From positions 1 to 49,752 of IMG/VR virus record IMGVR_UViG_3300009082_000025: a stretch of 49,752 nt of DNA, one strand, 5' to 3'. Source of the DNA: a virus. A model generated the notes under the pieces. It saw nothing but the letters and a program-made list of their open reading frames with translations. It did no database searches and was not told the origin of the DNA. Both the position numbers and the translations under genes were made by a program. This document shows, one piece after another, positions 1 through 49,752 of this stretch. Position 1 is the first letter of the stretch; the number at the start of each line of letters is the position of its first letter.

Positions 1-1
1 G

Positions 2-55
2 ACGCTCTGGAACTCCGACTTGAACGGACACTGCCACACGGAGTGCGAGAGATGA
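2..55 (+). CDS. 3' end of an upstream gene (partial)
   Basis: Frame 2 is open from the window edge and ends at a TGA at 53-55, giving a C-terminal tail ending HTECER. The stop overlaps the ATG of the next gene in an ATGA arrangement, the commonest junction in this window, which is why I read it as the end of a real gene. Too little is present to assign a function. Frame 1 is also open here, so the alternative is that the next gene simply starts further upstream. Confidence 0.5.
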   Translation, partial: TLWNSDLNGHCHTECER

Positions 56-339
56 CTGCAGCTGGGGTGTTTGCTGTCGCGCTACTCATATTTGTTTCCA
101 TAGCAGGCTGCGTCATCGGGCTTGTCGTCCTGATGACCATCGCGGAGGGGCGGCTTGTATGGAAGCCCCGCAGGGCTCGTACTTGCGGTGTCTGCCGGTT
201 CTGCTACATCGAGCACGATTCCAGCGCAACTGGTACATGTGTCCGGCACGCCTACCAGATCCATGAGGAAGGGCGTTGTGCAGCTCCCATCGTTTGTTTA
301 TCGTGGACTGGGTGTGGAGAAAGCGAATGCCAGCGTTGA
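52..339 (+). CDS. small membrane-anchored Cys-rich protein
   Basis: 95 residues, unrecognised. Residues about 4-30 form one hydrophobic membrane segment, followed by a basic stretch (KPRRAR) and a cysteine-rich tail with TCGVCRFC and further single cysteines, which could bind a metal on the cytoplasmic side. I chose ATG 52 rather than GTG 43 because a GGAG sits at 40-43 and because the ATG overlaps the preceding stop. It overlaps the next gene by 13 bp. It belongs to a run of small genes with no recognisable relatives; such runs in phages often encode host-directed proteins, but nothing here proves that. Confidence 0.6.
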   Translation: MTAAGVFAVALLIFVSIAGCVIGLVVLMTIAEGRLVWKPRRARTCGVCRFCYIEHDSSATGTCVRHAYQIHEEGRCAAPIVCLSWTGCGESECQR

Positions 340-527
340 AGTGTTGTGAGGAGTGCGGCCGACCGTTCGAGTTTGAGGAACTGAAGTGGTTCCCGCCCCC
401 GGATAAGTGTTCCATTTGCGGACTTCGGGAAGCGGAAGCCGCACACGTTCTGAAGGCGGTTCGTGAAGGGCTCCCGGCTTCGGAGTGGAAGCCGTACCTG
501 TTGGAGCCGAAGGGAGGAAGACGATGA
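327..527 (+). CDS. zinc-ribbon miniprotein
   Basis: 66 residues. CEEC near residue 8 and CSIC near residue 29 form two CxxC knuckles about 20 residues apart, the spacing of a small zinc ribbon. The C-terminal half is helical and charged. The start at ATG 327 is set by GGAGA at 316-320; an upstream TTG start in the same frame would overlap the previous gene more deeply and has no clear ribosome site. Its end overlaps the next ATG (ATGA). The fold is inferred from cysteine spacing only, and no specific function can be given. Confidence 0.6.
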   Translation: MPALKCCEECGRPFEFEELKWFPPPDKCSICGLREAEAAHVLKAVREGLPASEWKPYLLEPKGGRR

Positions 528-889
528 CGACCCCGAAGAAGCCCCGTACAGCCCCGGCCCGCGTACTGTCCGACAACATCGACGGATGGATCAAGGCGCA
601 TCGGGCACTCCAGAGGCGGTCGCGCAACAGCGACATCCTCTGGACGAAGGCGAACCCGCCGGATGCGGAGGCGACGGCCACGTTTACCGATCCGATGAAC
701 GAGTACACGGTCACTCAGACCTTCGGCGTCTGGAAGCGGCCGGATGGGGCGGGCGTGTACTTCGCTCGCCAGACGCACGATCCCGACGTTCCCTACACTC
801 CGGCTTCGCTCCAGTTCATTCCCAGTGAGTTGGTTGCGGGTTTCGTGAAGGTCCTGAACGGCCCGTCGCTGACGATGGGGAAACGATGA
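524..889 (+). CDS. hypothetical protein
   Basis: 121 residues, not recognised. The start at ATG 524 follows a strong GGGAGGAAG and overlaps the preceding TGA; an in-frame extension to 485 is possible but lacks such a site. The protein is soluble-looking, with a basic N terminus (TPKKPRTAPAR) and an alternating beta-like middle around residues 55-90 (TVTQTFGVWKRPDGAGVYFA). It is translationally coupled to both neighbours by ATGA overlaps, so it is made as part of the small-gene operon. Confidence 0.6.
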   Translation: MTTPKKPRTAPARVLSDNIDGWIKAHRALQRRSRNSDILWTKANPPDAEATATFTDPMNEYTVTQTFGVWKRPDGAGVYFARQTHDPDVPYTPASLQFIPSELVAGFVKVLNGPSLTMGKR

Positions 890-1146
890 GGGGGTTCAAG
901 GAGATCACGCCGGAGCGACGGCGCGAGATTCGCGCAATCTGGTCGGGTGTGCTGTTGGCAGTCGCGCCGAAGTCTTTGTTCCAGGACTGGAAGGGGCGCG
1001 AGGGGTACGCAGAGTGGGCCCTCAACCACTGGACTGACTCCAAGTGGTCCGTTCCGCTCGCCTTTGCTGCCATCGTCTTCGCGTTGTATCTCCTGGGGAA
1101 GAACGCCATCGAGCGGCAGCGCGAGGGGAAGGGGAAGGGCTGGTGA
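886..1146 (+). CDS. small membrane protein
   Basis: 86 residues. The N-terminal half is charged and helical (ITPERRREIR) and a single membrane segment lies at about residues 55-70 (VPLAFAAIVFALYLLG), followed by a very basic tail (IERQREGKGKGW). By the positive-inside rule the C terminus would stay in the cytoplasm. It starts by ATGA overlap with the gene before and ends by GTGA overlap with the gene after. No homolog is recognised and no function is proposed. Confidence 0.55.
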   Translation: MRGFKEITPERRREIRAIWSGVLLAVAPKSLFQDWKGREGYAEWALNHWTDSKWSVPLAFAAIVFALYLLGKNAIERQREGKGKGW

Positions 1147-1292
1147 AGTACGCCAGTGTTACGGTCCACGCGAAGTCAGCCACCGATTGGTACGTGGTCG
1201 TCACGAAGAAGAACGGGAAGGTGAGGCGGTACGGTCCACTCCCGCCCAGGGAAGCGGTGTACTGGTTCGACCGGCTGAAGAAACGCAAGTGA
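1143..1292 (+). CDS. hypothetical 49-residue protein
   Basis: A short basic protein starting at GTG 1143 in a GTGA overlap, with a purine-rich AGGGGAAGGGGAAGGG just upstream that could serve as ribosome site. The sequence has a strand-turn-strand look (VTVHAKSATDWYVVVTKKNGK) and ends KKRK. The tight coupling and high lysine/arginine content fit a real small nucleic-acid-binding or structural protein, but this is inference. The in-frame region upstream of the GTG overlaps the previous gene and is probably not translated. Confidence 0.5.
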   Translation: MKYASVTVHAKSATDWYVVVTKKNGKVRRYGPLPPREAVYWFDRLKKRK

Positions 1293-1319
1293 TGCTCTGT
1301 CCGAAGCTGGTGGGAACCG

Positions 1320-1327
1320 GCTAGACT
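1320..1327 (+). promoter_or_regulatory. candidate -10 box GCTAGACT
   Basis: Lies in the 52-bp gap before GTG 1345. The TAGACT core matches the TAGRMT pattern shared by ten such sites. No TTGACA-like -35 element is visible at 16-18 bp. Confidence 0.35.
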
Positions 1328-1344
1328 TCGGATGGAGGACGACG

Positions 1345-1641
1345 GTGGAAACGGAAGAACAGGACGAAGGGTGGAAGGCGCTCACGCAGACGATTCGCGG
1401 CGACATCGCCCGACACGGTGCTGTTGTCGGCGTCTGTCCCTACGTGGGGATGATCAACGGGAAGCGCGGGACCGGCGCGTTGATCGTGTACCGCGACGAT
1501 TACAAGGCACTTGTCCCGGCCGAAACGGGAGCGGATGCGACCGACCTCGTTGCTGTGCTGGCTGCGGCGTTCGTGAAGGACGAAGAAGCAGGGAAGAAGG
1601 GGAAGAAGGAAACGAAGGGAGGGGAGGGAACAGACGGATGA
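1345..1641 (+). CDS. hypothetical protein
   Basis: 98 residues, starting at GTG 1345 behind GGAGG at 1334-1338. The body alternates small hydrophobics and glycines (VVGVCPYVGMINGKRGTG) and the C terminus is a low-complexity Lys/Gly/Glu tail (KKGKKETKGGEG). It is the first gene after a 52-bp gap holding a candidate -10 box, so it may open a transcription unit together with the 63-residue gene that follows by ATGA overlap. Not recognised. Confidence 0.55.
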   Translation: METEEQDEGWKALTQTIRGDIARHGAVVGVCPYVGMINGKRGTGALIVYRDDYKALVPAETGADATDLVAVLAAAFVKDEEAGKKGKKETKGGEGTDG

Positions 1642-1829
1642 AACGAATCTTCAGCTTCGGACTGCGCTTTTTCTGTCTACTGATTCGTGTTGCGTCCATC
1701 TACTTGGAGCTGATCTCTGCTCTCGCGGAGTTTGTGAAGCACGGGAACCCCATCACCGTAGGAATCTTCAAGTCGGCTTGGGTACTTCGACGTTACGCCG
1801 ATCAGCTCTATCCCATCGAACACAGCTAG
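1638..1829 (+). CDS. small hydrophobic protein
   Basis: 63 residues beginning MKRIFSFGLRFF at ATG 1638, which overlaps the previous stop (ATGA). Residues 4-30 are hydrophobic and could be one membrane helix, although two arginines interrupt it and an amphipathic helix is also possible. GGGAGGGG lies a few bases upstream as ribosome site. The reading frame is open further upstream, but that would run through the preceding gene. Unknown function; last gene before a hairpin-containing gap. Confidence 0.5.
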   Translation: MKRIFSFGLRFFCLLIRVASIYLELISALAEFVKHGNPITVGIFKSAWVLRRYADQLYPIEHS

Positions 1830-1832
1830 ACT
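1825..1832 (+). promoter_or_regulatory. candidate -10 box GCTAGACT
   Basis: Overlaps the stop of the preceding gene. It is identical in all eight bases to the site at 1320-1327 and precedes a 117-bp leader that carries a hairpin. Confidence 0.35.
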
Positions 1833-1883
1833 ACCAGCGGGATGATGGGAGTTTGCGAAAGTTGGCCCGATACAGCAGTTCAG

Positions 1884-1908
1884 GTGCGGGAGGTAAGGGT
1901 TCCCGCAC
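1884..1908 (+). terminator. intergenic hairpin, 8-bp perfect stem
   Basis: GTGCGGGA (1884-1891) pairs exactly with TCCCGCAC (1901-1908) around a 9-nt loop, followed by TTCATTT. It could be an intrinsic terminator or an attenuator in the leader of the gene at 1947. The T-tract is short, so a terminator role is uncertain. Confidence 0.45.
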
Positions 1909-1946
1909 TTCATTTACACCCGGTTTTGCTGGGTGAGGAGGCGAAC

Positions 1947-2126
1947 GTGGCGAAGAAGGGACGTTGGGCTTGGGCCGGAGGCGACAGTGAGACGGATCGT
2001 TACCGCTGTATGCGGTGTGGAGCGACGGCGAACACTCCGAAGGGGGAAAAGCCTCCTAAGTGTCGGTGTAATCGCACCCCTCGTGGGGTGCTTCTGGTCC
2101 AGAACCGCGTAACAACCACACACTAG
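1947..2126 (+). CDS. zinc-ribbon miniprotein
   Basis: 59 residues from GTG 1947, which follows GAGGAGG closely. The frame is open back to an ATG at 1842, but that extension would run through the 1884-1908 hairpin, lacks a good ribosome site and has protein-unlike composition, so I reject it. CMRCG and a later CRC (after PPK) supply four cysteines in a ribbon arrangement. The rest is basic. It probably binds zinc and possibly nucleic acid; this is a fold-level inference only. Confidence 0.55.
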   Translation: MAKKGRWAWAGGDSETDRYRCMRCGATANTPKGEKPPKCRCNRTPRGVLLVQNRVTTTH

Positions 2127-2129
2127 GCT
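2122..2129 (+). promoter_or_regulatory. candidate -10 box ACTAGGCT
   Basis: Straddles the stop of the zinc-ribbon gene, 17 bp before ATG 2147. A member of the TAGRMT set; no -35 is visible. Confidence 0.35.
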
Positions 2130-2146
2130 ACGGAAATGAGGGAACG

Positions 2147-2314
2147 ATGCGTGTCAGTCGGAACGGAGCTGGGAAGGTGAAGGTGGAAATGTTCCGCGCC
2201 GTCGTCGTTAGCCTCCCAACGACTTACGGATACAGTCGTGGGCATCTTTCGTCGCCTTCCTGTTCCCGACTTTCCCAGCTCCGCTCTGCCTGGCAGATGA
2301 ATCACTCGCTGTGA
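2147..2314 (+). CDS. possible 55-residue protein, or leader RNA
   Basis: An open frame from ATG 2147 (GAGGGAA upstream) to TGA 2312, whose stop overlaps the GTG of the lipoprotein gene (GTGA). The overlap favours a coding role. The protein is basic and Ser-rich with no recognisable motif. The same DNA carries a perfect 12-bp inverted repeat (2164-2175 with 2272-2283) that would close nearly the whole segment into a stem, so it could instead be a structured leader RNA, or both. Confidence 0.35.
   Translation: MRVSRNGAGKVKVEMFRAVVVSLPTTYGYSRGHLSSPSCSRLSQLRSAWQMNHSL
2164..2283 (+). ncRNA. possible structured RNA closed by a 12-bp inverted repeat
   Basis: CGGAGCTGGGAA at 2164-2175 is the exact reverse complement of TTCCCAGCTCCG at 2272-2283. 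Inside, ACGACT and AGTCGT around TACGGATAC form a second hairpin, extended by a CCC/GGG pairing across an A bulge. This could be a regulatory leader of the following lipoprotein gene or a small RNA. It matches no RNA family I recognise. Confidence 0.3.
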
Positions 2315-2658
2315 GCTTCAAGATGCGTTGGATCGCTCTGTTGATTCTTGTCGGTTGTTCACGGCCAGACACGAAAACTTGGCTCGAATCGAACGGCTAC
2401 ACCGTCCTGAAACAAGAGAACATCTCGCAGCCCACGATAGGCCCAAATCCGTGCCGCTTGGGGTACGAAGCGGAGATGGCGGATGCCATTCGTCTGCCAG
2501 TCCCGGAGGAACACTGTGGGAACGGTGTACGGGTTCGTGCACTCGTCTGTTGTAAATGGGACCGTTGTTATCTGATCGAGCAAGAACGGACTTGCTACCG
2601 CCCATCTCCCGGCGAATCCTCATTGCTACCGGGGCCGGGGTTGGGCGACCCTCGCTAG
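2311..2658 (+). CDS. predicted small lipoprotein
   Basis: 115 residues. The N terminus MSFKMRWIALLILVGC has a short hydrophobic stretch ending in LVGC, a good lipobox, so the mature protein would begin at that cysteine and be lipid-anchored outside the inner membrane. Six or more further cysteines (including CCKWDRC) suggest disulfides in an extracytoplasmic setting. GTG 2311 overlaps the upstream stop; ATG 2323 in the same frame gives an unusually short signal. Phage lipoproteins commonly act in superinfection exclusion or as outer-membrane spanins. The position far from the lysis genes favours exclusion, but that is a guess. Confidence 0.6.
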   Translation: MSFKMRWIALLILVGCSRPDTKTWLESNGYTVLKQENISQPTIGPNPCRLGYEAEMADAIRLPVPEEHCGNGVRVRALVCCKWDRCYLIEQERTCYRPSPGESSLLPGPGLGDPR

Positions 2659-2661
2659 GCT
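2654..2661 (+). promoter_or_regulatory. candidate -10 box GCTAGGCT
   Basis: Overlaps the end of the lipoprotein gene, 43 bp before ATG 2705. Shares GGCTACG-type flanking bases with the 2122 site. Confidence 0.35.
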
Positions 2662-2704
2662 ACGCTTGAACGCCCTCTGCGATGAGGGAGATGGGAGGAA
2701 GACG

Positions 2705-3265
2705 ATGGGAACCACGGAGCAGGAAGGGACCACCGAACCACAGCCCGCAACGAGCGAGGCATTCACGTTGGAGGTACAGGAGCCGAACCCCCCGGAGGGG
2801 GTGACGCAGCCGCCACCGACGCCGCTGACGGACGCTGAACTGATCGAGTGTCTGGAGTCGCTGGGGGAGTCGTTGGGTGATCTGAAGGAACACCTGGCGA
2901 CGGCCGACAAGGAGCTGAAGAAGTCCTTGGCGAAGTGGGAGGGGGAGTGCCGGGGCCGCTTCGACCTCGAACGCGGTGAGTGGGAGCGGCGGCTCAAGAA
3001 GCTGTACGACGAGCACGAGGCTTTGTCCCAGAAGGTCAGGGGCTGGCTGAACACCGCCGGGACGGAGATCACCGCCGCCAAGAGTCGCCAGGAGGCGACC
3101 AAGGACAAGGTCAATGCGCTGCTCGTGATCAACAAGGCCTACGGTGAGCGTCTGGACGTTCTGGAGCGCAAGATGGAAGTGCTGTCGAAGCCGAAGCTGA
3201 ACGGTGACCGGCGTGACGACCGGCCGCAGGGTCGCCCGGCGAACGGCGACCGCAGGAGGGCGTGA
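2705..3265 (+). CDS. coiled-coil protein
   Basis: 186 residues. ATG 2705 follows GGGAGGAAG; an in-frame start at 2666 has no ribosome site. The first 45 residues are Glu/Pro/Thr-rich and probably disordered, residues about 50-165 are almost uninterrupted charged helix with heptad-like leucines (SLGESLGDLKEHL, RLDVLERKMEVL), and the tail is Arg/Gly/Asp-rich (NGDRRDDRPQGRP). This suits a fibrous or scaffold-type oligomer. Its stop overlaps the start of the hydrolase gene. Family not recognised. Confidence 0.65.
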   Translation: MGTTEQEGTTEPQPATSEAFTLEVQEPNPPEGVTQPPPTPLTDAELIECLESLGESLGDLKEHLATADKELKKSLAKWEGECRGRFDLERGEWERRLKKLYDEHEALSQKVRGWLNTAGTEITAAKSRQEATKDKVNALLVINKAYGERLDVLERKMEVLSKPKLNGDRRDDRPQGRPANGDRRRA

Positions 3266-3906
3266 TGCCGAACGGAATCGTGGTCTACGGTGGGAAGGAA
3301 CTGACGACATTCGAGAATGCCGACATCGAGTGGTCGGCCCGGATGTTGTATGGCGAGGCGGGCGGCGACTGTGACGTGGACCGCGAGGGGTTGGCGGTCA
3401 TGTGGACGATGATCAACCGCTTCGCCATGCTGTACCCTCGTTTCAGGTCTTTCACCGCAATGATTCGCGGGTACAGCCAACCCATCAACCCGGACTGGAT
3501 GAACGGCGGGAAGCGCGACCCGAATCCGAAAGTGAAGGACGAACGGGAGCTGCGCCGCGAAGCCATCATCCTCATGGGAATCAACAAGTTCCCGGAAGGG
3601 CTGTTGGGGCTCGTGAAGTCCCTTCTTCGTCCGTCCCCGTCCACTGTTGTTGCGCCACCGGACGACATGGTGGGGTTGGTTCACTTCTACTCCCCGTGTT
3701 TCTACTACGCCAAGAAGCTGAAGAAGCGCCAGCGGAACTTGACTTCCCAGGAAGTCGGGTTCGCCTGCCGCACCCACTTTGGCTCCAGCGCGGAACGGCT
3801 CGTCTGGAAGCAGCCCAACGGCGTGAATCCCCAGGGGAATGCCTTCTACGCTGTGAAGGCAACGTCCAGCTGGAAGGCCGACAAGGTCATGGTCATCTCG
3901 GGGTGA
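3265..3906 (+). CDS. SleB-like cell wall hydrolase, possible endolysin
   Basis: 213 residues. The segment RMLYGEA followed by DREGLAVMWTMINRF matches the signature of the Hydrolase_2/SleB family (peptidoglycan-cleaving enzymes of the lysozyme superfamily), with E31 in YGEA as the likely catalytic acid and E41 in DREG as the second conserved glutamate. The C-terminal half (HFYSPCFYY, a later GNAFYA) is typical of the family. There is no signal peptide, so export would need a holin, or the enzyme acts from within the virion. ATG 3265 has AGGAGGG upstream; GTG 3262 is an alternative. It lies far from the lysis cassette at 43-45 kb. Confidence 0.65.
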   Translation: MPNGIVVYGGKELTTFENADIEWSARMLYGEAGGDCDVDREGLAVMWTMINRFAMLYPRFRSFTAMIRGYSQPINPDWMNGGKRDPNPKVKDERELRREAIILMGINKFPEGLLGLVKSLLRPSPSTVVAPPDDMVGLVHFYSPCFYYAKKLKKRQRNLTSQEVGFACRTHFGSSAERLVWKQPNGVNPQGNAFYAVKATSSWKADKVMVISG

Positions 3907-3910
3907 CTCT

Positions 3911-4639
3911 GTGAAACCTCCACCCGCGAAGTCGAAACTTCCTGCTTCCAAGTTTTTGGTAGCGGCGATCCGCGCCCAACTCGCGGCCGGAACCGCTGCT
4001 ACCAGGATCATGGAGGACATGGAACTGTCCGAAGCCGAATACCACCAGCTGCTGGAACAGATGTACACCGAAGACCGGGTGGAACGGCTCGACAAGTCGC
4101 CGGAAAAGGTGTACCTGGACTACTGTCTGCGACAAGAAGGGGTCATCCGGGACCTCGACAAGCTGATCAAGAAGTGGACGAACGGGAACCAGCCCCAGGC
4201 AGTCGTTGGTGCGGCGCGGGCGAAGTCCGAAGCCATCGACCGAATCCTTCAGACCGGACAGCAGATGGGGCTGATACAGAAAGCACCGGAGCGCCACCAG
4301 ATTATCGCGGGCATTGCCGTCGCAGACATGACTGACGCCGACCTGCGTTCCAAGATTTCAGAGCAGTTGGAAGCGGTCAATGCGGTAATGTCCCGCTATG
4401 GTGAACGCGACATGCTGGAAGTGAAGCCGATGACGGCGCTCCCGGAGCCGGTGCGAGCTGTTGTTTCCAAGACGGCTTCGACAGAGCGGACCCGCTCAAT
4501 CAATCCAAAGACAACGGGCGGGCTCGCCAAAGCGAAGGGAGCGCACGCCGGAGCGACCCGTCATGTAGTTGTACGAAAGAAGCCAGCCACTCCACCGCCC
4601 GACGTTTCTTCACTATCTTCAGTCAGCGAACCAGACTAG
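3911..4639 (+). CDS. terS: probable terminase small subunit
   Basis: 242 residues from GTG 3911. Residues about 15-60 form a helix-turn-helix-like bundle (AAGTAATRIMEDMELSEAEY), followed by a long charged helix (residues 60-95) and a basic, Pro/Ser-rich tail. That order (DNA-binding N terminus, oligomerising helix, variable tail) is usual for small terminases, which recognise the packaging site and recruit the large subunit. Position supports this: it is the last sizeable gene before the large terminase, with two small probable virion genes between. I see no residue-level signature, so the call rests on context and architecture. Confidence 0.5.
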   Translation: MKPPPAKSKLPASKFLVAAIRAQLAAGTAATRIMEDMELSEAEYHQLLEQMYTEDRVERLDKSPEKVYLDYCLRQEGVIRDLDKLIKKWTNGNQPQAVVGAARAKSEAIDRILQTGQQMGLIQKAPERHQIIAGIAVADMTDADLRSKISEQLEAVNAVMSRYGERDMLEVKPMTALPEPVRAVVSKTASTERTRSINPKTTGGLAKAKGAHAGATRHVVVRKKPATPPPDVSSLSSVSEPD

Positions 4640-4642
4640 AAT
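4635..4642 (+). promoter_or_regulatory. candidate -10 box ACTAGAAT
   Basis: Spans the stop of the small terminase gene. TAGAAT is five of six to the bacterial -10 consensus. A transcript from here would carry the hairpin-rich leader before ATG 4808. Confidence 0.4.
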
Positions 4643-4651
4643 CGTTCCATC

Positions 4652-4791
4652 GGGGAGCAGCCCTGGCTGCCCCCAGACGGTGCGACCAGCGGCAGGAGCC
4701 GCAGGGACCGCGAGGTTGAGGGCGGTAGCAGCGACCGGACGGAACCGTCAAGCGCATCGTTCGCAACTCCAGGGACGCCCCAGAGTGGGCG
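4652..4791 (+). other. hairpin cluster between small terminase and next gene
   Basis: Four short stem-loops in 140 bp: GGGG-A-GCAG with CTGCCCCC (4652-4674), GCGGC/GCCGC (4689-4702), GACGG/CCGTC (4738-4749) and CGCCC/GGGCG (4776-4791). None is followed by a T-tract. Possible roles are a structured 5' leader for a highly expressed virion gene, a termination region, or part of a packaging site, since pac sites often lie in or beside the small terminase gene. The role cannot be decided from sequence. Confidence 0.4.
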
Positions 4792-4807
4792 GGAAAGGGA
4801 ATGGATC

Positions 4808-5107
4808 ATGGCGAGCGGTTGGAAGATCATGCACGGGGCGTTCTACGGCACCACCGGCGTTGCGGTGGACGTGGAGAAGGTCGGGTTTCGTCCCAGTCGC
4901 GTCAAGCTGACCAACGTGTCCAGCGGCGACGAGATGGAGTGGCAGGAGGGCATGGCGGACGGCAGCGGCTTCAAGCGGGTCGCGGCCGGCACCGGGGCGC
5001 TCGTGGCGTCCAACGCCATCACGCCCCTCGCCAACGGGTTCCGGCTGGGGACGGACGGCGACATGAACGTCACCGGCGAGCTGGTCCGCTACGAGTGCTT
5101 CGAGTAG
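4808..5107 (+). CDS. probable small virion protein
   Basis: 99 residues, starting at ATG 4808 behind AAGGGA. It is beta-rich and Gly-rich with no basic patch or membrane segment, ends ELVRYECFE, and is flanked on both sides by strong intergenic hairpins, a pattern seen around genes expressed at high level. Phrases such as VKLTNVSSGDEMEWQEGM resemble small decoration or fibre-associated proteins. It sits between the terminase subunit genes. I infer a structural role, but no family is recognised. Confidence 0.45.
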   Translation: MASGWKIMHGAFYGTTGVAVDVEKVGFRPSRVKLTNVSSGDEMEWQEGMADGSGFKRVAAGTGALVASNAITPLANGFRLGTDGDMNVTGELVRYECFE

Positions 5108-5143
5108 CCCAGGCCTGACGGCTCAGGGCCAACGCATCAGACG

Positions 5144-5176
5144 GTCGCCCGGCTCCCCCGCCCGGAGCCGGGCGAC
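5144..5176 (+). terminator. strong intergenic hairpin, 13-bp perfect stem
   Basis: GTCGCCCGGCTCC (5144-5156) pairs exactly with GGAGCCGGGCGAC (5164-5176) around CCCGCCC. It is the strongest stem in the window. No T-tract follows, so it may act as an mRNA 3' stabiliser or attenuator rather than a complete intrinsic terminator, helping set a high level for the upstream small virion gene. Confidence 0.6.
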
Positions 5177-5199
5177 AGTCGAAGGAAGGAAGCAGAGAC

Positions 5200-5574
5200 A
5201 TGTCAGGAACAGGCCAAATCGGAACGTCCCCGGACTTCCGACTCCACCGTGACGCCGTCACAACGGTGGACGCGCTCCCAGTCACCGACAAGAACATGGG
5301 GGTGAACGGGAGCGGCTACGATGAGGGTCTGGCGAACCTGAAGGTGGGGGCCGGAGGGGGCGTGACTTTCGAGGTTCTGTACTGGTCGGACTTGGCGGGC
5401 GCGTTCATCAGCGAATCCAGCCCGATCACGTTCGCGGTTGGAGCCTCCAGCGCGATGGCCGTCCAGTTCCCGATCAAGGGTCGCCGGTTCTTCATCTCCG
5501 TGAATATCAACGCTGCCGGAGCCCCGGCCAGCGCCGAAGTCGCGGGCTTCTGGCTCGACCCGCGCAACGACTGA
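5200..5574 (+). CDS. probable small virion protein
   Basis: 124 residues from ATG 5200 with AAGGAAGGAAG upstream. Predicted all-beta: alternating hydrophobic strands such as VTFEVLYWSDLAGAF and RRFFISVNINAAGA, ending in a Trp-containing strand (EVAGFWLDPRND). No charged helices or enzymatic motifs are present. Together with the preceding 99-residue gene it forms a small two-gene block between the terminase genes. It most likely encodes a decoration or fibre-type beta-sandwich; this is inference from composition and place. Confidence 0.45.
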   Translation: MSGTGQIGTSPDFRLHRDAVTTVDALPVTDKNMGVNGSGYDEGLANLKVGAGGGVTFEVLYWSDLAGAFISESSPITFAVGASSAMAVQFPIKGRRFFISVNINAAGAPASAEVAGFWLDPRND

Positions 5575-5584
5575 CCGTGAAGCG

Positions 5585-7069
5585 ATGGCGACCGGAGCCG
5601 CCGCTGTCGAGAATCGAATAGCCGCATCCTCGGCTGTAGTCTCAGCGAAAAACAGAGACGGGCTGATCTCTCTGCTACACAGGGGGCGGGAAGCCTACAA
5701 GGAGTGGGTGCGGCGAGCGGTTCTCCAGCGGAACAGGATTGATGTGCTCGCGGAACTGGTGCTGGGATACACCGTTCACCCGCGTGTACACTACCCCATC
5801 ATCGTTCACCAACTTCAGAATCCACAGTCATTGACGCTGGCGTTCCGAACGGCCGGGAAGACTACCATCGGGACGATTGCGAAGATGATTCACGTGATCC
5901 TCAAGAATCCCAACATCCATGTGATTCTCGCATCGAAGGTTGCTGAGAACGCAGAGGATATGTTGGGAGAGGTCAAGGGGCACTTCGAGTCTAACGAGGA
6001 GCTGCGCGACATCTTTGGGGACTACGTGGGGGACAGACAGTGGGACGAGCGTTCCATCGCAGTTCGCCCAAGGACGCGGAACGCGAAGGAACCGACTGTA
6101 GCAACGGTCGGTGTCGGGTCGGCCGTCGCGTCGAAGCACTACGACATTGGCTTTGGCGATGACCTCCTGGACGAGTCGAACAGCCGAACCGACCATCAGC
6201 GGCAGTCCATCAAGACGTGGTACTACAAGGTGTTCAAGCCGTGTATCATGCCTCCCGATCCGGTCGTGGATCACCGGGGCGAGATACACATCTTGGGTAC
6301 GCGCTACCACTACGAAGATCTGTACCAGCACTTTCAAGACCACGAGTTCAGGGGAAAGACGCTGGTCATCCCGGCGCTTGATGAGAACGATCAGTCCGTG
6401 TACCCGGAGAAGTTCAAGACGCCATACCTACATGAACTCCGGGAAGATGCCGGACCGATCATCTTCAACTCCCAGTACCAATGTGACACGGAGGCGATGA
6501 AGGGCGAGATATTCAGCTATGACGACTGCGATGTTGTTCCATCGGATCAGTACCCGTCGCTGGAACGGCTGAGAGTTGCAGTCGGCGTAGACCTCGCCAT
6601 CGGGGAAGGCGAACAACACGACTTCTTCGCTACTGTCGTTGTAGGAGAAGACGAACAAGAACACCTCTGGGTTCTGGACTTCACTGAACAGAGGTTGTCG
6701 TTCAGCGCCCAGCAAGAGTCCATTGAGAACACCTACCGGCGTTTCGAGCGTTCCATCATCGGAGCGTTCATCGAGGCGAACGCCTATCAGAAGGCGCAGC
6801 CGGGGGAACTGAAGAAGAAGCACCCAACGTGGCTTATCAGGCCGGTCCTGACACACAAAGACAAAGTCACGAGGGCTTGGAAACTGACTCCCATTTTCGA
6901 ACAGCACCGAATCCATTTCATGCCCCACCACCAGAAACTCATCGACAGGCTCGTGTCGTTCCCTCATGGGAAACGCGACTTGTTCGACGCTCTGGACTTC
7001 GCCATCACCGGGCTGAAGGGGAAGCGTCTCAAGGAACGGACGCGGCGTGCTGAGCCGGGGCTGTTGTAG
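5585..7069 (+). CDS. terL: terminase large subunit
   Basis: 494 residues. This is the DNA-packaging motor: an N-terminal ATPase pumps DNA through the portal and a C-terminal RNase H-like nuclease cuts genome ends. The Walker A is the deviant FRTAGKTT (K92), and the Walker B is DIGFGDD (D187-D193) with acidic residues in the usual place. HILGTRYHYEDLY around residues 236-248 fits the coupling motif. Nuclease acids are D336 in GVDLAIG, E397 in FIEAN and D468/D471 in FDALDFA. Length is typical. It starts at ATG 5585 ten bases after the previous stop and is followed directly by the SLT-like gene. Confidence 0.92.
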   Translation: MATGAAAVENRIAASSAVVSAKNRDGLISLLHRGREAYKEWVRRAVLQRNRIDVLAELVLGYTVHPRVHYPIIVHQLQNPQSLTLAFRTAGKTTIGTIAKMIHVILKNPNIHVILASKVAENAEDMLGEVKGHFESNEELRDIFGDYVGDRQWDERSIAVRPRTRNAKEPTVATVGVGSAVASKHYDIGFGDDLLDESNSRTDHQRQSIKTWYYKVFKPCIMPPDPVVDHRGEIHILGTRYHYEDLYQHFQDHEFRGKTLVIPALDENDQSVYPEKFKTPYLHELREDAGPIIFNSQYQCDTEAMKGEIFSYDDCDVVPSDQYPSLERLRVAVGVDLAIGEGEQHDFFATVVVGEDEQEHLWVLDFTEQRLSFSAQQESIENTYRRFERSIIGAFIEANAYQKAQPGELKKKHPTWLIRPVLTHKDKVTRAWKLTPIFEQHRIHFMPHHQKLIDRLVSFPHGKRDLFDALDFAITGLKGKRLKERTRRAEPGLL

Positions 7070-7078
7070 GAGGGGCAG

Positions 7079-7918
7079 ATGTACACTGTTTCCCAGTTGT
7101 TGTACTACGCAATGCTCGTCTTTCATTCCAACTGGCAGGACACGGCCTGCGATTCCGTTGCAGAGTCCCGTGTTGCCCGCTGCGAACAGATCAGGGATGC
7201 GGCGCAGGAAACGCTTTCCCGATGGTCGGAGATGTTTGCGTACTCCTGCGGGGAAGAAGGCGTTGACTGTTTGTTGACCGTCGCTGTCGCTGAGAAGGAG
7301 TACAGCCTGGGAGACATCGGGAATGGGTCAATCGGAAACGCCTGTCTTCACACGATGGACGTTGGGCGTGTGACAGCTCGAACAGAGCGCGAAGGGTTTT
7401 GCGACCGGCGTTTGACCTGGGAGTCCCACGACGGTTCCCGGAGCGTCACACGGCCCGCTCGCATTGTAGCGGAGAACGACCGCCGGATCACGTTCGACAC
7501 CTGTTGCGCGCGTGAAATCGGGTTGTTCCAGATCCTACCGGCGAACGCAGGAGCGGGCCGACAGGTCCGCTACTACCTTCCAGGTGTCAGCGACAACCTG
7601 ATTGAGTTGCCTAGCAGCTACCGGGAGCGTATGAATCTCGCAGCCCGCGATGAGATCAACATCGCTATCGGGATTGAGGAGATCAGTGAACACATAGCAA
7701 TGTGTCGTACTTCCACTAGCCCAGTCCACGACCTTCAGTACATCGCCGCGTATAACCAAGGCGACTGCGTTGTTGACGAAGGGTTCCGAACCTACTACAG
7801 CGGAGTCCGCTACAAGTACAGGATGATGTGCGAGGCAGAACTCCCAGATGGGAGTCGAATCGCTGATCACCACCCCGGTTGCGGAAACATCCCTGGACCG
7901 GACCCGTGGGAGGAATGA
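7079..7918 (+). CDS. SLT-type lytic transglycosylase-like protein
   Basis: 279 residues. The order of motifs matches the SLT/GH23 lysozyme-like fold, which cleaves peptidoglycan glycan strands: E72 in AEKEYSLG as catalytic acid, EIGLFQILP (146-154) as the GLxQ motif, an N-x-x-x-G helix (NIAIGIEEI) near 195, and AAYNQGD near 223-229. An unusual insert of about 60 residues lies between the first two motifs. At least a dozen cysteines suggest a disulfide-bonded extracytoplasmic or virion-borne enzyme. There is no clear signal peptide; residues 5-15 are only weakly hydrophobic. It lies between terminase and portal, so it is probably a virion or injection component rather than the lysis enzyme. 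Confidence 0.65.
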   Translation: MYTVSQLLYYAMLVFHSNWQDTACDSVAESRVARCEQIRDAAQETLSRWSEMFAYSCGEEGVDCLLTVAVAEKEYSLGDIGNGSIGNACLHTMDVGRVTARTEREGFCDRRLTWESHDGSRSVTRPARIVAENDRRITFDTCCAREIGLFQILPANAGAGRQVRYYLPGVSDNLIELPSSYRERMNLAARDEINIAIGIEEISEHIAMCRTSTSPVHDLQYIAAYNQGDCVVDEGFRTYYSGVRYKYRMMCEAELPDGSRIADHHPGCGNIPGPDPWEE

Positions 7919-7920
7919 AG

Positions 7921-9669
7921 ATGGACGACGAAGCGAAGAAGACGGAAATGGTCGAGCGTCGCAACCAGCGTGAGGTCATCCTCAAGGGCTTCGTCGTGAA
8001 ACTCGACCAAGCACCCGGAGCGACCGAAGCCGGGCGCTCCAATGTCGAGTTGGAGGACCCCGACCTCAGCGGGCTCATCAACCAGGGGCGGATCATCGTC
8101 CCGCCCTTCGACCCGCTGATCATGGCGATGCTCCCGGAGAACAGTACGATCCTGGAGCAGTGCGTTTCGTCCATGGAGGTGAACATCGATGGTTTCGGCC
8201 ATCGGTTTGTTCGCCGCGTCCCTGTCGAGATGCCGAACATCCCGCCCGACGTGAAGACCAACGTTGCGGCTGAACAAGTCTGGCTACAGAACTTGTTTGC
8301 CCACTTCTGCGGGGACCTGAGTTTCGTGGGGTGGCGCCGTCGAATCCGGCGTGACCTGGAGATCACCGGGAACGCCTACACCGAAGTGGTGAAGAACGGT
8401 GCTGGGAAGATTGACCAGCTTGTCCACATTCCCAGCTACCAGATGCGCCTCTCCGTCCAGGACGCGGAGTACACGGAGTACAGGCAGCGTCGGATGGTGC
8501 TACAGTCGGACGGGAGCGTCAAGATTGAAGAAGTCCTGAACCGCAAGCGGTTCCGGCGCTTCGTTCAGTTCGCTCGTCTTGGGACGGACGGAATCGTGAG
8601 GACCATCTACACGAAGCCGATCTGGTTCAAGGAACTGGAAGACCCGCGCCCCATCGATGCGCTGACTGGGAACGTCCTCACGCCGGAACAACTGGCGGAG
8701 GGGAAGTACACGCTCGCAACGCCTGTTGTCCACTTCCGAATCTACAGTCCCCGCTCACCCTACGGAATCCCACGGTGGATCGGGAACCTGATCACGATCA
8801 TCGGGGACCGCGAGGCGGACAACGTCAACTTCGTGACCCTTCGGAACAACAACGTCCCGTCGATGATCATCGCCGTTTCCAACGGCGAGCTGAGCGACGG
8901 TTCCATCCAACGGATCAAGGATTATGTGGAGACCCACATCCAGGGTTCCCACAACTACAGCCGCATTCTGATCATCGAAGCCGCCAGTCCCTTCGCCAAT
9001 GACGCCGGGGAAGGATCGGGCAACGCGAAGATCGATGTGAAGCCGGTCGCGCAAGCCCAGACCCAGGACCAGCTGTTCCAGGCCTTCGGGGAGAACAACC
9101 GTGCCAAAGTCCGCGAAGCGTTCCGGCTCCCTCCCATCTTTGTCGGCCGGTCGGACACGTACAATCGTTCGACAGCGGAAACCAGTCGGAAGTTGGCTGA
9201 CGAGCAGGTCTTTGCGCCGGAGCGGCTGGAGTTCGACTTCTGGATGAACCACCAGCTCTTCCCACTCCTGGAGGTCAAGTACCACAAGTTCCAGTCGATG
9301 GGACCGAACATCACGGACGATGAGGACTTGATCAAGGTCCTGATCGCGGCCGAAAAGACCGGTGGGATGACGCCGCGCATCGCCCGCTACATCATTGAGG
9401 ACATCATGGGTCGGGAGTTCCCGGAGAACTGGAAGGACATGGACCCCGACGTTCCGTTGACGCTCCAGTTGGCGGAGCGGGTCAAGAACACCGCGCCCAT
9501 GACGCCCGGAGCGCAAGTGATGGCGATGAAGGCGCTGGGACCGGACGCCGATGCCGATGTGCTTCTGAAGGACCTGATGGGAATCCGGGAGCGGTTGGAA
9601 GCGAAGGTTGCGGAGGCGGAAGCGACGAAGCCGCTGCTTCCGGTGAAGGTGGCGGGGGCGGGGGCGTAA
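7921..9669 (+). CDS. portal protein
   Basis: 582 residues. Forms the dodecameric ring through which DNA enters and leaves the head. Recognisable elements are the N-terminal region leading to ITGNAYTEVV, the SPRSPYGIPRWIGN motif near residue 280, FVTLRNNNVPSM, and the C-terminal FRLPPIFVG segment followed by the AERLEFDF-type helix, all characteristic of PBSX/HK97-like portals. The Ala/Glu/Lys-rich tail is the usual flexible crown. ATG 7921 is chosen (GGGAGGAATG upstream); an open extension to 7879 overlaps the previous gene. Position between terminase and MuF protein is canonical. Confidence 0.88.
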   Translation: MDDEAKKTEMVERRNQREVILKGFVVKLDQAPGATEAGRSNVELEDPDLSGLINQGRIIVPPFDPLIMAMLPENSTILEQCVSSMEVNIDGFGHRFVRRVPVEMPNIPPDVKTNVAAEQVWLQNLFAHFCGDLSFVGWRRRIRRDLEITGNAYTEVVKNGAGKIDQLVHIPSYQMRLSVQDAEYTEYRQRRMVLQSDGSVKIEEVLNRKRFRRFVQFARLGTDGIVRTIYTKPIWFKELEDPRPIDALTGNVLTPEQLAEGKYTLATPVVHFRIYSPRSPYGIPRWIGNLITIIGDREADNVNFVTLRNNNVPSMIIAVSNGELSDGSIQRIKDYVETHIQGSHNYSRILIIEAASPFANDAGEGSGNAKIDVKPVAQAQTQDQLFQAFGENNRAKVREAFRLPPIFVGRSDTYNRSTAETSRKLADEQVFAPERLEFDFWMNHQLFPLLEVKYHKFQSMGPNITDDEDLIKVLIAAEKTGGMTPRIARYIIEDIMGREFPENWKDMDPDVPLTLQLAERVKNTAPMTPGAQVMAMKALGPDADADVLLKDLMGIRERLEAKVAEAEATKPLLPVKVAGAGA

Positions 9670-9673
9670 GGTC

Positions 9674-10882
9674 GTGTGCGACGTTTGCGAGAGCCAGGGC
9701 AGAATCGTCCCGGCGACGGTCACACAGACCCTCGCCCATAGTCGTTTCGCCAACATCGACTTCAACGCTGTACCGCGTGAGAAGGCGCTCCGGCTTTTGT
9801 CGGCCGTCGAAGACGTGCTGTTCAAGGCGACGGCGCTCCCAGAGTGGAAGCGGATGATCCTGTTGGAGAACAGGCTCCGCGAACAGCTTATCAAGGCTTG
9901 GGCTGCCCGCTCCAAGAAGGCGGTGAAGTCCGCATCCACCATCATTCGCGCCGCGCCAAACCCGGTCAGACAGAAGGATGTTGACGCGGCGCTCGCCGCT
10001 GCTCGTTCCCAGTTCGTCGGGTTCGATGACGAGGTTCGCCCCTTCTTCCGCGAGATGATGAAGGAAGCGTACCGGCTAGCCATCTCCGCAATGAACAAGA
10101 AGGTCCAGGGGAAGTACAAGGGGACACTGCGGTATGACTTTGTTCCCGTGCGAGTCCTGAAGTGGGAGCCCAACCCGTCGCTCCGCGCTTCATTCGAGCT
10201 GATCGATGACGAGGCTGTAGAGGCTCTTGCCGATGACCTGACGTTCTGGGCCGGAGAACACTACGACAGGAACCTGTCCGAAGCCGTGAGGCGAATCGCT
10301 AACGAGGCGATGATCCAGACTGGCGGTGACCCAGAGCGGGCGGCGCAGGAACTGGAAGATGTGATGACGAGGGAGTATGGATATGATCCCAGTGATCCGT
10401 TCACTGGGCCGTACTCTCGCATCCCAGTCGGTTGGAGTGGGTCGGCGCGAGAGTACTGGAGCGGTGTAGCAGCGAACGCGGCGACCGTGGGACGCGTCAA
10501 CGGACAGTTGAGTGCCTTGAGGGGTGTCGGAGCTACGCACTACACTATCGTCAACCCGTTGGACGAGCGGACATGCGAGACTTGCTACTCGATGGCTTCG
10601 GAAGGCACAGCCATGCCAGTGGACGAAGCCTACAACCACATGCGCTCCGAAGTCGGAGCATCAGCGGGCGCAATCCGCTCGACACTCCACCCTTGGGTAA
10701 GGAGCATGGCGGCGATGAGAACGCTTACCGGTGCTCGCGGGCCGGGCGGAAGTGGGGCTTCCAAGTTCATCAAGGCGGGATTGGGGTATCCGCCGTTCCA
10801 CATGCACTGTCGCTGTACAGTTGACATCTCCGAAGAAACCGAGTTCATCACACCTGGGGAGATGGCGGAGCTGACCCCGTAG
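9674..10882 (+). CDS. MuF-type minor head / head morphogenesis protein
   Basis: 402 residues from GTG 9674, four bases after the portal stop. The C-terminal third carries the SPP1 gp7/Mu gpF signature: NPLDERTCETCYSM (C301, C304) and PPFHMHCRCTVDI (H376-C381), which together likely bind zinc. The N terminus has its own CDVC pair and a long helical region. MuF proteins enter the prohead in few copies and are often coupled to proteins delivered with the DNA, which matters because the next gene encodes a large multi-enzyme protein. No extra toxin domain is visible in this one. Confidence 0.85.
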   Translation: MCDVCESQGRIVPATVTQTLAHSRFANIDFNAVPREKALRLLSAVEDVLFKATALPEWKRMILLENRLREQLIKAWAARSKKAVKSASTIIRAAPNPVRQKDVDAALAAARSQFVGFDDEVRPFFREMMKEAYRLAISAMNKKVQGKYKGTLRYDFVPVRVLKWEPNPSLRASFELIDDEAVEALADDLTFWAGEHYDRNLSEAVRRIANEAMIQTGGDPERAAQELEDVMTREYGYDPSDPFTGPYSRIPVGWSGSAREYWSGVAANAATVGRVNGQLSALRGVGATHYTIVNPLDERTCETCYSMASEGTAMPVDEAYNHMRSEVGASAGAIRSTLHPWVRSMAAMRTLTGARGPGGSGASKFIKAGLGYPPFHMHCRCTVDISEETEFITPGEMAELTP

Positions 10883-10891
10883 GAGGGCGCG

Positions 10892-13800
10892 ATGGAGACT
10901 GAGAATCAAGACATGGAGAAGCGGCTGGCGGACACCATCACGGCCACTTACCCTTCATTTGCCTTCCCTCACGATGCCGATTCGATGAAGCGTCTGTCAA
11001 GAAGCCTCCCAGGAGAGAAGGTGAAGAAGGCAGTGCTGGAAGACGGTTCTGGGAAGCGGTACTTCTTCAAGCCCACAACGGTACACAAAGCCTTGGGATG
11101 TATTGCGGCTTCCAATCTAGCGAAAGTGGTGGGGCGGCCGATTCCGCTTCATCGAATCGGCTTCTATGGGAAGCTGTTTGGGACCTTCCGAAACTGGGTT
11201 GAGGGGAAGACCTTGTCGGAGGAAGGGAAGAGAGTCGTTGCGCTTGCGAGGCCCGACCTGCTGGACATCCAGAAGCAACAGTGCTTCAACTACCTCGTGT
11301 CGTTCCCGGACTTGTGGATGAGGAACATCATCCGTGGGAATAACGGGAAGCTGTATTACATCGACTATGAGGGAGAGACATTCAATCTGTATGGGGAAGA
11401 CGACTTCCTCATCGACCCTGAACTCACCCCCAGCGTGTACACGTTCAACAGCTACCAGATCATCTATCGTTCCATCGCCAGCGGGCGTTTGTTTGAGTAC
11501 GCCACTTGGGAGGAACTGGAAGGGGACGTAGCGAAGATCGCTGGTATCAGTGATTCCAAACTGGAAGAGTTTGTCGGGCCATACATCGATGCGTCGCTAC
11601 AGAAGTTGGACGCCAAACGCCCTCCGTGGAAGCTCCGGTACAGCGGGCCGGAGCTGATGAAGGCAATCAAGTCCCGGCGCGATTCCATCGAGAAGACCAT
11701 CAGGACTCTGTACGAGCGTCTGGAAGATGAACGCAAAAAGGCCATCAAGAAGGGCGCCATCGGAACGGATGCGTTCACGGACGGGAAGAAGAACCCGGCG
11801 ATCCTGTCCACGAGTTTCATGGACTCGATGGAGCAGGAGACAATGCTGGTTCCGAAGATCCAGGAGTTCGAGCCGGAGGTCATTGAGAGTTGCGTGAAGG
11901 TTGAACTGTCGGCGGTCCTGTCCTCGCCGCGAGTCCTGCGCGGAGAGTCCGACGATCAGATCGGGAGCATCCATCTTCGGTTACACCAACTTTGGGATCT
12001 GGCGAATGCTGGGCGCTTGAGACTGACGCGACCGGAGTTCCTGAAGGTCCACGCGTTGGTAGTGGCGGAGATGGAGCGCCGTGGGATTGATCACAACGCT
12101 CACGATGAGCTGGATCAGGCTTCGCTTCGCTCGAAGACGCGGAAGTTCATGGGCGAGCAGAGTCCGTACAACGTGGACTACTACAATGGTTTGTCGGACA
12201 TCGACAGGCTCTTTGCCTCCGACTTCGCACGAGTGTCGGAGCAGTTCCCGGAAGTGGCGTTGGAGAACGTGCTGGAGATCGGATGTGGAACTGGTCGTGC
12301 GTTGAAAGTCCTGAAGGCGAGTGGAATCGAAGCCCAGGGCGTTGAGGTGTCCGACCACGCCGTGTCCGTCTGTCGCAACGCCGGGTTGGAGGCTTCCTTC
12401 GGGGACGCGGCTGACCTCCCATACAAGGAAGGCGCGTTTGACGTCACGTTCTCAATGGACGTTCTGGAGCATGTACAGGACTTCCAGAAGGCGCTGAACG
12501 AAGCTGTACGGGTCGCGGCGCGGAAGTCCATTCATCTCATCCCGCTTGGGATTCGTCGGGACGCGACGCACCGCCACACGTTCAAGACTTTGGACGACCT
12601 CCGCAAAGTCGTCTTGGATGCTGTACCAGGCCAAGCCATCGAGTTCCACCGGACGACTTCCAACAAGGCAGTCGTCGTCATCGACAAGGATCGCACAGAC
12701 ACGTCGCCAGTCACGGCGTACCTTCAGGACTTCACGATCATCCCCGGCTTCATGTCTCTGGTTGGCGGGACGGTGAAGCGTTCCGATCCGCGCGACATCG
12801 ACATCGTGTGGCGCGTTTCGGAGCCGATTCGTGGGATGGAGCTGGCTTTCAGGAACTTGCTACCGCCGGAGGTTCACGAGAAGGTACACCACATCTACAA
12901 CCCGTTCGGTCCTCACGATGATCACATCGAGCTGTTCGACCTCGTTGCCGTGAAGCGTCCGGCATTTCGCGTCGAACAGGTAGCCAAAGCCGCTCTCAAG
13001 CCGCTCAAGGCGTTCACGCCCCTCAAGACCGGAAGTGGCTACACCCAGCACGAGTTCTTCACGCCAGACGCTTTCTGGGAGATGTGGGCAAAGCCTTTCA
13101 TCGAGGAAGGGACGCGGCTCGCAGTCGAGATCAAGTACAACGGCTACAGGACCGTTGCGCAGAGTGACGGGAAGGGGACGCTGGTCTACTTTGAGGACAG
13201 CAAGAACGACCGCAGCGAACAGCTCGTGCCCATCGTCAACGACCTCAAGGCGATTGGAAAGCCCGTGATCCTCGACATGGACCTGGGGGCAACTTACGAA
13301 GACGGGACCGTTGTCCCGCGTGTCGAGCTGAGTGGGTTGATCTCTGAGAACACGAAAGTCGCTGAGGACGGGACCTTCACGACTCCCAGCGGGAAGAAGG
13401 CGTGGATTGTCGGTCGCGTCTTCCACATCTTGTATTTGGGGGACGAAGACCTACACACGCTTCCCTGGGAAGAGATGCGCAAGCGTCTCAGCCAGCTTTT
13501 CGCCGGTCACGACTTCAAGCACCTGAAGATCAGCCGTGCTAGGTTGGTGTCGTCCAAGGGCGACTTGATGGACGCCATCAAGAAGGCGAGCGCCGAACAG
13601 GGGAGCGAAGGCGCTGTCGTGAAGGTAGTCACGACTGACTACCCGTTGGACGGGAAGACAACAGGCTGGGCGAAGATCAAGAACCTCCTGGAGCTGAAAG
13701 TCGAGGTCATCGACCGGAAGCCGGTGAAGGATTCGCCCAAGACGTACAACTACTTCGTGGGGTACACCGACGAATCCGGGAAGCTACGGGAGATGGGAAA

Positions 13801-15289
13801 GACGTTCAACACGAACGTCGATGCGAAGCCAGGAGACATCCTGACGCTCAGTGCGGAGGAAGTCATCCCGCGCTACGATGAGGACGCGAAGACTTGGACC
13901 GTCACCACCGTCGTTCCCCGCGTGGAAGACCTCGAAACGGGAAGCATGAAGGCGGAAGGTGTGCGCTCGATCATCGAGCGGGCGTACAAGGCGAACGTCC
14001 TTCAGGCGAGCCCAGATGTGCTGGACCGGCTTCGCGCCGACAAGGTTGTGTCGAAGGGACTCGACATCGAGCTGTTCGACGTTCTGGTCAAGGCGGAAGG
14101 GACGTTGTCATTCCAGGAAGGTGACGAAGGGACAGGAATCCTACAGACTCATGAGCGCGGGTTGGAAGAGTTCCAGGTCAAGCTGACGCACGACTTCGGC
14201 TGGGACCCGGTCATGTTCACTCCGGCCCAGCTGGACCGCCTCAGCGAGATGGCCGGGAAGAACATCGCGCCCGCATACAAGGAAGCGCAGGACGGCCGAA
14301 GCGGCAACCTGTCCGACGCTTTGAAGGGCGCTGACCCGGAGTCTCTGTCGAAGCCCGATCAGGAACTGCTCGCTCTCGCGCGTCCGGTTTCCATTCACAC
14401 CGACTTCCGCATGCGTCCCGGCAAAGAAGACTACTGGGAAGGCGGCGAGGGTTTCACTCCTGGAAACCAGTTCCAGGGGAACAAGTTCAGACTCATGGCT
14501 GAAGGGAAGCTGCCTCCGGGTTCCAAGATCCTGATGAACTTCAAGACGGCCAGGGAAGATGAACTCAGCGATGTATCCAAGGCGGAAGTTCCGGTGCGTG
14601 GGCCGCTCGCATGGATGGGAATCGGTCGTGGCTCGCCCAAGGCGTTCCCGCCGGGCTCAGTCGGTTCGACTTCCGGCGCTTGGAGCCGGTTCTTCATCCG
14701 TGATCAGTTTGACTGGAAGGCCGGAGTCCAGGACAAGCACTACAAGGAGTTCGAGTTCAACGGGAGCGTTCTGGATGGTCGTTGGATCTTCCAGTTCGTG
14801 CCCGTAGGAATGGGAGGCCCTGCGCAAGCACAGGGACGTGCCTGGATGGTATCGAAGCCCGCCAAGCAGATCTTCGACAGTGAGGCTCTCAACAAGCGAC
14901 TCGCTGTGATCCTCCCGATTTTGAAGCGCAACGAGGAGCAGCGCATCGTCACGGCTGTCGTTCTCAAGCCCGACGCGACTGATGCGCAGGGTGACATCAT
15001 TTCCCCGCCGGTCATCGAGAAGGCTGCGTACAACTTCCTTTTGAACTATCGGCGCGGGAACACCGTTGGGTACATGCACAGGGACATGGGGCGGAACCTC
15101 CAAGTGGTAGAGTCCTACATCGCGCCGTCGCCGCTGACGATCAGCGGCCGACTGATCCCGGAAGGTTCTTGGGTCATGTCCGTGAAGGTGTTCGATGATG
15201 AGATCTGGAAGCGCGTCCTTGCGGGAGAGGTAACGGGGTTCAGCATCGGTGGGATGGCGAAGGTGTCGAAGCTGCCGGCTTCCTCCTGA
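10892..15289 (+). CDS. giant multidomain protein ending in an XkdF-type prohead protease
   Basis: 1465 residues, ATG 10892 with AGGAGGGC. Visible blocks in order: kinase-like (K60 in YFFKP, D140/N145 in DLWMRN, D158 in YIDYEG); helical linker; class I methyltransferase (VLEIGCGTG 460-468, SMDVLEH about 521); minimal nucleotidyltransferase (GGTVKRSDPRDID, D635/D637); ATP-dependent DNA ligase (motif I EIKYNGYR with K748, IV EGAVVK 906-911, V WAKIKN K928/K930) plus OB fold; a LigD 3'-phosphoesterase-like segment (HTDFRM, H1169; LDGRWIFQF); and an XkdF protease core (VLKPDATDAQGDII, H1396 in GYMHRD, S1451 in GFSIGG). It occupies the usual prohead-protease slot between MuF protein and scaffold. 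It may be a self-cleaved polyvalent protein packaged and injected; the kinase and phosphoesterase calls are the least certain. Confidence 0.75.
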   Translation: METENQDMEKRLADTITATYPSFAFPHDADSMKRLSRSLPGEKVKKAVLEDGSGKRYFFKPTTVHKALGCIAASNLAKVVGRPIPLHRIGFYGKLFGTFRNWVEGKTLSEEGKRVVALARPDLLDIQKQQCFNYLVSFPDLWMRNIIRGNNGKLYYIDYEGETFNLYGEDDFLIDPELTPSVYTFNSYQIIYRSIASGRLFEYATWEELEGDVAKIAGISDSKLEEFVGPYIDASLQKLDAKRPPWKLRYSGPELMKAIKSRRDSIEKTIRTLYERLEDERKKAIKKGAIGTDAFTDGKKNPAILSTSFMDSMEQETMLVPKIQEFEPEVIESCVKVELSAVLSSPRVLRGESDDQIGSIHLRLHQLWDLANAGRLRLTRPEFLKVHALVVAEMERRGIDHNAHDELDQASLRSKTRKFMGEQSPYNVDYYNGLSDIDRLFASDFARVSEQFPEVALENVLEIGCGTGRALKVLKASGIEAQGVEVSDHAVSVCRNAGLEASFGDAADLPYKEGAFDVTFSMDVLEHVQDFQKALNEAVRVAARKSIHLIPLGIRRDATHRHTFKTLDDLRKVVLDAVPGQAIEFHRTTSNKAVVVIDKDRTDTSPVTAYLQDFTIIPGFMSLVGGTVKRSDPRDIDIVWRVSEPIRGMELAFRNLLPPEVHEKVHHIYNPFGPHDDHIELFDLVAVKRPAFRVEQVAKAALKPLKAFTPLKTGSGYTQHEFFTPDAFWEMWAKPFIEEGTRLAVEIKYNGYRTVAQSDGKGTLVYFEDSKNDRSEQLVPIVNDLKAIGKPVILDMDLGATYEDGTVVPRVELSGLISENTKVAEDGTFTTPSGKKAWIVGRVFHILYLGDEDLHTLPWEEMRKRLSQLFAGHDFKHLKISRARLVSSKGDLMDAIKKASAEQGSEGAVVKVVTTDYPLDGKTTGWAKIKNLLELKVEVIDRKPVKDSPKTYNYFVGYTDESGKLREMGKTFNTNVDAKPGDILTLSAEEVIPRYDEDAKTWTVTTVVPRVEDLETGSMKAEGVRSIIERAYKANVLQASPDVLDRLRADKVVSKGLDIELFDVLVKAEGTLSFQEGDEGTGILQTHERGLEEFQVKLTHDFGWDPVMFTPAQLDRLSEMAGKNIAPAYKEAQDGRSGNLSDALKGADPESLSKPDQELLALARPVSIHTDFRMRPGKEDYWEGGEGFTPGNQFQGNKFRLMAEGKLPPGSKILMNFKTAREDELSDVSKAEVPVRGPLAWMGIGRGSPKAFPPGSVGSTSGAWSRFFIRDQFDWKAGVQDKHYKEFEFNGSVLDGRWIFQFVPVGMGGPAQAQGRAWMVSKPAKQIFDSEALNKRLAVILPILKRNEEQRIVTAVVLKPDATDAQGDIISPPVIEKAAYNFLLNYRRGNTVGYMHRDMGRNLQVVESYIAPSPLTISGRLIPEGSWVMSVKVFDDEIWKRVLAGEVTGFSIGGMAKVSKLPASS

Positions 15290-15300
15290 TCAGTTTTCCA

Positions 15301-15308
15301 GCTATACT
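15301..15308 (+). promoter_or_regulatory. candidate -10 box GCTATACT, leaderless-type position
   Basis: TATACT at 15303-15308 lies 8 bp before ATG 15317, so a transcript starting from it would have little or no leader. The best match to TATAAT in the set. Confidence 0.4.
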
Positions 15309-15316
15309 AGGACAAG

Positions 15317-16261
15317 ATGAGCGAGACAGCGGCCAGTGCTCCGAATGAGTTCAAGTCCCACGAGACAAGACAGCGTCTCATGGACATCGACGTGAAGGAA
15401 GTCTCGTTGGTGGACAGGCCAGCCAACGAAGAAGTGTTCCTGGTCGTCAAAAGGAACGATGACGGAGGAAAGGGAAACATGAACGACAAGAGCAACCCCG
15501 AAACGTGCCCGCCGACCGAAGCGAAGCCGGAGCCGACCCCGGCCGCGCCGACTGCTCCGGCCGAGCCGGTGGAGAAGGCGAAGCCCAAGGAGGGCGAGCC
15601 GATGGAGGCAGAGAAGGCCGAAGGCGACATCGTCAAGATCGTTGCCGACGCCAAGAGTGCCCTCAAGTCGGTCCTCAGCGCCTCCAAGAAGCAGGAGGGG
15701 TACGGTGCGCCCGACCCCAAAAAGCTGGGGGCGATGCTGATGGAGATCGCGCAGATGTGCGTGGAAGCGGCGAAGGCCTGCGGCATGGAAGAGAAGTCGC
15801 AGACCCGCAAGTCCATCATGCTCACTTTCAACGAGGGTGGCGAGCTGGAGATCACCGGCGGTGAGCCGGTGGAGAAGGCGAAGCAGTTTACGTCGGCCAG
15901 GACGGACGTGATCAAGGATGCCCTCACGAAGCTGCTCACGCTGGCGAAGGAGATCGATCCGGCGCTGGTCCCGACGATCCTCAAGGAGCTGGGCGTGGAA
16001 GCGGAGAAGGCCACGGGCGGTGGAGCGGGCGGCGGTCCCCACGACGGTCGCGGGAACGGTCCGCGTGACGGTTCCGGTGGCTACCCGGACTCGGATGAGT
16101 ACGGCAAGAAGACCAAGGCGCTGGAGGACGAGATCACGACCCTCAAGAAGCGTCTGGAGGACGTGGAGAAGTCGCGGGGCACGCCGAATGCGGCCCCGAC
16201 CGACACGACGGCGCAGCCCGTCCAGAAGGATCAGGGCGGCTTCTGGAGCAACATCCTCTAG
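15317..16261 (+). CDS. capsid scaffold with the detached XkdF C-terminal segment
   Basis: 314 residues. Residues 20-46 contain DVKEVSLVDRPANEE and FLVVKR, a segment that normally follows the protease core within XkdF proteins; here it begins a separate gene 27 bp later. The rest is Glu/Lys/Ala/Pro-rich and helical with a Gly-rich break (about 232-255) and a C-terminal coiled coil (ALEDEITTLKKRLEDVEKS), then GGFWSNIL, which suits a scaffold binding capsid subunits. A second in-frame start, ATG 15479, has a strong GGAGGAA at 15464-15470 and would make a pure scaffold, like lambda Nu3 nested in C. It directly precedes the capsid gene. Confidence 0.7.
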   Translation: MSETAASAPNEFKSHETRQRLMDIDVKEVSLVDRPANEEVFLVVKRNDDGGKGNMNDKSNPETCPPTEAKPEPTPAAPTAPAEPVEKAKPKEGEPMEAEKAEGDIVKIVADAKSALKSVLSASKKQEGYGAPDPKKLGAMLMEIAQMCVEAAKACGMEEKSQTRKSIMLTFNEGGELEITGGEPVEKAKQFTSARTDVIKDALTKLLTLAKEIDPALVPTILKELGVEAEKATGGGAGGGPHDGRGNGPRDGSGGYPDSDEYGKKTKALEDEITTLKKRLEDVEKSRGTPNAAPTDTTAQPVQKDQGGFWSNIL

Positions 16262-16327
16262 GCTTGGTGGCCTGAGGACAAGAATCGGGAACAGGAACCC
16301 GGAGAAGGAAAGGACAGGAGAAGGAAG

Positions 16328-17533
16328 ATGCCGACCAATCAGGAACTGCTCGACAAGGATCGCGTCCAGAAGGCGCTCATCGCCGCTGATGCGCTCGCGG
16401 CGGCGGGGAAGCTGAACCCGGAGCAGGCGGACAAGTTCATCGACTACATCATCGACCAGTCGATGATGAAGAACAACGCCCGCGTCGTCCGGTTCAAGCC
16501 GGAGACCATGGAGATCAACAAGCTGGGTCTCGCCAAGCGTGTGGCGATGCCGGCGGCGGAAGCCCGTGACCCGGCGCACCGGCGTGGGATCAGCACGAGC
16601 AAGATCGTTCTCCAGCCGCGCGAGATCATCGTGCCGTTCGAGATCAGCGACACCGTGCTGGAAATCAACCTCGAAGGCCCGGCGCTCCAGGACCACATCA
16701 TCCAGATGATGGGGAAGCAGACGGCCAACGACCTGGAGGACCTCTACATCAACGCCGATCCGACCGGCCCGGCGATCCTGGAGAGCGACTACATCGAGGG
16801 CGGCAGTGCCACGCAGTACGTCCTGGACGCCTACATGGCGCTCATGACCGGCTGGCTCCGGCGCTCCGACTCCGGGCACCTGTTCGACGCGGCGGGCGCG
16901 AACATCGGTTCCACCGTGTTCAGCCGCATGCTGAACCAGATGCCCACGAAGTTCCGGCGCAACCGCAAGGAGCTGCGGTTCTACATCTCGCCCGACCTGG
17001 AGCAGCTGTACCGGGAGAAGGTCAGCACCCGCGCGACGCAGGTGGGCGACACGGCCCTCCAGAGCGAGCAGGTGCTCACGCCGTTCGGCGTCCCGATGGT
17101 GTCCGCGCCGCTGTTCCCGTTCCAGCCGAAGATCGTGGAGCACCTGGTGCTGGCCGTCGCGCCGGGGACTGTGACCCTGCGCTACAAGCCGCTCGTCACC
17201 GGCTCGCTGAAGATCCTGCCGGCGACCCTGGGTGCGACGCCCACCACGCCGTTCGTGGAGGGCGTGGACTACACCGTGAACTACGCCACCGGCGTCGTGA
17301 CCAATGTTCTCCTGCCGGGGGCGACCTACAAGTTCACCTACCAGGCGCAGCCGCAGATGCTCCTGACGCACCCCAACAACTTCGTCGTCGCCATCGGCCG
17401 CGACATCCGCATCGAGAAGGATCGCGACATCTTCAAGCGGGTGAACCAGTACGTCATCACCCTGAAGGTGGACGTGCAGCTTGAGGAAACGGATGCCGTG
17501 GTCAAGGGCGTCAACATCGGCACCGGCGTCTAG
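16328..17533 (+). CDS. major capsid protein, HK97 fold
   Basis: 401 residues from ATG 16328, with AGGAGAAGGAAG upstream. Position after the scaffold, high GC-ending codon use and strong flanking hairpins indicate the main head subunit. The C terminus (HPNNFVVAIGRDIRIEKDRD, then YVITLKVDVQLEETDAVV) is the typical closing part of the capsid A domain/P domain in myophage-type subunits. Residues about 278-342 look like an inserted beta domain (FVEGVDYTVNYATGVVTNV) that would project from the A domain. No cleavage site can be assigned by eye, so I cannot say how much of the N terminus is removed. Confidence 0.85.
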   Translation: MPTNQELLDKDRVQKALIAADALAAAGKLNPEQADKFIDYIIDQSMMKNNARVVRFKPETMEINKLGLAKRVAMPAAEARDPAHRRGISTSKIVLQPREIIVPFEISDTVLEINLEGPALQDHIIQMMGKQTANDLEDLYINADPTGPAILESDYIEGGSATQYVLDAYMALMTGWLRRSDSGHLFDAAGANIGSTVFSRMLNQMPTKFRRNRKELRFYISPDLEQLYREKVSTRATQVGDTALQSEQVLTPFGVPMVSAPLFPFQPKIVEHLVLAVAPGTVTLRYKPLVTGSLKILPATLGATPTTPFVEGVDYTVNYATGVVTNVLLPGATYKFTYQAQPQMLLTHPNNFVVAIGRDIRIEKDRDIFKRVNQYVITLKVDVQLEETDAVVKGVNIGTGV

Positions 17534-17563
17534 CACGGGTCGGACCCTCCCGTGACTTCCCAT

Positions 17564-17616
17564 GACGGAGCGGGCTGCAAGTAGGTTCTCCCCAACCAGC
17601 TTCGGCCCGCTCCGTC
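17564..17616 (+). terminator. hairpin after the major capsid gene, 12-bp perfect stem
   Basis: GACGGAGCGGGC (17564-17575) pairs exactly with GCCCGCTCCGTC (17605-17616). The 29-nt loop holds a small GGTT/AACC hairpin. A weaker CACGGG/CCCGTG hairpin lies just before it at 17534-17554. Likely a transcription terminator or mRNA stabiliser raising capsid expression; the downstream CCCCCTTACTT is only slightly T-rich. Confidence 0.6.
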
Positions 17617-17711
17617 CCCCTTACTTCAACGATCACTTTCCCGCTGGAAACAAAGTGCGGTTCAGTTCGGACTGCGTAAGACCGGCTGGAAAAGTGCGAT
17701 AGGAGAAACCG

Positions 17712-17951
17712 ATGGCGGCATCTCCACGGTCGATGTACGTCCTGACGAAGAAGCGGACGCTGAACGTCTACGCCATCCCGATGACGCTGAAGCAGGCGGC
17801 TTCGGACCCGAACAACGACTGGGGGGTGGATCGGGTTCTCGTCCTCAACACGGAGACTCCACAGAGCCCGCCGGACCCCAGTGAGGTTGCGGTTGCGGTC
17901 AAGATGGACGACTTCAACGGGGTGTACTCCCCGAATGTTCCGAAGCCGTGA
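17712..17951 (+). CDS. small head-region protein, copy 1 of a tandem pair
   Basis: 79 residues from ATG 17712 after AGGAGAAACCG. It aligns along most of its length with the next gene, sharing DPNN-WGV, V-NT, SPP-PSEVAV and DF-G-Y in order. Even the ribosome site and start context (TAGGAGAAACCGATGG) are identical, so a duplication of the whole unit is evident. It is predicted alpha/beta, small and soluble, lying directly after the capsid gene where decoration or cement proteins are often encoded. Function is inferred from place only. Confidence 0.65.
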   Translation: MAASPRSMYVLTKKRTLNVYAIPMTLKQAASDPNNDWGVDRVLVLNTETPQSPPDPSEVAVAVKMDDFNGVYSPNVPKP

Positions 17952-17973
17952 TCGCTGCCAGTAGGAGAAACCG

Positions 17974-18201
17974 ATGGAAAGCATCGTTGTGGTCCTTGCG
18001 AAGCTGACTTTCACGGTCCAAGCCGTCTTGAAGACCGTACATCAGGCGGCAAACGACCCGAACAACGAGTGGGGCGTGGAACGGATCATCGTCGTGAACA
18101 CCCTCAATCCGACCTCACCGCCAACTCCCAGTGAGGTCGCGGTCATGGTTCGCGCTTCCGACTTCAAGGGACTTTACCGCTACAACCAGCAACAGCAGTA
18201 G
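17974..18201 (+). CDS. small head-region protein, copy 2 of a tandem pair
   Basis: 75 residues from ATG 17974 with the same AGGAGAAACCGATGG start context as copy 1. It keeps the shared core (DPNNEWGVERI, PSEVAVMV, SDFKGLY) but differs at the N terminus, where copy 1 has KKRTLNVYAIPM and this one has LAKLTFTVQAVL, and ends in a poly-Gln tail. The divergence suggests an old duplication with the two products possibly occupying different capsid positions or forming a heteromer. No database family is recognised. Confidence 0.65.
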   Translation: MESIVVVLAKLTFTVQAVLKTVHQAANDPNNEWGVERIIVVNTLNPTSPPTPSEVAVMVRASDFKGLYRYNQQQQ

Positions 18202-18206
18202 CATTG

Positions 18207-18214
18207 ACTAGTCT
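18207..18214 (+). promoter_or_regulatory. candidate -10 box ACTAGTCT
   Basis: In the 35-bp gap before ATG 18237. It is a weaker member of the set because TAGTCT departs from TAGRMT at position 4. Confidence 0.25.
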
Positions 18215-18236
18215 TCCGACGAAGGGAGGTGCGTAG

Positions 18237-18710
18237 ATGGGAACGAGGGTGTTGGGAACAGTCACGTTGGTCGGGCCGTCGTCATATGCGGTCGGCTCGA
18301 TGTCCTTCAACCGGGGCGTGCCCGTTCAGATCACGGACCCGAATGTCTGGGATTTGATTCGCGGGTCTTCCTACTTCAAGGTTGAACCGGCTCCGGCTCC
18401 GACAATCGAGCTGCCGCGACCGGCCCCGAAGCCCGCTCCGGTTTCAGTCTTGCCGCCGGAGGTTGTCCAGACGACGACGGGGACGGTCGATGCGGCCTTC
18501 ACCGTCCCGGCTCCGACTCCGAAGCTGGCCCCGGTTCTGACTCCGAAGCCCGCTCAGGAAGCTGTCTCTTCCAAGGCAGGGGCGGTTGCCGGAGTCCCCG
18601 TTGGGGGTAGCCCCAAGCCGGAACCCGTACAACCACCGGAGGCCAAACCTGAATCGGTGAAGCCGAAGGCCCGCCCGAAGGCGAAGCCGAAGGCAAGGAA
18701 GGTGAAGTGA
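18237..18710 (+). CDS. head-region protein with Pro/Lys-rich tail
   Basis: 157 residues from ATG 18237 behind AAGGGAGG. Residues 1-50 form a small folded domain (VTLVGPSSYAVGS, then DPNVWDLIRGSSYFKVE). The remainder is low-complexity, with repeated PAPKPAP-like and TPK-like units and a strongly basic end (KPKARPKAKPKARKVK). The tail would be disordered and could bind nucleic acid or the acidic capsid surface. The following gene has a similar architecture (small N-terminal domain, Pro-rich tail), which hints at distant paralogy. Structural role inferred. Confidence 0.6.
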   Translation: MGTRVLGTVTLVGPSSYAVGSMSFNRGVPVQITDPNVWDLIRGSSYFKVEPAPAPTIELPRPAPKPAPVSVLPPEVVQTTTGTVDAAFTVPAPTPKLAPVLTPKPAQEAVSSKAGAVAGVPVGGSPKPEPVQPPEAKPESVKPKARPKAKPKARKVK

Positions 18711-19096
18711 TGCGGATCAAGTTCATCGGTGAAGCTCCGCTCGATGCGGAAGGCGAAGTGGGCGGCAAGGCGCTGTCCTTCCACCTCAATCCGGGCTACG
18801 TGTACGACCTGACGCCCGAACAGGTCACCGTCCTGCGGAAACTGGGCCAGGACAAGTTCGTCCAGCCGTTGAGGTTCGTATCGCCCGATCAGCCAATCGA
18901 CTTCCGGCCCGTTCCCGGTTCCAAGACGGAACCGGCGAAGCCGAAGGCGCACGAGCCGGAATCGAAGCCGGATGTGGTGCCGGAGCTTCCGAAGATGGAA
19001 CCGGCGTCGCACAGCAGCGTGCTGCCAACGGACCCGTTCCCACCCAATGATTCGTCCGTCTGGAAGCCGAAGGGCAAGGACAAGAAGCCCCGCTGA
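18710..19096 (+). CDS. head-region protein with Pro/Lys/Glu-rich tail
   Basis: 128 residues; ATG 18710 overlaps the previous stop, and GTG 18707 three bases earlier is an alternative start. Residues 1-60 form a compact domain (LSFHLNPGYVYDLTPEQVTVLRKLG by parts: a beta hairpin then a helix) similar in layout to the upstream protein's SFNRGVPVQITDPNVWDLI. The tail is Pro/Lys/Glu-rich and likely disordered. The pair probably arose by duplication and both may decorate or line the head; no family is recognised. Confidence 0.6.
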   Translation: MRIKFIGEAPLDAEGEVGGKALSFHLNPGYVYDLTPEQVTVLRKLGQDKFVQPLRFVSPDQPIDFRPVPGSKTEPAKPKAHEPESKPDVVPELPKMEPASHSSVLPTDPFPPNDSSVWKPKGKDKKPR

Positions 19097-19102
19097 GGTC
19101 GC

Positions 19103-19474
19103 ATGATCCGGGTGAACCTCCAGGACGGGCGTACAATCACCTTCGACCTGGAGAACCCGGATCAACAAAGGCTCTGGGACGAATCTCAGTCCGACAAGAA
19201 CTTCCAGTCATCCGTCACAGGCGCAGCGGTCGTTTGGAATGGTGTCCAACACGTCATCCCACTACCGCGACATTTCAATCGTCTGTCGTTGAGCGCCCAA
19301 CTCGTGAAGGACAGTGACAAAGTAGTCGCGGAACGGATGGACTTCCAGACCGATGACGTCCTTCTGTCGTTGGTGGTGTATCGCGGCGGTTCCGTGCCGA
19401 TGGTGCGCATCAACCTTGATAAGATAGGTTGGAGGCGTTTCGACCGAGCCGCGCAATACCCCACGCGCAGATAG
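19103..19474 (+). CDS. hypothetical protein of the head module
   Basis: 123 residues from ATG 19103, six bases after the previous stop, with GAGGTCGC upstream. It starts with a beta hairpin (MIRVNLQDGRTITFDLEN), then contains mixed strands and a possible helix, and ends basic (RRFDRAAQYPTRR). It has no membrane segment, no cysteine pairs and no recognisable enzyme motif. It is co-directional and closely spaced with its neighbours in the capsid block, so a virion or assembly role is plausible but unproven. Confidence 0.55.
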   Translation: MIRVNLQDGRTITFDLENPDQQRLWDESQSDKNFQSSVTGAAVVWNGVQHVIPLPRHFNRLSLSAQLVKDSDKVVAERMDFQTDDVLLSLVVYRGGSVPMVRINLDKIGWRRFDRAAQYPTRR

Positions 19475-19477
19475 AAT
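19470..19477 (+). promoter_or_regulatory. candidate -10 box GATAGAAT
   Basis: Overlaps the stop of the preceding gene, 36 bp before ATG 19514. TAGAAT core; no -35 seen. Confidence 0.35.
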
Positions 19478-19513
19478 AGTCACCGTTCAGGGGCGACTCT
19501 GAAGGAGAGTGAG

Positions 19514-20662
19514 ATGAATCATCTTCCAGGCTTCCCGATTCAGGCTGACAGGTTCGACGGCGCGGCGTTCGGACGAGAGTGGACTTCATCGCCCGACCTC
19601 GTTCACAACCTCAACGCGCTGGAGCTGAGGGGTTCATTCCCGTTCGGGACCCAGGTGTTGGCGGTCGGTCCCGGAGCACCTTTCACTTCGATCATGGAAG
19701 CGCTGGAACACGCGGATGACTTGGATGGCCCGGTTGGGATCTTGTTGGCACCCAAGTACTGGGACGAAGACGTGATCATTCGCCGGGACGACGTTCACTT
19801 CAATGGGCTCGCCGGAGGGTTGGGCGGGGTCGTGATCAAGAGCGGCTGCGTCAGCGACTGTACGTTGGCGTCCATCGAGGCGTTCCGGCTGGCGTCGAGC
19901 CCAGACAAGGGCGACTTCTCAAAGCTCGTCCGTGACCCGACGATCCACTCCATCCCGCGCATCGTCACGTTCTCCAACTGTCGCTTCCATCGTCGTGTGA
20001 ACTCGCCTGTTTGGTTCGCCGGAACCGATGGTGTCTGGGACCCGTGGAACGGACTCGGTGGCGGACCGAAGTACAATCACGATTCGGCGCTCTACGGCTT
20101 CATGGCGTTGGGTGCGGCCGTTCCCAATACGGAGTTTCTGGACGACGTACTTGCCATGGTTACCGCCGTCACCGATACACCGGCCGGGGTGGTTCCCGAT
20201 GCGCCGTGCGGGTTCCTGTTCGTGAGAGCAGGGAACCCGGTTTTCTTGGGAGGCGTGGTCGGTGACGGTTGCCAGATGCACAATTGCGGTTCCTGCATGG
20301 TCATCCACGCGGGCGGCTTTGCGGGGATGGTCAACTTCTACGATGACACGGAACCGGAGCCAGCCGCATCGCCCCGACAGGGGTTCGGGATGATCGCATC
20401 GGAGGCGTTGGGCGGGTTGTTTGCCATCGGCAAGGATGGAAACAACGCGATGGCACTCAAGTCTCTGTTCGGGGGATGGAAGACGGAAGCGACCGCTGCC
20501 GGTCCCGCGACGGCCGCGACTCACGCCGGGTGTGTGAACATGGGTCCGCTGGAGATCACGAATGTTGGCCCGACACTTCTGGGGATGATGCCGCGCTACA
20601 TGGTCCCATGTGCCGGTGCCGGAGCGGCGGGCTACTCTGAAATCATCGGGCTGGGGACGTAG
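19514..20662 (+). CDS. beta-helix-like protein within the head module
   Basis: 382 residues from ATG 19514 (GAAGGAGAG upstream). An N-terminal segment (QADRFDGAAFGREW) leads into a PFTSIMEALEHADD helix and then strand-turn repeats rich in Gly, Asn and Val (DVHFNGLAGGLGGVVIKS, IVTFSNCRFH), the look of a pectate-lyase-type right-handed beta-helix. That fold is usual in tailspikes, but this gene lies among capsid genes, well upstream of the tail module. It may form a head fibre or a capsid-attached spike that touches glycans. No catalytic motif can be pointed out by eye. Confidence 0.6.
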   Translation: MNHLPGFPIQADRFDGAAFGREWTSSPDLVHNLNALELRGSFPFGTQVLAVGPGAPFTSIMEALEHADDLDGPVGILLAPKYWDEDVIIRRDDVHFNGLAGGLGGVVIKSGCVSDCTLASIEAFRLASSPDKGDFSKLVRDPTIHSIPRIVTFSNCRFHRRVNSPVWFAGTDGVWDPWNGLGGGPKYNHDSALYGFMALGAAVPNTEFLDDVLAMVTAVTDTPAGVVPDAPCGFLFVRAGNPVFLGGVVGDGCQMHNCGSCMVIHAGGFAGMVNFYDDTEPEPAASPRQGFGMIASEALGGLFAIGKDGNNAMALKSLFGGWKTEATAAGPATAATHAGCVNMGPLEITNVGPTLLGMMPRYMVPCAGAGAAGYSEIIGLGT

Positions 20663-20671
20663 GAGGAACAA

Positions 20672-20884
20672 GTGGGAACGATTGACATTGTTCGTTCATC
20701 GTTCGCTGATCTCCAGAGGCTGGCGAAGAAGTACAATGGGATTTGCGAGGGGAAGCCCGGTGTTTCCGAAGGACAGATCAACGATGTACGCCGCGACTTC
20801 TCCACCACCCCTCCGACCGTGTGGGTGAAGCAACGCAACGACTGGGTGAAAGCGCCTCAAGGACCGGTGGAAGAAGGTCCCTAG
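20672..20884 (+). CDS. hypothetical small protein
   Basis: 70 residues from GTG 20672 behind AGGAGGA. It is a single small alpha/beta unit: helix (IVRSSFADLQRLAKKY), loop (GICEGKPGVSEGQ), and a Trp-containing strand pair (TVWVKQRNDWVKAP). It sits between the beta-helix protein and the connector gene with short spacers on both sides. It may be an accessory of the beta-helix protein, but no evidence beyond adjacency supports that. Confidence 0.5.
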   Translation: MGTIDIVRSSFADLQRLAKKYNGICEGKPGVSEGQINDVRRDFSTTPPTVWVKQRNDWVKAPQGPVEEGP

Positions 20885-20905
20885 CAATCAGCGGAGGGCC
20901 CAAAG

Positions 20906-21616
20906 ATGTCCGGGTACATCACGGTTGCGGAAGTCAGGGCTGAAGGACTCCCGGATCCGCCGTCAGACGCGAAAGTCCAAGCGGCCATCGACCTCTGGAG
21001 CCAAGTCATCGACCGGCTCTGCCGTCAATGGTTCGAGTCTCGCCCGCTGACGATCCTGATGGACGGAAACGGGGCTGACACACTTTGGCTTCCGGTTCCG
21101 ATTATCACGGTCAGTGCTCTGTACATCAACGGCGACTTCGACCCCGTAAGCCAACCGTTGGACCCGGCATACTACGAAGTGTTCAACTCCCGCACGACGC
21201 CAGACGACCGTAAGAACCCGAAGGTGCAGCTCAAGCATGAGAAGCGGGACCTGTTCGAGAAGGTGCTTTGGGACGAGTATCCGATCTTCACCAAGGGGCA
21301 ACGGAACCAGAAATTGGTGGGGAACTTCGGGTACACGGAACCGGATGGTTCCACCCCACTCCTGATCAAGCGGGCGGTCCTGAAGCTGATCTCGAAGTCG
21401 CTGGCGGCGATGTATGCTGGTTGGCCTGCACTTCCGGCCCCTTCGGCTCCTGTGTCGAAGGAAGTAACGGACGGCCACTCCATCGAGTACGCAATCAGCA
21501 CGACTGCTTCCAGTGGGCTCATGGGGTTGACGGGCGACCCTGAGATCGTTCAGATCGTCCGAATGTACACCGGGCCCATGTCGGTCGCCGTTCCCGAATC
21601 TTACGATCTGGTGTAG
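20906..21616 (+). CDS. head-tail adaptor (connector ring) protein
   Basis: 236 residues. The N terminus (YITVAEVRAEGL, then DAKVQAAIDLWSQVIDRLCRQWF) is the helical hairpin typical of HK97 gp6/SPP1 gp15-type adaptors, which bind beneath the portal ring. A beta-rich middle and an Ala/Lys helix (LKLISKSLAAMYAGW) follow. It is longer than classical gp6 (about 110 residues), the extra being a beta insert around 50-130. It is followed two bases later by the probable stopper gene, giving the usual adaptor-stopper-completion order. Confidence 0.65.
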   Translation: MSGYITVAEVRAEGLPDPPSDAKVQAAIDLWSQVIDRLCRQWFESRPLTILMDGNGADTLWLPVPIITVSALYINGDFDPVSQPLDPAYYEVFNSRTTPDDRKNPKVQLKHEKRDLFEKVLWDEYPIFTKGQRNQKLVGNFGYTEPDGSTPLLIKRAVLKLISKSLAAMYAGWPALPAPSAPVSKEVTDGHSIEYAISTTASSGLMGLTGDPEIVQIVRMYTGPMSVAVPESYDLV

Positions 21617-21618
21617 CG

Positions 21619-22023
21619 ATGGTGATGCCGAACCTCATCCACCCGGTCTCTGTGAAGGTTGAAAGACTGGACGAGTCCGCGACCGTGTACGATGAGGACG
21701 CCCGCGAGCCGGTGAAGCAGGGTTCGAGGAAGGTCATGTACACTCTCCCAGCACAAGTGAACTGGGGCGCTCACAATGGGATGGATCCCTCCGACATCGG
21801 CCCCTCCGACAACGAGAGTGGATATGTCCTGTTCAGAAAGACAGAGTGCGTTGCGGCCGGATACCACCCTCAGCGAAAGGACCGCATCATCCAGATTGGG
21901 TCGCTCACCGGACTGACGCTGTATATCACATCCGTTCGCCCGATGGGGCACTACCCCGACCAGAGTGGGTACACGCTCTGGAAGTGTTCGTTCAGCGACC
22001 GCTCGCCGGTTGTTGAGGGGTAG
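21619..22023 (+). CDS. probable head-closure (stopper) protein
   Basis: 134 residues from ATG 21619 (ATG 21625 is an alternative). It is beta-barrel-like throughout, with strands VKVERLDESATVYDE, KVMYTLPAQVNWG and RIIQIGSLTGLTLYITSV, and no helices of note, which fits the SPP1 gp16/HK97 gp7-type stopper that seals the head after packaging. It lies directly between the adaptor and the tail-completion gene and abuts the latter with no spacer. Call is from fold appearance and gene order. Confidence 0.5.
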   Translation: MVMPNLIHPVSVKVERLDESATVYDEDAREPVKQGSRKVMYTLPAQVNWGAHNGMDPSDIGPSDNESGYVLFRKTECVAAGYHPQRKDRIIQIGSLTGLTLYITSVRPMGHYPDQSGYTLWKCSFSDRSPVVEG

Positions 22024-22629
22024 ATGCAGCTCAGACTGGTCGGCGGGTGGGATAAGTACATTCGGAAACTGTCTCCAGTTTCTCAAGCGAAGATTCGTCG
22101 GGCGTCGGACCTAGCGACACGGATAAATGCGCTCTATATGGTCCGCGAGATCAGGAAGCGGATCACGGCCGGAAACTACATCGACAACGCCGAGATGACA
22201 GTTGAGATCAAGGACTCCAGCAAGCCGCTGGTAGACAGCGGAAGGCTCTTTCAGGCGGTTACACATCGTCGGATTGCGCCGTCTGTGTACTTCGTTGGCG
22301 TGCTGAGGACTTCCAAGGCGTACAATACCGCGCTGATCGTGCACCAAGGCGCGGAGATCACGGTCACAACGAAGATGGAACAGATGTTCTTCCTACTCTG
22401 GTTGGTGACGACTGGAAAGATGAACATCAGCGACCTCAAGAGTGAACGGGCGCGAGCGCTGGCGAGGAAGGCGAAGAAGTCCGGCGGAACGATCATCCCG
22501 ATAAGCGGCGGGACGATTCACATCCCAGAGCGGAAGTTCATCCACGAGCCGTTCCTGGACCCGGCGCTCCGGGCGAAGATGAAGCTGTTCTGGAACTCGA
22601 TGATCGCGCGGGCGTTGAGGGCAGCATGA
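22024..22629 (+). CDS. tail completion / virion morphogenesis protein (Mu gpG or HK97 gp10-like)
   Basis: 201 residues starting at ATG 22024 right after the previous stop. Diagnostic elements are PLVDSGRLFQAVTHR near residue 70, a GAEITVTTKM hairpin, and IHIPERKFI near residue 170 before a C-terminal amphipathic helix. These match the family that joins head and tail or completes the tail in Mu-like and HK97-like phages. An extra helical stretch (SDLKSERARALARKAKK) is inserted before the IPERKF motif. Overlaps the next gene by ATGA. Confidence 0.7.
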   Translation: MQLRLVGGWDKYIRKLSPVSQAKIRRASDLATRINALYMVREIRKRITAGNYIDNAEMTVEIKDSSKPLVDSGRLFQAVTHRRIAPSVYFVGVLRTSKAYNTALIVHQGAEITVTTKMEQMFFLLWLVTTGKMNISDLKSERARALARKAKKSGGTIIPISGGTIHIPERKFIHEPFLDPALRAKMKLFWNSMIARALRAA

Positions 22630-23888
22630 GGACCCAGCTTCTTCCGAAAGTGTTTGAGTTCAGCGAGTCCTATCGCCAGTACATCGTGTTGTCCGACCCC
22701 GCGAAGATCGAGTTGGATTCCGTCAACAGCGTCGTCAAGCTGAAGGCCGACGACCATGACCACTATCCGACTGATGACGACATCTACGTGATGACACGTG
22801 AGACGACTCCGGGCGCTTGGAAGAAGTGGTACTTGCTGCTGATCGGTGTGACTCACGTGCATGTCGGTTTGACGACAGTTACCAGCCACAATGTCCGGCT
22901 CTCGAACGGGGTCAATCAGTACTACTGGAGTGGTGCGGCTTGGGTCGTCGCCGGGGCGAGCGACTGGAATACAGAAGCGGAGATCAACGCTCACATCCAG
23001 ACGTTCGCTTTCCGTCGCTTCCGCGTTGTGGTGAACCTCAAGACGACGAACCGTGACTACACACCGACGCTGTACTGGGTCAAAGTCGCTTGGGAGGGCG
23101 TGGTTTACTTCTGGGAGGACATCATCTACAGATCGCTCGTCAGGACGATGAAGAACATCGATTCCATCTCCGACTATCCCATCAAGTTGGTTGCGGCCTC
23201 ATCGACCATCGACCTAACGGCGAACCCGCTGGATTCCGGGTACGACATCACTTCCATCGACAGTGTGTTCGACCACAACACCGACCCTGACCACATGTTG
23301 GATCTGTTCGCCAGTTACAACCCCGTCACGAAGGTCATCACTCTCACGGGGGCGATTCCGGCCGGTCACGTCGCCTGGGTACGGTTTGTCTACAAACCGG
23401 CAATCGTCGTCGTCCAGGGGGTGGACTACAAGAGCGTTGCGAAGGTCCCAGCGGTTCTCATCGAGAACATCGAAGAAGTCGGCTCCACAACGCTACCCTG
23501 GAAGGATGGGGTGTTCGACAGAGCGTCAAGCGAAGTGGTTCAGTTTCAGGAGCCGTACTGTACGAACCTGCGCTTCAGTATAGTAGTCCTCACGCCGGGC
23601 AGCGTTGATTCGCTGCGGCTGAACGAGGACATCGTGAGGTACTTCGACACCAATCCCCTTCTGACGTCAGCGGCGCTCGATGAGCAGTACCGCTTCCAGA
23701 TGGCGTCGGAGTTTCAGGAGGCGTCCGAAGGGAATCTCACAGACCTCCGACGAACGAGGGCGTCAGCGCTGATCCACAACGTCCTCAGCTACCTGAAACC
23801 GGCTCTGAAGAGTTCCGATGGGTTGTCTCCGACGCGGCGAATCCGCCTGATCGGGGACTTGGAGACCGACATCCCCGTGTCTCCGTGA
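22626..23888 (+). CDS. neck/tail protein in the tail-terminator position
   Basis: 420 residues, coupled to the preceding gene by ATGA overlap. The N-terminal half is beta-rich (HVHVGLTTVTSHNVRLSNGV), a middle beta unit around 190-265 ends FVYKPAIVVVQG, and the last 140 residues (VPAVLIENIEEV, TNLRFSIVVLT, a C-terminal helix LIHNVLSYLKPALK) resemble tail terminator proteins, which form a ring on top of the tube and contact the head. Gene order (completion protein before, sheath after) supports that role. It would be an unusually large terminator with N-terminal extensions. Function inferred. Confidence 0.45.
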   Translation: MRTQLLPKVFEFSESYRQYIVLSDPAKIELDSVNSVVKLKADDHDHYPTDDDIYVMTRETTPGAWKKWYLLLIGVTHVHVGLTTVTSHNVRLSNGVNQYYWSGAAWVVAGASDWNTEAEINAHIQTFAFRRFRVVVNLKTTNRDYTPTLYWVKVAWEGVVYFWEDIIYRSLVRTMKNIDSISDYPIKLVAASSTIDLTANPLDSGYDITSIDSVFDHNTDPDHMLDLFASYNPVTKVITLTGAIPAGHVAWVRFVYKPAIVVVQGVDYKSVAKVPAVLIENIEEVGSTTLPWKDGVFDRASSEVVQFQEPYCTNLRFSIVVLTPGSVDSLRLNEDIVRYFDTNPLLTSAALDEQYRFQMASEFQEASEGNLTDLRRTRASALIHNVLSYLKPALKSSDGLSPTRRIRLIGDLETDIPVSP

Positions 23889-23906
23889 AGTGAGGAGGGA
23901 ACGACG

Positions 23907-26189
23907 ATGGTGGCAAGAGTTTACGGTCCAGTGCGAGCGGCGGGCGTCCGGGTCGAAGAACTGGACACGGAGAAGCCCATCGCGGAAGCAGCCCTGGGCG
24001 TCACAGGCTACGTGGGCGCGCTGGAGAAGGGGCCCAAGAACAAGCTGATCTCCATGTACGGCAAGCGTGACTTCCAGCGGAAGTGCGGCGGGCGCATCGC
24101 GGAGTCGCTGTTGCCGGATGCGGTCCAGGACTTCTTCGACCACTCCGAAGGCGCGGGCGAGGTTCACCTCATCCGCACGACAGACGGGACGGACGTGGCG
24201 GCGGAACGCTACATCTACGCCCGACGCATGACGGCGGGTGGTGGGCGTTTCCCCATCGCCAAGATCAGCGCCGACAACGGCGGAAAGTGGGGCGGCTGGG
24301 CGAAGATCCTGGGGGACAACAGTCTCGCCATCGGTGCGTTCACCGCGACGACGCTCACCACGGGCAAGACGATGCTCCTGGATGAGTGGAAGGGCGGCTA
24401 CCTGAAGCTGGACTTCGTCACGTCCAAGGTCTACAAGGTCCTGGGGAACACGACGGCGGGCGTGATCACCATCGAGTCGGATCAGAACATGCTGACCGAC
24501 CTCGGCACGCCGCCTCCGGCCGACCTGGGCTACACGCTGTACCGCGAGAATCTGGGGAAGGCAGTCAGCATCGAGTTCGGCAACGACGACGCGGAGCCGC
24601 TGGACCGCTTCTGGATGAAGGTCTACGTGGACGGTTCGCCGGTGAAGGTCTACGAACGCCTGAGCGTGGACCCCACTGACGAACGGTACATGAAGAAGGT
24701 CATCGAAGACGACGATGACAACTGGGAGATCGACATCTCCTGGCTCTGGACCGGCGGTTCGCTGTCGGACATTCGGCCCGGCTTCTGCGGCTTCGTCAAC
24801 GCGCTCACGGCGACGGAGCTGACCGTCAATCCCTTCTTCTGGGCGACCACTTCCCCGACCAGTGCGAACCCGGTGGTGACGCTGGGGGCGCTGACCTCCC
24901 TGATGAAGTGGGAGGACACGATCACCGTGACGGTCGGCGTTCTCCCGGCGTTCACGGCGACCAGCGCCAAGTTCGGTTCTTTGGGACCGGCTGGGTCCAT
25001 CGGCGTGGCGTACACTCCCACCACGCCGTTCCTTCCGCCGTTCACCGTCACGAACGGCGCCACCCCGCTCGCGCCCGGCGATGTGGTGACGATCCAGTAC
25101 ACCCCCTTCGCCCCGGACGCGCTCAAGGGCGGGAAGCTGTACCCGAAGATCAGCACCCTCGACAAGGTGTTCCCGATCACCGGGAATACCGTGAACACGA
25201 TCACCGTCATCGGGGACATGACCGGTCTGGCGGTCGCCGGGGATGAGTGGATGGTGACGGCTCCGCAGGAGCTGATGGGCGGCTATGACGGGCTGTCCGC
25301 ACTGTCGGATGCGCACTTCCTCCCGGCGTTGGATCCGTCTCTGTCGTACTTCAACGACTTGCGCGGGCAGAACAAGGGGCTCGTGAAGCTGGCAGCGCCG
25401 GGGAAGACGAGCAGCGTGATCCAGAAGGCGGGGCTGGCGTTCGCGGAAGCCAACTCCTGGCAGTGGCGCATCGAAGTTCCCTACGCCACGATCACCGAAG
25501 ACGGGTGTCTGAACTTCGTCAACAACACGCTGGGGCGCAACGACTTCGGCGTGGTCTGCTTCCCGTCGTTCATCTACGTGGCAGACCCGGACAAGCCGGA
25601 CATCCTCAAGCTGATCTCCGAGACTGGAGCCATCCACGGCCGTGAGGCCAAGGTGGCGACGACATACCAGGGCTACCACCGCGCCGAAGCGGGCGTGGTC
25701 GCCACCCTCCCCCGGATCAAGAAGCTGCCGACGGCGGAACGGTTGGATGAGGAGCGTCTCAACCCGGCCGGCATCGCCGTGATCAAGAAGATCAAGGGCA
25801 ACTACATGGTCTGGGGCGACCGGACCATCTCGCTGGATCCGGGCTGGGCGTTCAAGCACCAGCGCGAGCAGATGTCGCACTACATCAACACGCTCCGCGA
25901 GCAGTTCGAGTGGGCGATCTTCGACATCAACGACGCGCTGAGCGACACGCCGATCATGACATCCCTGATGGCCTACTTCTACGCGGAGTACCAGCACAGG
26001 GCGCTCAACAACGACTACCCGTTCAAGGAGGCGTGTTCGATCAAGATGGACGGGTCCATCAACACCGTCCTCACGCGGACGGCGGGCGACAAGATCGCGG
26101 AGATCAAGCTGCGCCTCGCCAACGTGACGGAACGGCTCGTGCTCCGCATCGGGAAGGCGGGCGTGTTCGAGGCGGTGTTCAGCGGCTAG
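23907..26189 (+). CDS. contractile tail sheath protein
   Basis: 760 residues from ATG 23907 behind GGAGGGA. The N-terminal part (GVTGYVGALEKGPKN, then VHLIRTTDG) and the C-terminal domain (GNYMVWGDRTISLDPGW, REQFEWAIFDIND, ERLVLRIGKAG) are clear sheath signatures; subunits polymerise around the tube and shorten on infection to drive it through the envelope. The protein is longer than many sheaths; the excess is in the middle (about residues 300-450), which is rich in Pro/Thr beta strands and likely forms Ig-like surface domains. Followed by a hairpin gap and a 70-residue gene. Confidence 0.9.
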   Translation: MVARVYGPVRAAGVRVEELDTEKPIAEAALGVTGYVGALEKGPKNKLISMYGKRDFQRKCGGRIAESLLPDAVQDFFDHSEGAGEVHLIRTTDGTDVAAERYIYARRMTAGGGRFPIAKISADNGGKWGGWAKILGDNSLAIGAFTATTLTTGKTMLLDEWKGGYLKLDFVTSKVYKVLGNTTAGVITIESDQNMLTDLGTPPPADLGYTLYRENLGKAVSIEFGNDDAEPLDRFWMKVYVDGSPVKVYERLSVDPTDERYMKKVIEDDDDNWEIDISWLWTGGSLSDIRPGFCGFVNALTATELTVNPFFWATTSPTSANPVVTLGALTSLMKWEDTITVTVGVLPAFTATSAKFGSLGPAGSIGVAYTPTTPFLPPFTVTNGATPLAPGDVVTIQYTPFAPDALKGGKLYPKISTLDKVFPITGNTVNTITVIGDMTGLAVAGDEWMVTAPQELMGGYDGLSALSDAHFLPALDPSLSYFNDLRGQNKGLVKLAAPGKTSSVIQKAGLAFAEANSWQWRIEVPYATITEDGCLNFVNNTLGRNDFGVVCFPSFIYVADPDKPDILKLISETGAIHGREAKVATTYQGYHRAEAGVVATLPRIKKLPTAERLDEERLNPAGIAVIKKIKGNYMVWGDRTISLDPGWAFKHQREQMSHYINTLREQFEWAIFDINDALSDTPIMTSLMAYFYAEYQHRALNNDYPFKEACSIKMDGSINTVLTRTAGDKIAEIKLRLANVTERLVLRIGKAGVFEAVFSG

Positions 26190-26236
26190 GGCGTGGGGTC
26201 ACTAGGGTCGGTCAGCAGGAGGCTGTAACCCGGTGA

Positions 26237-26255
26237 CGCCGCGCTGTATGCGGCG
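26237..26255 (+). terminator. small hairpin after the sheath gene
   Basis: CGCCGC (26237-26242) pairs with GCGGCG (26250-26255) around GCTGTAT. It sits in the 86-bp sheath/next-gene gap, and no T-tract follows. Partial terminator or mRNA-end stabiliser at best. Confidence 0.35.
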
Positions 26256-26275
26256 AGAGGGAGTGAGGAAGGAAG

Positions 26276-26488
26276 ATGACGAAGACACTCAAGCGGCTCA
26301 TGGGCGACGGCGGTGCGGGCTTCGACAAGAGCCACGGGCAGCCCGATCCGTTGTACGAGGTTCTGGGAGCGATCATCGATCAGCTCAACGACCTCACCAC
26401 TCAGTTCAACCAGCTGCGCGCCGACTACAACGCGGCCACCGTCCCGACGACGGCGACTGCCGTGACGCCCCGCGTGGTGAAGGAATGA
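26276..26488 (+). CDS. small protein between sheath and fibre genes
   Basis: 70 residues from ATG 26276 with GAGGAAGGAAG upstream. One central amphipathic helix (DPLYEVLGAIIDQLNDLTTQ) is flanked by a flexible N terminus and an Ala/Thr/Pro/Val-rich C terminus. The helix has coiled-coil spacing, so the protein may trimerise, for instance as a chaperone or collar for the beta-helix protein encoded next. This is suggested by adjacency and composition only. Confidence 0.5.
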   Translation: MTKTLKRLMGDGGAGFDKSHGQPDPLYEVLGAIIDQLNDLTTQFNQLRADYNAATVPTTATAVTPRVVKE

Positions 26489-26520
26489 TGAGGCGCTGAG
26501 GCAGCGCTGAAGGCAGGAGG

Positions 26521-27849
26521 ATGGTGATGTCGAGAGGTCATGCGGCAGGGTTCCCGCTTCCGAGCGATGCGCTGGATGGCGGAGGCGGACTGACGAAGGG
26601 TGGTTCCATCGAGGGCAAGGACGCCGTCACGCTGATGAACATCTTGTCCAACTGGATCAAGATCAGGGGCGTGGTCAATGTTCCGGGTGATCTTCCGACA
26701 AGCGGGATGGAGGACGGCGACCTGTACGCAGTGAAGGAAGCGGCGGGACCAGGGTCCGTTCCAGCGCTGTACATCTTCGATTTCGACACCACCACGTGGA
26801 AGAACGTGACCAACACCGGTCTGCCTGCGGCGCATCACGCGACGCATGAGAGCGGACCGGATGTGATCGACCTGTCCGTGATGCTCGCGGTTCCGGCGAT
26901 GATCCACCACGTGGACAGGAACTACACGGGGGCCGTGTCGAACGGTTCGCCACTGTTCCCGTTCAAGACGATCATGGCGGCCGTCACTGCCGTTGCTGCA
27001 ATCGGTGATCACGCGTACCACTCCATCAAGGTGGCGAGCGGGATCTACGCTGAGAACATCCTGCTCGAAAACCTGGGGTTGGAGTACGTCAAGATCGAAG
27101 GTGATGGGTACGTTTCCATCAATCCGGCCGCAGGGAACGCGCTCCAGTCCACGGCGAACAACGCCAACCTCAAGGCGCTCCTGCTCTCCAACGTCATCTT
27201 CGCAAAGCCGGTCGTCATCACGGGACCGGCTGGCGGGATGGGCTTCACCGACGTGATCTGGGACACGGTCAAGTTCACCGGAACCGCAACGCTGTCCGTG
27301 TCCTGCGTGAACAACTTCTCGATGATCAACCCGTACAGCGAGTGTGACGTGTCCTACGTGAACGTCAACTGGTCGTACATCGAGAGCGGCCAACTCCAGG
27401 GCAAGTTCGACTTCACTGCGGACGACACGTTGCCGATTCCGTCGGCAGGCAAGGACTGTACCACTCTCGTCAACGGCGTTTTCCAGAGCGGGAACGTCAC
27501 GTACACCATCGGTGGAACGGGAACTCAGACGGTCGCCGTCCAGGGATGTCGTTGGGGTTCCACCGCTGCGATCACGGTCCCGGCTGGTGTGTCAATCCTC
27601 GGGTACAACAGCTGGCTCCGGGGCACGCACACGAACAACGGGGCGATCACGCTTCGCAACGCGGCGACGGAAGGCTACATCGCCGGAGTGGGAACGCTGA
27701 CGATCACGGGCAACCCCGGCTCCCAGATCTACCTCGGAGGGACCGCGCCTGGCGACTGGGGCGGGCCGGGGGTTCCGGCCAACGTACAGGACGCGGTCAA
27801 CCGGCTTGCGGCACAACTCGCCATCGTTGGCGCAATGCCGATTCCGTAG
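26521..27849 (+). CDS. beta-helix fibre protein between sheath and tube
   Basis: 442 residues from ATG 26521 (AGGAGG upstream; ATG 26527 also possible). After an N-terminal linker containing VVNVPGDLP, a pectate-lyase-type beta-helix starts with FPFKTIMAAVTAV and continues in turns such as VKIEGDGYVSINP and LLLSNVIFAKPVVITG, ending near SQIYLGGTAP and a short helix (VQDAVNRLAAQLA). Three such beta-helix proteins occur in this window. A fibre gene between sheath and tube is unusual; it may be a collar or sheath-attached whisker that binds the host surface or host glycans. Confidence 0.6.
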   Translation: MVMSRGHAAGFPLPSDALDGGGGLTKGGSIEGKDAVTLMNILSNWIKIRGVVNVPGDLPTSGMEDGDLYAVKEAAGPGSVPALYIFDFDTTTWKNVTNTGLPAAHHATHESGPDVIDLSVMLAVPAMIHHVDRNYTGAVSNGSPLFPFKTIMAAVTAVAAIGDHAYHSIKVASGIYAENILLENLGLEYVKIEGDGYVSINPAAGNALQSTANNANLKALLLSNVIFAKPVVITGPAGGMGFTDVIWDTVKFTGTATLSVSCVNNFSMINPYSECDVSYVNVNWSYIESGQLQGKFDFTADDTLPIPSAGKDCTTLVNGVFQSGNVTYTIGGTGTQTVAVQGCRWGSTAAITVPAGVSILGYNSWLRGTHTNNGAITLRNAATEGYIAGVGTLTITGNPGSQIYLGGTAPGDWGGPGVPANVQDAVNRLAAQLAIVGAMPIP

Positions 27850-27879
27850 GCGTCTACAGGAAGTCAAGGAGGAAGAAAC

Positions 27880-28320
27880 ATGAAGGGCGCAATCCGTCCC
27901 AATCACATCCCCAAGAACAAGGGGAAGCTCATCGTGGCCGGGCTCCCTCCGCTCACGCTGACGACCATCAGCGAGATCCCGGAGGAAGTGGAGAAGGTGG
28001 ACATCCCCGACCGTACCACCGCGAGTGGCGGGCAGAAGAAGGCGGTGGAGTTCACTGCCACTCTCCCGCTCCACCACGATGCGGAAGTGGCAGCGGTCGA
28101 ATCCTGGTTCGTCCAGGGACAGGACCCCGTTCACCCGCTGTACAAGAAGGTCGGAACGCTGGTGCAGGAACGCATCGGCTTCGGGCTCCCGAAGACCTAC
28201 ACCCTGATCGGACTCTGGATCAGCAAGCGCCAGATCCCGAACATGGAGATGGTCAACGAAGGCGAGATGCAGGAACTGGAGCTGACCTTCCAGGCGGACA
28301 ACGTCATCCCCGTGACCTAG
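27880..28320 (+). CDS. tail tube protein
   Basis: 146 residues from ATG 27880 after AAGGAGG. The sequence alternates strands around a single helix (PLHHDAEVAAVESWF) in the pattern of the small gp19-like tube subunits of contractile tails, with the closing strand pair MQELELTFQADNVIPV. Size is right for a tube subunit (about 140-170 residues). It lies between sheath and tail chaperone, the expected order, and is followed by a hairpin at 28347-28367. Sequence identity to any named tube cannot be judged by eye. Confidence 0.7.
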   Translation: MKGAIRPNHIPKNKGKLIVAGLPPLTLTTISEIPEEVEKVDIPDRTTASGGQKKAVEFTATLPLHHDAEVAAVESWFVQGQDPVHPLYKKVGTLVQERIGFGLPKTYTLIGLWISKRQIPNMEMVNEGEMQELELTFQADNVIPVT

Positions 28321-28346
28321 TGGTCGGTGACGTCCTGTCCTCACAA

Positions 28347-28367
28347 GCCCGTCTACGAACGGCGGGC
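28347..28367 (+). terminator. hairpin after the tube gene
   Basis: GCCCGT at 28347-28352 pairs with ACGGCGGGC at 28359-28367 through one bulged base. Likely stabilises the 3' end of tube mRNA or partly terminates transcription before the low-copy chaperone gene. Confidence 0.4.
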
Positions 28368-28382
28368 AATTGGAGGTAGGAA

Positions 28383-29198
28383 ATGAACAAGTTCTTCCAG
28401 ACCAAGACACTCAAGGAAAACGGACTGGCGCTTCCCATCGGCATCGTCGTCGGTGATCGACTCGACAAGACGCTGGAAGTTCTGCCGTACAAGCTCAAGC
28501 AGGAGCGCGAGCTGGCGAAGATCAAGCGGCCGGGGCTTCCGGTCGGTGAGTACGTCCAGACTGCACTCTCGCTTCTGGTTGGCCGTTTCGGACCGCACGA
28601 CTTCACGAAGATGGAGCCGGGCGAACGGAAACTGATCATCTCCCAGGCGTGGTTCTCCGACATCCTCTACGCCTACCTGTACGTCAGGTACAACTCGCTG
28701 GGGCCGGACTATCCCATCGAAGCAACGTGTGGCGCGTGCCGGACTCCGAACAGAGACATCGTGGGGGACCTTTCCACGGTCGAAGTCTCCGTGGTTTCGG
28801 ACCCCAAGACTGTGTACTGGGACGTGGACCTCCGTGACGGCGTGGTGATCATGGGAAAGCCGCGCAACAGGCTCCGGCTCCAGCCGCCTGTGTATGGGAT
28901 GCTCGACTTCAGTGCGGCCGTGGACGGTGAACTTCCGTTCCTCAACGTGCTTCGTTCCTGTCTTCTGTCGGTCGAAGGTGTCGAGGGACCGCCCGTGATC
29001 CTCGACAATGACGCCGATGAGATGTCGAAGTTCGACATCGAGAGCACTCAGCGAACCATCGAGGAACGAACGCCTGGCCCGAAGATGGTTGTGGAGTCGC
29101 GCTGTCGTCGCTGCAAGAGCGAGATGGTTGCCATGATCAACTGGGCGAGTGAGGGTTTTTTCTCGCTACCCTCCCGGCCCTTGACGAAGAGCAGCTGA
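28383..29198 (+). CDS. tail assembly chaperone, short (zero-frame) form, with zinc-ribbon cysteines
   Basis: 271 residues from ATG 28383 (GGAGGTAGG upstream). It stands between tube and tape measure, where phages encode the chaperone that coats the tape measure during tail assembly. Two CxxC pairs, C116/C119 (CGAC) and C241/C244 (CRRC), could form one zinc ribbon. Near its end the frame contains T TTT TTC at 29156-29162, a canonical -1 slippery heptamer in correct phase. Slippage there replaces the last 11 residues with 67 from the -1 frame, giving a longer second form as in lambda G/GT and P2 E/E'. Confidence 0.7.
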   Translation: MNKFFQTKTLKENGLALPIGIVVGDRLDKTLEVLPYKLKQERELAKIKRPGLPVGEYVQTALSLLVGRFGPHDFTKMEPGERKLIISQAWFSDILYAYLYVRYNSLGPDYPIEATCGACRTPNRDIVGDLSTVEVSVVSDPKTVYWDVDLRDGVVIMGKPRNRLRLQPPVYGMLDFSAAVDGELPFLNVLRSCLLSVEGVEGPPVILDNDADEMSKFDIESTQRTIEERTPGPKMVVESRCRRCKSEMVAMINWASEGFFSLPSRPLTKSS

Positions 29199-29365
29199 TG
29201 GACGAGGCGTTCCAGCTCGTGTACCAGACGCACACGACATTGGATGACGTCGAGAACATGGACCGTCGCTGGCGTCACGGGTTCCTGGAACGCATCGTCC
29301 GACAGCGCAACCTCGAAGCCAAGGAAGCAGAGGCCAGGAGGGCGGCGGGTAAGCGGAGGCGGTGA
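28383..29365 (+). CDS. tail assembly chaperone, -1 frameshift product
   Basis: Predicted 327-residue fusion. Zero-frame translation runs to TTC 29160-29162; after a -1 slip on TTTTTTC reading resumes at CTC 29162 (LATLPALDEEQLMDEAF) and ends at TGA 29363. The -1 frame is open for 67 codons with a protein-like helical, charged composition ending KRRR. A short AGCTG/CAGCT stem about 30 nt downstream could contribute to pausing. The distal part might also be made from its own ATG 29198 (separate entry). The join is two segments, 28383-29162 and 29162-29365. Confidence 0.6.
29156..29162 (+). promoter_or_regulatory. -1 ribosomal frameshift site TTTTTTC
   Basis: X XXY YYZ heptamer (T TTT TTC) in phase with the chaperone frame (codons GGT TTT TTC), 36 bp before its stop and leading into an open -1 frame of 67 codons directly upstream of the tape measure gene. 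Confidence 0.65.
29198..29365 (+). CDS. distal tail chaperone segment (frameshift extension or separate gene)
   Basis: A 55-codon frame beginning at ATG 29198, which overlaps the upstream stop (TGATG), and ending just before the tape measure start. The product is a charged helical protein (DDVENMDRRWRHGFLERIV, ending AAGKRRR). It can be reached either by re-initiation at the ATG or, together with 12 codons upstream, by the -1 slip. The conserved arrangement in other tails favours the slip. In both cases the protein probably contacts the tape measure during assembly. Confidence 0.55.
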   Translation: MDEAFQLVYQTHTTLDDVENMDRRWRHGFLERIVRQRNLEAKEAEARRAAGKRRR

Positions 29366-29370
29366 CCCCG

Positions 29371-32268
29371 ATGGCGTTCGAACAGATTGGTCTTGGCGGA
29401 ATCCTGACCTTCAACGACGCCCAAGCCTTGTCCGCAATGAACAGGGCTTCCATCGGTGTCAAGTCGCTCCAGGCGAACATGGTTCGCTTGAGAGCTTCTG
29501 TGGCGACAGTCGGGGCCGGGTTCAACACGCTGTTCATGGCGGCGTTACCGCTCGCTGCGGCGATTGGATGGGGAGCGAAACAAGCGTACAACTTTGAGGC
29601 CCAGATGTCCGTTGTGTCCGCCATTACCCAGGCGAACGCGGAAGACATGACGCGACTCGCGGATAAGGCAAAGGCTCTGGGAATCTCGACAGTGTACTCC
29701 GCCACCCAGGCGGCACAGGGGCTTGAGGTTCTCGGTCGCGCCGGGTTCGGTGTGGAGGGTTCACTCAAAGCAATCACCGGTGTACTTGCGGCGGCTGCGG
29801 CTGAAGGGATTGGGATGGCGGAGTCAGCCGACATCATCGCCAACACCCTTCGTGGGATGAATCTCCAGTTCGAGGATTCACAGCGGGTCGCGGACGTTCT
29901 TGCTCTCACGTCGATGTCCACGAACACCAACATCTCAATGTTGGGAGAGTCCTTCAGCTACGCGGCGACGATGGCGGCGACCTCCGGCGTGCCGCTGGAG
30001 GAGCTGTCCGCCGCGTTCGGCTTGATCGCCAACACGGGAATCCAGGCGAGCCGTGGTGGAACATCGATGGAAGCCTTCATGAAGGGGCTCCTGACGATGA
30101 CGCCCCGTGCTGCAAGTGCGGCCCAGGAACTGGGGGTCAGCTTCCGCGATGACGCCGGGGCACTGCTCCCCCTTCCAGACATCATTGACAACTTGTCAGC
30201 GGCGCTGGAAGGGGTCGAAGACCCGGTGAGGCGCGACCAGCTTCTGTTCCGACTGTTCAGGGATCAGGGCTCCCGTGCTTTCAAGGCGCTCCAAATGCAG
30301 GGAACGCCCGCTCTGCGTGAACTCATCGCCAGCCTGGAAGACGCCGGGGGGATGACCGATCAGTTCGGTCAGCGTGTCGGCGCTGCCCAAGCGATGGCTT
30401 CGCGCCGTCTGGACAATCTCCAGGGTGCGATGATCCTCTTGAAGTCGTCACTGGAAGGGATCGGAATCGCGTTGTTCACCAGCTTCCTCCGGCCGATGAT
30501 GGAAGCTACCATCAGGGGCGTGAACTCTCTCAACAGCTTCCTTACAACGCTGAACTCGTTGAACAGCGACCCGTCGTTGGAGAATGTGACGGCCTTGACG
30601 GGCCAGTACGGGGAGACTACGGTTGAGATGGCACTGGGAGTCCGCGAAGGGCTCCAGACCGTGAAGAACACCTGGTCAACTGTGAAGGGCGCGGTTCGTG
30701 AAGCGGCAGAATGGATTGGGATGGCGTTCGGGGAAGCCAGCGCCCGCGATGTAATGAAGTGGGTGACGGCAATCGGGCTCTTGATTCCGGCGGTCATGGC
30801 TCTGGGAGCCGCGCTGAAGATGCTGACGTTTGTCGGTGGGGGCGTCGTCCAGATCATCTCTGGGTCGGCCGGAATCATCGCTGCGCTGGTATCAATGCTT
30901 CCGATGCTCGCTGTGGTAGGCACAGCAGCTGGACTTGCGTTCCTTCTCATCCGCAACGACGGGGAAGCGGTCGGACAGACGTTGACTCGCATCATCGAAG
31001 GGGTGAAGCAGTTCGCCCTCGATGCGTACAGCTTCATGTCGGCGGTTCTGGGGCCAATCATACAGGCGTTCGCTGGAATATTCCTGAACAACGTCATCCC
31101 TGTCTTCGCTCAGTTCCGCGAGTTTGCCCGGATGGTATTCGGGGACATCGCGTCTTTCATCAGCGCTGTTACACTCGGTTCGCTCCCGCAGTGGCAGGTG
31201 TTTTCCAACGCGGTCGCCGGAGTCATCCGACAGATTGGCTACGTCTTCGCACAGACGTTCGGCGGCATCATCTCCATTGCGTCGGCTGTTTGGGGGTTCA
31301 TAGTGAACATGGTATCCCAGATGCGACCCGGCTTCGAGTCGCTCATGGGAATCATCTCCAGCTTCATGGGCTACATCGGGACCGTGTTTCAGTTCGTAGG
31401 CCAGGTGGTAGGATTCGTTGCTCAGGCGGTTGTATGGTTGATCAACGAGTTCTCCTGGCTAGGGGAGGTCATAGCAACGGTTTTCAACGGCGCGATGGAG
31501 ATTCTCAGGCCGATCTTCGACATTCTGTATGCAATCGGGTCCACGGCTTTGCGATTCATCTGGAATGTCCTTCAGGGAATCTGGGCGGTTCTACAGCCAA
31601 TCTTCAGCATCATCAGCTTCATCGGTAAGACGGTCTGGGAGCTGTTGAAGCCCGCGTTCGAGGCGGTCAAAGTCGTTGTCGTAGCGATCTTCGACGCGCT
31701 GAAATGGATCTACGACAATGCGATTTCACCGCTCATCGATGCGGTTGGCGGGGCGCTGAGAGCCGCGTTCGAGGCCATCGGCTTTGTGATCAACGGGATC
31801 AAGTCGGCGCTGGAGTGGATTGTTGACAAGATCAAGTGGGTAGCGGACAAGGTCGCCAGTATTCTGGGAGGGATGGGAGTCGCTCGTGACCAGATCAACC
31901 GGATGATGAATGTGGCACAAACGTCGGACCAACTGTCACAGGGGACAAGAGCCTACGCTTACACTGATCCGTTGGCCTCTGCGTCTTCCAGACAGATGGG
32001 TGCACCGTACCTCGCCCAAGCGGCTGCTTCGGCTGGGGCGGCGCGAGCCGGAGCGACGACGCCACCGCAGCCGGGCGACATGACGGCTACGATCAACGAC
32101 AACCGGACGATGGACATCACGACGAATGCAAACATCGACGGACGCTGCGTCTCAAGTGCCGTTGCCCGGAACCAGCGTGAGGTTCGTGAGCGGGCCGGGT
32201 TTGAGGATACGCCGTGGCAACGGCGAGCGGCCGTGGTGCGCAACCAGGACCTGGTCCCGGCAGCGTAG
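29371..32268 (+). CDS. tail tape measure protein
   Basis: 965 residues from ATG 29371, which is correctly spaced from GGAGG at 29355-29359; GTG 29362 is too close to that site. The N-terminal 400 residues contain the TP901-type tape-measure core (YNFEAQMSVVSAITQ, ALGISTVYSATQAAQGLEVL, FGLIANTGIQASRGGTSM). The middle and C-terminal parts hold many hydrophobic segments (for example IGLLIPAVMALGAALKMLTF) likely to insert in the host membrane and help DNA entry. At roughly 0.15 nm per residue the tail would be about 140-150 nm long, which is an estimate from the general rule. It ends with a segment of Ala/Gly/Thr linkers. Confidence 0.9.
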   Translation: MAFEQIGLGGILTFNDAQALSAMNRASIGVKSLQANMVRLRASVATVGAGFNTLFMAALPLAAAIGWGAKQAYNFEAQMSVVSAITQANAEDMTRLADKAKALGISTVYSATQAAQGLEVLGRAGFGVEGSLKAITGVLAAAAAEGIGMAESADIIANTLRGMNLQFEDSQRVADVLALTSMSTNTNISMLGESFSYAATMAATSGVPLEELSAAFGLIANTGIQASRGGTSMEAFMKGLLTMTPRAASAAQELGVSFRDDAGALLPLPDIIDNLSAALEGVEDPVRRDQLLFRLFRDQGSRAFKALQMQGTPALRELIASLEDAGGMTDQFGQRVGAAQAMASRRLDNLQGAMILLKSSLEGIGIALFTSFLRPMMEATIRGVNSLNSFLTTLNSLNSDPSLENVTALTGQYGETTVEMALGVREGLQTVKNTWSTVKGAVREAAEWIGMAFGEASARDVMKWVTAIGLLIPAVMALGAALKMLTFVGGGVVQIISGSAGIIAALVSMLPMLAVVGTAAGLAFLLIRNDGEAVGQTLTRIIEGVKQFALDAYSFMSAVLGPIIQAFAGIFLNNVIPVFAQFREFARMVFGDIASFISAVTLGSLPQWQVFSNAVAGVIRQIGYVFAQTFGGIISIASAVWGFIVNMVSQMRPGFESLMGIISSFMGYIGTVFQFVGQVVGFVAQAVVWLINEFSWLGEVIATVFNGAMEILRPIFDILYAIGSTALRFIWNVLQGIWAVLQPIFSIISFIGKTVWELLKPAFEAVKVVVVAIFDALKWIYDNAISPLIDAVGGALRAAFEAIGFVINGIKSALEWIVDKIKWVADKVASILGGMGVARDQINRMMNVAQTSDQLSQGTRAYAYTDPLASASSRQMGAPYLAQAAASAGAARAGATTPPQPGDMTATINDNRTMDITTNANIDGRCVSSAVARNQREVRERAGFEDTPWQRRAAVVRNQDLVPAA

Positions 32269-32280
32269 TGAGGTCAAGCG

Positions 32281-33045
32281 ATGTCGAAGCCAGGCGAAGC
32301 GACCAAGTGGAAGCTCATCGACCTCGACACGGGTGAGGAATACACCGGACAGTATCCGGCAACCGGTGTTCAAGAAGAATACGGGACCAGCTACACCGAA
32401 GTCTGGGCACTGGGACGAGATGAGCCGGTCGTCCAGTGGATCCACGGACAGTCGCGTTCTGTGCGTCTCGAAGTCCGGTTGTTCGCCAAGGACCGGACAG
32501 ACGATATCAAGGACAGGCTGGATGTCCTCAAAGCGGCGGTCACGCTCGATCAGGAGTTGGGACGGCCACACATCTTCCGTTTCGTCCTGGGAACTGCTCT
32601 CAATGAGCGCGTTGTAGTCGAGTCAATCGGGAACATCCGGTATGACTCGCTTCGCAACGACGGCTCATTGAGGGGCGCTGTTCTCTCTGTCCAGCTGAAG
32701 CGATACAAGCCCTTCGACATCGAGCAATCGGACCCCAACGCCTCGCCGGTCAGCACGCGCTACTACCGTGCTGCGACCGGCGAGACTTTCGAGCACGTGG
32801 CACGAATCTTGTACTTCAACGCCAATCTGGGGGACCTGCTACGGAGGCTCCATCCGCAGTACGCGATTTTGGAGGAAGGTGACCTCATCGTTGCCCCAGA
32901 CGCGAAGGAGATCAGGAAGACGCGGATGGAACCGTACAGCGTCCCTCTGACGCGTACAGCGGCGTTCGTGTCGCTCCGCAAGGAAGTGTTTGACCGCTTG
33001 AACAGAGACTACGTGAGCCTGAAGATTCGTGAGTGGACGGAGTAG
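32281..33045 (+). CDS. LysM-type baseplate/hub adaptor protein (gp53-like)
   Basis: 254 residues from ATG 32281. The N-terminal domain (EVWALGRDEPVVQWIHG, then RLEVRLFAKD) is beta-rich and typical of the small tail proteins following the tape measure in contractile systems. Residues about 158-207 (YYRAATGETFEHVARILY, then LEEGDLIVAPD) form a LysM-like unit. In phage and contractile injection systems this type of protein links the tube/hub to the baseplate wedges, and the LysM here usually mediates protein contacts rather than peptidoglycan binding. The following hub gene starts five bases later. Confidence 0.65.
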   Translation: MSKPGEATKWKLIDLDTGEEYTGQYPATGVQEEYGTSYTEVWALGRDEPVVQWIHGQSRSVRLEVRLFAKDRTDDIKDRLDVLKAAVTLDQELGRPHIFRFVLGTALNERVVVESIGNIRYDSLRNDGSLRGAVLSVQLKRYKPFDIEQSDPNASPVSTRYYRAATGETFEHVARILYFNANLGDLLRRLHPQYAILEEGDLIVAPDAKEIRKTRMEPYSVPLTRTAAFVSLRKEVFDRLNRDYVSLKIREWTE

Positions 33046-33049
33046 GCCT

Positions 33050-34396
33050 GTGCAGCCCATCCCTTCCGAAGACATGACGTTCAGTGGCCCTGGAGGGCGC
33101 ATCTGGGGCGAAGACCTCGGGCCGTTCTACGCCATCGAAGTTGAAGGAGAATGGATCTGGGAAGACATCACGCGGTTCATCCAGAACGTCGAATACGAAA
33201 CCGCGACCGACATGTGCGATAAGTTGAAGATCCAGGCGCTGAATCCGGCGCACCAGTTCGATGTCATTGGGATGCCGGAAGACCCGGAGAACCAGCAACT
33301 GCCGGACTTCACTACCAACCGAATCTTCCTCCCAGGAAACTTCATTGACGTGTTCGCTGGGTATGGCCCCTACAGTCGGGCCGTTCATCTGGGACGAACA
33401 CGAATCTGGAGACACATCCCGCGCTTTCCGCAAGAGGGGATGGCCGGTCTGGACGTGATCGGTTACGATGCCGCCAAGACGATGATGGGGGAACGGAGTG
33501 AGATCAAGGTTGTTGGGGACGGTCGCACGGAACGGCGTGGAGCGGCCGATGACGAAGAAGGTGCCGTGTTCCCACAGATGACGCACAGCGAAGTCGTGCG
33601 TAACATCGCGGACAAGTACGGTTATGTGCCGGACGTGGACGACACAGACAGGGTCGATGACGTTGTCCAGAAGCGGGACATGTCGGACTTTGCGTTGGTC
33701 CGGGGATTGGCGAACATCAACAGCCGGGACTTCTGGGTGGACTTTGACTACTTCGGCCTGAAGTCGTGGGTCCTCCATTGGAAGCGACCGCCGGACAATG
33801 AGCGCCCTCTCTACACGTTCCGCTATCGTCAGGGGAACCAGAGCACGCTTCTCACGTTCGAGCCGGAGTACAACCTGGACGACGGCGTGACTGAGCTGAA
33901 GGTCATGTACTTCGACCAGGTGAGCGGCCAGTGGACGTACCTGACGGAAGAAGGTTCCACCGAAGCCGAAGCCGACCCGCGCTACAGACGCGGCGGAAGT
34001 CGGGGAAGCCGGAACACGCCGACCCGGCGCTCAGACGGCCGGGTGAGAGCAGGGGAATCCGGCCGCTCCATTGAGGAATCCATCACCAGTGCGTCGTCGC
34101 TCCGGCTCGCCGCAGCGGGGCACGCCATCGACGTGATCAGCGACCGGCCGTTCACTTCGGTCGCGGACGCGCTGGACTTCGCCCGGCGCTGGATGAGGGC
34201 GAGGAGAAACAGCTTCATCATGGCGACCGGCTCCATCGTTGGGGTCGAGACCATCAAGGCACGTCAGGTCCACCGGCTCGAAGGTCTGGGTTCACGACTC
34301 GACGGCGACTGGTATTTCACCATGGCGCGTCATAAGCTGTTCCCGGACCAGGGGTACACGGTGGAGTTCAAGGCCCACAAGGTCTTGGAGACGTAG
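33050..34396 (+). CDS. baseplate hub protein (gp27/gpD-like)
   Basis: 448 residues. GTG 33050 is chosen because GGAG lies at 33039-33042; an in-frame GTG at 33029 would overlap the previous gene. Beta-rich domains (IWEDITRFIQNVEYETAT, FIDVFAGYGPY), the HSEVVRNIADKYGY helix, SDFALVRGLANINSRDFW and the closing LDGDWYFTMARHKLF are the landmarks of the trimeric tube-like hub that holds the central spike. A Ser/Arg/Gly-rich insertion (about 305-350) is probably a flexible loop. It is followed at once by the spike gene, as expected. Confidence 0.8.
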   Translation: MQPIPSEDMTFSGPGGRIWGEDLGPFYAIEVEGEWIWEDITRFIQNVEYETATDMCDKLKIQALNPAHQFDVIGMPEDPENQQLPDFTTNRIFLPGNFIDVFAGYGPYSRAVHLGRTRIWRHIPRFPQEGMAGLDVIGYDAAKTMMGERSEIKVVGDGRTERRGAADDEEGAVFPQMTHSEVVRNIADKYGYVPDVDDTDRVDDVVQKRDMSDFALVRGLANINSRDFWVDFDYFGLKSWVLHWKRPPDNERPLYTFRYRQGNQSTLLTFEPEYNLDDGVTELKVMYFDQVSGQWTYLTEEGSTEAEADPRYRRGGSRGSRNTPTRRSDGRVRAGESGRSIEESITSASSLRLAAAGHAIDVISDRPFTSVADALDFARRWMRARRNSFIMATGSIVGVETIKARQVHRLEGLGSRLDGDWYFTMARHKLFPDQGYTVEFKAHKVLET

Positions 34397-35110
34397 ATGA
34401 AGACCAACGTGTTTCCGGCAACAGTGACGAACGTGGACGACCCTCAACAGATCGGCCGCGTGAAGGTCAAGTGCCCAGGGCTTGTGCGGTCGGATCGTGA
34501 ACTCCCGTACTGGGTAGCGCCCACGTTCCCCTACGTCGGAGCGAAGGCATGCGGTTGGTTCTTCCCGCCCGATGTCGGGGACCAGGTGGAGATTGAAGTA
34601 TCTGAAGCGTCCAAGTCTGATGAGATTCCCGGCGAGACTTCGATCAGCGCTCCCAACGCTCGCTACAGAGCGTATCTGTACAATGACTCCCAGCAGCTCC
34701 CGGATGAGTTCAAGGAGAACTACCCGAAGCGGCGCGGGGTGAAAACACCGTCAGGCCACATCTTCCTGTTCGACGACACCGAAGGAGGCGAACGGGTGAT
34801 GTTGGCCGACAAGTTCGGGAACACGGCGCTCTTCACGACAAATGGGCTCAAGGTCTTCGACCAGAACGGATACTACATCGAGCTGAAGTCCAGCGGGATT
34901 GAGTTGGAAGCTCCGGCAATCAAGGTCGGCGCAGCGGCAAGCGAGCACTTGGTGAAGGGTGAGTCCCTGCTGAACTGGATCACGGCTTCGCTGAAGGTGA
35001 CGTTCGATACTCACACCCACCCCCACCCGATGGGGCCAACCGGAACTCCGTTGGTTCCACTCCCGACGCCCCCAGCGTCGGTGCTCTCCACGAAGCACAC
35101 GGTGGAGTAG
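34397..35110 (+). CDS. baseplate central spike protein (gpV / gp5 OB-fold type)
   Basis: 237 residues starting the base after the hub stop. The N-terminal OB domain is clear: ATVTNVDDPQQIGRVKVKCP, then GWFFPPDVGDQVEIEV. Next come a short linker, a beta region with SGHIFLFDDTEGGERVML and NGYYIELKSSGIELEAPAI (repeats of the needle-like beta-prism seen in gp5/gpV), and a C-terminal His-rich segment THTHPHPMGPTG that could hold a metal at the spike tip. The spike pierces the outer envelope at contraction. No lysozyme domain is inserted, unlike T4 gp5. Confidence 0.82.
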   Translation: MKTNVFPATVTNVDDPQQIGRVKVKCPGLVRSDRELPYWVAPTFPYVGAKACGWFFPPDVGDQVEIEVSEASKSDEIPGETSISAPNARYRAYLYNDSQQLPDEFKENYPKRRGVKTPSGHIFLFDDTEGGERVMLADKFGNTALFTTNGLKVFDQNGYYIELKSSGIELEAPAIKVGAAASEHLVKGESLLNWITASLKVTFDTHTHPHPMGPTGTPLVPLPTPPASVLSTKHTVE

Positions 35111-35112
35111 GG

Positions 35113-35289
35113 ATGATGGCTGCCATTCTCTCTCATTGCGTAGCCAACAGCCGGAAGGTCGGCTGGGAGTCGCTATGGGAGGGGTTTCCCTGTGCCAACG
35201 GGATGGCTGTAGCGTCAGACACTCTGTACCCTGTAGGCTTCGTCGGTATCCTTCGGGCGAACGGAGGGAACGATGTTGCGCGGTCTTGA
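35113..35289 (+). CDS. possible 58-residue protein between spike and gp25-like genes
   Basis: Open frame from ATG 35113 (GGAG at 35104-35107) to TGA 35287, overlapping the start of the next gene by 17 bp. It fills what would otherwise be a 162-bp gap in a module where genes abut. The product (AILSHCVANSRKVGWESLW, then LYPVGFVGILRANGG) has no recognised family. Against coding: it is short, and CAGCCG/CGGCTG (35148-35165) can form a hairpin, so the segment could be an untranslated leader. Confidence 0.4.
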   Translation: MMAAILSHCVANSRKVGWESLWEGFPCANGMAVASDTLYPVGFVGILRANGGNDVARS

Positions 35290-35671
35290 GATTCCGGTCG
35301 TTCCTGGGCCTGGTGGTCGGGCACGGATGATCGATGACGAATCGGAGCAACTGGGGAAGATCATCGCCCTATCACTGTCCGATTGTGACTCGATCAACCC
35401 GTTCATCGATCTGGGAATCTCAGAAGAGAATGTGTTCGATATGAACGACGAATCAACGCGGGCTCGCGTGATGGAGTACATCGAGCGCCGCTTTGATAGG
35501 TTCCGCCGGGAAGGTCGCGCCCAGCTGAAGTCAGTGAAGCCTTCATCGGAGCGGAACGAACATGGGGAATCGGTCCTCAACATCACATACATCGACCTGA
35601 AAACGCGTGCGCCCAAGGATCTGAGACTGGGGCTCGGCCGGTTGGGGACAGCGCGGATTCTGGAGGGTTGA
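35273..35671 (+). CDS. baseplate wedge protein, gpW/gp25-like
   Basis: 132 residues from ATG 35273 (GGAGGGAACG upstream). The order helix (SEQLGKIIALSLSDCDSINP), ARVMEYIERRFDRF, and strand ESVLNITYIDLKTR fits the small lysozyme-like-fold wedge protein that starts sheath polymerisation at the baseplate. Size (about 130) is normal. It overlaps the J-like wedge gene's upstream region and lies in the conserved spike-gp25-J-I order of P2/Mu-type baseplates. Confidence 0.7.
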   Translation: MLRGLEIPVVPGPGGRARMIDDESEQLGKIIALSLSDCDSINPFIDLGISEENVFDMNDESTRARVMEYIERRFDRFRREGRAQLKSVKPSSERNEHGESVLNITYIDLKTRAPKDLRLGLGRLGTARILEG

Positions 35672-35673
35672 CG

Positions 35674-37872
35674 ATGGCGACGGTCAGGGTTCCCAACTTC
35701 GAGTGGTCCGGGTTCTACCACGGAGAGATTCTGGAAGACCTCATCCAGTGGGTCAGGGACCAAGGTCTTCAGTTGGACGAGTCACCGGAAGAACCATTCA
35801 TTCAGCTGCTTGAAGCGTTCTCTACCTCCGCGCACCTGAACAACGTCCTGCTTGACCTCGTTGCGAATGAGATGTACCTCCCGACAGCCCGGTTGAGGGA
35901 CAGCGTCGCAGCGTTGCTCGCACTCATCGACTATCACCTGGCGCAAGCAACTCCGGCGACCGCGTTGCTCGTCCATCGTGTGACGCAGGTCCTTACGTCG
36001 GCGGTTGTTCTCATGCCGGCCCATAGCGTCTTCGCAACGAGGGCAACGGCGACGGAGGCACCCATCGAGTTCGAGACTGGGGACGCCCTCTCAACGACGC
36101 GGACGGATCAAGTGGACGCCTGTTTCGCCTATGATGATAGCGCGAACAGTTACACGGACCACACGGCCGATGCCAACAATCCTCTGACACAGTTTACCCC
36201 CGGCTGGGGCGGCGCTGGGGCGCCCGGAGACATCCTCTACGTCGGACACCAGACCATTGCGTGGAACAGGATCCGCGTGAACCTGTTTGCGTCGGCGGTT
36301 GGTATCAGTGGAATCTGGGAGTTCTTCGACGGGGACTGGGACGACTCGCAACCCGACCTCGTGACGAACATCGGTTCTGGGTTGAGGCTCGACCTCAACG
36401 GCTTCCTGGGAACGGCAACGCGGGTCGGAACCATTGTCCGCGTTCGCTGTAACCAGACAGGCGTCTACCAGGACGTTGCGGTCCAGTATGGCGCTCCTGG
36501 ACCGGCCGGAACAAACTGGGTCGCCACGACGGGGTTCCTGGGACAGACGGTCCCATCGACGCAGGAGCGGGACTACACCGTGGGGCGGGCCTGGGACGAG
36601 ATGGAAGGGACGACTGACGCGAGTTCCAGCTTCACGTCAGCGCCGGGGAACCGGGACGTGGACTACACCCTTCCCAAGAATGACCGGAAGTGGTGGACGA
36701 AGACGACGGTCAACGGCGTCGAAGCGTACTGGGTTCGCTTCCGCTTGATCGAGGTCACAGGGCCAGTGACGGACCCGTCCATCACGCAACTCCGAATCCA
36801 CGACCGTCAGCAGTTCGTGTTCACTGACGTGACCCAGGGTCGAACCCGTGAGGACACGCCACTTGCGTCGTCCACCGGACTCCCTGACCAGGAGTATGAA
36901 CTGAACCGTTTTCCGGTCATCGATGACGACAATCTCCGGGTCTATGTGACGGAGGGAGCAATCGAGACTGAGTGGCTTCAGGTGGATACGTTCCTGACGT
37001 CGAACAGCGTTGATAAGCACTTCACTGTCGTGTTCGATTCGGATTCTCGCGCAACCATCACCTTCGGAGATGGGATCAACGGGAAGATCCCGATGGCGGG
37101 CATCGGGAACATCCGCGCAACGTATCGTACCATGGAAAACCAAGACGGGAACGTCGGGACTAACACCGTCGTTGTAAACCGTGGAGGGGTCGCGTACATC
37201 GCGGAAACAACGAACCCGCGCAAAGGCTCCGGCTGGTCAGCCCGCGAAGGTGATACGGAACAGGAACTGGAACGTGCCAAGATCGTCGGTCCGGCTTCGC
37301 TGCGGACTTTCGGAAAGGCGACGGCCGCACCCGATGTCGTCACGCTCGTGGAAGCGTACACGACAGACGAAGGAAGCAAGATGTTCAGCCGATGTCTTGC
37401 GATTGAGGGCGGCTTCGGTCCGAAGACCGTGGAAGCAGTCGTCGTGAAGCTGGGTGGTGGGCTCGCCACGGTTGATGAACTGGCGGACCTTGAACTGTAC
37501 TTCAACGGGGACACGGCGCGGAAGATTCGCGGGATCATCGTCATGAATCAACAGGTCGTCGCCCGCAACTACTCGCCCCTCACGATCAACATCGTTGCTG
37601 ACGTGTATGGCGGGAACTTGACGTCAGCGGTCGCGGCGGTGACCGCTCTTCTCAACCCGGAGGCGAAGGCAAAGAACGCAGATGGGACAGAGAGCACGGA
37701 GTGGGAGTGGGAGTTCGGTGAGACAGTTCCGGTTGCCCGCATCATCACGGCGCTGATGGAGTCGGAACCACGCCCGCGAAACGTCGTGGTAACGACTCCG
37801 GCGGCTGACGTGGTTCTCCTGACGCGAGAACTTCCGATTGTCGGGACCGTGACGCTGAACATCATCCCGTAG
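35674..37872 (+). CDS. baseplate J-like wedge protein
   Basis: 732 residues from ATG 35674, just after the previous stop. The N terminus (PNFEWSGFYHGEILEDLIQW, then EPFIQLLEAFSTSAHLNNVL) and the C-terminal part (GDTEQELERAKIVGPASLRT, a later APDVVTLVEAY, and repeated alpha/beta units around 560-730) are characteristic of the J/gp6 family, which forms the iris ring of the wedge. It is about twice the length of P2 gpJ. The additional residues (about 140-330) are a beta-rich insert with GTNWVATTGFLGQTVP, probably a surface domain. The wedge triggers sheath contraction. Confidence 0.8.
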   Translation: MATVRVPNFEWSGFYHGEILEDLIQWVRDQGLQLDESPEEPFIQLLEAFSTSAHLNNVLLDLVANEMYLPTARLRDSVAALLALIDYHLAQATPATALLVHRVTQVLTSAVVLMPAHSVFATRATATEAPIEFETGDALSTTRTDQVDACFAYDDSANSYTDHTADANNPLTQFTPGWGGAGAPGDILYVGHQTIAWNRIRVNLFASAVGISGIWEFFDGDWDDSQPDLVTNIGSGLRLDLNGFLGTATRVGTIVRVRCNQTGVYQDVAVQYGAPGPAGTNWVATTGFLGQTVPSTQERDYTVGRAWDEMEGTTDASSSFTSAPGNRDVDYTLPKNDRKWWTKTTVNGVEAYWVRFRLIEVTGPVTDPSITQLRIHDRQQFVFTDVTQGRTREDTPLASSTGLPDQEYELNRFPVIDDDNLRVYVTEGAIETEWLQVDTFLTSNSVDKHFTVVFDSDSRATITFGDGINGKIPMAGIGNIRATYRTMENQDGNVGTNTVVVNRGGVAYIAETTNPRKGSGWSAREGDTEQELERAKIVGPASLRTFGKATAAPDVVTLVEAYTTDEGSKMFSRCLAIEGGFGPKTVEAVVVKLGGGLATVDELADLELYFNGDTARKIRGIIVMNQQVVARNYSPLTINIVADVYGGNLTSAVAAVTALLNPEAKAKNADGTESTEWEWEFGETVPVARIITALMESEPRPRNVVVTTPAADVVLLTRELPIVGTVTLNIIP

Positions 37873-37880
37873 GTGTGCAG

Positions 37881-39053
37881 ATGACGACCTTCGACCTGTA
37901 CGAATCTCTCATCAAGCCGATCAGGGACACCGACCGGGACGCCGGGGCTCTGTTCCTGAAGCGGTATCTGGAGCGGCCACAGTACTGGAGGGATTGGGTC
38001 GAGGCTCGCATCCTCAAACTCCCGGAGCTGATCAACCCGGAGCTGTGCCCCGAAGACCAACTGGACTACCTCTTGGCAATCGTCGGGTTCACGCGGACAT
38101 ACGATGCGATCATCTCGCGGCTGGACGCCGAAACGAAGCGGAAGCTGATCCGGCTCGCCGCACCGCTCTGGAAGCGCCTGTACACTGAGCTGGGAGCGGA
38201 GGTCACGATCCGGCTGCTAACCGGAAAGACTCCGTACATCCGCAACTGGTTCGACTTCCGTACCATCGTGGGCGAGGTCATCATCGGTGAGGAGCAGGTC
38301 GGTTTCGACTTCTGGGTGATCGGGGACGCCATCGCCCGGTTCGATGAGTACACGTCGCAGTTCCGCGTCATGGACGACGGACTTTTGGATGAAACACTTC
38401 TTCTTCGGCTCTTGGAGATCATGCGGCCGTTGGGCGAGCGTTTCGAGGCTTCTCTGGTGGACTTCCTCGACACGTTCCAGGAAGGTCGAACGAAGTGGAC
38501 GACTCTCTTTGGGACGCCCGGAACGATCACAACGGATGAGACGTTCCTGATTCCCAATGGGACTCAAGAGCTGGCGGACATCCCCATCGCCCCGCCTTCG
38601 GCGTTCAGCGACATCTGTTCGATACAGAAGTTCAAGCTCACCAACGGGGCGGCAGGAAACTACGGCAGCGCTTTCTTCTGGACCCCGCCGTTGACCGGGT
38701 ACATGATCAGAATCTCCCCGACCGGACCAACGAATGTCAGACTTACCAGGTATCCGGCAGGGGTGAATATCGCTATGGCGACATTCCCCGTTGTCGTAGA
38801 CGCCTGGTACAAACTTCGGATTCGGTGTAGGTACGACGCGACTCTGAACTACAACCACATCACCGCCTACATCGATTCGAACAAGGTCATCGAGTATTGG
38901 GACGCAGCTCCGGCTGTTACGTCTGGTTCATTCGCTCAGGGCGTAATGGGGTCGGATGTTGAACTGGACAACGTGGAAGTGTTCCGTCAGACGCTTCGTT
39001 GGGCGATCATCGAACCTTCGGGGACGACAACGAGCGCCAACTGGGTGCTGTAG
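37881..39053 (+). CDS. baseplate I-like wedge protein with C-terminal lectin-like domain
   Basis: 390 residues. ATG 37881 is chosen over GTG 37875 two codons earlier. Residues 1-200 match the tail protein I pattern (DAGALFLKRYLERPQYW, LDYLLAIVGF, RLYTELGAEVTIRLLTG), which links baseplate wedges to the fibres. Residues about 205-375 form a separate beta-sandwich with TTDETFLIPNG, KFKLTNGAAGNYGSAFFW and ITAYIDSNKVIEYWD, like LamG/concanavalin-type carbohydrate-binding domains. The fusion suggests that the wedge itself carries a glycan-binding module beside the tailspike. The lectin call is from strand pattern only. Confidence 0.7.
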   Translation: MTTFDLYESLIKPIRDTDRDAGALFLKRYLERPQYWRDWVEARILKLPELINPELCPEDQLDYLLAIVGFTRTYDAIISRLDAETKRKLIRLAAPLWKRLYTELGAEVTIRLLTGKTPYIRNWFDFRTIVGEVIIGEEQVGFDFWVIGDAIARFDEYTSQFRVMDDGLLDETLLLRLLEIMRPLGERFEASLVDFLDTFQEGRTKWTTLFGTPGTITTDETFLIPNGTQELADIPIAPPSAFSDICSIQKFKLTNGAAGNYGSAFFWTPPLTGYMIRISPTGPTNVRLTRYPAGVNIAMATFPVVVDAWYKLRIRCRYDATLNYNHITAYIDSNKVIEYWDAAPAVTSGSFAQGVMGSDVELDNVEVFRQTLRWAIIEPSGTTTSANWVL

Positions 39054-39064
39054 GAGGAACGAAC

Positions 39065-42000
39065 ATGGGAACCGGCGCAGTCTGGACGAACCTGGTCAAC
39101 AAGAAGATCCTGCCGCTGGATCAGATCAAGGACGGTTTTCTGGACTATCTCCGCAATCGGGAGTTGGAGATCCACGAACGGCTCTGGAACGATGACGGTA
39201 GCTTCGACACGCTAACCCTGCTCATTTCTCCGGCCAACGACCAGTTGAGCGTTTCGCCATTGACGCCGTGGGCCGGGGCGAGCGGGAACGGCTACACGCT
39301 CGAAGACGACGGGACCAGCGTGTATCTTCTCGGTGTCCCGTTCGAGAACACGTTGGGCGTCCTGTACCACGTTGGGATTCACGCGGTACAGGTCCCGGAC
39401 GGCGTTGAGACAAACCCTCGCACGGGGCTTGTTCAGTACGTCCAGTACAAAGAGGAGATCGGGAACGTCGGGAACCCGGACAGCGTCACAGACCTCGGCT
39501 TGACAATCCGGTTGGTTGTGGACTCCATCACGGAGTCCGGTGTCAGCCACGCAGGTCGTGTTGTCCGCGTTTGTCTCGTGAATCCGTTGTCTGACGACCC
39601 GGTGGTTGCGTTCGAGGAATGCACTGTTGCGTGGGTCGCCGGACAGAACGTCATCACCACGACCGGGCTTCTGGGACAGACGGTTGGAAGCGTCAGTGTG
39701 ATTCTGGCTGACTACTACGTTCACGAGAAGGGGCCGACGATCCAGCGCTTCACGAGCGGCGACTTGCGGACGGTCGATGGAACGCTGTTTCTTGCCGCTG
39801 TGACGGGTTCCGGTCCTGGAGCAATCGTTCCTCCGGGGAACATCGACTACACCGACCAGAACGTGATCAGCGCCTCACTCATTGACATCAGCGAGATCAT
39901 CCGCATCGACCCGCACGGACATGCGAAGGTCCAAGTCAGGGGGTGCGCGGCTGACGTGGACGAAGACCAGATCACGGTCCTGGACCCGACCTCCGTGCGC
40001 GTCTTCGGCGTGGACGAAGATGGCGACATGTACGTTGCCGGCGACATCGAGCTGGATGGGGTATTGGAGTTCACCGGATTCGCTCCCGCAAGCGGGTTCA
40101 CGTTCACAGACTACCAAGTGGGGGAGGGCTCCCCGCCCGGTGTTCTGGTATTCAACGCGACCGGTGGGATCAAGTCCACCTGGTTCATCGACCTCAGCGG
40201 GGCCAGCGTTCACAGTGTCGCATTGGACGGAAGCCTGCAGTTCATGGGGCCGACTGCGCTGATCGAAACGACAACTTACGGTTCGGCTCAGATTGCGTTC
40301 CAAGATGTCAATGCGCTTTCGCCGGTGTACCTCAGCAACAACGACCTCAACTGGGGGAACGCCCCGAAGACGAGCTTCACCGACATCATCGGTTCGTTGA
40401 ACGAACAGCAGTCCACGTCCGGCCATCGGTTCTACAACGGCGTGTTCTACGGGATGGATGTCACGATGGGCGGCGGAAACATCGTGAACATTGCGGCGGG
40501 TTCGATCTATGTGGCGCAGAACGACAAGACGGACCTCCGCTTCGCCAAGCAGATCAAGTTCATCGGTGGTTCCATGATGATGTTGGACGGGGTGTACTTC
40601 CTGTATGTGGATGGGAACGGTTCGTTTGCGACTCACTTCATGCCCACAATCGCTTACGCCGATGGGAACGTGGTTCTGGCTGAGATCACGACCGTCGCCG
40701 GAGTAGTCACCCAGATCATCGACCTTCGGTGTTTCATCGGTACGGGTGACGTGAACACGGCTGTCACAGTTGGATACATGGCTTCGACGGCGACGGCACC
40801 GCGCTTCTACAACTTTATGTCGTTGTATTCTGCGATGAGATTCGTTGACTGGAGATACAACGGAGGGGGCGCGTACAACGGGATCCACCCCAGTGCGGAG
40901 ATTGTCATCAACGGGCCATTGTACGAAACCCAAAGCATCATTGTCAACACGCCGGGTGTTCGGATTCGTTCTTCGCAGAAGAACGGTCAGAATGCGGTGT
41001 CGTGGAGTTTCGATGGTCCGCTGTTCACCATCAACGGCGTGAGTGACGTAGAGATTCGCGACAGTTGGTTCGTCTACGCCGGGCCGCAGAGTGCCGGTGC
41101 TGGTTTGGTAGAGTTCGCTTCGCTTGGAGCTCAGGTTGATCGTTTCCGATTCCTGAACAACCGGGTCGTGGACTACAACGGACTCAACTTCGTGATCCGG
41201 GGAGTCTTCGGGATCTTCGGAGAGGTTGGTTACGATTTCACCATCCGCGACAACTTCATCTGGTCGCAGCAACAGTCACTCCAGCCGGTCGATGCGGCGC
41301 TCTGGTTTGAGTGGGTCGAGCGGCTCCACGTCGAGAACAACTTCTTCAATGGGGCGTCGGCTCCGGTTACCAACTTGAGGTATGGAGTGTACCTCCCTGG
41401 GATGGCTTCGTACTGTTCTGTTCGCGGGAACATGTTCAGGTACTGGGAGAAGGCGCTCATCGTTCCGGTTGCAAACCCCGACAATCTGTACTTCGACACG
41501 TTCTGTGACAATTGGGTTGACCTCTGTCTGAACGGCGCGTTGGATGTGCAAGCGTTCGGGGCCGCATTCTGGAAGGTGGACGGCAACTACTTCTACAGTT
41601 GTCGTCAGTCGGGAGTCGCTGCGAACACCGTGGTCATGAATGCTCCCGGATCAACTGTTACCAACAACACCGCAATCTCCAACTTCGCAAACACGGCACT
41701 GTCGTATGACTACTACATCGGTGGTTACGAGTGCTTGGTAGAGGGGAACGAATCGCAGTTCAGCGATGCGGGGATTCAGATTGCGGTTGCGGCATCCGAT
41801 TCCGTTGTTGTCGGGAACTTGATTCGTCAGTGCCAAATGTCTCCGGCTCTGTACGATGCCGGACACGACGCGGTGATTGCGGACAACTACATCGAGGGGT
41901 GGAACCAGAACGCGACGGTCAATCCCGGAATCGGTGCACAGCTGTCCGGGTATGACTCCATCTTCGTGGGGAATCGTGTGACGAGTAGCGGAACCAGCGA

Positions 42001-42568
42001 TACCTATGCGGTACAGACGGCCGCGACTGTCAATATCGACATCATCGGGAACCACATCGATGTCGGAGGGAGCAACGCGGTAACGGGTGCACTCGCGCTG
42101 AATCTCCTTCACGAAAATGGGGTTGTGGTCGGGAATGACATCGGTTCGGTTGGGAACGGAATCAGCGGTGGGATGGGGATTGTCCTTGCCGCCGGAGCGG
42201 GGCACATTTCCATCGTTGGGAACTCATTCAATGATGTGCGTGGGCACGCGATGTACTTCTCGATGGGGTCGCTCCCGTCCGCATTCAACTCCAACAGCGT
42301 GCGAGACTGTGGGTGGCCCGGAATCTTGAACCCCATCACCACCACAATCCAACTGGATTCAGTCTGGGTCGCTGGAGGCACACAGGATCACGTCATCTGC
42401 TCGAACATGATCGGCACGGCGGTCGTTGGGGCTTGGGGCGTGACGTTGAACGTCGGAAGCGCCGGATGCATCTCTCAACTCAATCGCTGCGTCTGTCCCG
42501 GCGGGAATGTGCAAGACCTCGCTGCCGCCAACATGATCGGAGCGAACGCGGTCAACAACAACCTGTAG
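39065..42568 (+). CDS. long tailspike with right-handed beta-helix
   Basis: 1167 residues. ATG 39065 follows AGGAGGAACG; an open extension to 38999 overlaps the previous gene. The N-terminal 330 residues are baseplate-attachment and beta domains (TNLVNKKILPLDQIKDGFL). Repeat-like turns such as VEGNESQFSDAGIQIAV, VVVGNLIRQCQM and VVGNDIGSVGNGI fill residues about 650-1150, with the periodic Asn ladder of a parallel beta-helix. Such proteins bind and often degrade capsule or LPS. Catalytic acids cannot be picked out by eye. It is the last gene of the tail module and the probable main host-range determinant. Confidence 0.8.
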   Translation: MGTGAVWTNLVNKKILPLDQIKDGFLDYLRNRELEIHERLWNDDGSFDTLTLLISPANDQLSVSPLTPWAGASGNGYTLEDDGTSVYLLGVPFENTLGVLYHVGIHAVQVPDGVETNPRTGLVQYVQYKEEIGNVGNPDSVTDLGLTIRLVVDSITESGVSHAGRVVRVCLVNPLSDDPVVAFEECTVAWVAGQNVITTTGLLGQTVGSVSVILADYYVHEKGPTIQRFTSGDLRTVDGTLFLAAVTGSGPGAIVPPGNIDYTDQNVISASLIDISEIIRIDPHGHAKVQVRGCAADVDEDQITVLDPTSVRVFGVDEDGDMYVAGDIELDGVLEFTGFAPASGFTFTDYQVGEGSPPGVLVFNATGGIKSTWFIDLSGASVHSVALDGSLQFMGPTALIETTTYGSAQIAFQDVNALSPVYLSNNDLNWGNAPKTSFTDIIGSLNEQQSTSGHRFYNGVFYGMDVTMGGGNIVNIAAGSIYVAQNDKTDLRFAKQIKFIGGSMMMLDGVYFLYVDGNGSFATHFMPTIAYADGNVVLAEITTVAGVVTQIIDLRCFIGTGDVNTAVTVGYMASTATAPRFYNFMSLYSAMRFVDWRYNGGGAYNGIHPSAEIVINGPLYETQSIIVNTPGVRIRSSQKNGQNAVSWSFDGPLFTINGVSDVEIRDSWFVYAGPQSAGAGLVEFASLGAQVDRFRFLNNRVVDYNGLNFVIRGVFGIFGEVGYDFTIRDNFIWSQQQSLQPVDAALWFEWVERLHVENNFFNGASAPVTNLRYGVYLPGMASYCSVRGNMFRYWEKALIVPVANPDNLYFDTFCDNWVDLCLNGALDVQAFGAAFWKVDGNYFYSCRQSGVAANTVVMNAPGSTVTNNTAISNFANTALSYDYYIGGYECLVEGNESQFSDAGIQIAVAASDSVVVGNLIRQCQMSPALYDAGHDAVIADNYIEGWNQNATVNPGIGAQLSGYDSIFVGNRVTSSGTSDTYAVQTAATVNIDIIGNHIDVGGSNAVTGALALNLLHENGVVVGNDIGSVGNGISGGMGIVLAAGAGHISIVGNSFNDVRGHAMYFSMGSLPSAFNSNSVRDCGWPGILNPITTTIQLDSVWVAGGTQDHVICSNMIGTAVVGAWGVTLNVGSAGCISQLNRCVCPGGNVQDLAAANMIGANAVNNNL

Positions 42569-42596
42569 CCATAGGCTCCGGTTCAGGAGGTACGTT

Positions 42597-43058
42597 ATGG
42601 ATGAACGAAAGCAGAAGTTGATCGCGCTCCTGAACACACCCTCAGCGGAACGCAAAGGAACAGCGGGCTATCTCGTGGACAAGTGGCACATGCTCCACGA
42701 CGCCCGTGAAAAGTTGGGGAACATCGTAACGAGGAAGGAAGCGGAACTCAACGAAGCCCGCACACAACTGGTCAAGGCTGCGGGGGCGGTCGAAGCCGTG
42801 GAGGCGATGCTCGTGGAGTTCGATGCAAAAGCATCGAATGTCGAGCAATCCGCGCCACCGCTCCCGCCCCCGCTTTCACCTTGTGTTGGGGACGACCCGC
42901 AGCCGCCGCCGGACGGAGTAGGCCCGGCGGTGGAGGAAGCGCGCAGGAAGGCGCTTGTGAAAGTGGCAGGGGCGAGGGCAGCGGCGGCTGCGGCCGGATT
43001 CCCCGTCCCAATCAAGCCGGTCCCTGTGGGGGACACGGCGAAGAAGGGAGATGCGTGA
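42597..43058 (+). CDS. coiled-coil protein preceding the lysis cassette
   Basis: 153 residues from ATG 42597 with AGGAGG at 42585-42590. Residues 20-80 form a charged helix with regular hydrophobic spacing (KLGNIVTRKEAELNEARTQL), followed by a Pro-rich linker (PPLPPPLSPC) and a second Ala-rich helix ending PIKPVPVGD. There is no membrane segment. Its TGA overlaps the ATG of the holin-like gene. It may be a tailspike chaperone or an accessory of the lysis proteins; neither is supported by a recognisable motif. Confidence 0.6.
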   Translation: MDERKQKLIALLNTPSAERKGTAGYLVDKWHMLHDAREKLGNIVTRKEAELNEARTQLVKAAGAVEAVEAMLVEFDAKASNVEQSAPPLPPPLSPCVGDDPQPPPDGVGPAVEEARRKALVKVAGARAAAAAAGFPVPIKPVPVGDTAKKGDA

Positions 43059-43699
43059 TGAAGATGTTTGCGGCCGTTCTGTTCCTGGTGGTTGCGGTCT
43101 TCTGGGCCGCGCCCACAACCGCGCAACAGGGAGCGGGTCCCATCGCTGCGCTCCACCCCGCCACGGCGACGACCGAAGTGGAGACGCCCACCGAAACGAC
43201 CGCCACGCCAACTCCGACGACCACGGAGCAGCCGCTGAACGATGCGACGGTCGCGCCCGACGCGGGCGAACCGACCGTGACCCCCGATTCGGGATTGCTG
43301 CAGTCCGATGGGGAAACCGATATGGCTGAGGAAGGCGATGGCGGTGAAGAGCCAGAGCCTACGGTGGGTGACATCGCGTCGGGAGCAGGTGAAGTCTACA
43401 ACATCTGGAAGACCCAGGGCTGGATTGCGGGCCTGACGGCACTCATCTACCTGCTGGTCCAGATCACCAAGCTGGGAATCATCAAGAAGTGGCTAGGAGT
43501 GCGCAAATGGTTGCGGCCACTGATCGCCCTCGTGCTGGGCCTTGCGGGCGCAACCTTCGCCGCGATGTCTGGAGGCGTCGTCTGGTGGAACGCCTTGCTG
43601 GGAGGCATCGGAGCCGCACTGGGATCATCCGGCTTCAACGAGCTTCTCAACACGGTGACGGCGGAAGGTCGCGCCAAATCCACCGGAACCGGGAAGTGA
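43058..43699 (+). CDS. holin-like membrane protein with signal-type N terminus
   Basis: 213 residues from ATG 43058 (TGATG overlap). It begins with a cleavable-looking signal (MKMFAAVLFLVVAVFWAAPTTAQ), followed by about 90 Thr/Pro/Glu-rich residues expected to be disordered outside the inner membrane. Then come an amphipathic helix and two or three membrane segments (IAGLTALIYLLVQITKL, PLIALVLGLAGATFAAM, NALLGGIGAALGSSG). Small multi-span proteins with this C-terminal pattern in a lysis block are usually holins, which open the membrane to endolysin. The long exported linker is atypical. Confidence 0.5.
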   Translation: MKMFAAVLFLVVAVFWAAPTTAQQGAGPIAALHPATATTEVETPTETTATPTPTTTEQPLNDATVAPDAGEPTVTPDSGLLQSDGETDMAEEGDGGEEPEPTVGDIASGAGEVYNIWKTQGWIAGLTALIYLLVQITKLGIIKKWLGVRKWLRPLIALVLGLAGATFAAMSGGVVWWNALLGGIGAALGSSGFNELLNTVTAEGRAKSTGTGK

Positions 43700-43703
43700 C
43701 GCC

Positions 43704-44186
43704 GTGAACGCCTGGCCCCGGAACTGGGCGCTGAAGATCCTGGTCGGGGCCTGGTCGTTCCCGACGATGGCTCTCAGTTTTCTGTTCGTCATCCTCCCGC
43801 TCCTGATCGCCCGCCAGCTCCAATCAAGGGGCTGGCGGGACGGGGCGTGGGACCTCGTGACTCGCCCCGATAGCTGGATGCGGAGGAAGTACGCCAACAA
43901 GTGGGGCGGTTTCTCGCAGGGCTGGTGCGTTGTCTACCTGGACGACGACGACTACAGGAACCAGCAGACACGAGTTCACGAGCGGGTACACCTCGCTCAG
44001 CAACTCATTCTGGGCGTCTTTCAATGGGTCTTCTACATCCAGTTCTCAATCGTGGTCTGGCTCGCGTGCCGGACTCTTCACGCGTACAAGGCAAACCCGT
44101 TCGAGCTGGATGCCCGACGACGGGCCGGAGAGAGCATCGACAACCTGGGACCGGAGCCGGACGGGGACCGCTGGCCTTGGTGGTAG
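43704..44186 (+). CDS. membrane protein with HERVH zinc-peptidase-like motif
   Basis: 160 residues from GTG 43704. An N-terminal membrane helix (MALSFLFVILPLLIA), then DSWMRRKYANKWGGFSQG, then RVHERVHLAQQ around residues 92-102, which contains a textbook HExxH, followed by a second membrane segment (FQWVFYIQFSIVVWLAC). HExxH next to a membrane helix recalls membrane-embedded zinc metallopeptidases. It is too short for the classical families, and a distal third zinc ligand is not obvious. Placed in the lysis block, it could act on cell envelope proteins or be a structural relic. Function uncertain; the motif is plain. Confidence 0.55.
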   Translation: MNAWPRNWALKILVGAWSFPTMALSFLFVILPLLIARQLQSRGWRDGAWDLVTRPDSWMRRKYANKWGGFSQGWCVVYLDDDDYRNQQTRVHERVHLAQQLILGVFQWVFYIQFSIVVWLACRTLHAYKANPFELDARRRAGESIDNLGPEPDGDRWPWW

Positions 44187-44194
44187 GTGATTCC

Positions 44195-44488
44195 ATGGGA
44201 ACCGCTGGATGGGTAGGGTGGATCGCCGCACTCCTGTTTCTCGCCGCGACCGTTGTGTTGATCGTCTGGATCGTGCGCCGGGCCGAATCGCCCGACGCGA
44301 AACTCCAGAAGGCAATCGCAGACGCTCGTGAGGCGAAGCAGAAAGCAGAAGCACGGGAGGCGAGGTTCACCCAGCTGTATGAAGATACTCGGAAGGAGCT
44401 GGCAAGGATCGGAACCATCCGGGACGAACGACAGCGCCTCACGGCGCTTGCTCAGTTCGCCAATCGGATGAGAGGGGGCGTCCGATGA
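44195..44488 (+). CDS. i-spanin-like membrane coiled-coil protein
   Basis: 97 residues from ATG 44195 (GTAGGTGA upstream). One N-terminal membrane helix (VGWIAALLFLAATVVLIVWIV) is followed by a long charged coiled coil (LQKAIADAREAKQKAEAREA, then LYEDTRKELARI). That is the shape of Rz-type inner-membrane spanins, which span the periplasm to fuse inner and outer membranes at the last step of lysis. No separate lipoprotein partner is nested here, so the assignment is provisional. Ends in an ATGA overlap. Confidence 0.5.
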   Translation: MGTAGWVGWIAALLFLAATVVLIVWIVRRAESPDAKLQKAIADAREAKQKAEAREARFTQLYEDTRKELARIGTIRDERQRLTALAQFANRMRGGVR

Positions 44489-44934
44489 TCTCCACTCTCG
44501 CTCTGTTGCTTCTACTTCAGGCTGGAGAGTCCCCTGGCCTGGAGGTTCCGACGCTGCTAGAGGGTGTCTCCGACCAACCTGAGAGTGATCCTGGGGCTGA
44601 TCCGGGACCGACGACGGAGCCGGAGTCACACCCCATCGTCCCTCTCATGTACGGCGAAACTGCTCCTTGGTCTGGGCTGCTCGTGGACGAAGCGACCTTC
44701 ACGGGCTACCTGACGCTGGACTTGAAGGTCCAGGAGTTGGAAGGGCTCATCCAGATTCGGACAGACCTTGCAGAGCAGCAGCGAATCATCTTCGAGGAAG
44801 CGATACAAGCGACAGCCCGGCCGATTGAAGAATCGTGGTGGGACCGCTACGCCTTCACGGTTGGGCTTGTCGTCGGGGTCGCGGCTGGGGTCGGCTTGAT
44901 GTTCGGGGGGATGGCACTGCTGGAGCACGTCTGA
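44485..44934 (+). CDS. exported, C-terminally anchored lysis-cassette protein
   Basis: 149 residues, ATGA-coupled to the previous gene. It begins with a short hydrophobic stretch (MISTLALLLLLQ), then a Pro/Glu/Asp-rich segment, then GETAPWSGLLVDEATF followed by a helix (LDLKVQELEGLIQIRTDLAE), and a C-terminal membrane segment (FTVGLVVGVAAGVGLMFGG). An AP-W/F-SG-L motif before a coiled coil and terminal membrane helix is a layout I associate with small phage lysis-block proteins of spanin or antiholin type. Topology suggests a periplasmic loop held at both ends. Confidence 0.5.
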   Translation: MISTLALLLLLQAGESPGLEVPTLLEGVSDQPESDPGADPGPTTEPESHPIVPLMYGETAPWSGLLVDEATFTGYLTLDLKVQELEGLIQIRTDLAEQQRIIFEEAIQATARPIEESWWDRYAFTVGLVVGVAAGVGLMFGGMALLEHV

Positions 44935-45191
44935 TGGCCGAACAAGTCATCTCCGCGTTCATGGAAAAGGGACTCTTGGGGGTGATTGCCGCTACGGCTC
45001 TGATCGCCCTCTGGTATCGTGACAAGCAGCTGATCGCCCTCCATTGCCGTTACGCAAAGACACTCGCGGAGAACTCCACCCAATCCCAACGCTTGGCTGA
45101 CGAGGTCACCGGAGCCGTGAGGGACCTGAACGAAGCCTGTGAGAAGTGTCCATACAGGCGCTTCATGGATTCCATGGGGAACGGAGGCTAG
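44934..45191 (+). CDS. small membrane protein of the lysis cassette
   Basis: 85 residues from ATG 44934 (TGATG overlap with the previous stop). N-terminal membrane helix (GLLGVIAATALIALWY) and a short coiled coil (TLAENSTQSQRLADEVTGAV) ending in CEKCPYRRF with a CxxC. The layout resembles small phage membrane proteins next to endolysins. It could be a second spanin-like or holin-modulating protein. The CxxC may form a disulfide or bind metal. Confidence 0.5.
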   Translation: MAEQVISAFMEKGLLGVIAATALIALWYRDKQLIALHCRYAKTLAENSTQSQRLADEVTGAVRDLNEACEKCPYRRFMDSMGNGG

Positions 45192-45194
45192 CAG

Positions 45195-45395
45195 ATGGGA
45201 GCTGTCAACTACGCGCTGCTGGAACGGCTCGAACAAGAAGCGGGCGAGGGAAGCACGAAGCTGGATAACGCGATCCAGTCGCTCCGCAATGCCCGTCGTC
45301 GGTTCCGCGACCGTCACATCGATTCCGATCCGGCCCCTCCCCCTGATGCGGGTACAGAAGACGACGGACGACAAGAGGGGACGCCGAACCTGTAG
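45195..45395 (+). CDS. hypothetical small protein ending the lysis cassette
   Basis: 66 residues from ATG 45195, four bases after the previous stop. A helical N-terminal part (YALLERLEQEAGEGSTKL, then IQSLRNARRRFRD) is followed by an acidic, Pro-rich tail (DPAPPPDAGTEDD). No membrane segment or cysteines are present. It is last in the tightly coupled run from 42597, after which a short gap with a promoter-like box precedes the helicase. Not recognised. Confidence 0.5.
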   Translation: MGAVNYALLERLEQEAGEGSTKLDNAIQSLRNARRRFRDRHIDSDPAPPPDAGTEDDGRQEGTPNL

Positions 45396-45416
45396 CGACG
45401 CAATTGTTCAGCTTCG

Positions 45417-45424
45417 TCTAGGCT
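45417..45424 (+). promoter_or_regulatory. candidate -10 box TCTAGGCT, leaderless-type position
   Basis: TAGGCT at 45419-45424 ends 6 bp before ATG 45431, which itself has no Shine-Dalgarno sequence. A start at or next to the ATG is expected if this is a true -10. Confidence 0.45.
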
Positions 45425-45430
45425 CCCTTC

Positions 45431-46858
45431 ATGAGAGTCGAGATAGACGGTCCCAAAGTTTCCATAGACAGAGTCAGTCGGGACACCATCCGCGAACTTG
45501 ACCGTGTCCTCAGTTACCCTGTTGAGGGCGCGTGGTTTGCCCCGTCTTATCGGCGTGGGAAATGGGACGGCAAGGTTCACTTCATTCATGTCAAGCGTGG
45601 TGGGGGGTATGTCTTTCCGGTCGGGCTTTTGCCGGAAGCCCTGTTGACACTGCGCAACCTCGGGTTCGAGCCGGAGGTCATCGACAATCGTCCTCCGGCC
45701 CGTGAACTCTCACCCCACCGCTTCGACGCCGCTGTCAGAATCCGGCCATACCAGGCACAAGCGGTGAACGCGCTGATCGAAGGGAAAGCGGGGGTTAGCT
45801 CGTTGGGTATCCTGAAGATGCCGATCCGAAGCGGGAAGACATTGACAGCTTCAGTCCTGATCGAGCAAATCGGGTTGAAGACGCTGTTCGTGGTCCCGTC
45901 CATTCTACTCGTTGACCAGTCTGCGTCAGTGTTCCGTCGCGTCTTCGACGGCGTGGAGGTCACGACGCTTTGTGAGGGGCGAACCGCCTCCACATCCGCT
46001 GAGATCGTCGTCGCCACGTTCCAGTCGCTCATGATGGGACACAAGAAGCGGGACATGTTCGTGGAGTGGACGCTCGAAACAACTGGGCTCCTGATCGTTG
46101 ACGAGTGCCACCACCTTGAAGCGGAGGAATGGAGGGAACCCCTGCTACAATGCCCTGCTCCGGCTCGTGTCGGACTCAGTGCGACAGCGTACATCTCGCG
46201 TCGGAAACCGAATGAGAGAAGTGCCCTCTGGCTGAAGGCGCTCTGTGGGCCTATCGTGTACGAAGTGTCTATGGACTACCTCGTAAAGAAGGGCTGGCTT
46301 GTACAGACTGAGGTTCGACTGTTCACAATCGAGTCGCCTTTGGTGGATGGTCGATGGGACTCGCGCCTGTACGACCGTCTTATCACGAACAACCATTTGA
46401 GAAACAGTCTAATCGTTGGGAGCGCCGTGGAGGCTCGCGACAAGGGCCGGAGCGTCTTGGTAGACATCGGGCGGGTTGAGCACGGGAAGATCCTGTTGTC
46501 AATGCTTCGTGCGTCAGGACTCCGCGTGGAACTACTGATCGGGTCGTCCCAGAGCGAAGACAGAACCGAAGCCATCGCCCGACTGAAGGCGGGGAGGCTC
46601 GATGTAGTCGTCAGTACGCTCCTGGGCGAAGGTGTAGACATCCCTGAGTTGGAGGTGGTGATCAACGCTGAAGGTGGCGCATCGAAGAAGACGACGATCC
46701 AGCGGCTCCGCAACATGACCCCGGCCGAAGGGAAGGGGAGCGCAACCATCATTGACTTCATCGACCTCACCAACCCATACCTAGCAAGACACTCACTCGA
46801 ACGATTGAGAACGTACAAGGGCGAAGGCTGTTTCACCATCAAGACGGTAGCGCGATGA
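45431..46858 (+). CDS. SF2 DNA helicase (UvsW-like)
   Basis: 475 residues. An N-terminal domain (SYRRGKWDGKVHFI) resembles the DNA-binding part of UvsW, followed by a two-RecA-fold SF2 motor: IRPYQAQAV (Q/Ia region), Walker A PIRSGKT with K136, DECH box D224-H227, SAT near 250, VSTLLGEGVDIP (motif V) and QRLRNMTP (motif VI, lacking the usual Gly-Arg of QRxGR). It probably remodels replication forks or recombination intermediates. The start has no ribosome site but a -10-like box ends six bases upstream, so the mRNA may be leaderless. It opens the replication module. Confidence 0.85.
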   Translation: MRVEIDGPKVSIDRVSRDTIRELDRVLSYPVEGAWFAPSYRRGKWDGKVHFIHVKRGGGYVFPVGLLPEALLTLRNLGFEPEVIDNRPPARELSPHRFDAAVRIRPYQAQAVNALIEGKAGVSSLGILKMPIRSGKTLTASVLIEQIGLKTLFVVPSILLVDQSASVFRRVFDGVEVTTLCEGRTASTSAEIVVATFQSLMMGHKKRDMFVEWTLETTGLLIVDECHHLEAEEWREPLLQCPAPARVGLSATAYISRRKPNERSALWLKALCGPIVYEVSMDYLVKKGWLVQTEVRLFTIESPLVDGRWDSRLYDRLITNNHLRNSLIVGSAVEARDKGRSVLVDIGRVEHGKILLSMLRASGLRVELLIGSSQSEDRTEAIARLKAGRLDVVVSTLLGEGVDIPELEVVINAEGGASKKTTIQRLRNMTPAEGKGSATIIDFIDLTNPYLARHSLERLRTYKGEGCFTIKTVAR

Positions 46859-46878
46859 ACCCTCAGGCAACCGGGTTC

Positions 46879-46886
46879 GCTAGGAT
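46879..46886 (+). promoter_or_regulatory. candidate -10 box GCTAGGAT
   Basis: TAGGAT core inside the non-coding region, about 400 bp before the next gene. It could drive an untranslated RNA or the replication genes. Confidence 0.35.
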
Positions 46887-47128
46887 AAGACGCGCATCGG
46901 CCCGGTCAAGACCGGAGCAGACCAAACCGGCGATGACGAATCCTACCGGGGCGACTGTCCCCGCTTCGTCGTTACCGGGTGGCTGGGCCCGAAGGTCGGA
47001 TGCTCCGGCTGCTAACATGAGGGATGTAGTGTACGAAACAACCCGCTCAATCTCCCAGTTTCCCGTTGCGCAAGGATGCAGCCCGACTGCGCTGCAGACA
47101 AACAGACAGTTGGAAACACGAGACAAAA

Positions 47129-47171
47129 GGGAAGGGGGCGGGGAGGGGGGCTTTAGGGGGAGGGGCCGGGG
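47129..47171 (+). other. G-quadruplex-prone tract
   Basis: Seven runs of 3-6 guanines separated by 1-5 nt within 43 bp on the + strand. This exceeds the four-tract minimum for an intramolecular quadruplex. On the - strand it is a C-rich tract. Confidence 0.6.
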
Positions 47172-47282
47172 TTGGAATGCCCTAACACGAGCGAAGCGAG
47201 TGGTTGGATACGAAGTATCCATCGCCGCCAGCTGTCTCCTGCGGAGACAGCGTCAGCGATGCTTCGCAATCAGGAGGCTTCC

Positions 47283-47954
47283 ATGAGCCGGATCAAGGCG
47301 CGAAACGGCGGCTGGTTGCTACCATCCGGCGTCTTCGTGACGCCGAAGACAATCAGAATCTCTCTGGGCCGCATCCCAGTCGAAGACCGTCAAGCGATCA
47401 GCCAGCGGAAGGTCGGGCGGCTCCGACGCACAGCGAAGGAGGCGGTTGCGAGGCTCGCATCCCGGCTGTACAGCACGGCGTTCAACCAGTATCAGTCGAA
47501 GCACGGTGGGAAGCGTATTGATCTCGATTGGTGGCACATCGGGAAGGGTTCGTATCGTCCGGCGTTCCAGCGAGCGTGGGACGGATACGAACAGGGCTTT
47601 ACGCCGGGCCGGATGATCGAGTGCGCGCTGTGGCTCGCCGCGAAGAAGCGGATGTGGGACACGCGGTTCCCGCGACCGTCCCAGGTCTTCGGTCCGTTCG
47701 TCCTCAGCACGCTGCTGAACGGCTGGAACCCAGACGGCGCGAGTGAGAGCCGTGCACAGATACCGGATGGTTGCGAGATTCCCATCCCACTAGACAGAGC
47801 GTACACAGGGCCAGAAGCGTCCCAGAGGATGGCTGTGGCGGAAGGGGCGAGTTGGGTCTGGGAACCGGGGCTGGTCTTTGATCCCGATGTCGGGATGTAC
47901 GTGCCGAAAGCGAAGGCCGGTCCCAACGCGATGGACTTGGAGAACGTCGGATGA
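47283..47954 (+). CDS. replication-module protein of unknown function
   Basis: 223 residues from ATG 47283 with AGGAGG at 47272-47277; the open frame upstream runs through the hairpin region and is not used. It is basic in its first 80 residues (RKVGRLRRTAKEAVARLASR) and mixed alpha/beta afterwards, with several Trp-containing segments (DLDWWHIGKGSYRPAF, SWVWEPGLVFDPDVGMYVP). It is ATGA-coupled to the DnaB-like helicase gene, so an initiator or helicase-loader role is plausible from position, but no loader signature (AAA+ or DnaD/DnaT motif) is visible. Confidence 0.55.
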   Translation: MSRIKARNGGWLLPSGVFVTPKTIRISLGRIPVEDRQAISQRKVGRLRRTAKEAVARLASRLYSTAFNQYQSKHGGKRIDLDWWHIGKGSYRPAFQRAWDGYEQGFTPGRMIECALWLAAKKRMWDTRFPRPSQVFGPFVLSTLLNGWNPDGASESRAQIPDGCEIPIPLDRAYTGPEASQRMAVAEGASWVWEPGLVFDPDVGMYVPKAKAGPNAMDLENVG

Positions 47955-49243
47955 GCGACCTTGAGCTGGTCTTCCTGAACCGCTGCGTAACAGACGCAGC
48001 GTACCTATCCAAAGCAGCAACGGCGCTGAACGGGTATCGCTTCGACGGGCCGGAGCGGAACTGGATTTGGCGCGTTGCGAAAGAGTGCGTTGAGGGCCAT
48101 TCGGAAGCACCTGGCTTCCGGCTTCTCATGGAGCGGGTCCAGCGGGAGTTCAAGACAGACGATGAGGTGTTGGCGGCCGTCCGTGTGATCCGCGAGATCA
48201 AGAGCGCCCGCGAAGGCTCGCCGCAGTCCGTCCTGGATGAGATGGTCAAGAAACATCGGCTCCAGCGTGGGTCGGCCGTCGCTGAGAAGCTCGTGGACGC
48301 GCTTGAACGCAAGGACGCCGACGCACTGACCGAAGCAATCCGCGAAGGCGAGGGCGAGATCAGGCAACAAGGGGTGCGGGAGGGCGACACGGGGCTGTTG
48401 GAGATCGCAAAGTCGCTTCTCGCACCCACACTCGAACAGTTGAGCGACTTCGTTCCCACCGGCTTCGCCTACATCGACCGCCGCTGGAAGGGTATCAAGA
48501 TTGGCGAAGAGTATCTGACCGCCGGTGTTACCAACGTCGGCAAGTCAATCTCGATGATCCAGACCGGAGCGAAGTCCGTGAGCAGGGCGATACCGGCGCT
48601 TCACGTCACGACTGAGATGGACAAGCAAGCTGTTGCATCCCGCTACATCTCACGCTTCACGGGAATCCCAGAAGAGAACATCCGAGAGCATCGGATGACG
48701 AAGCCGGAACGGGAACTGTTCGAGCGTTGGATGACGGCAAACTGGGACCGGATGAATGCCCTTCTACGCATCGAGCGCATCTCACCAAACGCAGGAACTG
48801 TAGCGGACATCCGCGCCGTCCTGAAGGCACGGCAGCTGGCAACTGGGAGGGTTCCACGGCTCCTGATCATCGATTCGCCAGACCACCTACGTTCCCAGCG
48901 GAAGTACAACGACAAGCGACACGAGTCCACAGACATCCATTACGACATCGCGGCGATGGCGCAGGACTTTGGTGTCGCAGTCGCGGCGACGACACAACTG
49001 GAAAAGTCCTGGGCCGGGAAGGTTGCCCCGCCGGAGGCGGTGGCGGAAGATTACAACAAGTCACGGACGGCTTCATGGTTCACGTCGCTCAACGAGTTGA
49101 AGGACGACAAGGGGGGTTCACGCTTGTACTTGTACATCGGGAAGCGGCGGGCCGGGAAGAAGGGACAGCTGATACCACTGTTGTGCGACCTTGAACGAAT
49201 GAGGATGGACAGCGCTCCCGAACATGACGAGGTTGAGAAGTGA
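47951..49243 (+). CDS. DnaB-like replicative helicase
   Basis: 430 residues, starting in an ATGA overlap. An N-terminal helical domain (about 1-150) is followed by a RecA-type ATPase: GFAYIDRRWKGIKIGEEYLT leads to Walker A AGVTNVGKSI (K198), ALHVTTEMDK follows as the usual post-Walker strand, RLLIIDSPDHL holds the Walker B aspartate D308, and AVAATTQLEK provides the sensor glutamine. It unwinds DNA ahead of the fork as a hexamer. The final region (GSRLYLYIGKRRAGKKGQ) matches the DnaB arginine-finger/loop segment. The primase gene follows by GTGA overlap. Confidence 0.8.
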   Translation: MSDLELVFLNRCVTDAAYLSKAATALNGYRFDGPERNWIWRVAKECVEGHSEAPGFRLLMERVQREFKTDDEVLAAVRVIREIKSAREGSPQSVLDEMVKKHRLQRGSAVAEKLVDALERKDADALTEAIREGEGEIRQQGVREGDTGLLEIAKSLLAPTLEQLSDFVPTGFAYIDRRWKGIKIGEEYLTAGVTNVGKSISMIQTGAKSVSRAIPALHVTTEMDKQAVASRYISRFTGIPEENIREHRMTKPERELFERWMTANWDRMNALLRIERISPNAGTVADIRAVLKARQLATGRVPRLLIIDSPDHLRSQRKYNDKRHESTDIHYDIAAMAQDFGVAVAATTQLEKSWAGKVAPPEAVAEDYNKSRTASWFTSLNELKDDKGGSRLYLYIGKRRAGKKGQLIPLLCDLERMRMDSAPEHDEVEK

Positions 49244-49752
49244 GGTTCGACATCCGGGCGTACCTCGAACGCTTCGCCGGTCACGTCACGCCGTCCGGCA
49301 GGGACCACGTACAAACGGACTGTTTCCTGTGTGGGAAAGCTCAGCACCTGTACGTGAACACCGTGACGGGTGCTTGGGATTGTAAGCGTTGCGGCGAGTC
49401 GGGTGGTCCAGTACGTCTCATCGCTGAGGTGGAGAAGGTCCCGGTCAGCGAAGCTCGCCGGATTCTCGCGGCACAGGTGCTCCCGTACATCCCGCGACTA
49501 CAGGGTGAACTCCGGGAGGCTCTGGAGGTGGCGACGAAACGTCCACCCAAGCCGAAGGTCGATGTTGATCTCCCTCCCGAATACACCCCCTGTTGGGACG
49601 GTACAACGCTCCGTGTTCCATCTTACCTCCGTGAGAGAGGGGTCAGCGACGATGAGATCAAGCGGTTCCGGCTTGGCTACTGCGAGCGGGGACGCTACGC
49701 AGGCCGTGTAGTCTTCCCGGTCGTGTCGTTACACGGCCGGTCGTTCACGACC
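49240..49752 (+). CDS. DnaG-type primase, 5' part (cut by window end)
   Basis: 171 codons from GTG 49240 to the window edge. The N terminus has a zinc-binding domain with CFLC (C28, C31) and CKRC (C48, C51), followed by helices (VSEARRILAAQVLPYI) and the start of the catalytic core, YLRERGVSDDEIKRFRLGY then GRVVFPVVSLHG, typical of the segment before the TOPRIM acids in DnaG. It lays RNA primers for the DnaB-driven fork. The TOPRIM motif itself lies outside the window. Coupled to the helicase gene by GTGA overlap. Confidence 0.8.
   Translation, partial: MRFDIRAYLERFAGHVTPSGRDHVQTDCFLCGKAQHLYVNTVTGAWDCKRCGESGGPVRLIAEVEKVPVSEARRILAAQVLPYIPRLQGELREALEVATKRPPKPKVDVDLPPEYTPCWDGTTLRVPSYLRERGVSDDEIKRFRLGYCERGRYAGRVVFPVVSLHGRSFTT

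Follow-up and report, generated by a model that had tools for sequence, protein, structure and literature searches.

Prohead proteases enter the prohead and then digest the scaffold. In the XkdF proteases of Bacillus, Lactococcus and Methanothermobacter phages, the protease domain, with its invariant His and Ser, commonly lies near the N-terminus and is followed by a C-terminal extension of ca. 175-290 residues, taken as scaffold. Bacterial LigD, acting in non-homologous end joining, is a single protein with an ATP-dependent ligase and a 3'-phosphoesterase module, its polymerase module being of the primase type. To our knowledge, the carriage by tailed-phage particles of enzymes that repair their own genome has been little explored. 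African swine fever virus (ASFV) virions pack a repair set comprising Pol X, DNA ligase, AP endonuclease and dUTPase (PMC12172490), and the mycobacteriophages Omega and Corndog combine a Ku of their own with the host LigD, a precedent cited in PMC7719229.

Overall architecture and genomic context

The window, namely the whole stretch of 49,752 nucleotides of viral DNA analysed here (IMG/VR record IMGVR_UViG_3300009082_000025), contains a head module in which one protein comprises, from the N- to the C-terminus, (i) a kinase-like region, (ii) a helical domain, (iii) a methyltransferase, (iv) a nucleotidyltransferase, (v) a DNA ligase with OB domain, (vi) a LigD-type phosphoesterase, and (vii) an XkdF protease (Table 1). 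The preliminary description of this DNA had reported a single uninterrupted frame with multiple enzyme domains and XkdF, and this observation is confirmed. A separate IMG/VR contig (L002) spans the ORF with 99.985% identity over 13,574 bases, and its two mismatches with the window (7471 and 17170) both fall outside the ORF. Because the same frame is present in this second contig, an assembly artefact joining separate genes is unlikely and was rejected as an explanation.

The gene occupies the prohead-protease slot, as originally described, with portal and MuF genes before it and capsid genes after it; for the proposed carriage together with the MuF protein, this neighbourhood is the one line of support. 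The ORF that follows, judged from its match to the C-terminal part of a head maturation protease family, is probably the scaffold half split off the protease.

Table 1. Features of the fusion protein and of the neighbouring head genes in the window
Feature	Residues	Position	Strand	Motifs or matches
Terminase large subunit		5585..7069	+	phrog_38 8.5e-68
Portal protein		7879..9669	+	phrog_12 3.2e-33, TIGR01540 1.5e-41
MuF-like minor head protein, upstream of fusion		9674..10882	+	phrog_115 4.7e-6, Phage_Mu_F 0.0074
Multi-domain ORF	1-1465	10892..15289	+	ATG start, internal stops 0
Kinase-like region (by motifs)	1-340	10892..11911	+	FFKP 58-61, DLWMRN 140-145, IDYE 157-160
Small helical domain	348-403	11933..12100	+	IHLRLHQLW...H..VV.EM.RRG; common to most relatives
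Class I SAM methyltransferase	430-600	12179..12691	+	LEIGCGTG at 461
Pol-beta-type nucleotidyltransferase	613-693	12728..12970	+	D635, D637, D683
ATP-dependent DNA ligase, adenylation domain	710-932	13019..13687	+	motifs I, IV, V
Ligase OB-fold domain	933-1038	13688..14005	+	AlphaFold2 beta strands
LigD-type 3'-phosphoesterase	1085-1330	14144..14881	+	H1169-x-D1171-x-R1173, conserved E1286
XkdF (Peptidase S78_2) prohead protease	1343-1458	14918..15265	+	invariant H1396, E1407, S1451
ORF matching C-terminal part of phrog_3017 (head maturation protease)		15317..16261	+	positions 350-391, 3.2e-6; phrog_13975 4.2e-7
Probable major capsid protein		16328..17533	+	phrog_1623 ('virion structural protein', head and packaging) 2.7e-75

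Enzyme domains

The earlier assignments of the methyltransferase, nucleotidyltransferase, ligase with OB fold, LigD-phosphoesterase-like segment and XkdF-type protease all held. The methyltransferase matches Pfam Methyltransf_11 (residues 461-545, 1.2e-16). The nucleotidyltransferase is recognised by motifs and by weak profile matches in relatives: it displays the hG[GS]...DxD and third carboxylate of the Pol-beta superfamily in the pattern VGG...DIDI...LFDL, retained in nearly all relatives (DxD in 29 of 30 rows, third Asp in 28 of 31 rows). Its window sequence is unmatched and no PDB profile match was obtained, the Pfam matches in one relative (L026) being weak (DUF6932, 2e-5; DNA_pol_B_palm, 0.022; NTP_transf_2, 0.026).

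The ligase preserves motif I as K748-Y-N-G, with Asn replacing the Asp of KxDG, motif IV as SEG (905-907) and motif V as K928-x-K930. Pfam DNA_ligase_A_M covers residues 740-930 (2.6e-14), the family profile retrieves DNA ligases from the PDB at 1.4e-25, and, in an AlphaFold2 model of residues 606-1465 (mean pLDDT 81.6), the ligase and OB domains match solved DNA ligases by Foldseek over alignments of ca. 370-400 columns. The phosphoesterase segment of the window stays below threshold on its own; a 14-row family profile retrieves from the PDB 3p43 as best match (3.8e-6), followed by 3p4h, 2lj6, 3n9b, and 5dmp, the first four of which we take to be LigD-type 3'-phosphoesterases. LigD_N is also matched directly in relatives (L026, 2.3e-15; others weaker), and this similarity, together with the HxDxR core, places the segment in the LigD-type family.

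XkdF protease

The C-terminal domain matches S78_2/XkdF (residues 1343-1458, 4.7e-30) with His and Ser intact. In contrast to the common XkdF form, the protease lies C-terminal, behind the cargo, and the scaffold apparently has its own gene. A single origin of this cargo-first architecture is not favoured, although support is poor: the XkdF tree needs seven changes, at least three forced by supported branches, and phage proteins extended at both the N- and C-terminus were scored as cargo-type, which blurs this count. Judged from the tree, the architecture was probably, though not certainly, gained or lost more than once. In cultured phages, XkdF proteins bear the label 'DNA methyltransferase' (phrog_1530), but the phiMK protein comprises 156 residues, barely beyond the protease, so the label looks misannotated and was set aside as a precedent.

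N-terminal region and helical domain

The kinase-like fold proposed for the N-terminus fared less well. The assignment of the first ca. 340 residues is unconfirmed, and draws on the candidate residues K60, D140-x4-N145, and D158 and on a minor-capsid/ADP-ribosyltransferase fusion of a mycobacteriophage that is matched weakly, at a database E of 0.1-0.2. Pfam, HipA_C, PI3_PI4_kinase and PDB profiles gave no match that would place residues 1-340 among HipA-like or other protein kinases; comparisons with phages, plasmids, the PDB and viral contigs yielded nothing firm; and the single-sequence AlphaFold2 model (pLDDT 40.6) was too poor for use. No homolog was found in the loci of the other family members examined.

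The helical domain that follows, overlooked in the preliminary description, also stands at the N-terminus of an S77 protease-Gp23 capsid fusion (L021). Its identification as a pyrimidine-dimer glycosylase (DenV) was not adopted, since the Pfam matches are weak (E 0.0003-0.005) and cover a partial profile.

Recurrence in related viruses

The ligase with its nucleotidyltransferase, mostly also with the phosphoesterase, is encoded by 26 further virus loci. The fusion to XkdF is found in 15 of the 27 members, the window's protein included; no such fusion was seen in the other 12, some of which are truncated contigs. Unfused members include L005, L010, L012, L026, L027, L046, L054, and that of archaeal virus ANMV-1, and in those examined the ligase gene lies amid portal, protease or capsid genes. 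Capsid-linked carriage would be a fair inference from this distribution.

Relatives display additional domains, namely uracil-DNA glycosylase (UDG), Dam methylase or metallo-beta-lactamase. UDG is present in L018, L022, L126, L133, and L077, whereas L084 comprises UDG with XkdF alone; L133 joins nucleotidyltransferase, metallo-beta-lactamase, ligase, UDG, phosphoesterase and XkdF in a single frame, and L128 fuses a 2H phosphoesterase to XkdF. The ligase lysine is retained in 25 of 27 members (lost in L027 and L029), and the phosphoesterase HxDxR in nearly all primary copies. Three close pairs gave dN/dS values of 0.055, 0.064, and 0.213, indicating purifying selection. L030 lacks the ligase-phosphoesterase cassette while the remaining protein is 60-67% identical to L009, which indicates that the cassette is gained or lost as a unit. 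In a close relative (L058; TerL 69%, portal 63% identical) the protease has no cargo, so the cargo is dispensable.

Functional interpretation

We regard as roughly an even bet that the protein is a capsid-targeted DNA-repair polyprotein, which would be packaged, cleaved, and active on the viral genome. The XkdF protease would draw the fused enzymes into the prohead and perhaps cleave itself from the cargo there, so that nucleotidyltransferase, DNA ligase/OB and 3'-phosphoesterase, and in relatives UDG, Dam methylase and metallo-beta-lactamase, would remain alongside the packaged genome. The repair line, acting inside the particle or soon after entry, would take off a base that is damaged or a 3' end that is blocked, add the missing nucleotide and seal the nick. 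The recurrence of this design in over two dozen further virus contigs suggests that a repair kit is loaded into particles; a shared core with swapped repair modules and conserved catalytic residues argues for repair, and a link to other protease types is consistent with the helical domain on the S77-Gp23 fusion and with the divergent maturation proteases adjoining the ligase gene in L043 and L046. Against repair stand the methyltransferase and kinase-like domains, which have no obvious role in it, the cargo-free relative, the 12 members in which no XkdF fusion was seen and the two ligases without the motif I lysine. No AP endonuclease was recognised among the family domains; base excision would therefore depend on the metallo-beta-lactamase or phosphoesterase domain, or on the host. 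More tentatively, a modular repair line might enter the tailed-virus particle via the prohead-protease fusion, with the helical domain as capsid-targeting tag, and mend the genome, dormant or incoming, with no need of the host.

The repair kit is preferred over effectors injected into the host, the sealing of genome ends, and late repair by an enzyme that is not packaged. The effector reading corresponds to the earlier proposal of enzymes released into the new host, an interpretation that as a whole is partly supported: its domains, the kinase excepted, stand, whereas the cargo of relatives reads more as viral-genome repair than as anti-host effectors. We consider unlikely a protease-packaged polyprotein acting on host proteins, RNA or DNA after entry: methyltransferases are present, the kinase-like N-terminus weakly resembles the mycobacteriophage fusion, and phage-delivered polyvalent proteins and MuF fusions have been published (PMC5512222), but the shared core and add-ons are DNA-repair enzymes (ligase, LigD-type phosphoesterase, UDG), unusual as effectors, and the kinase-like part was found in the window's member only. 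That part and the 2H phosphoesterase-XkdF fusion keep this reading alive.

Less probable is an end-joining or circularisation device trimming and sealing genome ends on entry. Ligase, phosphoesterase and nucleotidyltransferase do parallel the LIG-PE-POL of LigD, the profile of the family ligase retrieves 1vs0, a LigD-type ligase, at 6.5e-14, and mycobacteriophages offer the precedent (PMC7719229); however, glycosylase and Dam domains are unneeded for joining ends, and no Ku was seen in a general scan of the window proteins. Equally improbable is a head-operon product that mends DNA before or during packaging and is left out of the particle, the fusion coupling expression or location only: unfused versions do occur among head genes, but the prohead-protease fusion recurs, and a protease domain entering the prohead would bring its N-terminal partner along. 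An RNA-repair kit against host tRNA-cutting defences is very improbable: ligase, nucleotidyltransferase, methyltransferase and phosphoesterase do resemble phage RNA-repair sets, in which ligases pair with RlaP Pol-beta nucleotidyltransferases (PMC7824862), and RNA_ligase matches weakly in L005, L016, and L026, but the family ligase is a DNA ligase by profile and fold, and UDG and Dam work on DNA.

For the idea of repair carried in tailed-phage particles, the family lends itself to testing, since it joins a defined set of enzymes to a protease expected to enter the prohead, with repair modules swapped among viruses. It singles out the prohead-protease gene as a slot for enzyme cargo and could account for the route by which other phage enzymes get into virions. 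Its ligase, phosphoesterase and nucleotidyltransferase are compact enzymes for biochemistry.

Comparison with known systems

The architecture was described at the outset as non-standard, and no report of a DNA ligase-capsid protease fusion was found in the open-access literature. Polyvalent proteins and MuF-toxin fusions are likewise large, combine several enzymes and are encoded alongside head genes; the polyvalent-protein survey (PMC5512222) does not mention XkdF, and the passages considered here describe no such fusion. The only named relative of the core is the 'ATP-dependent DNA ligase' AJP62006 of ANMV-1 (KP703175), unmentioned in the text of the paper describing that virus, which shares nucleotidyltransferase, ligase, OB and phosphoesterase and is sited between portal and MuF genes, but is ca. 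26% identical, and in it neither a fusion to XkdF nor a methyltransferase, helical or kinase-like domain was found. Compared to LigD, the present protein is a virus head gene product with a Pol-beta-type nucleotidyltransferase, no LigD-style POL domain in a Pfam scan of its 1465 residues, and no Ku in the general scan. The nearest functional analogue would be the packaged base-excision repair set of ASFV, whose particle contains a Pol-beta-type polymerase, DNA ligase and other repair enzymes (PMC12172490), albeit as separate proteins of a eukaryotic virus and with no capsid-protease fusion, the likeness being functional rather than one of membership.

Domain architecture of the 1465-residue protein

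The single long frame read by the preliminary description is genuine: in the window, a virus record of 49.8 kb, it runs from ATG to stop over 1465 residues, and it is repeated in a second, separate IMG/VR contig (99.985% identity across 13,574 bases), with the two mismatches between them both located outside the frame. Of the six domains originally assigned, the XkdF prohead protease, the class I methyltransferase and the DNA ligase are confirmed by Pfam matches far over the cut-offs. The ligase family profile matches DNA ligases at 1.4e-25, and the confidently predicted structure of residues 606-1465 (pLDDT 81.6) aligns with DNA ligases in Foldseek. The LigD-type 3'-phosphoesterase (PE) segment gives no match when the window sequence is searched alone; a 14-row family profile of the segment retrieves LigD-PE-type structures as its top PDB matches, and LigD_N is detected in the related locus L026 (2.3e-15), with matches under its cut-off in L017, L022, L077, L126 and L133. 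The nucleotidyltransferase assignment comprises the motif and weak profile matches in relatives, and the kinase-like character proposed for the N-terminus is unproven. A helical domain of 55 residues, at 348-403, is to be added to the original list.

Distribution, conservation and modularity of the family

Viral-contig scans together with the archaeal virus ANMV-1 provided 26 further ligase-bearing loci, each near-identical pair being entered once, and the fusion to XkdF is displayed by 15 of the 27 members, the window included. The usual order comprises the helical domain, nucleotidyltransferase, an optional methyltransferase, ligase, an optional uracil-DNA glycosylase (UDG) or Dam methylase, PE and XkdF, with the methyltransferase sometimes preceding the nucleotidyltransferase, as in the window protein. 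The nucleotidyltransferase-to-PE part of the window protein found nothing but ANMV-1 among 50,697 phage records, even at E 0.1, and a search of 84,980 genomes disclosed two loci, both on MAG contigs labelled Guay16, which we take to denote Guaymas Basin.

Of the 27 members, 25 retain the ligase lysine; the DxD of the nucleotidyltransferase is intact in 29 of 30, and almost every primary copy of the PE has its HxDxR. In three close pairs, dN/dS is 0.055, 0.064 and 0.213. As judged from the sequences, the catalytic function of the ligase, nucleotidyltransferase and PE appears to have been kept.

The accompanying enzyme domains, so-called cargo, vary among loci and include (i) UDG, in L018, L022, L077, L084, L126 and L133; (ii) D12 Dam methylase, in L019, L028 and L067; (iii) metallo-beta-lactamase, in L005, L026 and L133; and (iv) a LigT-like 2H phosphoesterase, in L128. 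Comparison of L030 with L009 shows 60% identity over the N-terminal 469 residues and 67% over XkdF, the ligase-PE cassette being missing from L030. In addition, L058 resembles the window in terminase (69% identity), portal (63%) and XkdF (59%), and cargo is found nowhere on its 93-kb contig. Because L030 lacks the cassette and L058 the cargo, capsid assembly seems able to proceed without the cargo, which looks to be gained or lost as a block.

Two layouts stand out among the best 80 XkdF loci: in one the protease leads and is extended C-terminally by some 217-251 residues, and in the other it comes last, after 110-1342 residues. The 'DNA methyltransferase' label on the Pseudomonas phage phiMK protein is probably a misannotation, and the phrog_1530 label may likewise be one.

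Features of the window and of the loci compared with it
Locus	Position	Content	Remark
Window	10892-15289	1465-residue frame	From ATG (10892) to stop (15289)
Window	7079-7918	Weak match to transglycosylase (SLT)	Lies between the terminase and portal genes; L058 counterpart 51% identical
L001 (ANMV-1)	1913-3193	Portal-protein match (phrog_146, 2e-30)	Yet labelled 'MutT-like phage hydrolase'
L001 (ANMV-1)	5868-9368	Cys-rich protein, 1166 aa	Short MuF-like match C-terminally
L021	4524-7487	Helical domain, T4-type S77 prohead protease and Gp23-type major capsid protein	Single frame
L022	6072-10769	His-rich repeats (HxH motifs) within cargo region	Insert at aa 375-548
L034 (phiMK)	3902-4372	156-aa protein, mostly XkdF protease	Annotated 'DNA methyltransferase'
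L065	4002-5750	Cargo region with His-rich repeat segments, HxH motifs	
L067	3607-6375	XkdF fusion with D12 Dam methylase and PE	No ligase detected
L084	4987-6102	UDG joined straight to XkdF	Without ligase core
L128	1761-3149	2H phosphoesterase joined to XkdF	

Proposed role and comparison with known systems

In the window and the relatives examined, the portal and the minor head protein MuF are encoded upstream and the capsid genes downstream. In L021, the ligase protein is a separate gene upstream of the S77 protease-Gp23 fusion, and the helical domain heads this fusion, which suggests a possible capsid-targeting role for the domain. The XkdF protease would take the fused enzymes into the prohead and may then release them, and the enzymes would repair the DNA of the virus, either inside the virion or on entry. 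What the analysis shows directly is the domains, residues, selection, locus and recurrence.

Among the alternatives, delivery of the enzymes as effectors is favoured by the kinase-like part and by the 2H domain of L128, whereas the glycosylases favour DNA repair instead. Sealing of genome ends and late repair by unpackaged enzymes are further readings; the weakest, RNA repair, is opposed by the glycosylases, which point to repair of DNA.

The component domains belong to known families, and enzymes packaged in virions, as well as viral repair sets, are already known; for a DNA-repair set fused to a capsid protease, no example was found in the literature or phage records searched. For packaged DNA repair as proposed for this family, the closest functional parallel is ASFV, which packages an analogous repair set (PMC12172490); the likeness resides in a repair set carried in the particle, with packaging in the present family being what we infer from the genes.

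Follow-up and report, generated by a model that had tools for sequence, protein, structure and literature searches.

The gene directly upstream of the tape-measure gene of this virus ends in a stop codon, beyond which the -1 frame stays open as far as the tape measure, and the question is whether this locus encodes one tail-assembly chaperone or two. The earlier note on the window (the whole stretch of DNA analysed, a virus record of 49,752 bp with a GC content of 60%) proposed a programmed -1 frameshift in the chaperone gene. Our comparisons strongly support this proposal: the heptamer recurs in the nearest relative found, in 80 of 80 cyanophage gp26 genes, and in several T4-like phages, and the -1 extension is homologous to a gp51-type domain. 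Judged from sequence, the gene would make a short and a long chaperone by -1 slippage at TTTTTTC, a reading to which we assign a probability of roughly 0.88 (Table 1).

Table 1. Features of the chaperone locus and the neighbouring tail genes (positions in the window).
Feature	Position	Strand	Basis or remark
Tail sheath, 760 aa, contractile tail	23907..26189	+	phrog_23 E 5e-18
Putative tail-tube gene, directly upstream of chaperone	27880..28320	+	Position only; sheath-tube-TAC-TMP order as in BRock
Short tail-assembly chaperone (TAC-N), T4 gp26-like, P0001, 271 aa	28383..29198	+	Profile, tblastn, and hhalign matches
Predicted long chaperone (TAC-NC), 327-aa -1 frameshift fusion	28383..29365	+	Inferred from heptamer and conserved extension
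First CxxC, C116-C119	28728..28739	+	Invariant in five divergent family members
Second CxxC, C241-C244	29103..29114	+	Invariant in five divergent family members
G GGT TTT, in-phase heptamer overlapping T TTT TTC; possible second slip position	29153..29159	+	Also in relative L119
Slippery heptamer T TTT TTC	29156..29162	+	In X XXY YYZ phase; context GAG GGT TTT TTC TCG
-1 frame C-terminal domain (TAC-C, gp51-type), 67 codons + stop	29162..29365	+	Extension HMM match
TGATG, zero-frame stop overlapping in-frame ATG (29198) of -1 ORF; possible reinitiation	29196..29200	+	TGATGG in L119
Possible separately initiated distal protein P0002, 55 aa	29198..29365	+	Open frame only
Tape-measure protein, directly downstream of chaperone	29362..32268	+	TIGR01760 E 3.7e-52; phrog_1272 E 1.9e-68

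The tail genes are ordered sheath, tube, chaperone, and tape measure, with the chaperone gene between the tape measure and the putative tube gene, for which profile searches gave no family match of its own. Reading the codons of the short ORF in the zero frame bears out that T TTT TTC lies in phase. The heptamer is followed by 33 nt and then the TGA stop (29196-29198), so that the 36 bp reported earlier holds with the stop counted. The -1 frame is indeed open for 67 codons, from 29162 to a TGA at 29363-29365, and it ends as described directly before the tape measure, whose GTG start at 29362 this TGA overlaps; the fusion accordingly has the 327 residues first calculated (258 + 2 + 67). TTTTTTC, like any six-T run, occurs once in the window when both strands are counted. 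Across the listed genes of the window, Phe is encoded 447 times by TTC (88%) and 59 times by TTT, and 13 of the 14 Phe-Phe pairs are TTCTTC, with TTTTTC found only at the heptamer. Several other gene ends in the window also run into long open -1 frames. Openness alone was therefore rejected as evidence, and the case for frameshifting rests on conservation and homology.

The short product matched phrog_150, "baseplate hub" (E 1.8e-5), in a profile search and, weakly and below the gathering score, PF12322, T4_baseplate (E 0.0088). By tblastn it matched Streptomyces phage BRock (6e-5; identity about 25%), from which a chain of matches leads via Streptococcus phage GXN1 to KVP40 gp26, and hhalign of the window protein and its nearest relative against a profile of KVP40/cyanophage gp26 gave an E-value of 3.7e-6. 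Taken together, these matches assign the window protein to the T4 gp26 family. The gene had earlier been placed with lambda G/GT and P2 E/E', which is not borne out: no lambda G or P2 E family match was found in Pfam, PHROGs, or NCBIfam, and the heptamer differs from that of lambda, GGGAAAG. By its sequence matches, the protein is a member of the T4 gp26/gp51 family (PF12322/phrog_150), not of lambda G or P2 E.

Two CxxC pairs had been described in the short form as unusual for its family. They are present (C116/C119 and C241/C244) but not odd, because several divergent relatives share them; these zinc-ribbon-like pairs are missing from many cyanophage members and are thus typical of the family, not defining. 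The AlphaFold model of the protein is poor (mean pLDDT 55.7) and reaches about 80-90 only around the two CxxC hairpins. The Phe-Phe at which the frames part (F258/F259) occupies columns that are at least 90% invariant in 25 family sequences.

Scanning IMG/VR directly with the window chaperone or tape measure returned no relatives, a search of a plasmid collection gave no match, and bacterial genomes yielded a single distant match. The nearest relative found, L119 (record G001), was reached via a terminase match in IMG/VR, and the window clade comprises these two sequences. The L119 chaperone is 53% identical to that of the window, and its gene has AGTGAGGGTTTTTTCTC exactly as in the window, together with a homologous -1 extension, TGATGG, and G GGT TTT. 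In the 36 nt in which the two frames overlap, the two sequences differ at 14 sites, which are biased to neither frame.

Beyond this clade, an in-phase T TTT TTC followed by a -1 extension is found in KVP40, Bellamy, Atu_ph07, LR756511, Aeh1, S13, ZPAH1, BUCT608, P-SSM4, and S-H34, and vB_VmeM-32 has T TTT TTT at the slip position. In Aeh1, VmeM-32, S13, and ZPAH1 (L100, L101, L102, and L105), an unannotated gap after gp26 holds a -1 extension of the gp51 type. The gp26-like gene of Vibrio phage Kuja (Ackermannviridae; L104, 1180-1932) also has a -1 gp51-like extension, and the sequence there is AAC CTT TTT CAA TAA. The Kuja extension is thus kept with CTT TTT C and no canonical heptamer, which counts against the frameshift reading.

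The slippery site is conserved beyond what the protein demands, and the strong test of this comes from the cyanophages, the window having one close relative only. T TTT TTC is in phase in 80 of 80 cyanophage gp26 loci from IMG/VR, and Phe-Phe is TTT TTC in every one of these genes, although TTC is less common than TTT at most of their other Phe positions. The codon preceding Phe-Phe is TCT (41), AGT (37), or GGT (2) and always ends in T, compared with 61% for Ser codons located upstream in the same genes. By parsimony on the cyanophage tree, the first base of this preceding codon changed at least 12 times and its third base never; both Phe codons show no change, against an average of 16.4 third-position changes in conserved columns. 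The lack of any synonymous change at the heptamer shows a constraint on the nucleotides and not on the protein. Cyanophages also have a conserved SD-like element, GAG-GGN or GAA-GGG, located some 9 nt 5' of the heptamer. It covaries (18/20 versus 6/60; Fisher 6e-11, phylogeny uncorrected) and is similar to the internal Shine-Dalgarno of E. coli dnaX, a stimulator of -1 slippage. In the window, there is no SD-like element at this spacing upstream of the heptamer and no stable RNA structure downstream of it (z +0.94).

The distal segment was compared with an HMM of the extensions of other phages, with the window and L119 left out. Searched against 1303 ORFs, this HMM ranked L119 first (1e-8) and the -1 ORF of the window second (4.6e-6), both aligned from Phe-Phe onward. 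An HMM of cyanophage extensions only also matches the C-terminus of T4 gp51 (1.5e-3), and the annotation of the downstream ORF in KVP40 notes a similarity to the last 40 residues of T4 gp51. By homology, the distal segment is a gp51-type C-terminal domain. Genes 26 and 51 of T4 are encoded on opposite strands and have paralogous products (BLASTP 2e-6; hhalign of gp51 against the gp26 profile 1.5e-6), of which gp51 carries a gp26-like part and the extension in one protein. In T4, RB49-like, and EC-F2 phages, gp26 has neither the heptamer nor the extension. These phages encode gp51 separately, so a dedicated gene for the long form goes with the absence of the slip site, and their sequences serve as a natural control for the heptamer.

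A second, large clade of the family has the extension in the +1 frame; it includes Mel-JY01, immuto, SP-15, LIS04, GXN1, LR756508, and the BRock group. We collected 80 IMG/VR loci of the Mel-JY01/immuto type (L120-L199; e.g., L131, 1501-2340 and downstream), one of which was unusable, and the +1 extension is open from Phe-Phe in 78 of the remaining 79. The site, TTT TTT TGG CCT or a close variant, is nearly invariant and has the same Phe-Phe position; in the BRock group, the exact slip site is less clear than in other +1 members. Most of these loci (69/78) have no ATG, GTG, or TTG between the slip site and the core, so frameshifting seems to be the only route to the extension there. Some members of the set have TTT CTT TGG, reminiscent of the prfB +1 site. 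One locus (L163) is the sole one of the 79 with a -1 extension, which it combines with TTC TTC TGG; this may reflect a genuine switch of direction or a faulty assembly. One conserved Phe-Phe is probably the recoding site in most gp26-family lineages outside T4's group, with a -1 shift in the window phage, T4-like phages, and cyanophages and a +1 shift in the second clade. With the site shared and the direction differing, the long chaperone would have persisted through a switch in recoding direction or, in T4, through a gene duplication that gave rise to 26 and 51.

The sequences show the site with its phase and conservation and, for both segments, homology; slippage itself, its rate, and its role in assembly are inferred as follows. 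Most ribosomes would produce the short T4 gp26-family chaperone of 271 aa, and a minority would slip one base back at T TTT TTC, with two tRNA-Phe re-pairing on TTT/TTT instead of TTT/TTC, and produce the 327-aa form with the gp51-type C-terminal domain. If the roles follow those in lambda G/GT, the short form may coat the tape measure and the extra domain of the long form may recruit tube protein, and neither form would stay in the virion.

The start codon at the end of the short ORF could offer a second route to the distal domain. It had been observed before that the -1 extension has its own start at TGATG, and the ATG at 29198 does lie in the -1 frame, with TGATG conserved in L119. Frameshifting to the 327-aa form may be complemented by reinitiation that adds a free 55-aa domain as a third product, which would refine the preferred explanation and does not exclude it. 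We consider this possible but doubtful: heptamer and TGATG are each conserved in the window and L119, but that clade is two sequences only, and no role is known for a C-terminal domain on its own.

It is improbable that the heptamer is incidental and that termination-reinitiation at TGATG, yielding a separate 55-aa protein, is the sole source of the distal domain. Such a route would fit the overlap of the ATG with the stop, the TGATGG kept in L119, the separate gp51 annotated in KVP40, Bellamy, P-SSM4, and others, and the in-frame ATG before the core in 78 of 80 cyanophage loci. However, it cannot explain why 80 cyanophage genes show no synonymous change at the heptamer, and the -1 homology of LR756511 starts well upstream of the first ATG. 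The +1 loci without any of the three start codons from slip site to core, and T4 gp51, in which the gp26-like part and the extension are one protein, argue against it as well.

Slippage of RNA polymerase on the T run, yielding mRNAs of different length that encode the two proteins, is very unlikely: the run is a homopolymer, but six T are short for transcriptional slippage, 80 of 80 cyanophage loci keep the phase and the final C, neither of which a slipping polymerase would need, and some +1 relatives with TTT CTT TGG have no long run. We give next to no weight to a chance choice of codons at a Phe-Phe that is conserved at this place family-wide, given the prevalence of TTCTTC at the Phe-Phe pairs of the window and the identical site in a homologue of 53% identity and in distant families.

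Translational -1 slippage at this locus has precedents. Vladimirov, Gautam, and Davidson (Virology 2022, 566:9-15) reportedly identified the T4-like chaperones as the products of T4 genes 26 and 51, with frameshifting in other T4-like groups. Since chaperone frameshifting in T4-like phages was thus published in 2022, the central result is known, and the window is a further member. A passage of PMC12846349 cites Vladimirov et al. 2022 for poly-T slip sites in the TAC genes of T4-like phages; a 2016 review (PMC5009743) described the tail chaperone frameshift as conserved in long-tailed phages "except T4". The TAC of Vandenendeviridae/Andersonviridae, contractile phages such as Adele, has a -1 frameshift at the poly-T motif GTTTTT before the tape measure (PMC12846349), and the window resembles it in its -1 site at poly-T in this place, a likeness drawn from the published description.

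The window shares the profile family, the position ahead of the tape-measure gene, and the homologous C-terminal domain with T4-like gp26/gp51 chaperones and the T TTT TTC -1 site with KVP40, Aeh1, and cyanophages. It differs from T4-like systems in overlapping G GGT TTT with T TTT TTC, and its phage lies outside the named T4-like groups, with the identities to L119 and BRock given above. T4, in contrast, has split the two forms into two genes on opposite strands. The +1-recoded genes are alike in family, Phe-Phe position, and homologous extension, but theirs is a +1 frame at TTT TTT TGG CCT or TTT CTT TGG, usually with no start codon. These comparisons correct the annotation of a split gene, whose phage joins those with a T4 gp26/gp51-type chaperone. 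They add strong codon-level evidence for frameshifting at gp26 in T4-like relatives and for a correspondence of the two hub-assembly chaperones of T4 to the short and the long form. The limited literature searched contained no report of the +1 clade, which is possibly new; if confirmed, it is a natural series for a change of recoding direction with the product kept.

Two other ORFs of the window stand out. Between the sheath and the putative tube gene is a 442-aa ORF (26521-27849, +) without a Pfam match, where L119 has a shorter ORF of 235 aa. Near the capsid genes, a 1465-aa ORF (10892-15289, +) combines three domains in one reading frame: a methyltransferase (461-545, E 1.2e-16), an ATP-dependent DNA ligase (740-930, E 2.6e-14), and an XkdF-type S78 protease (1343-1458, E 4.7e-30).
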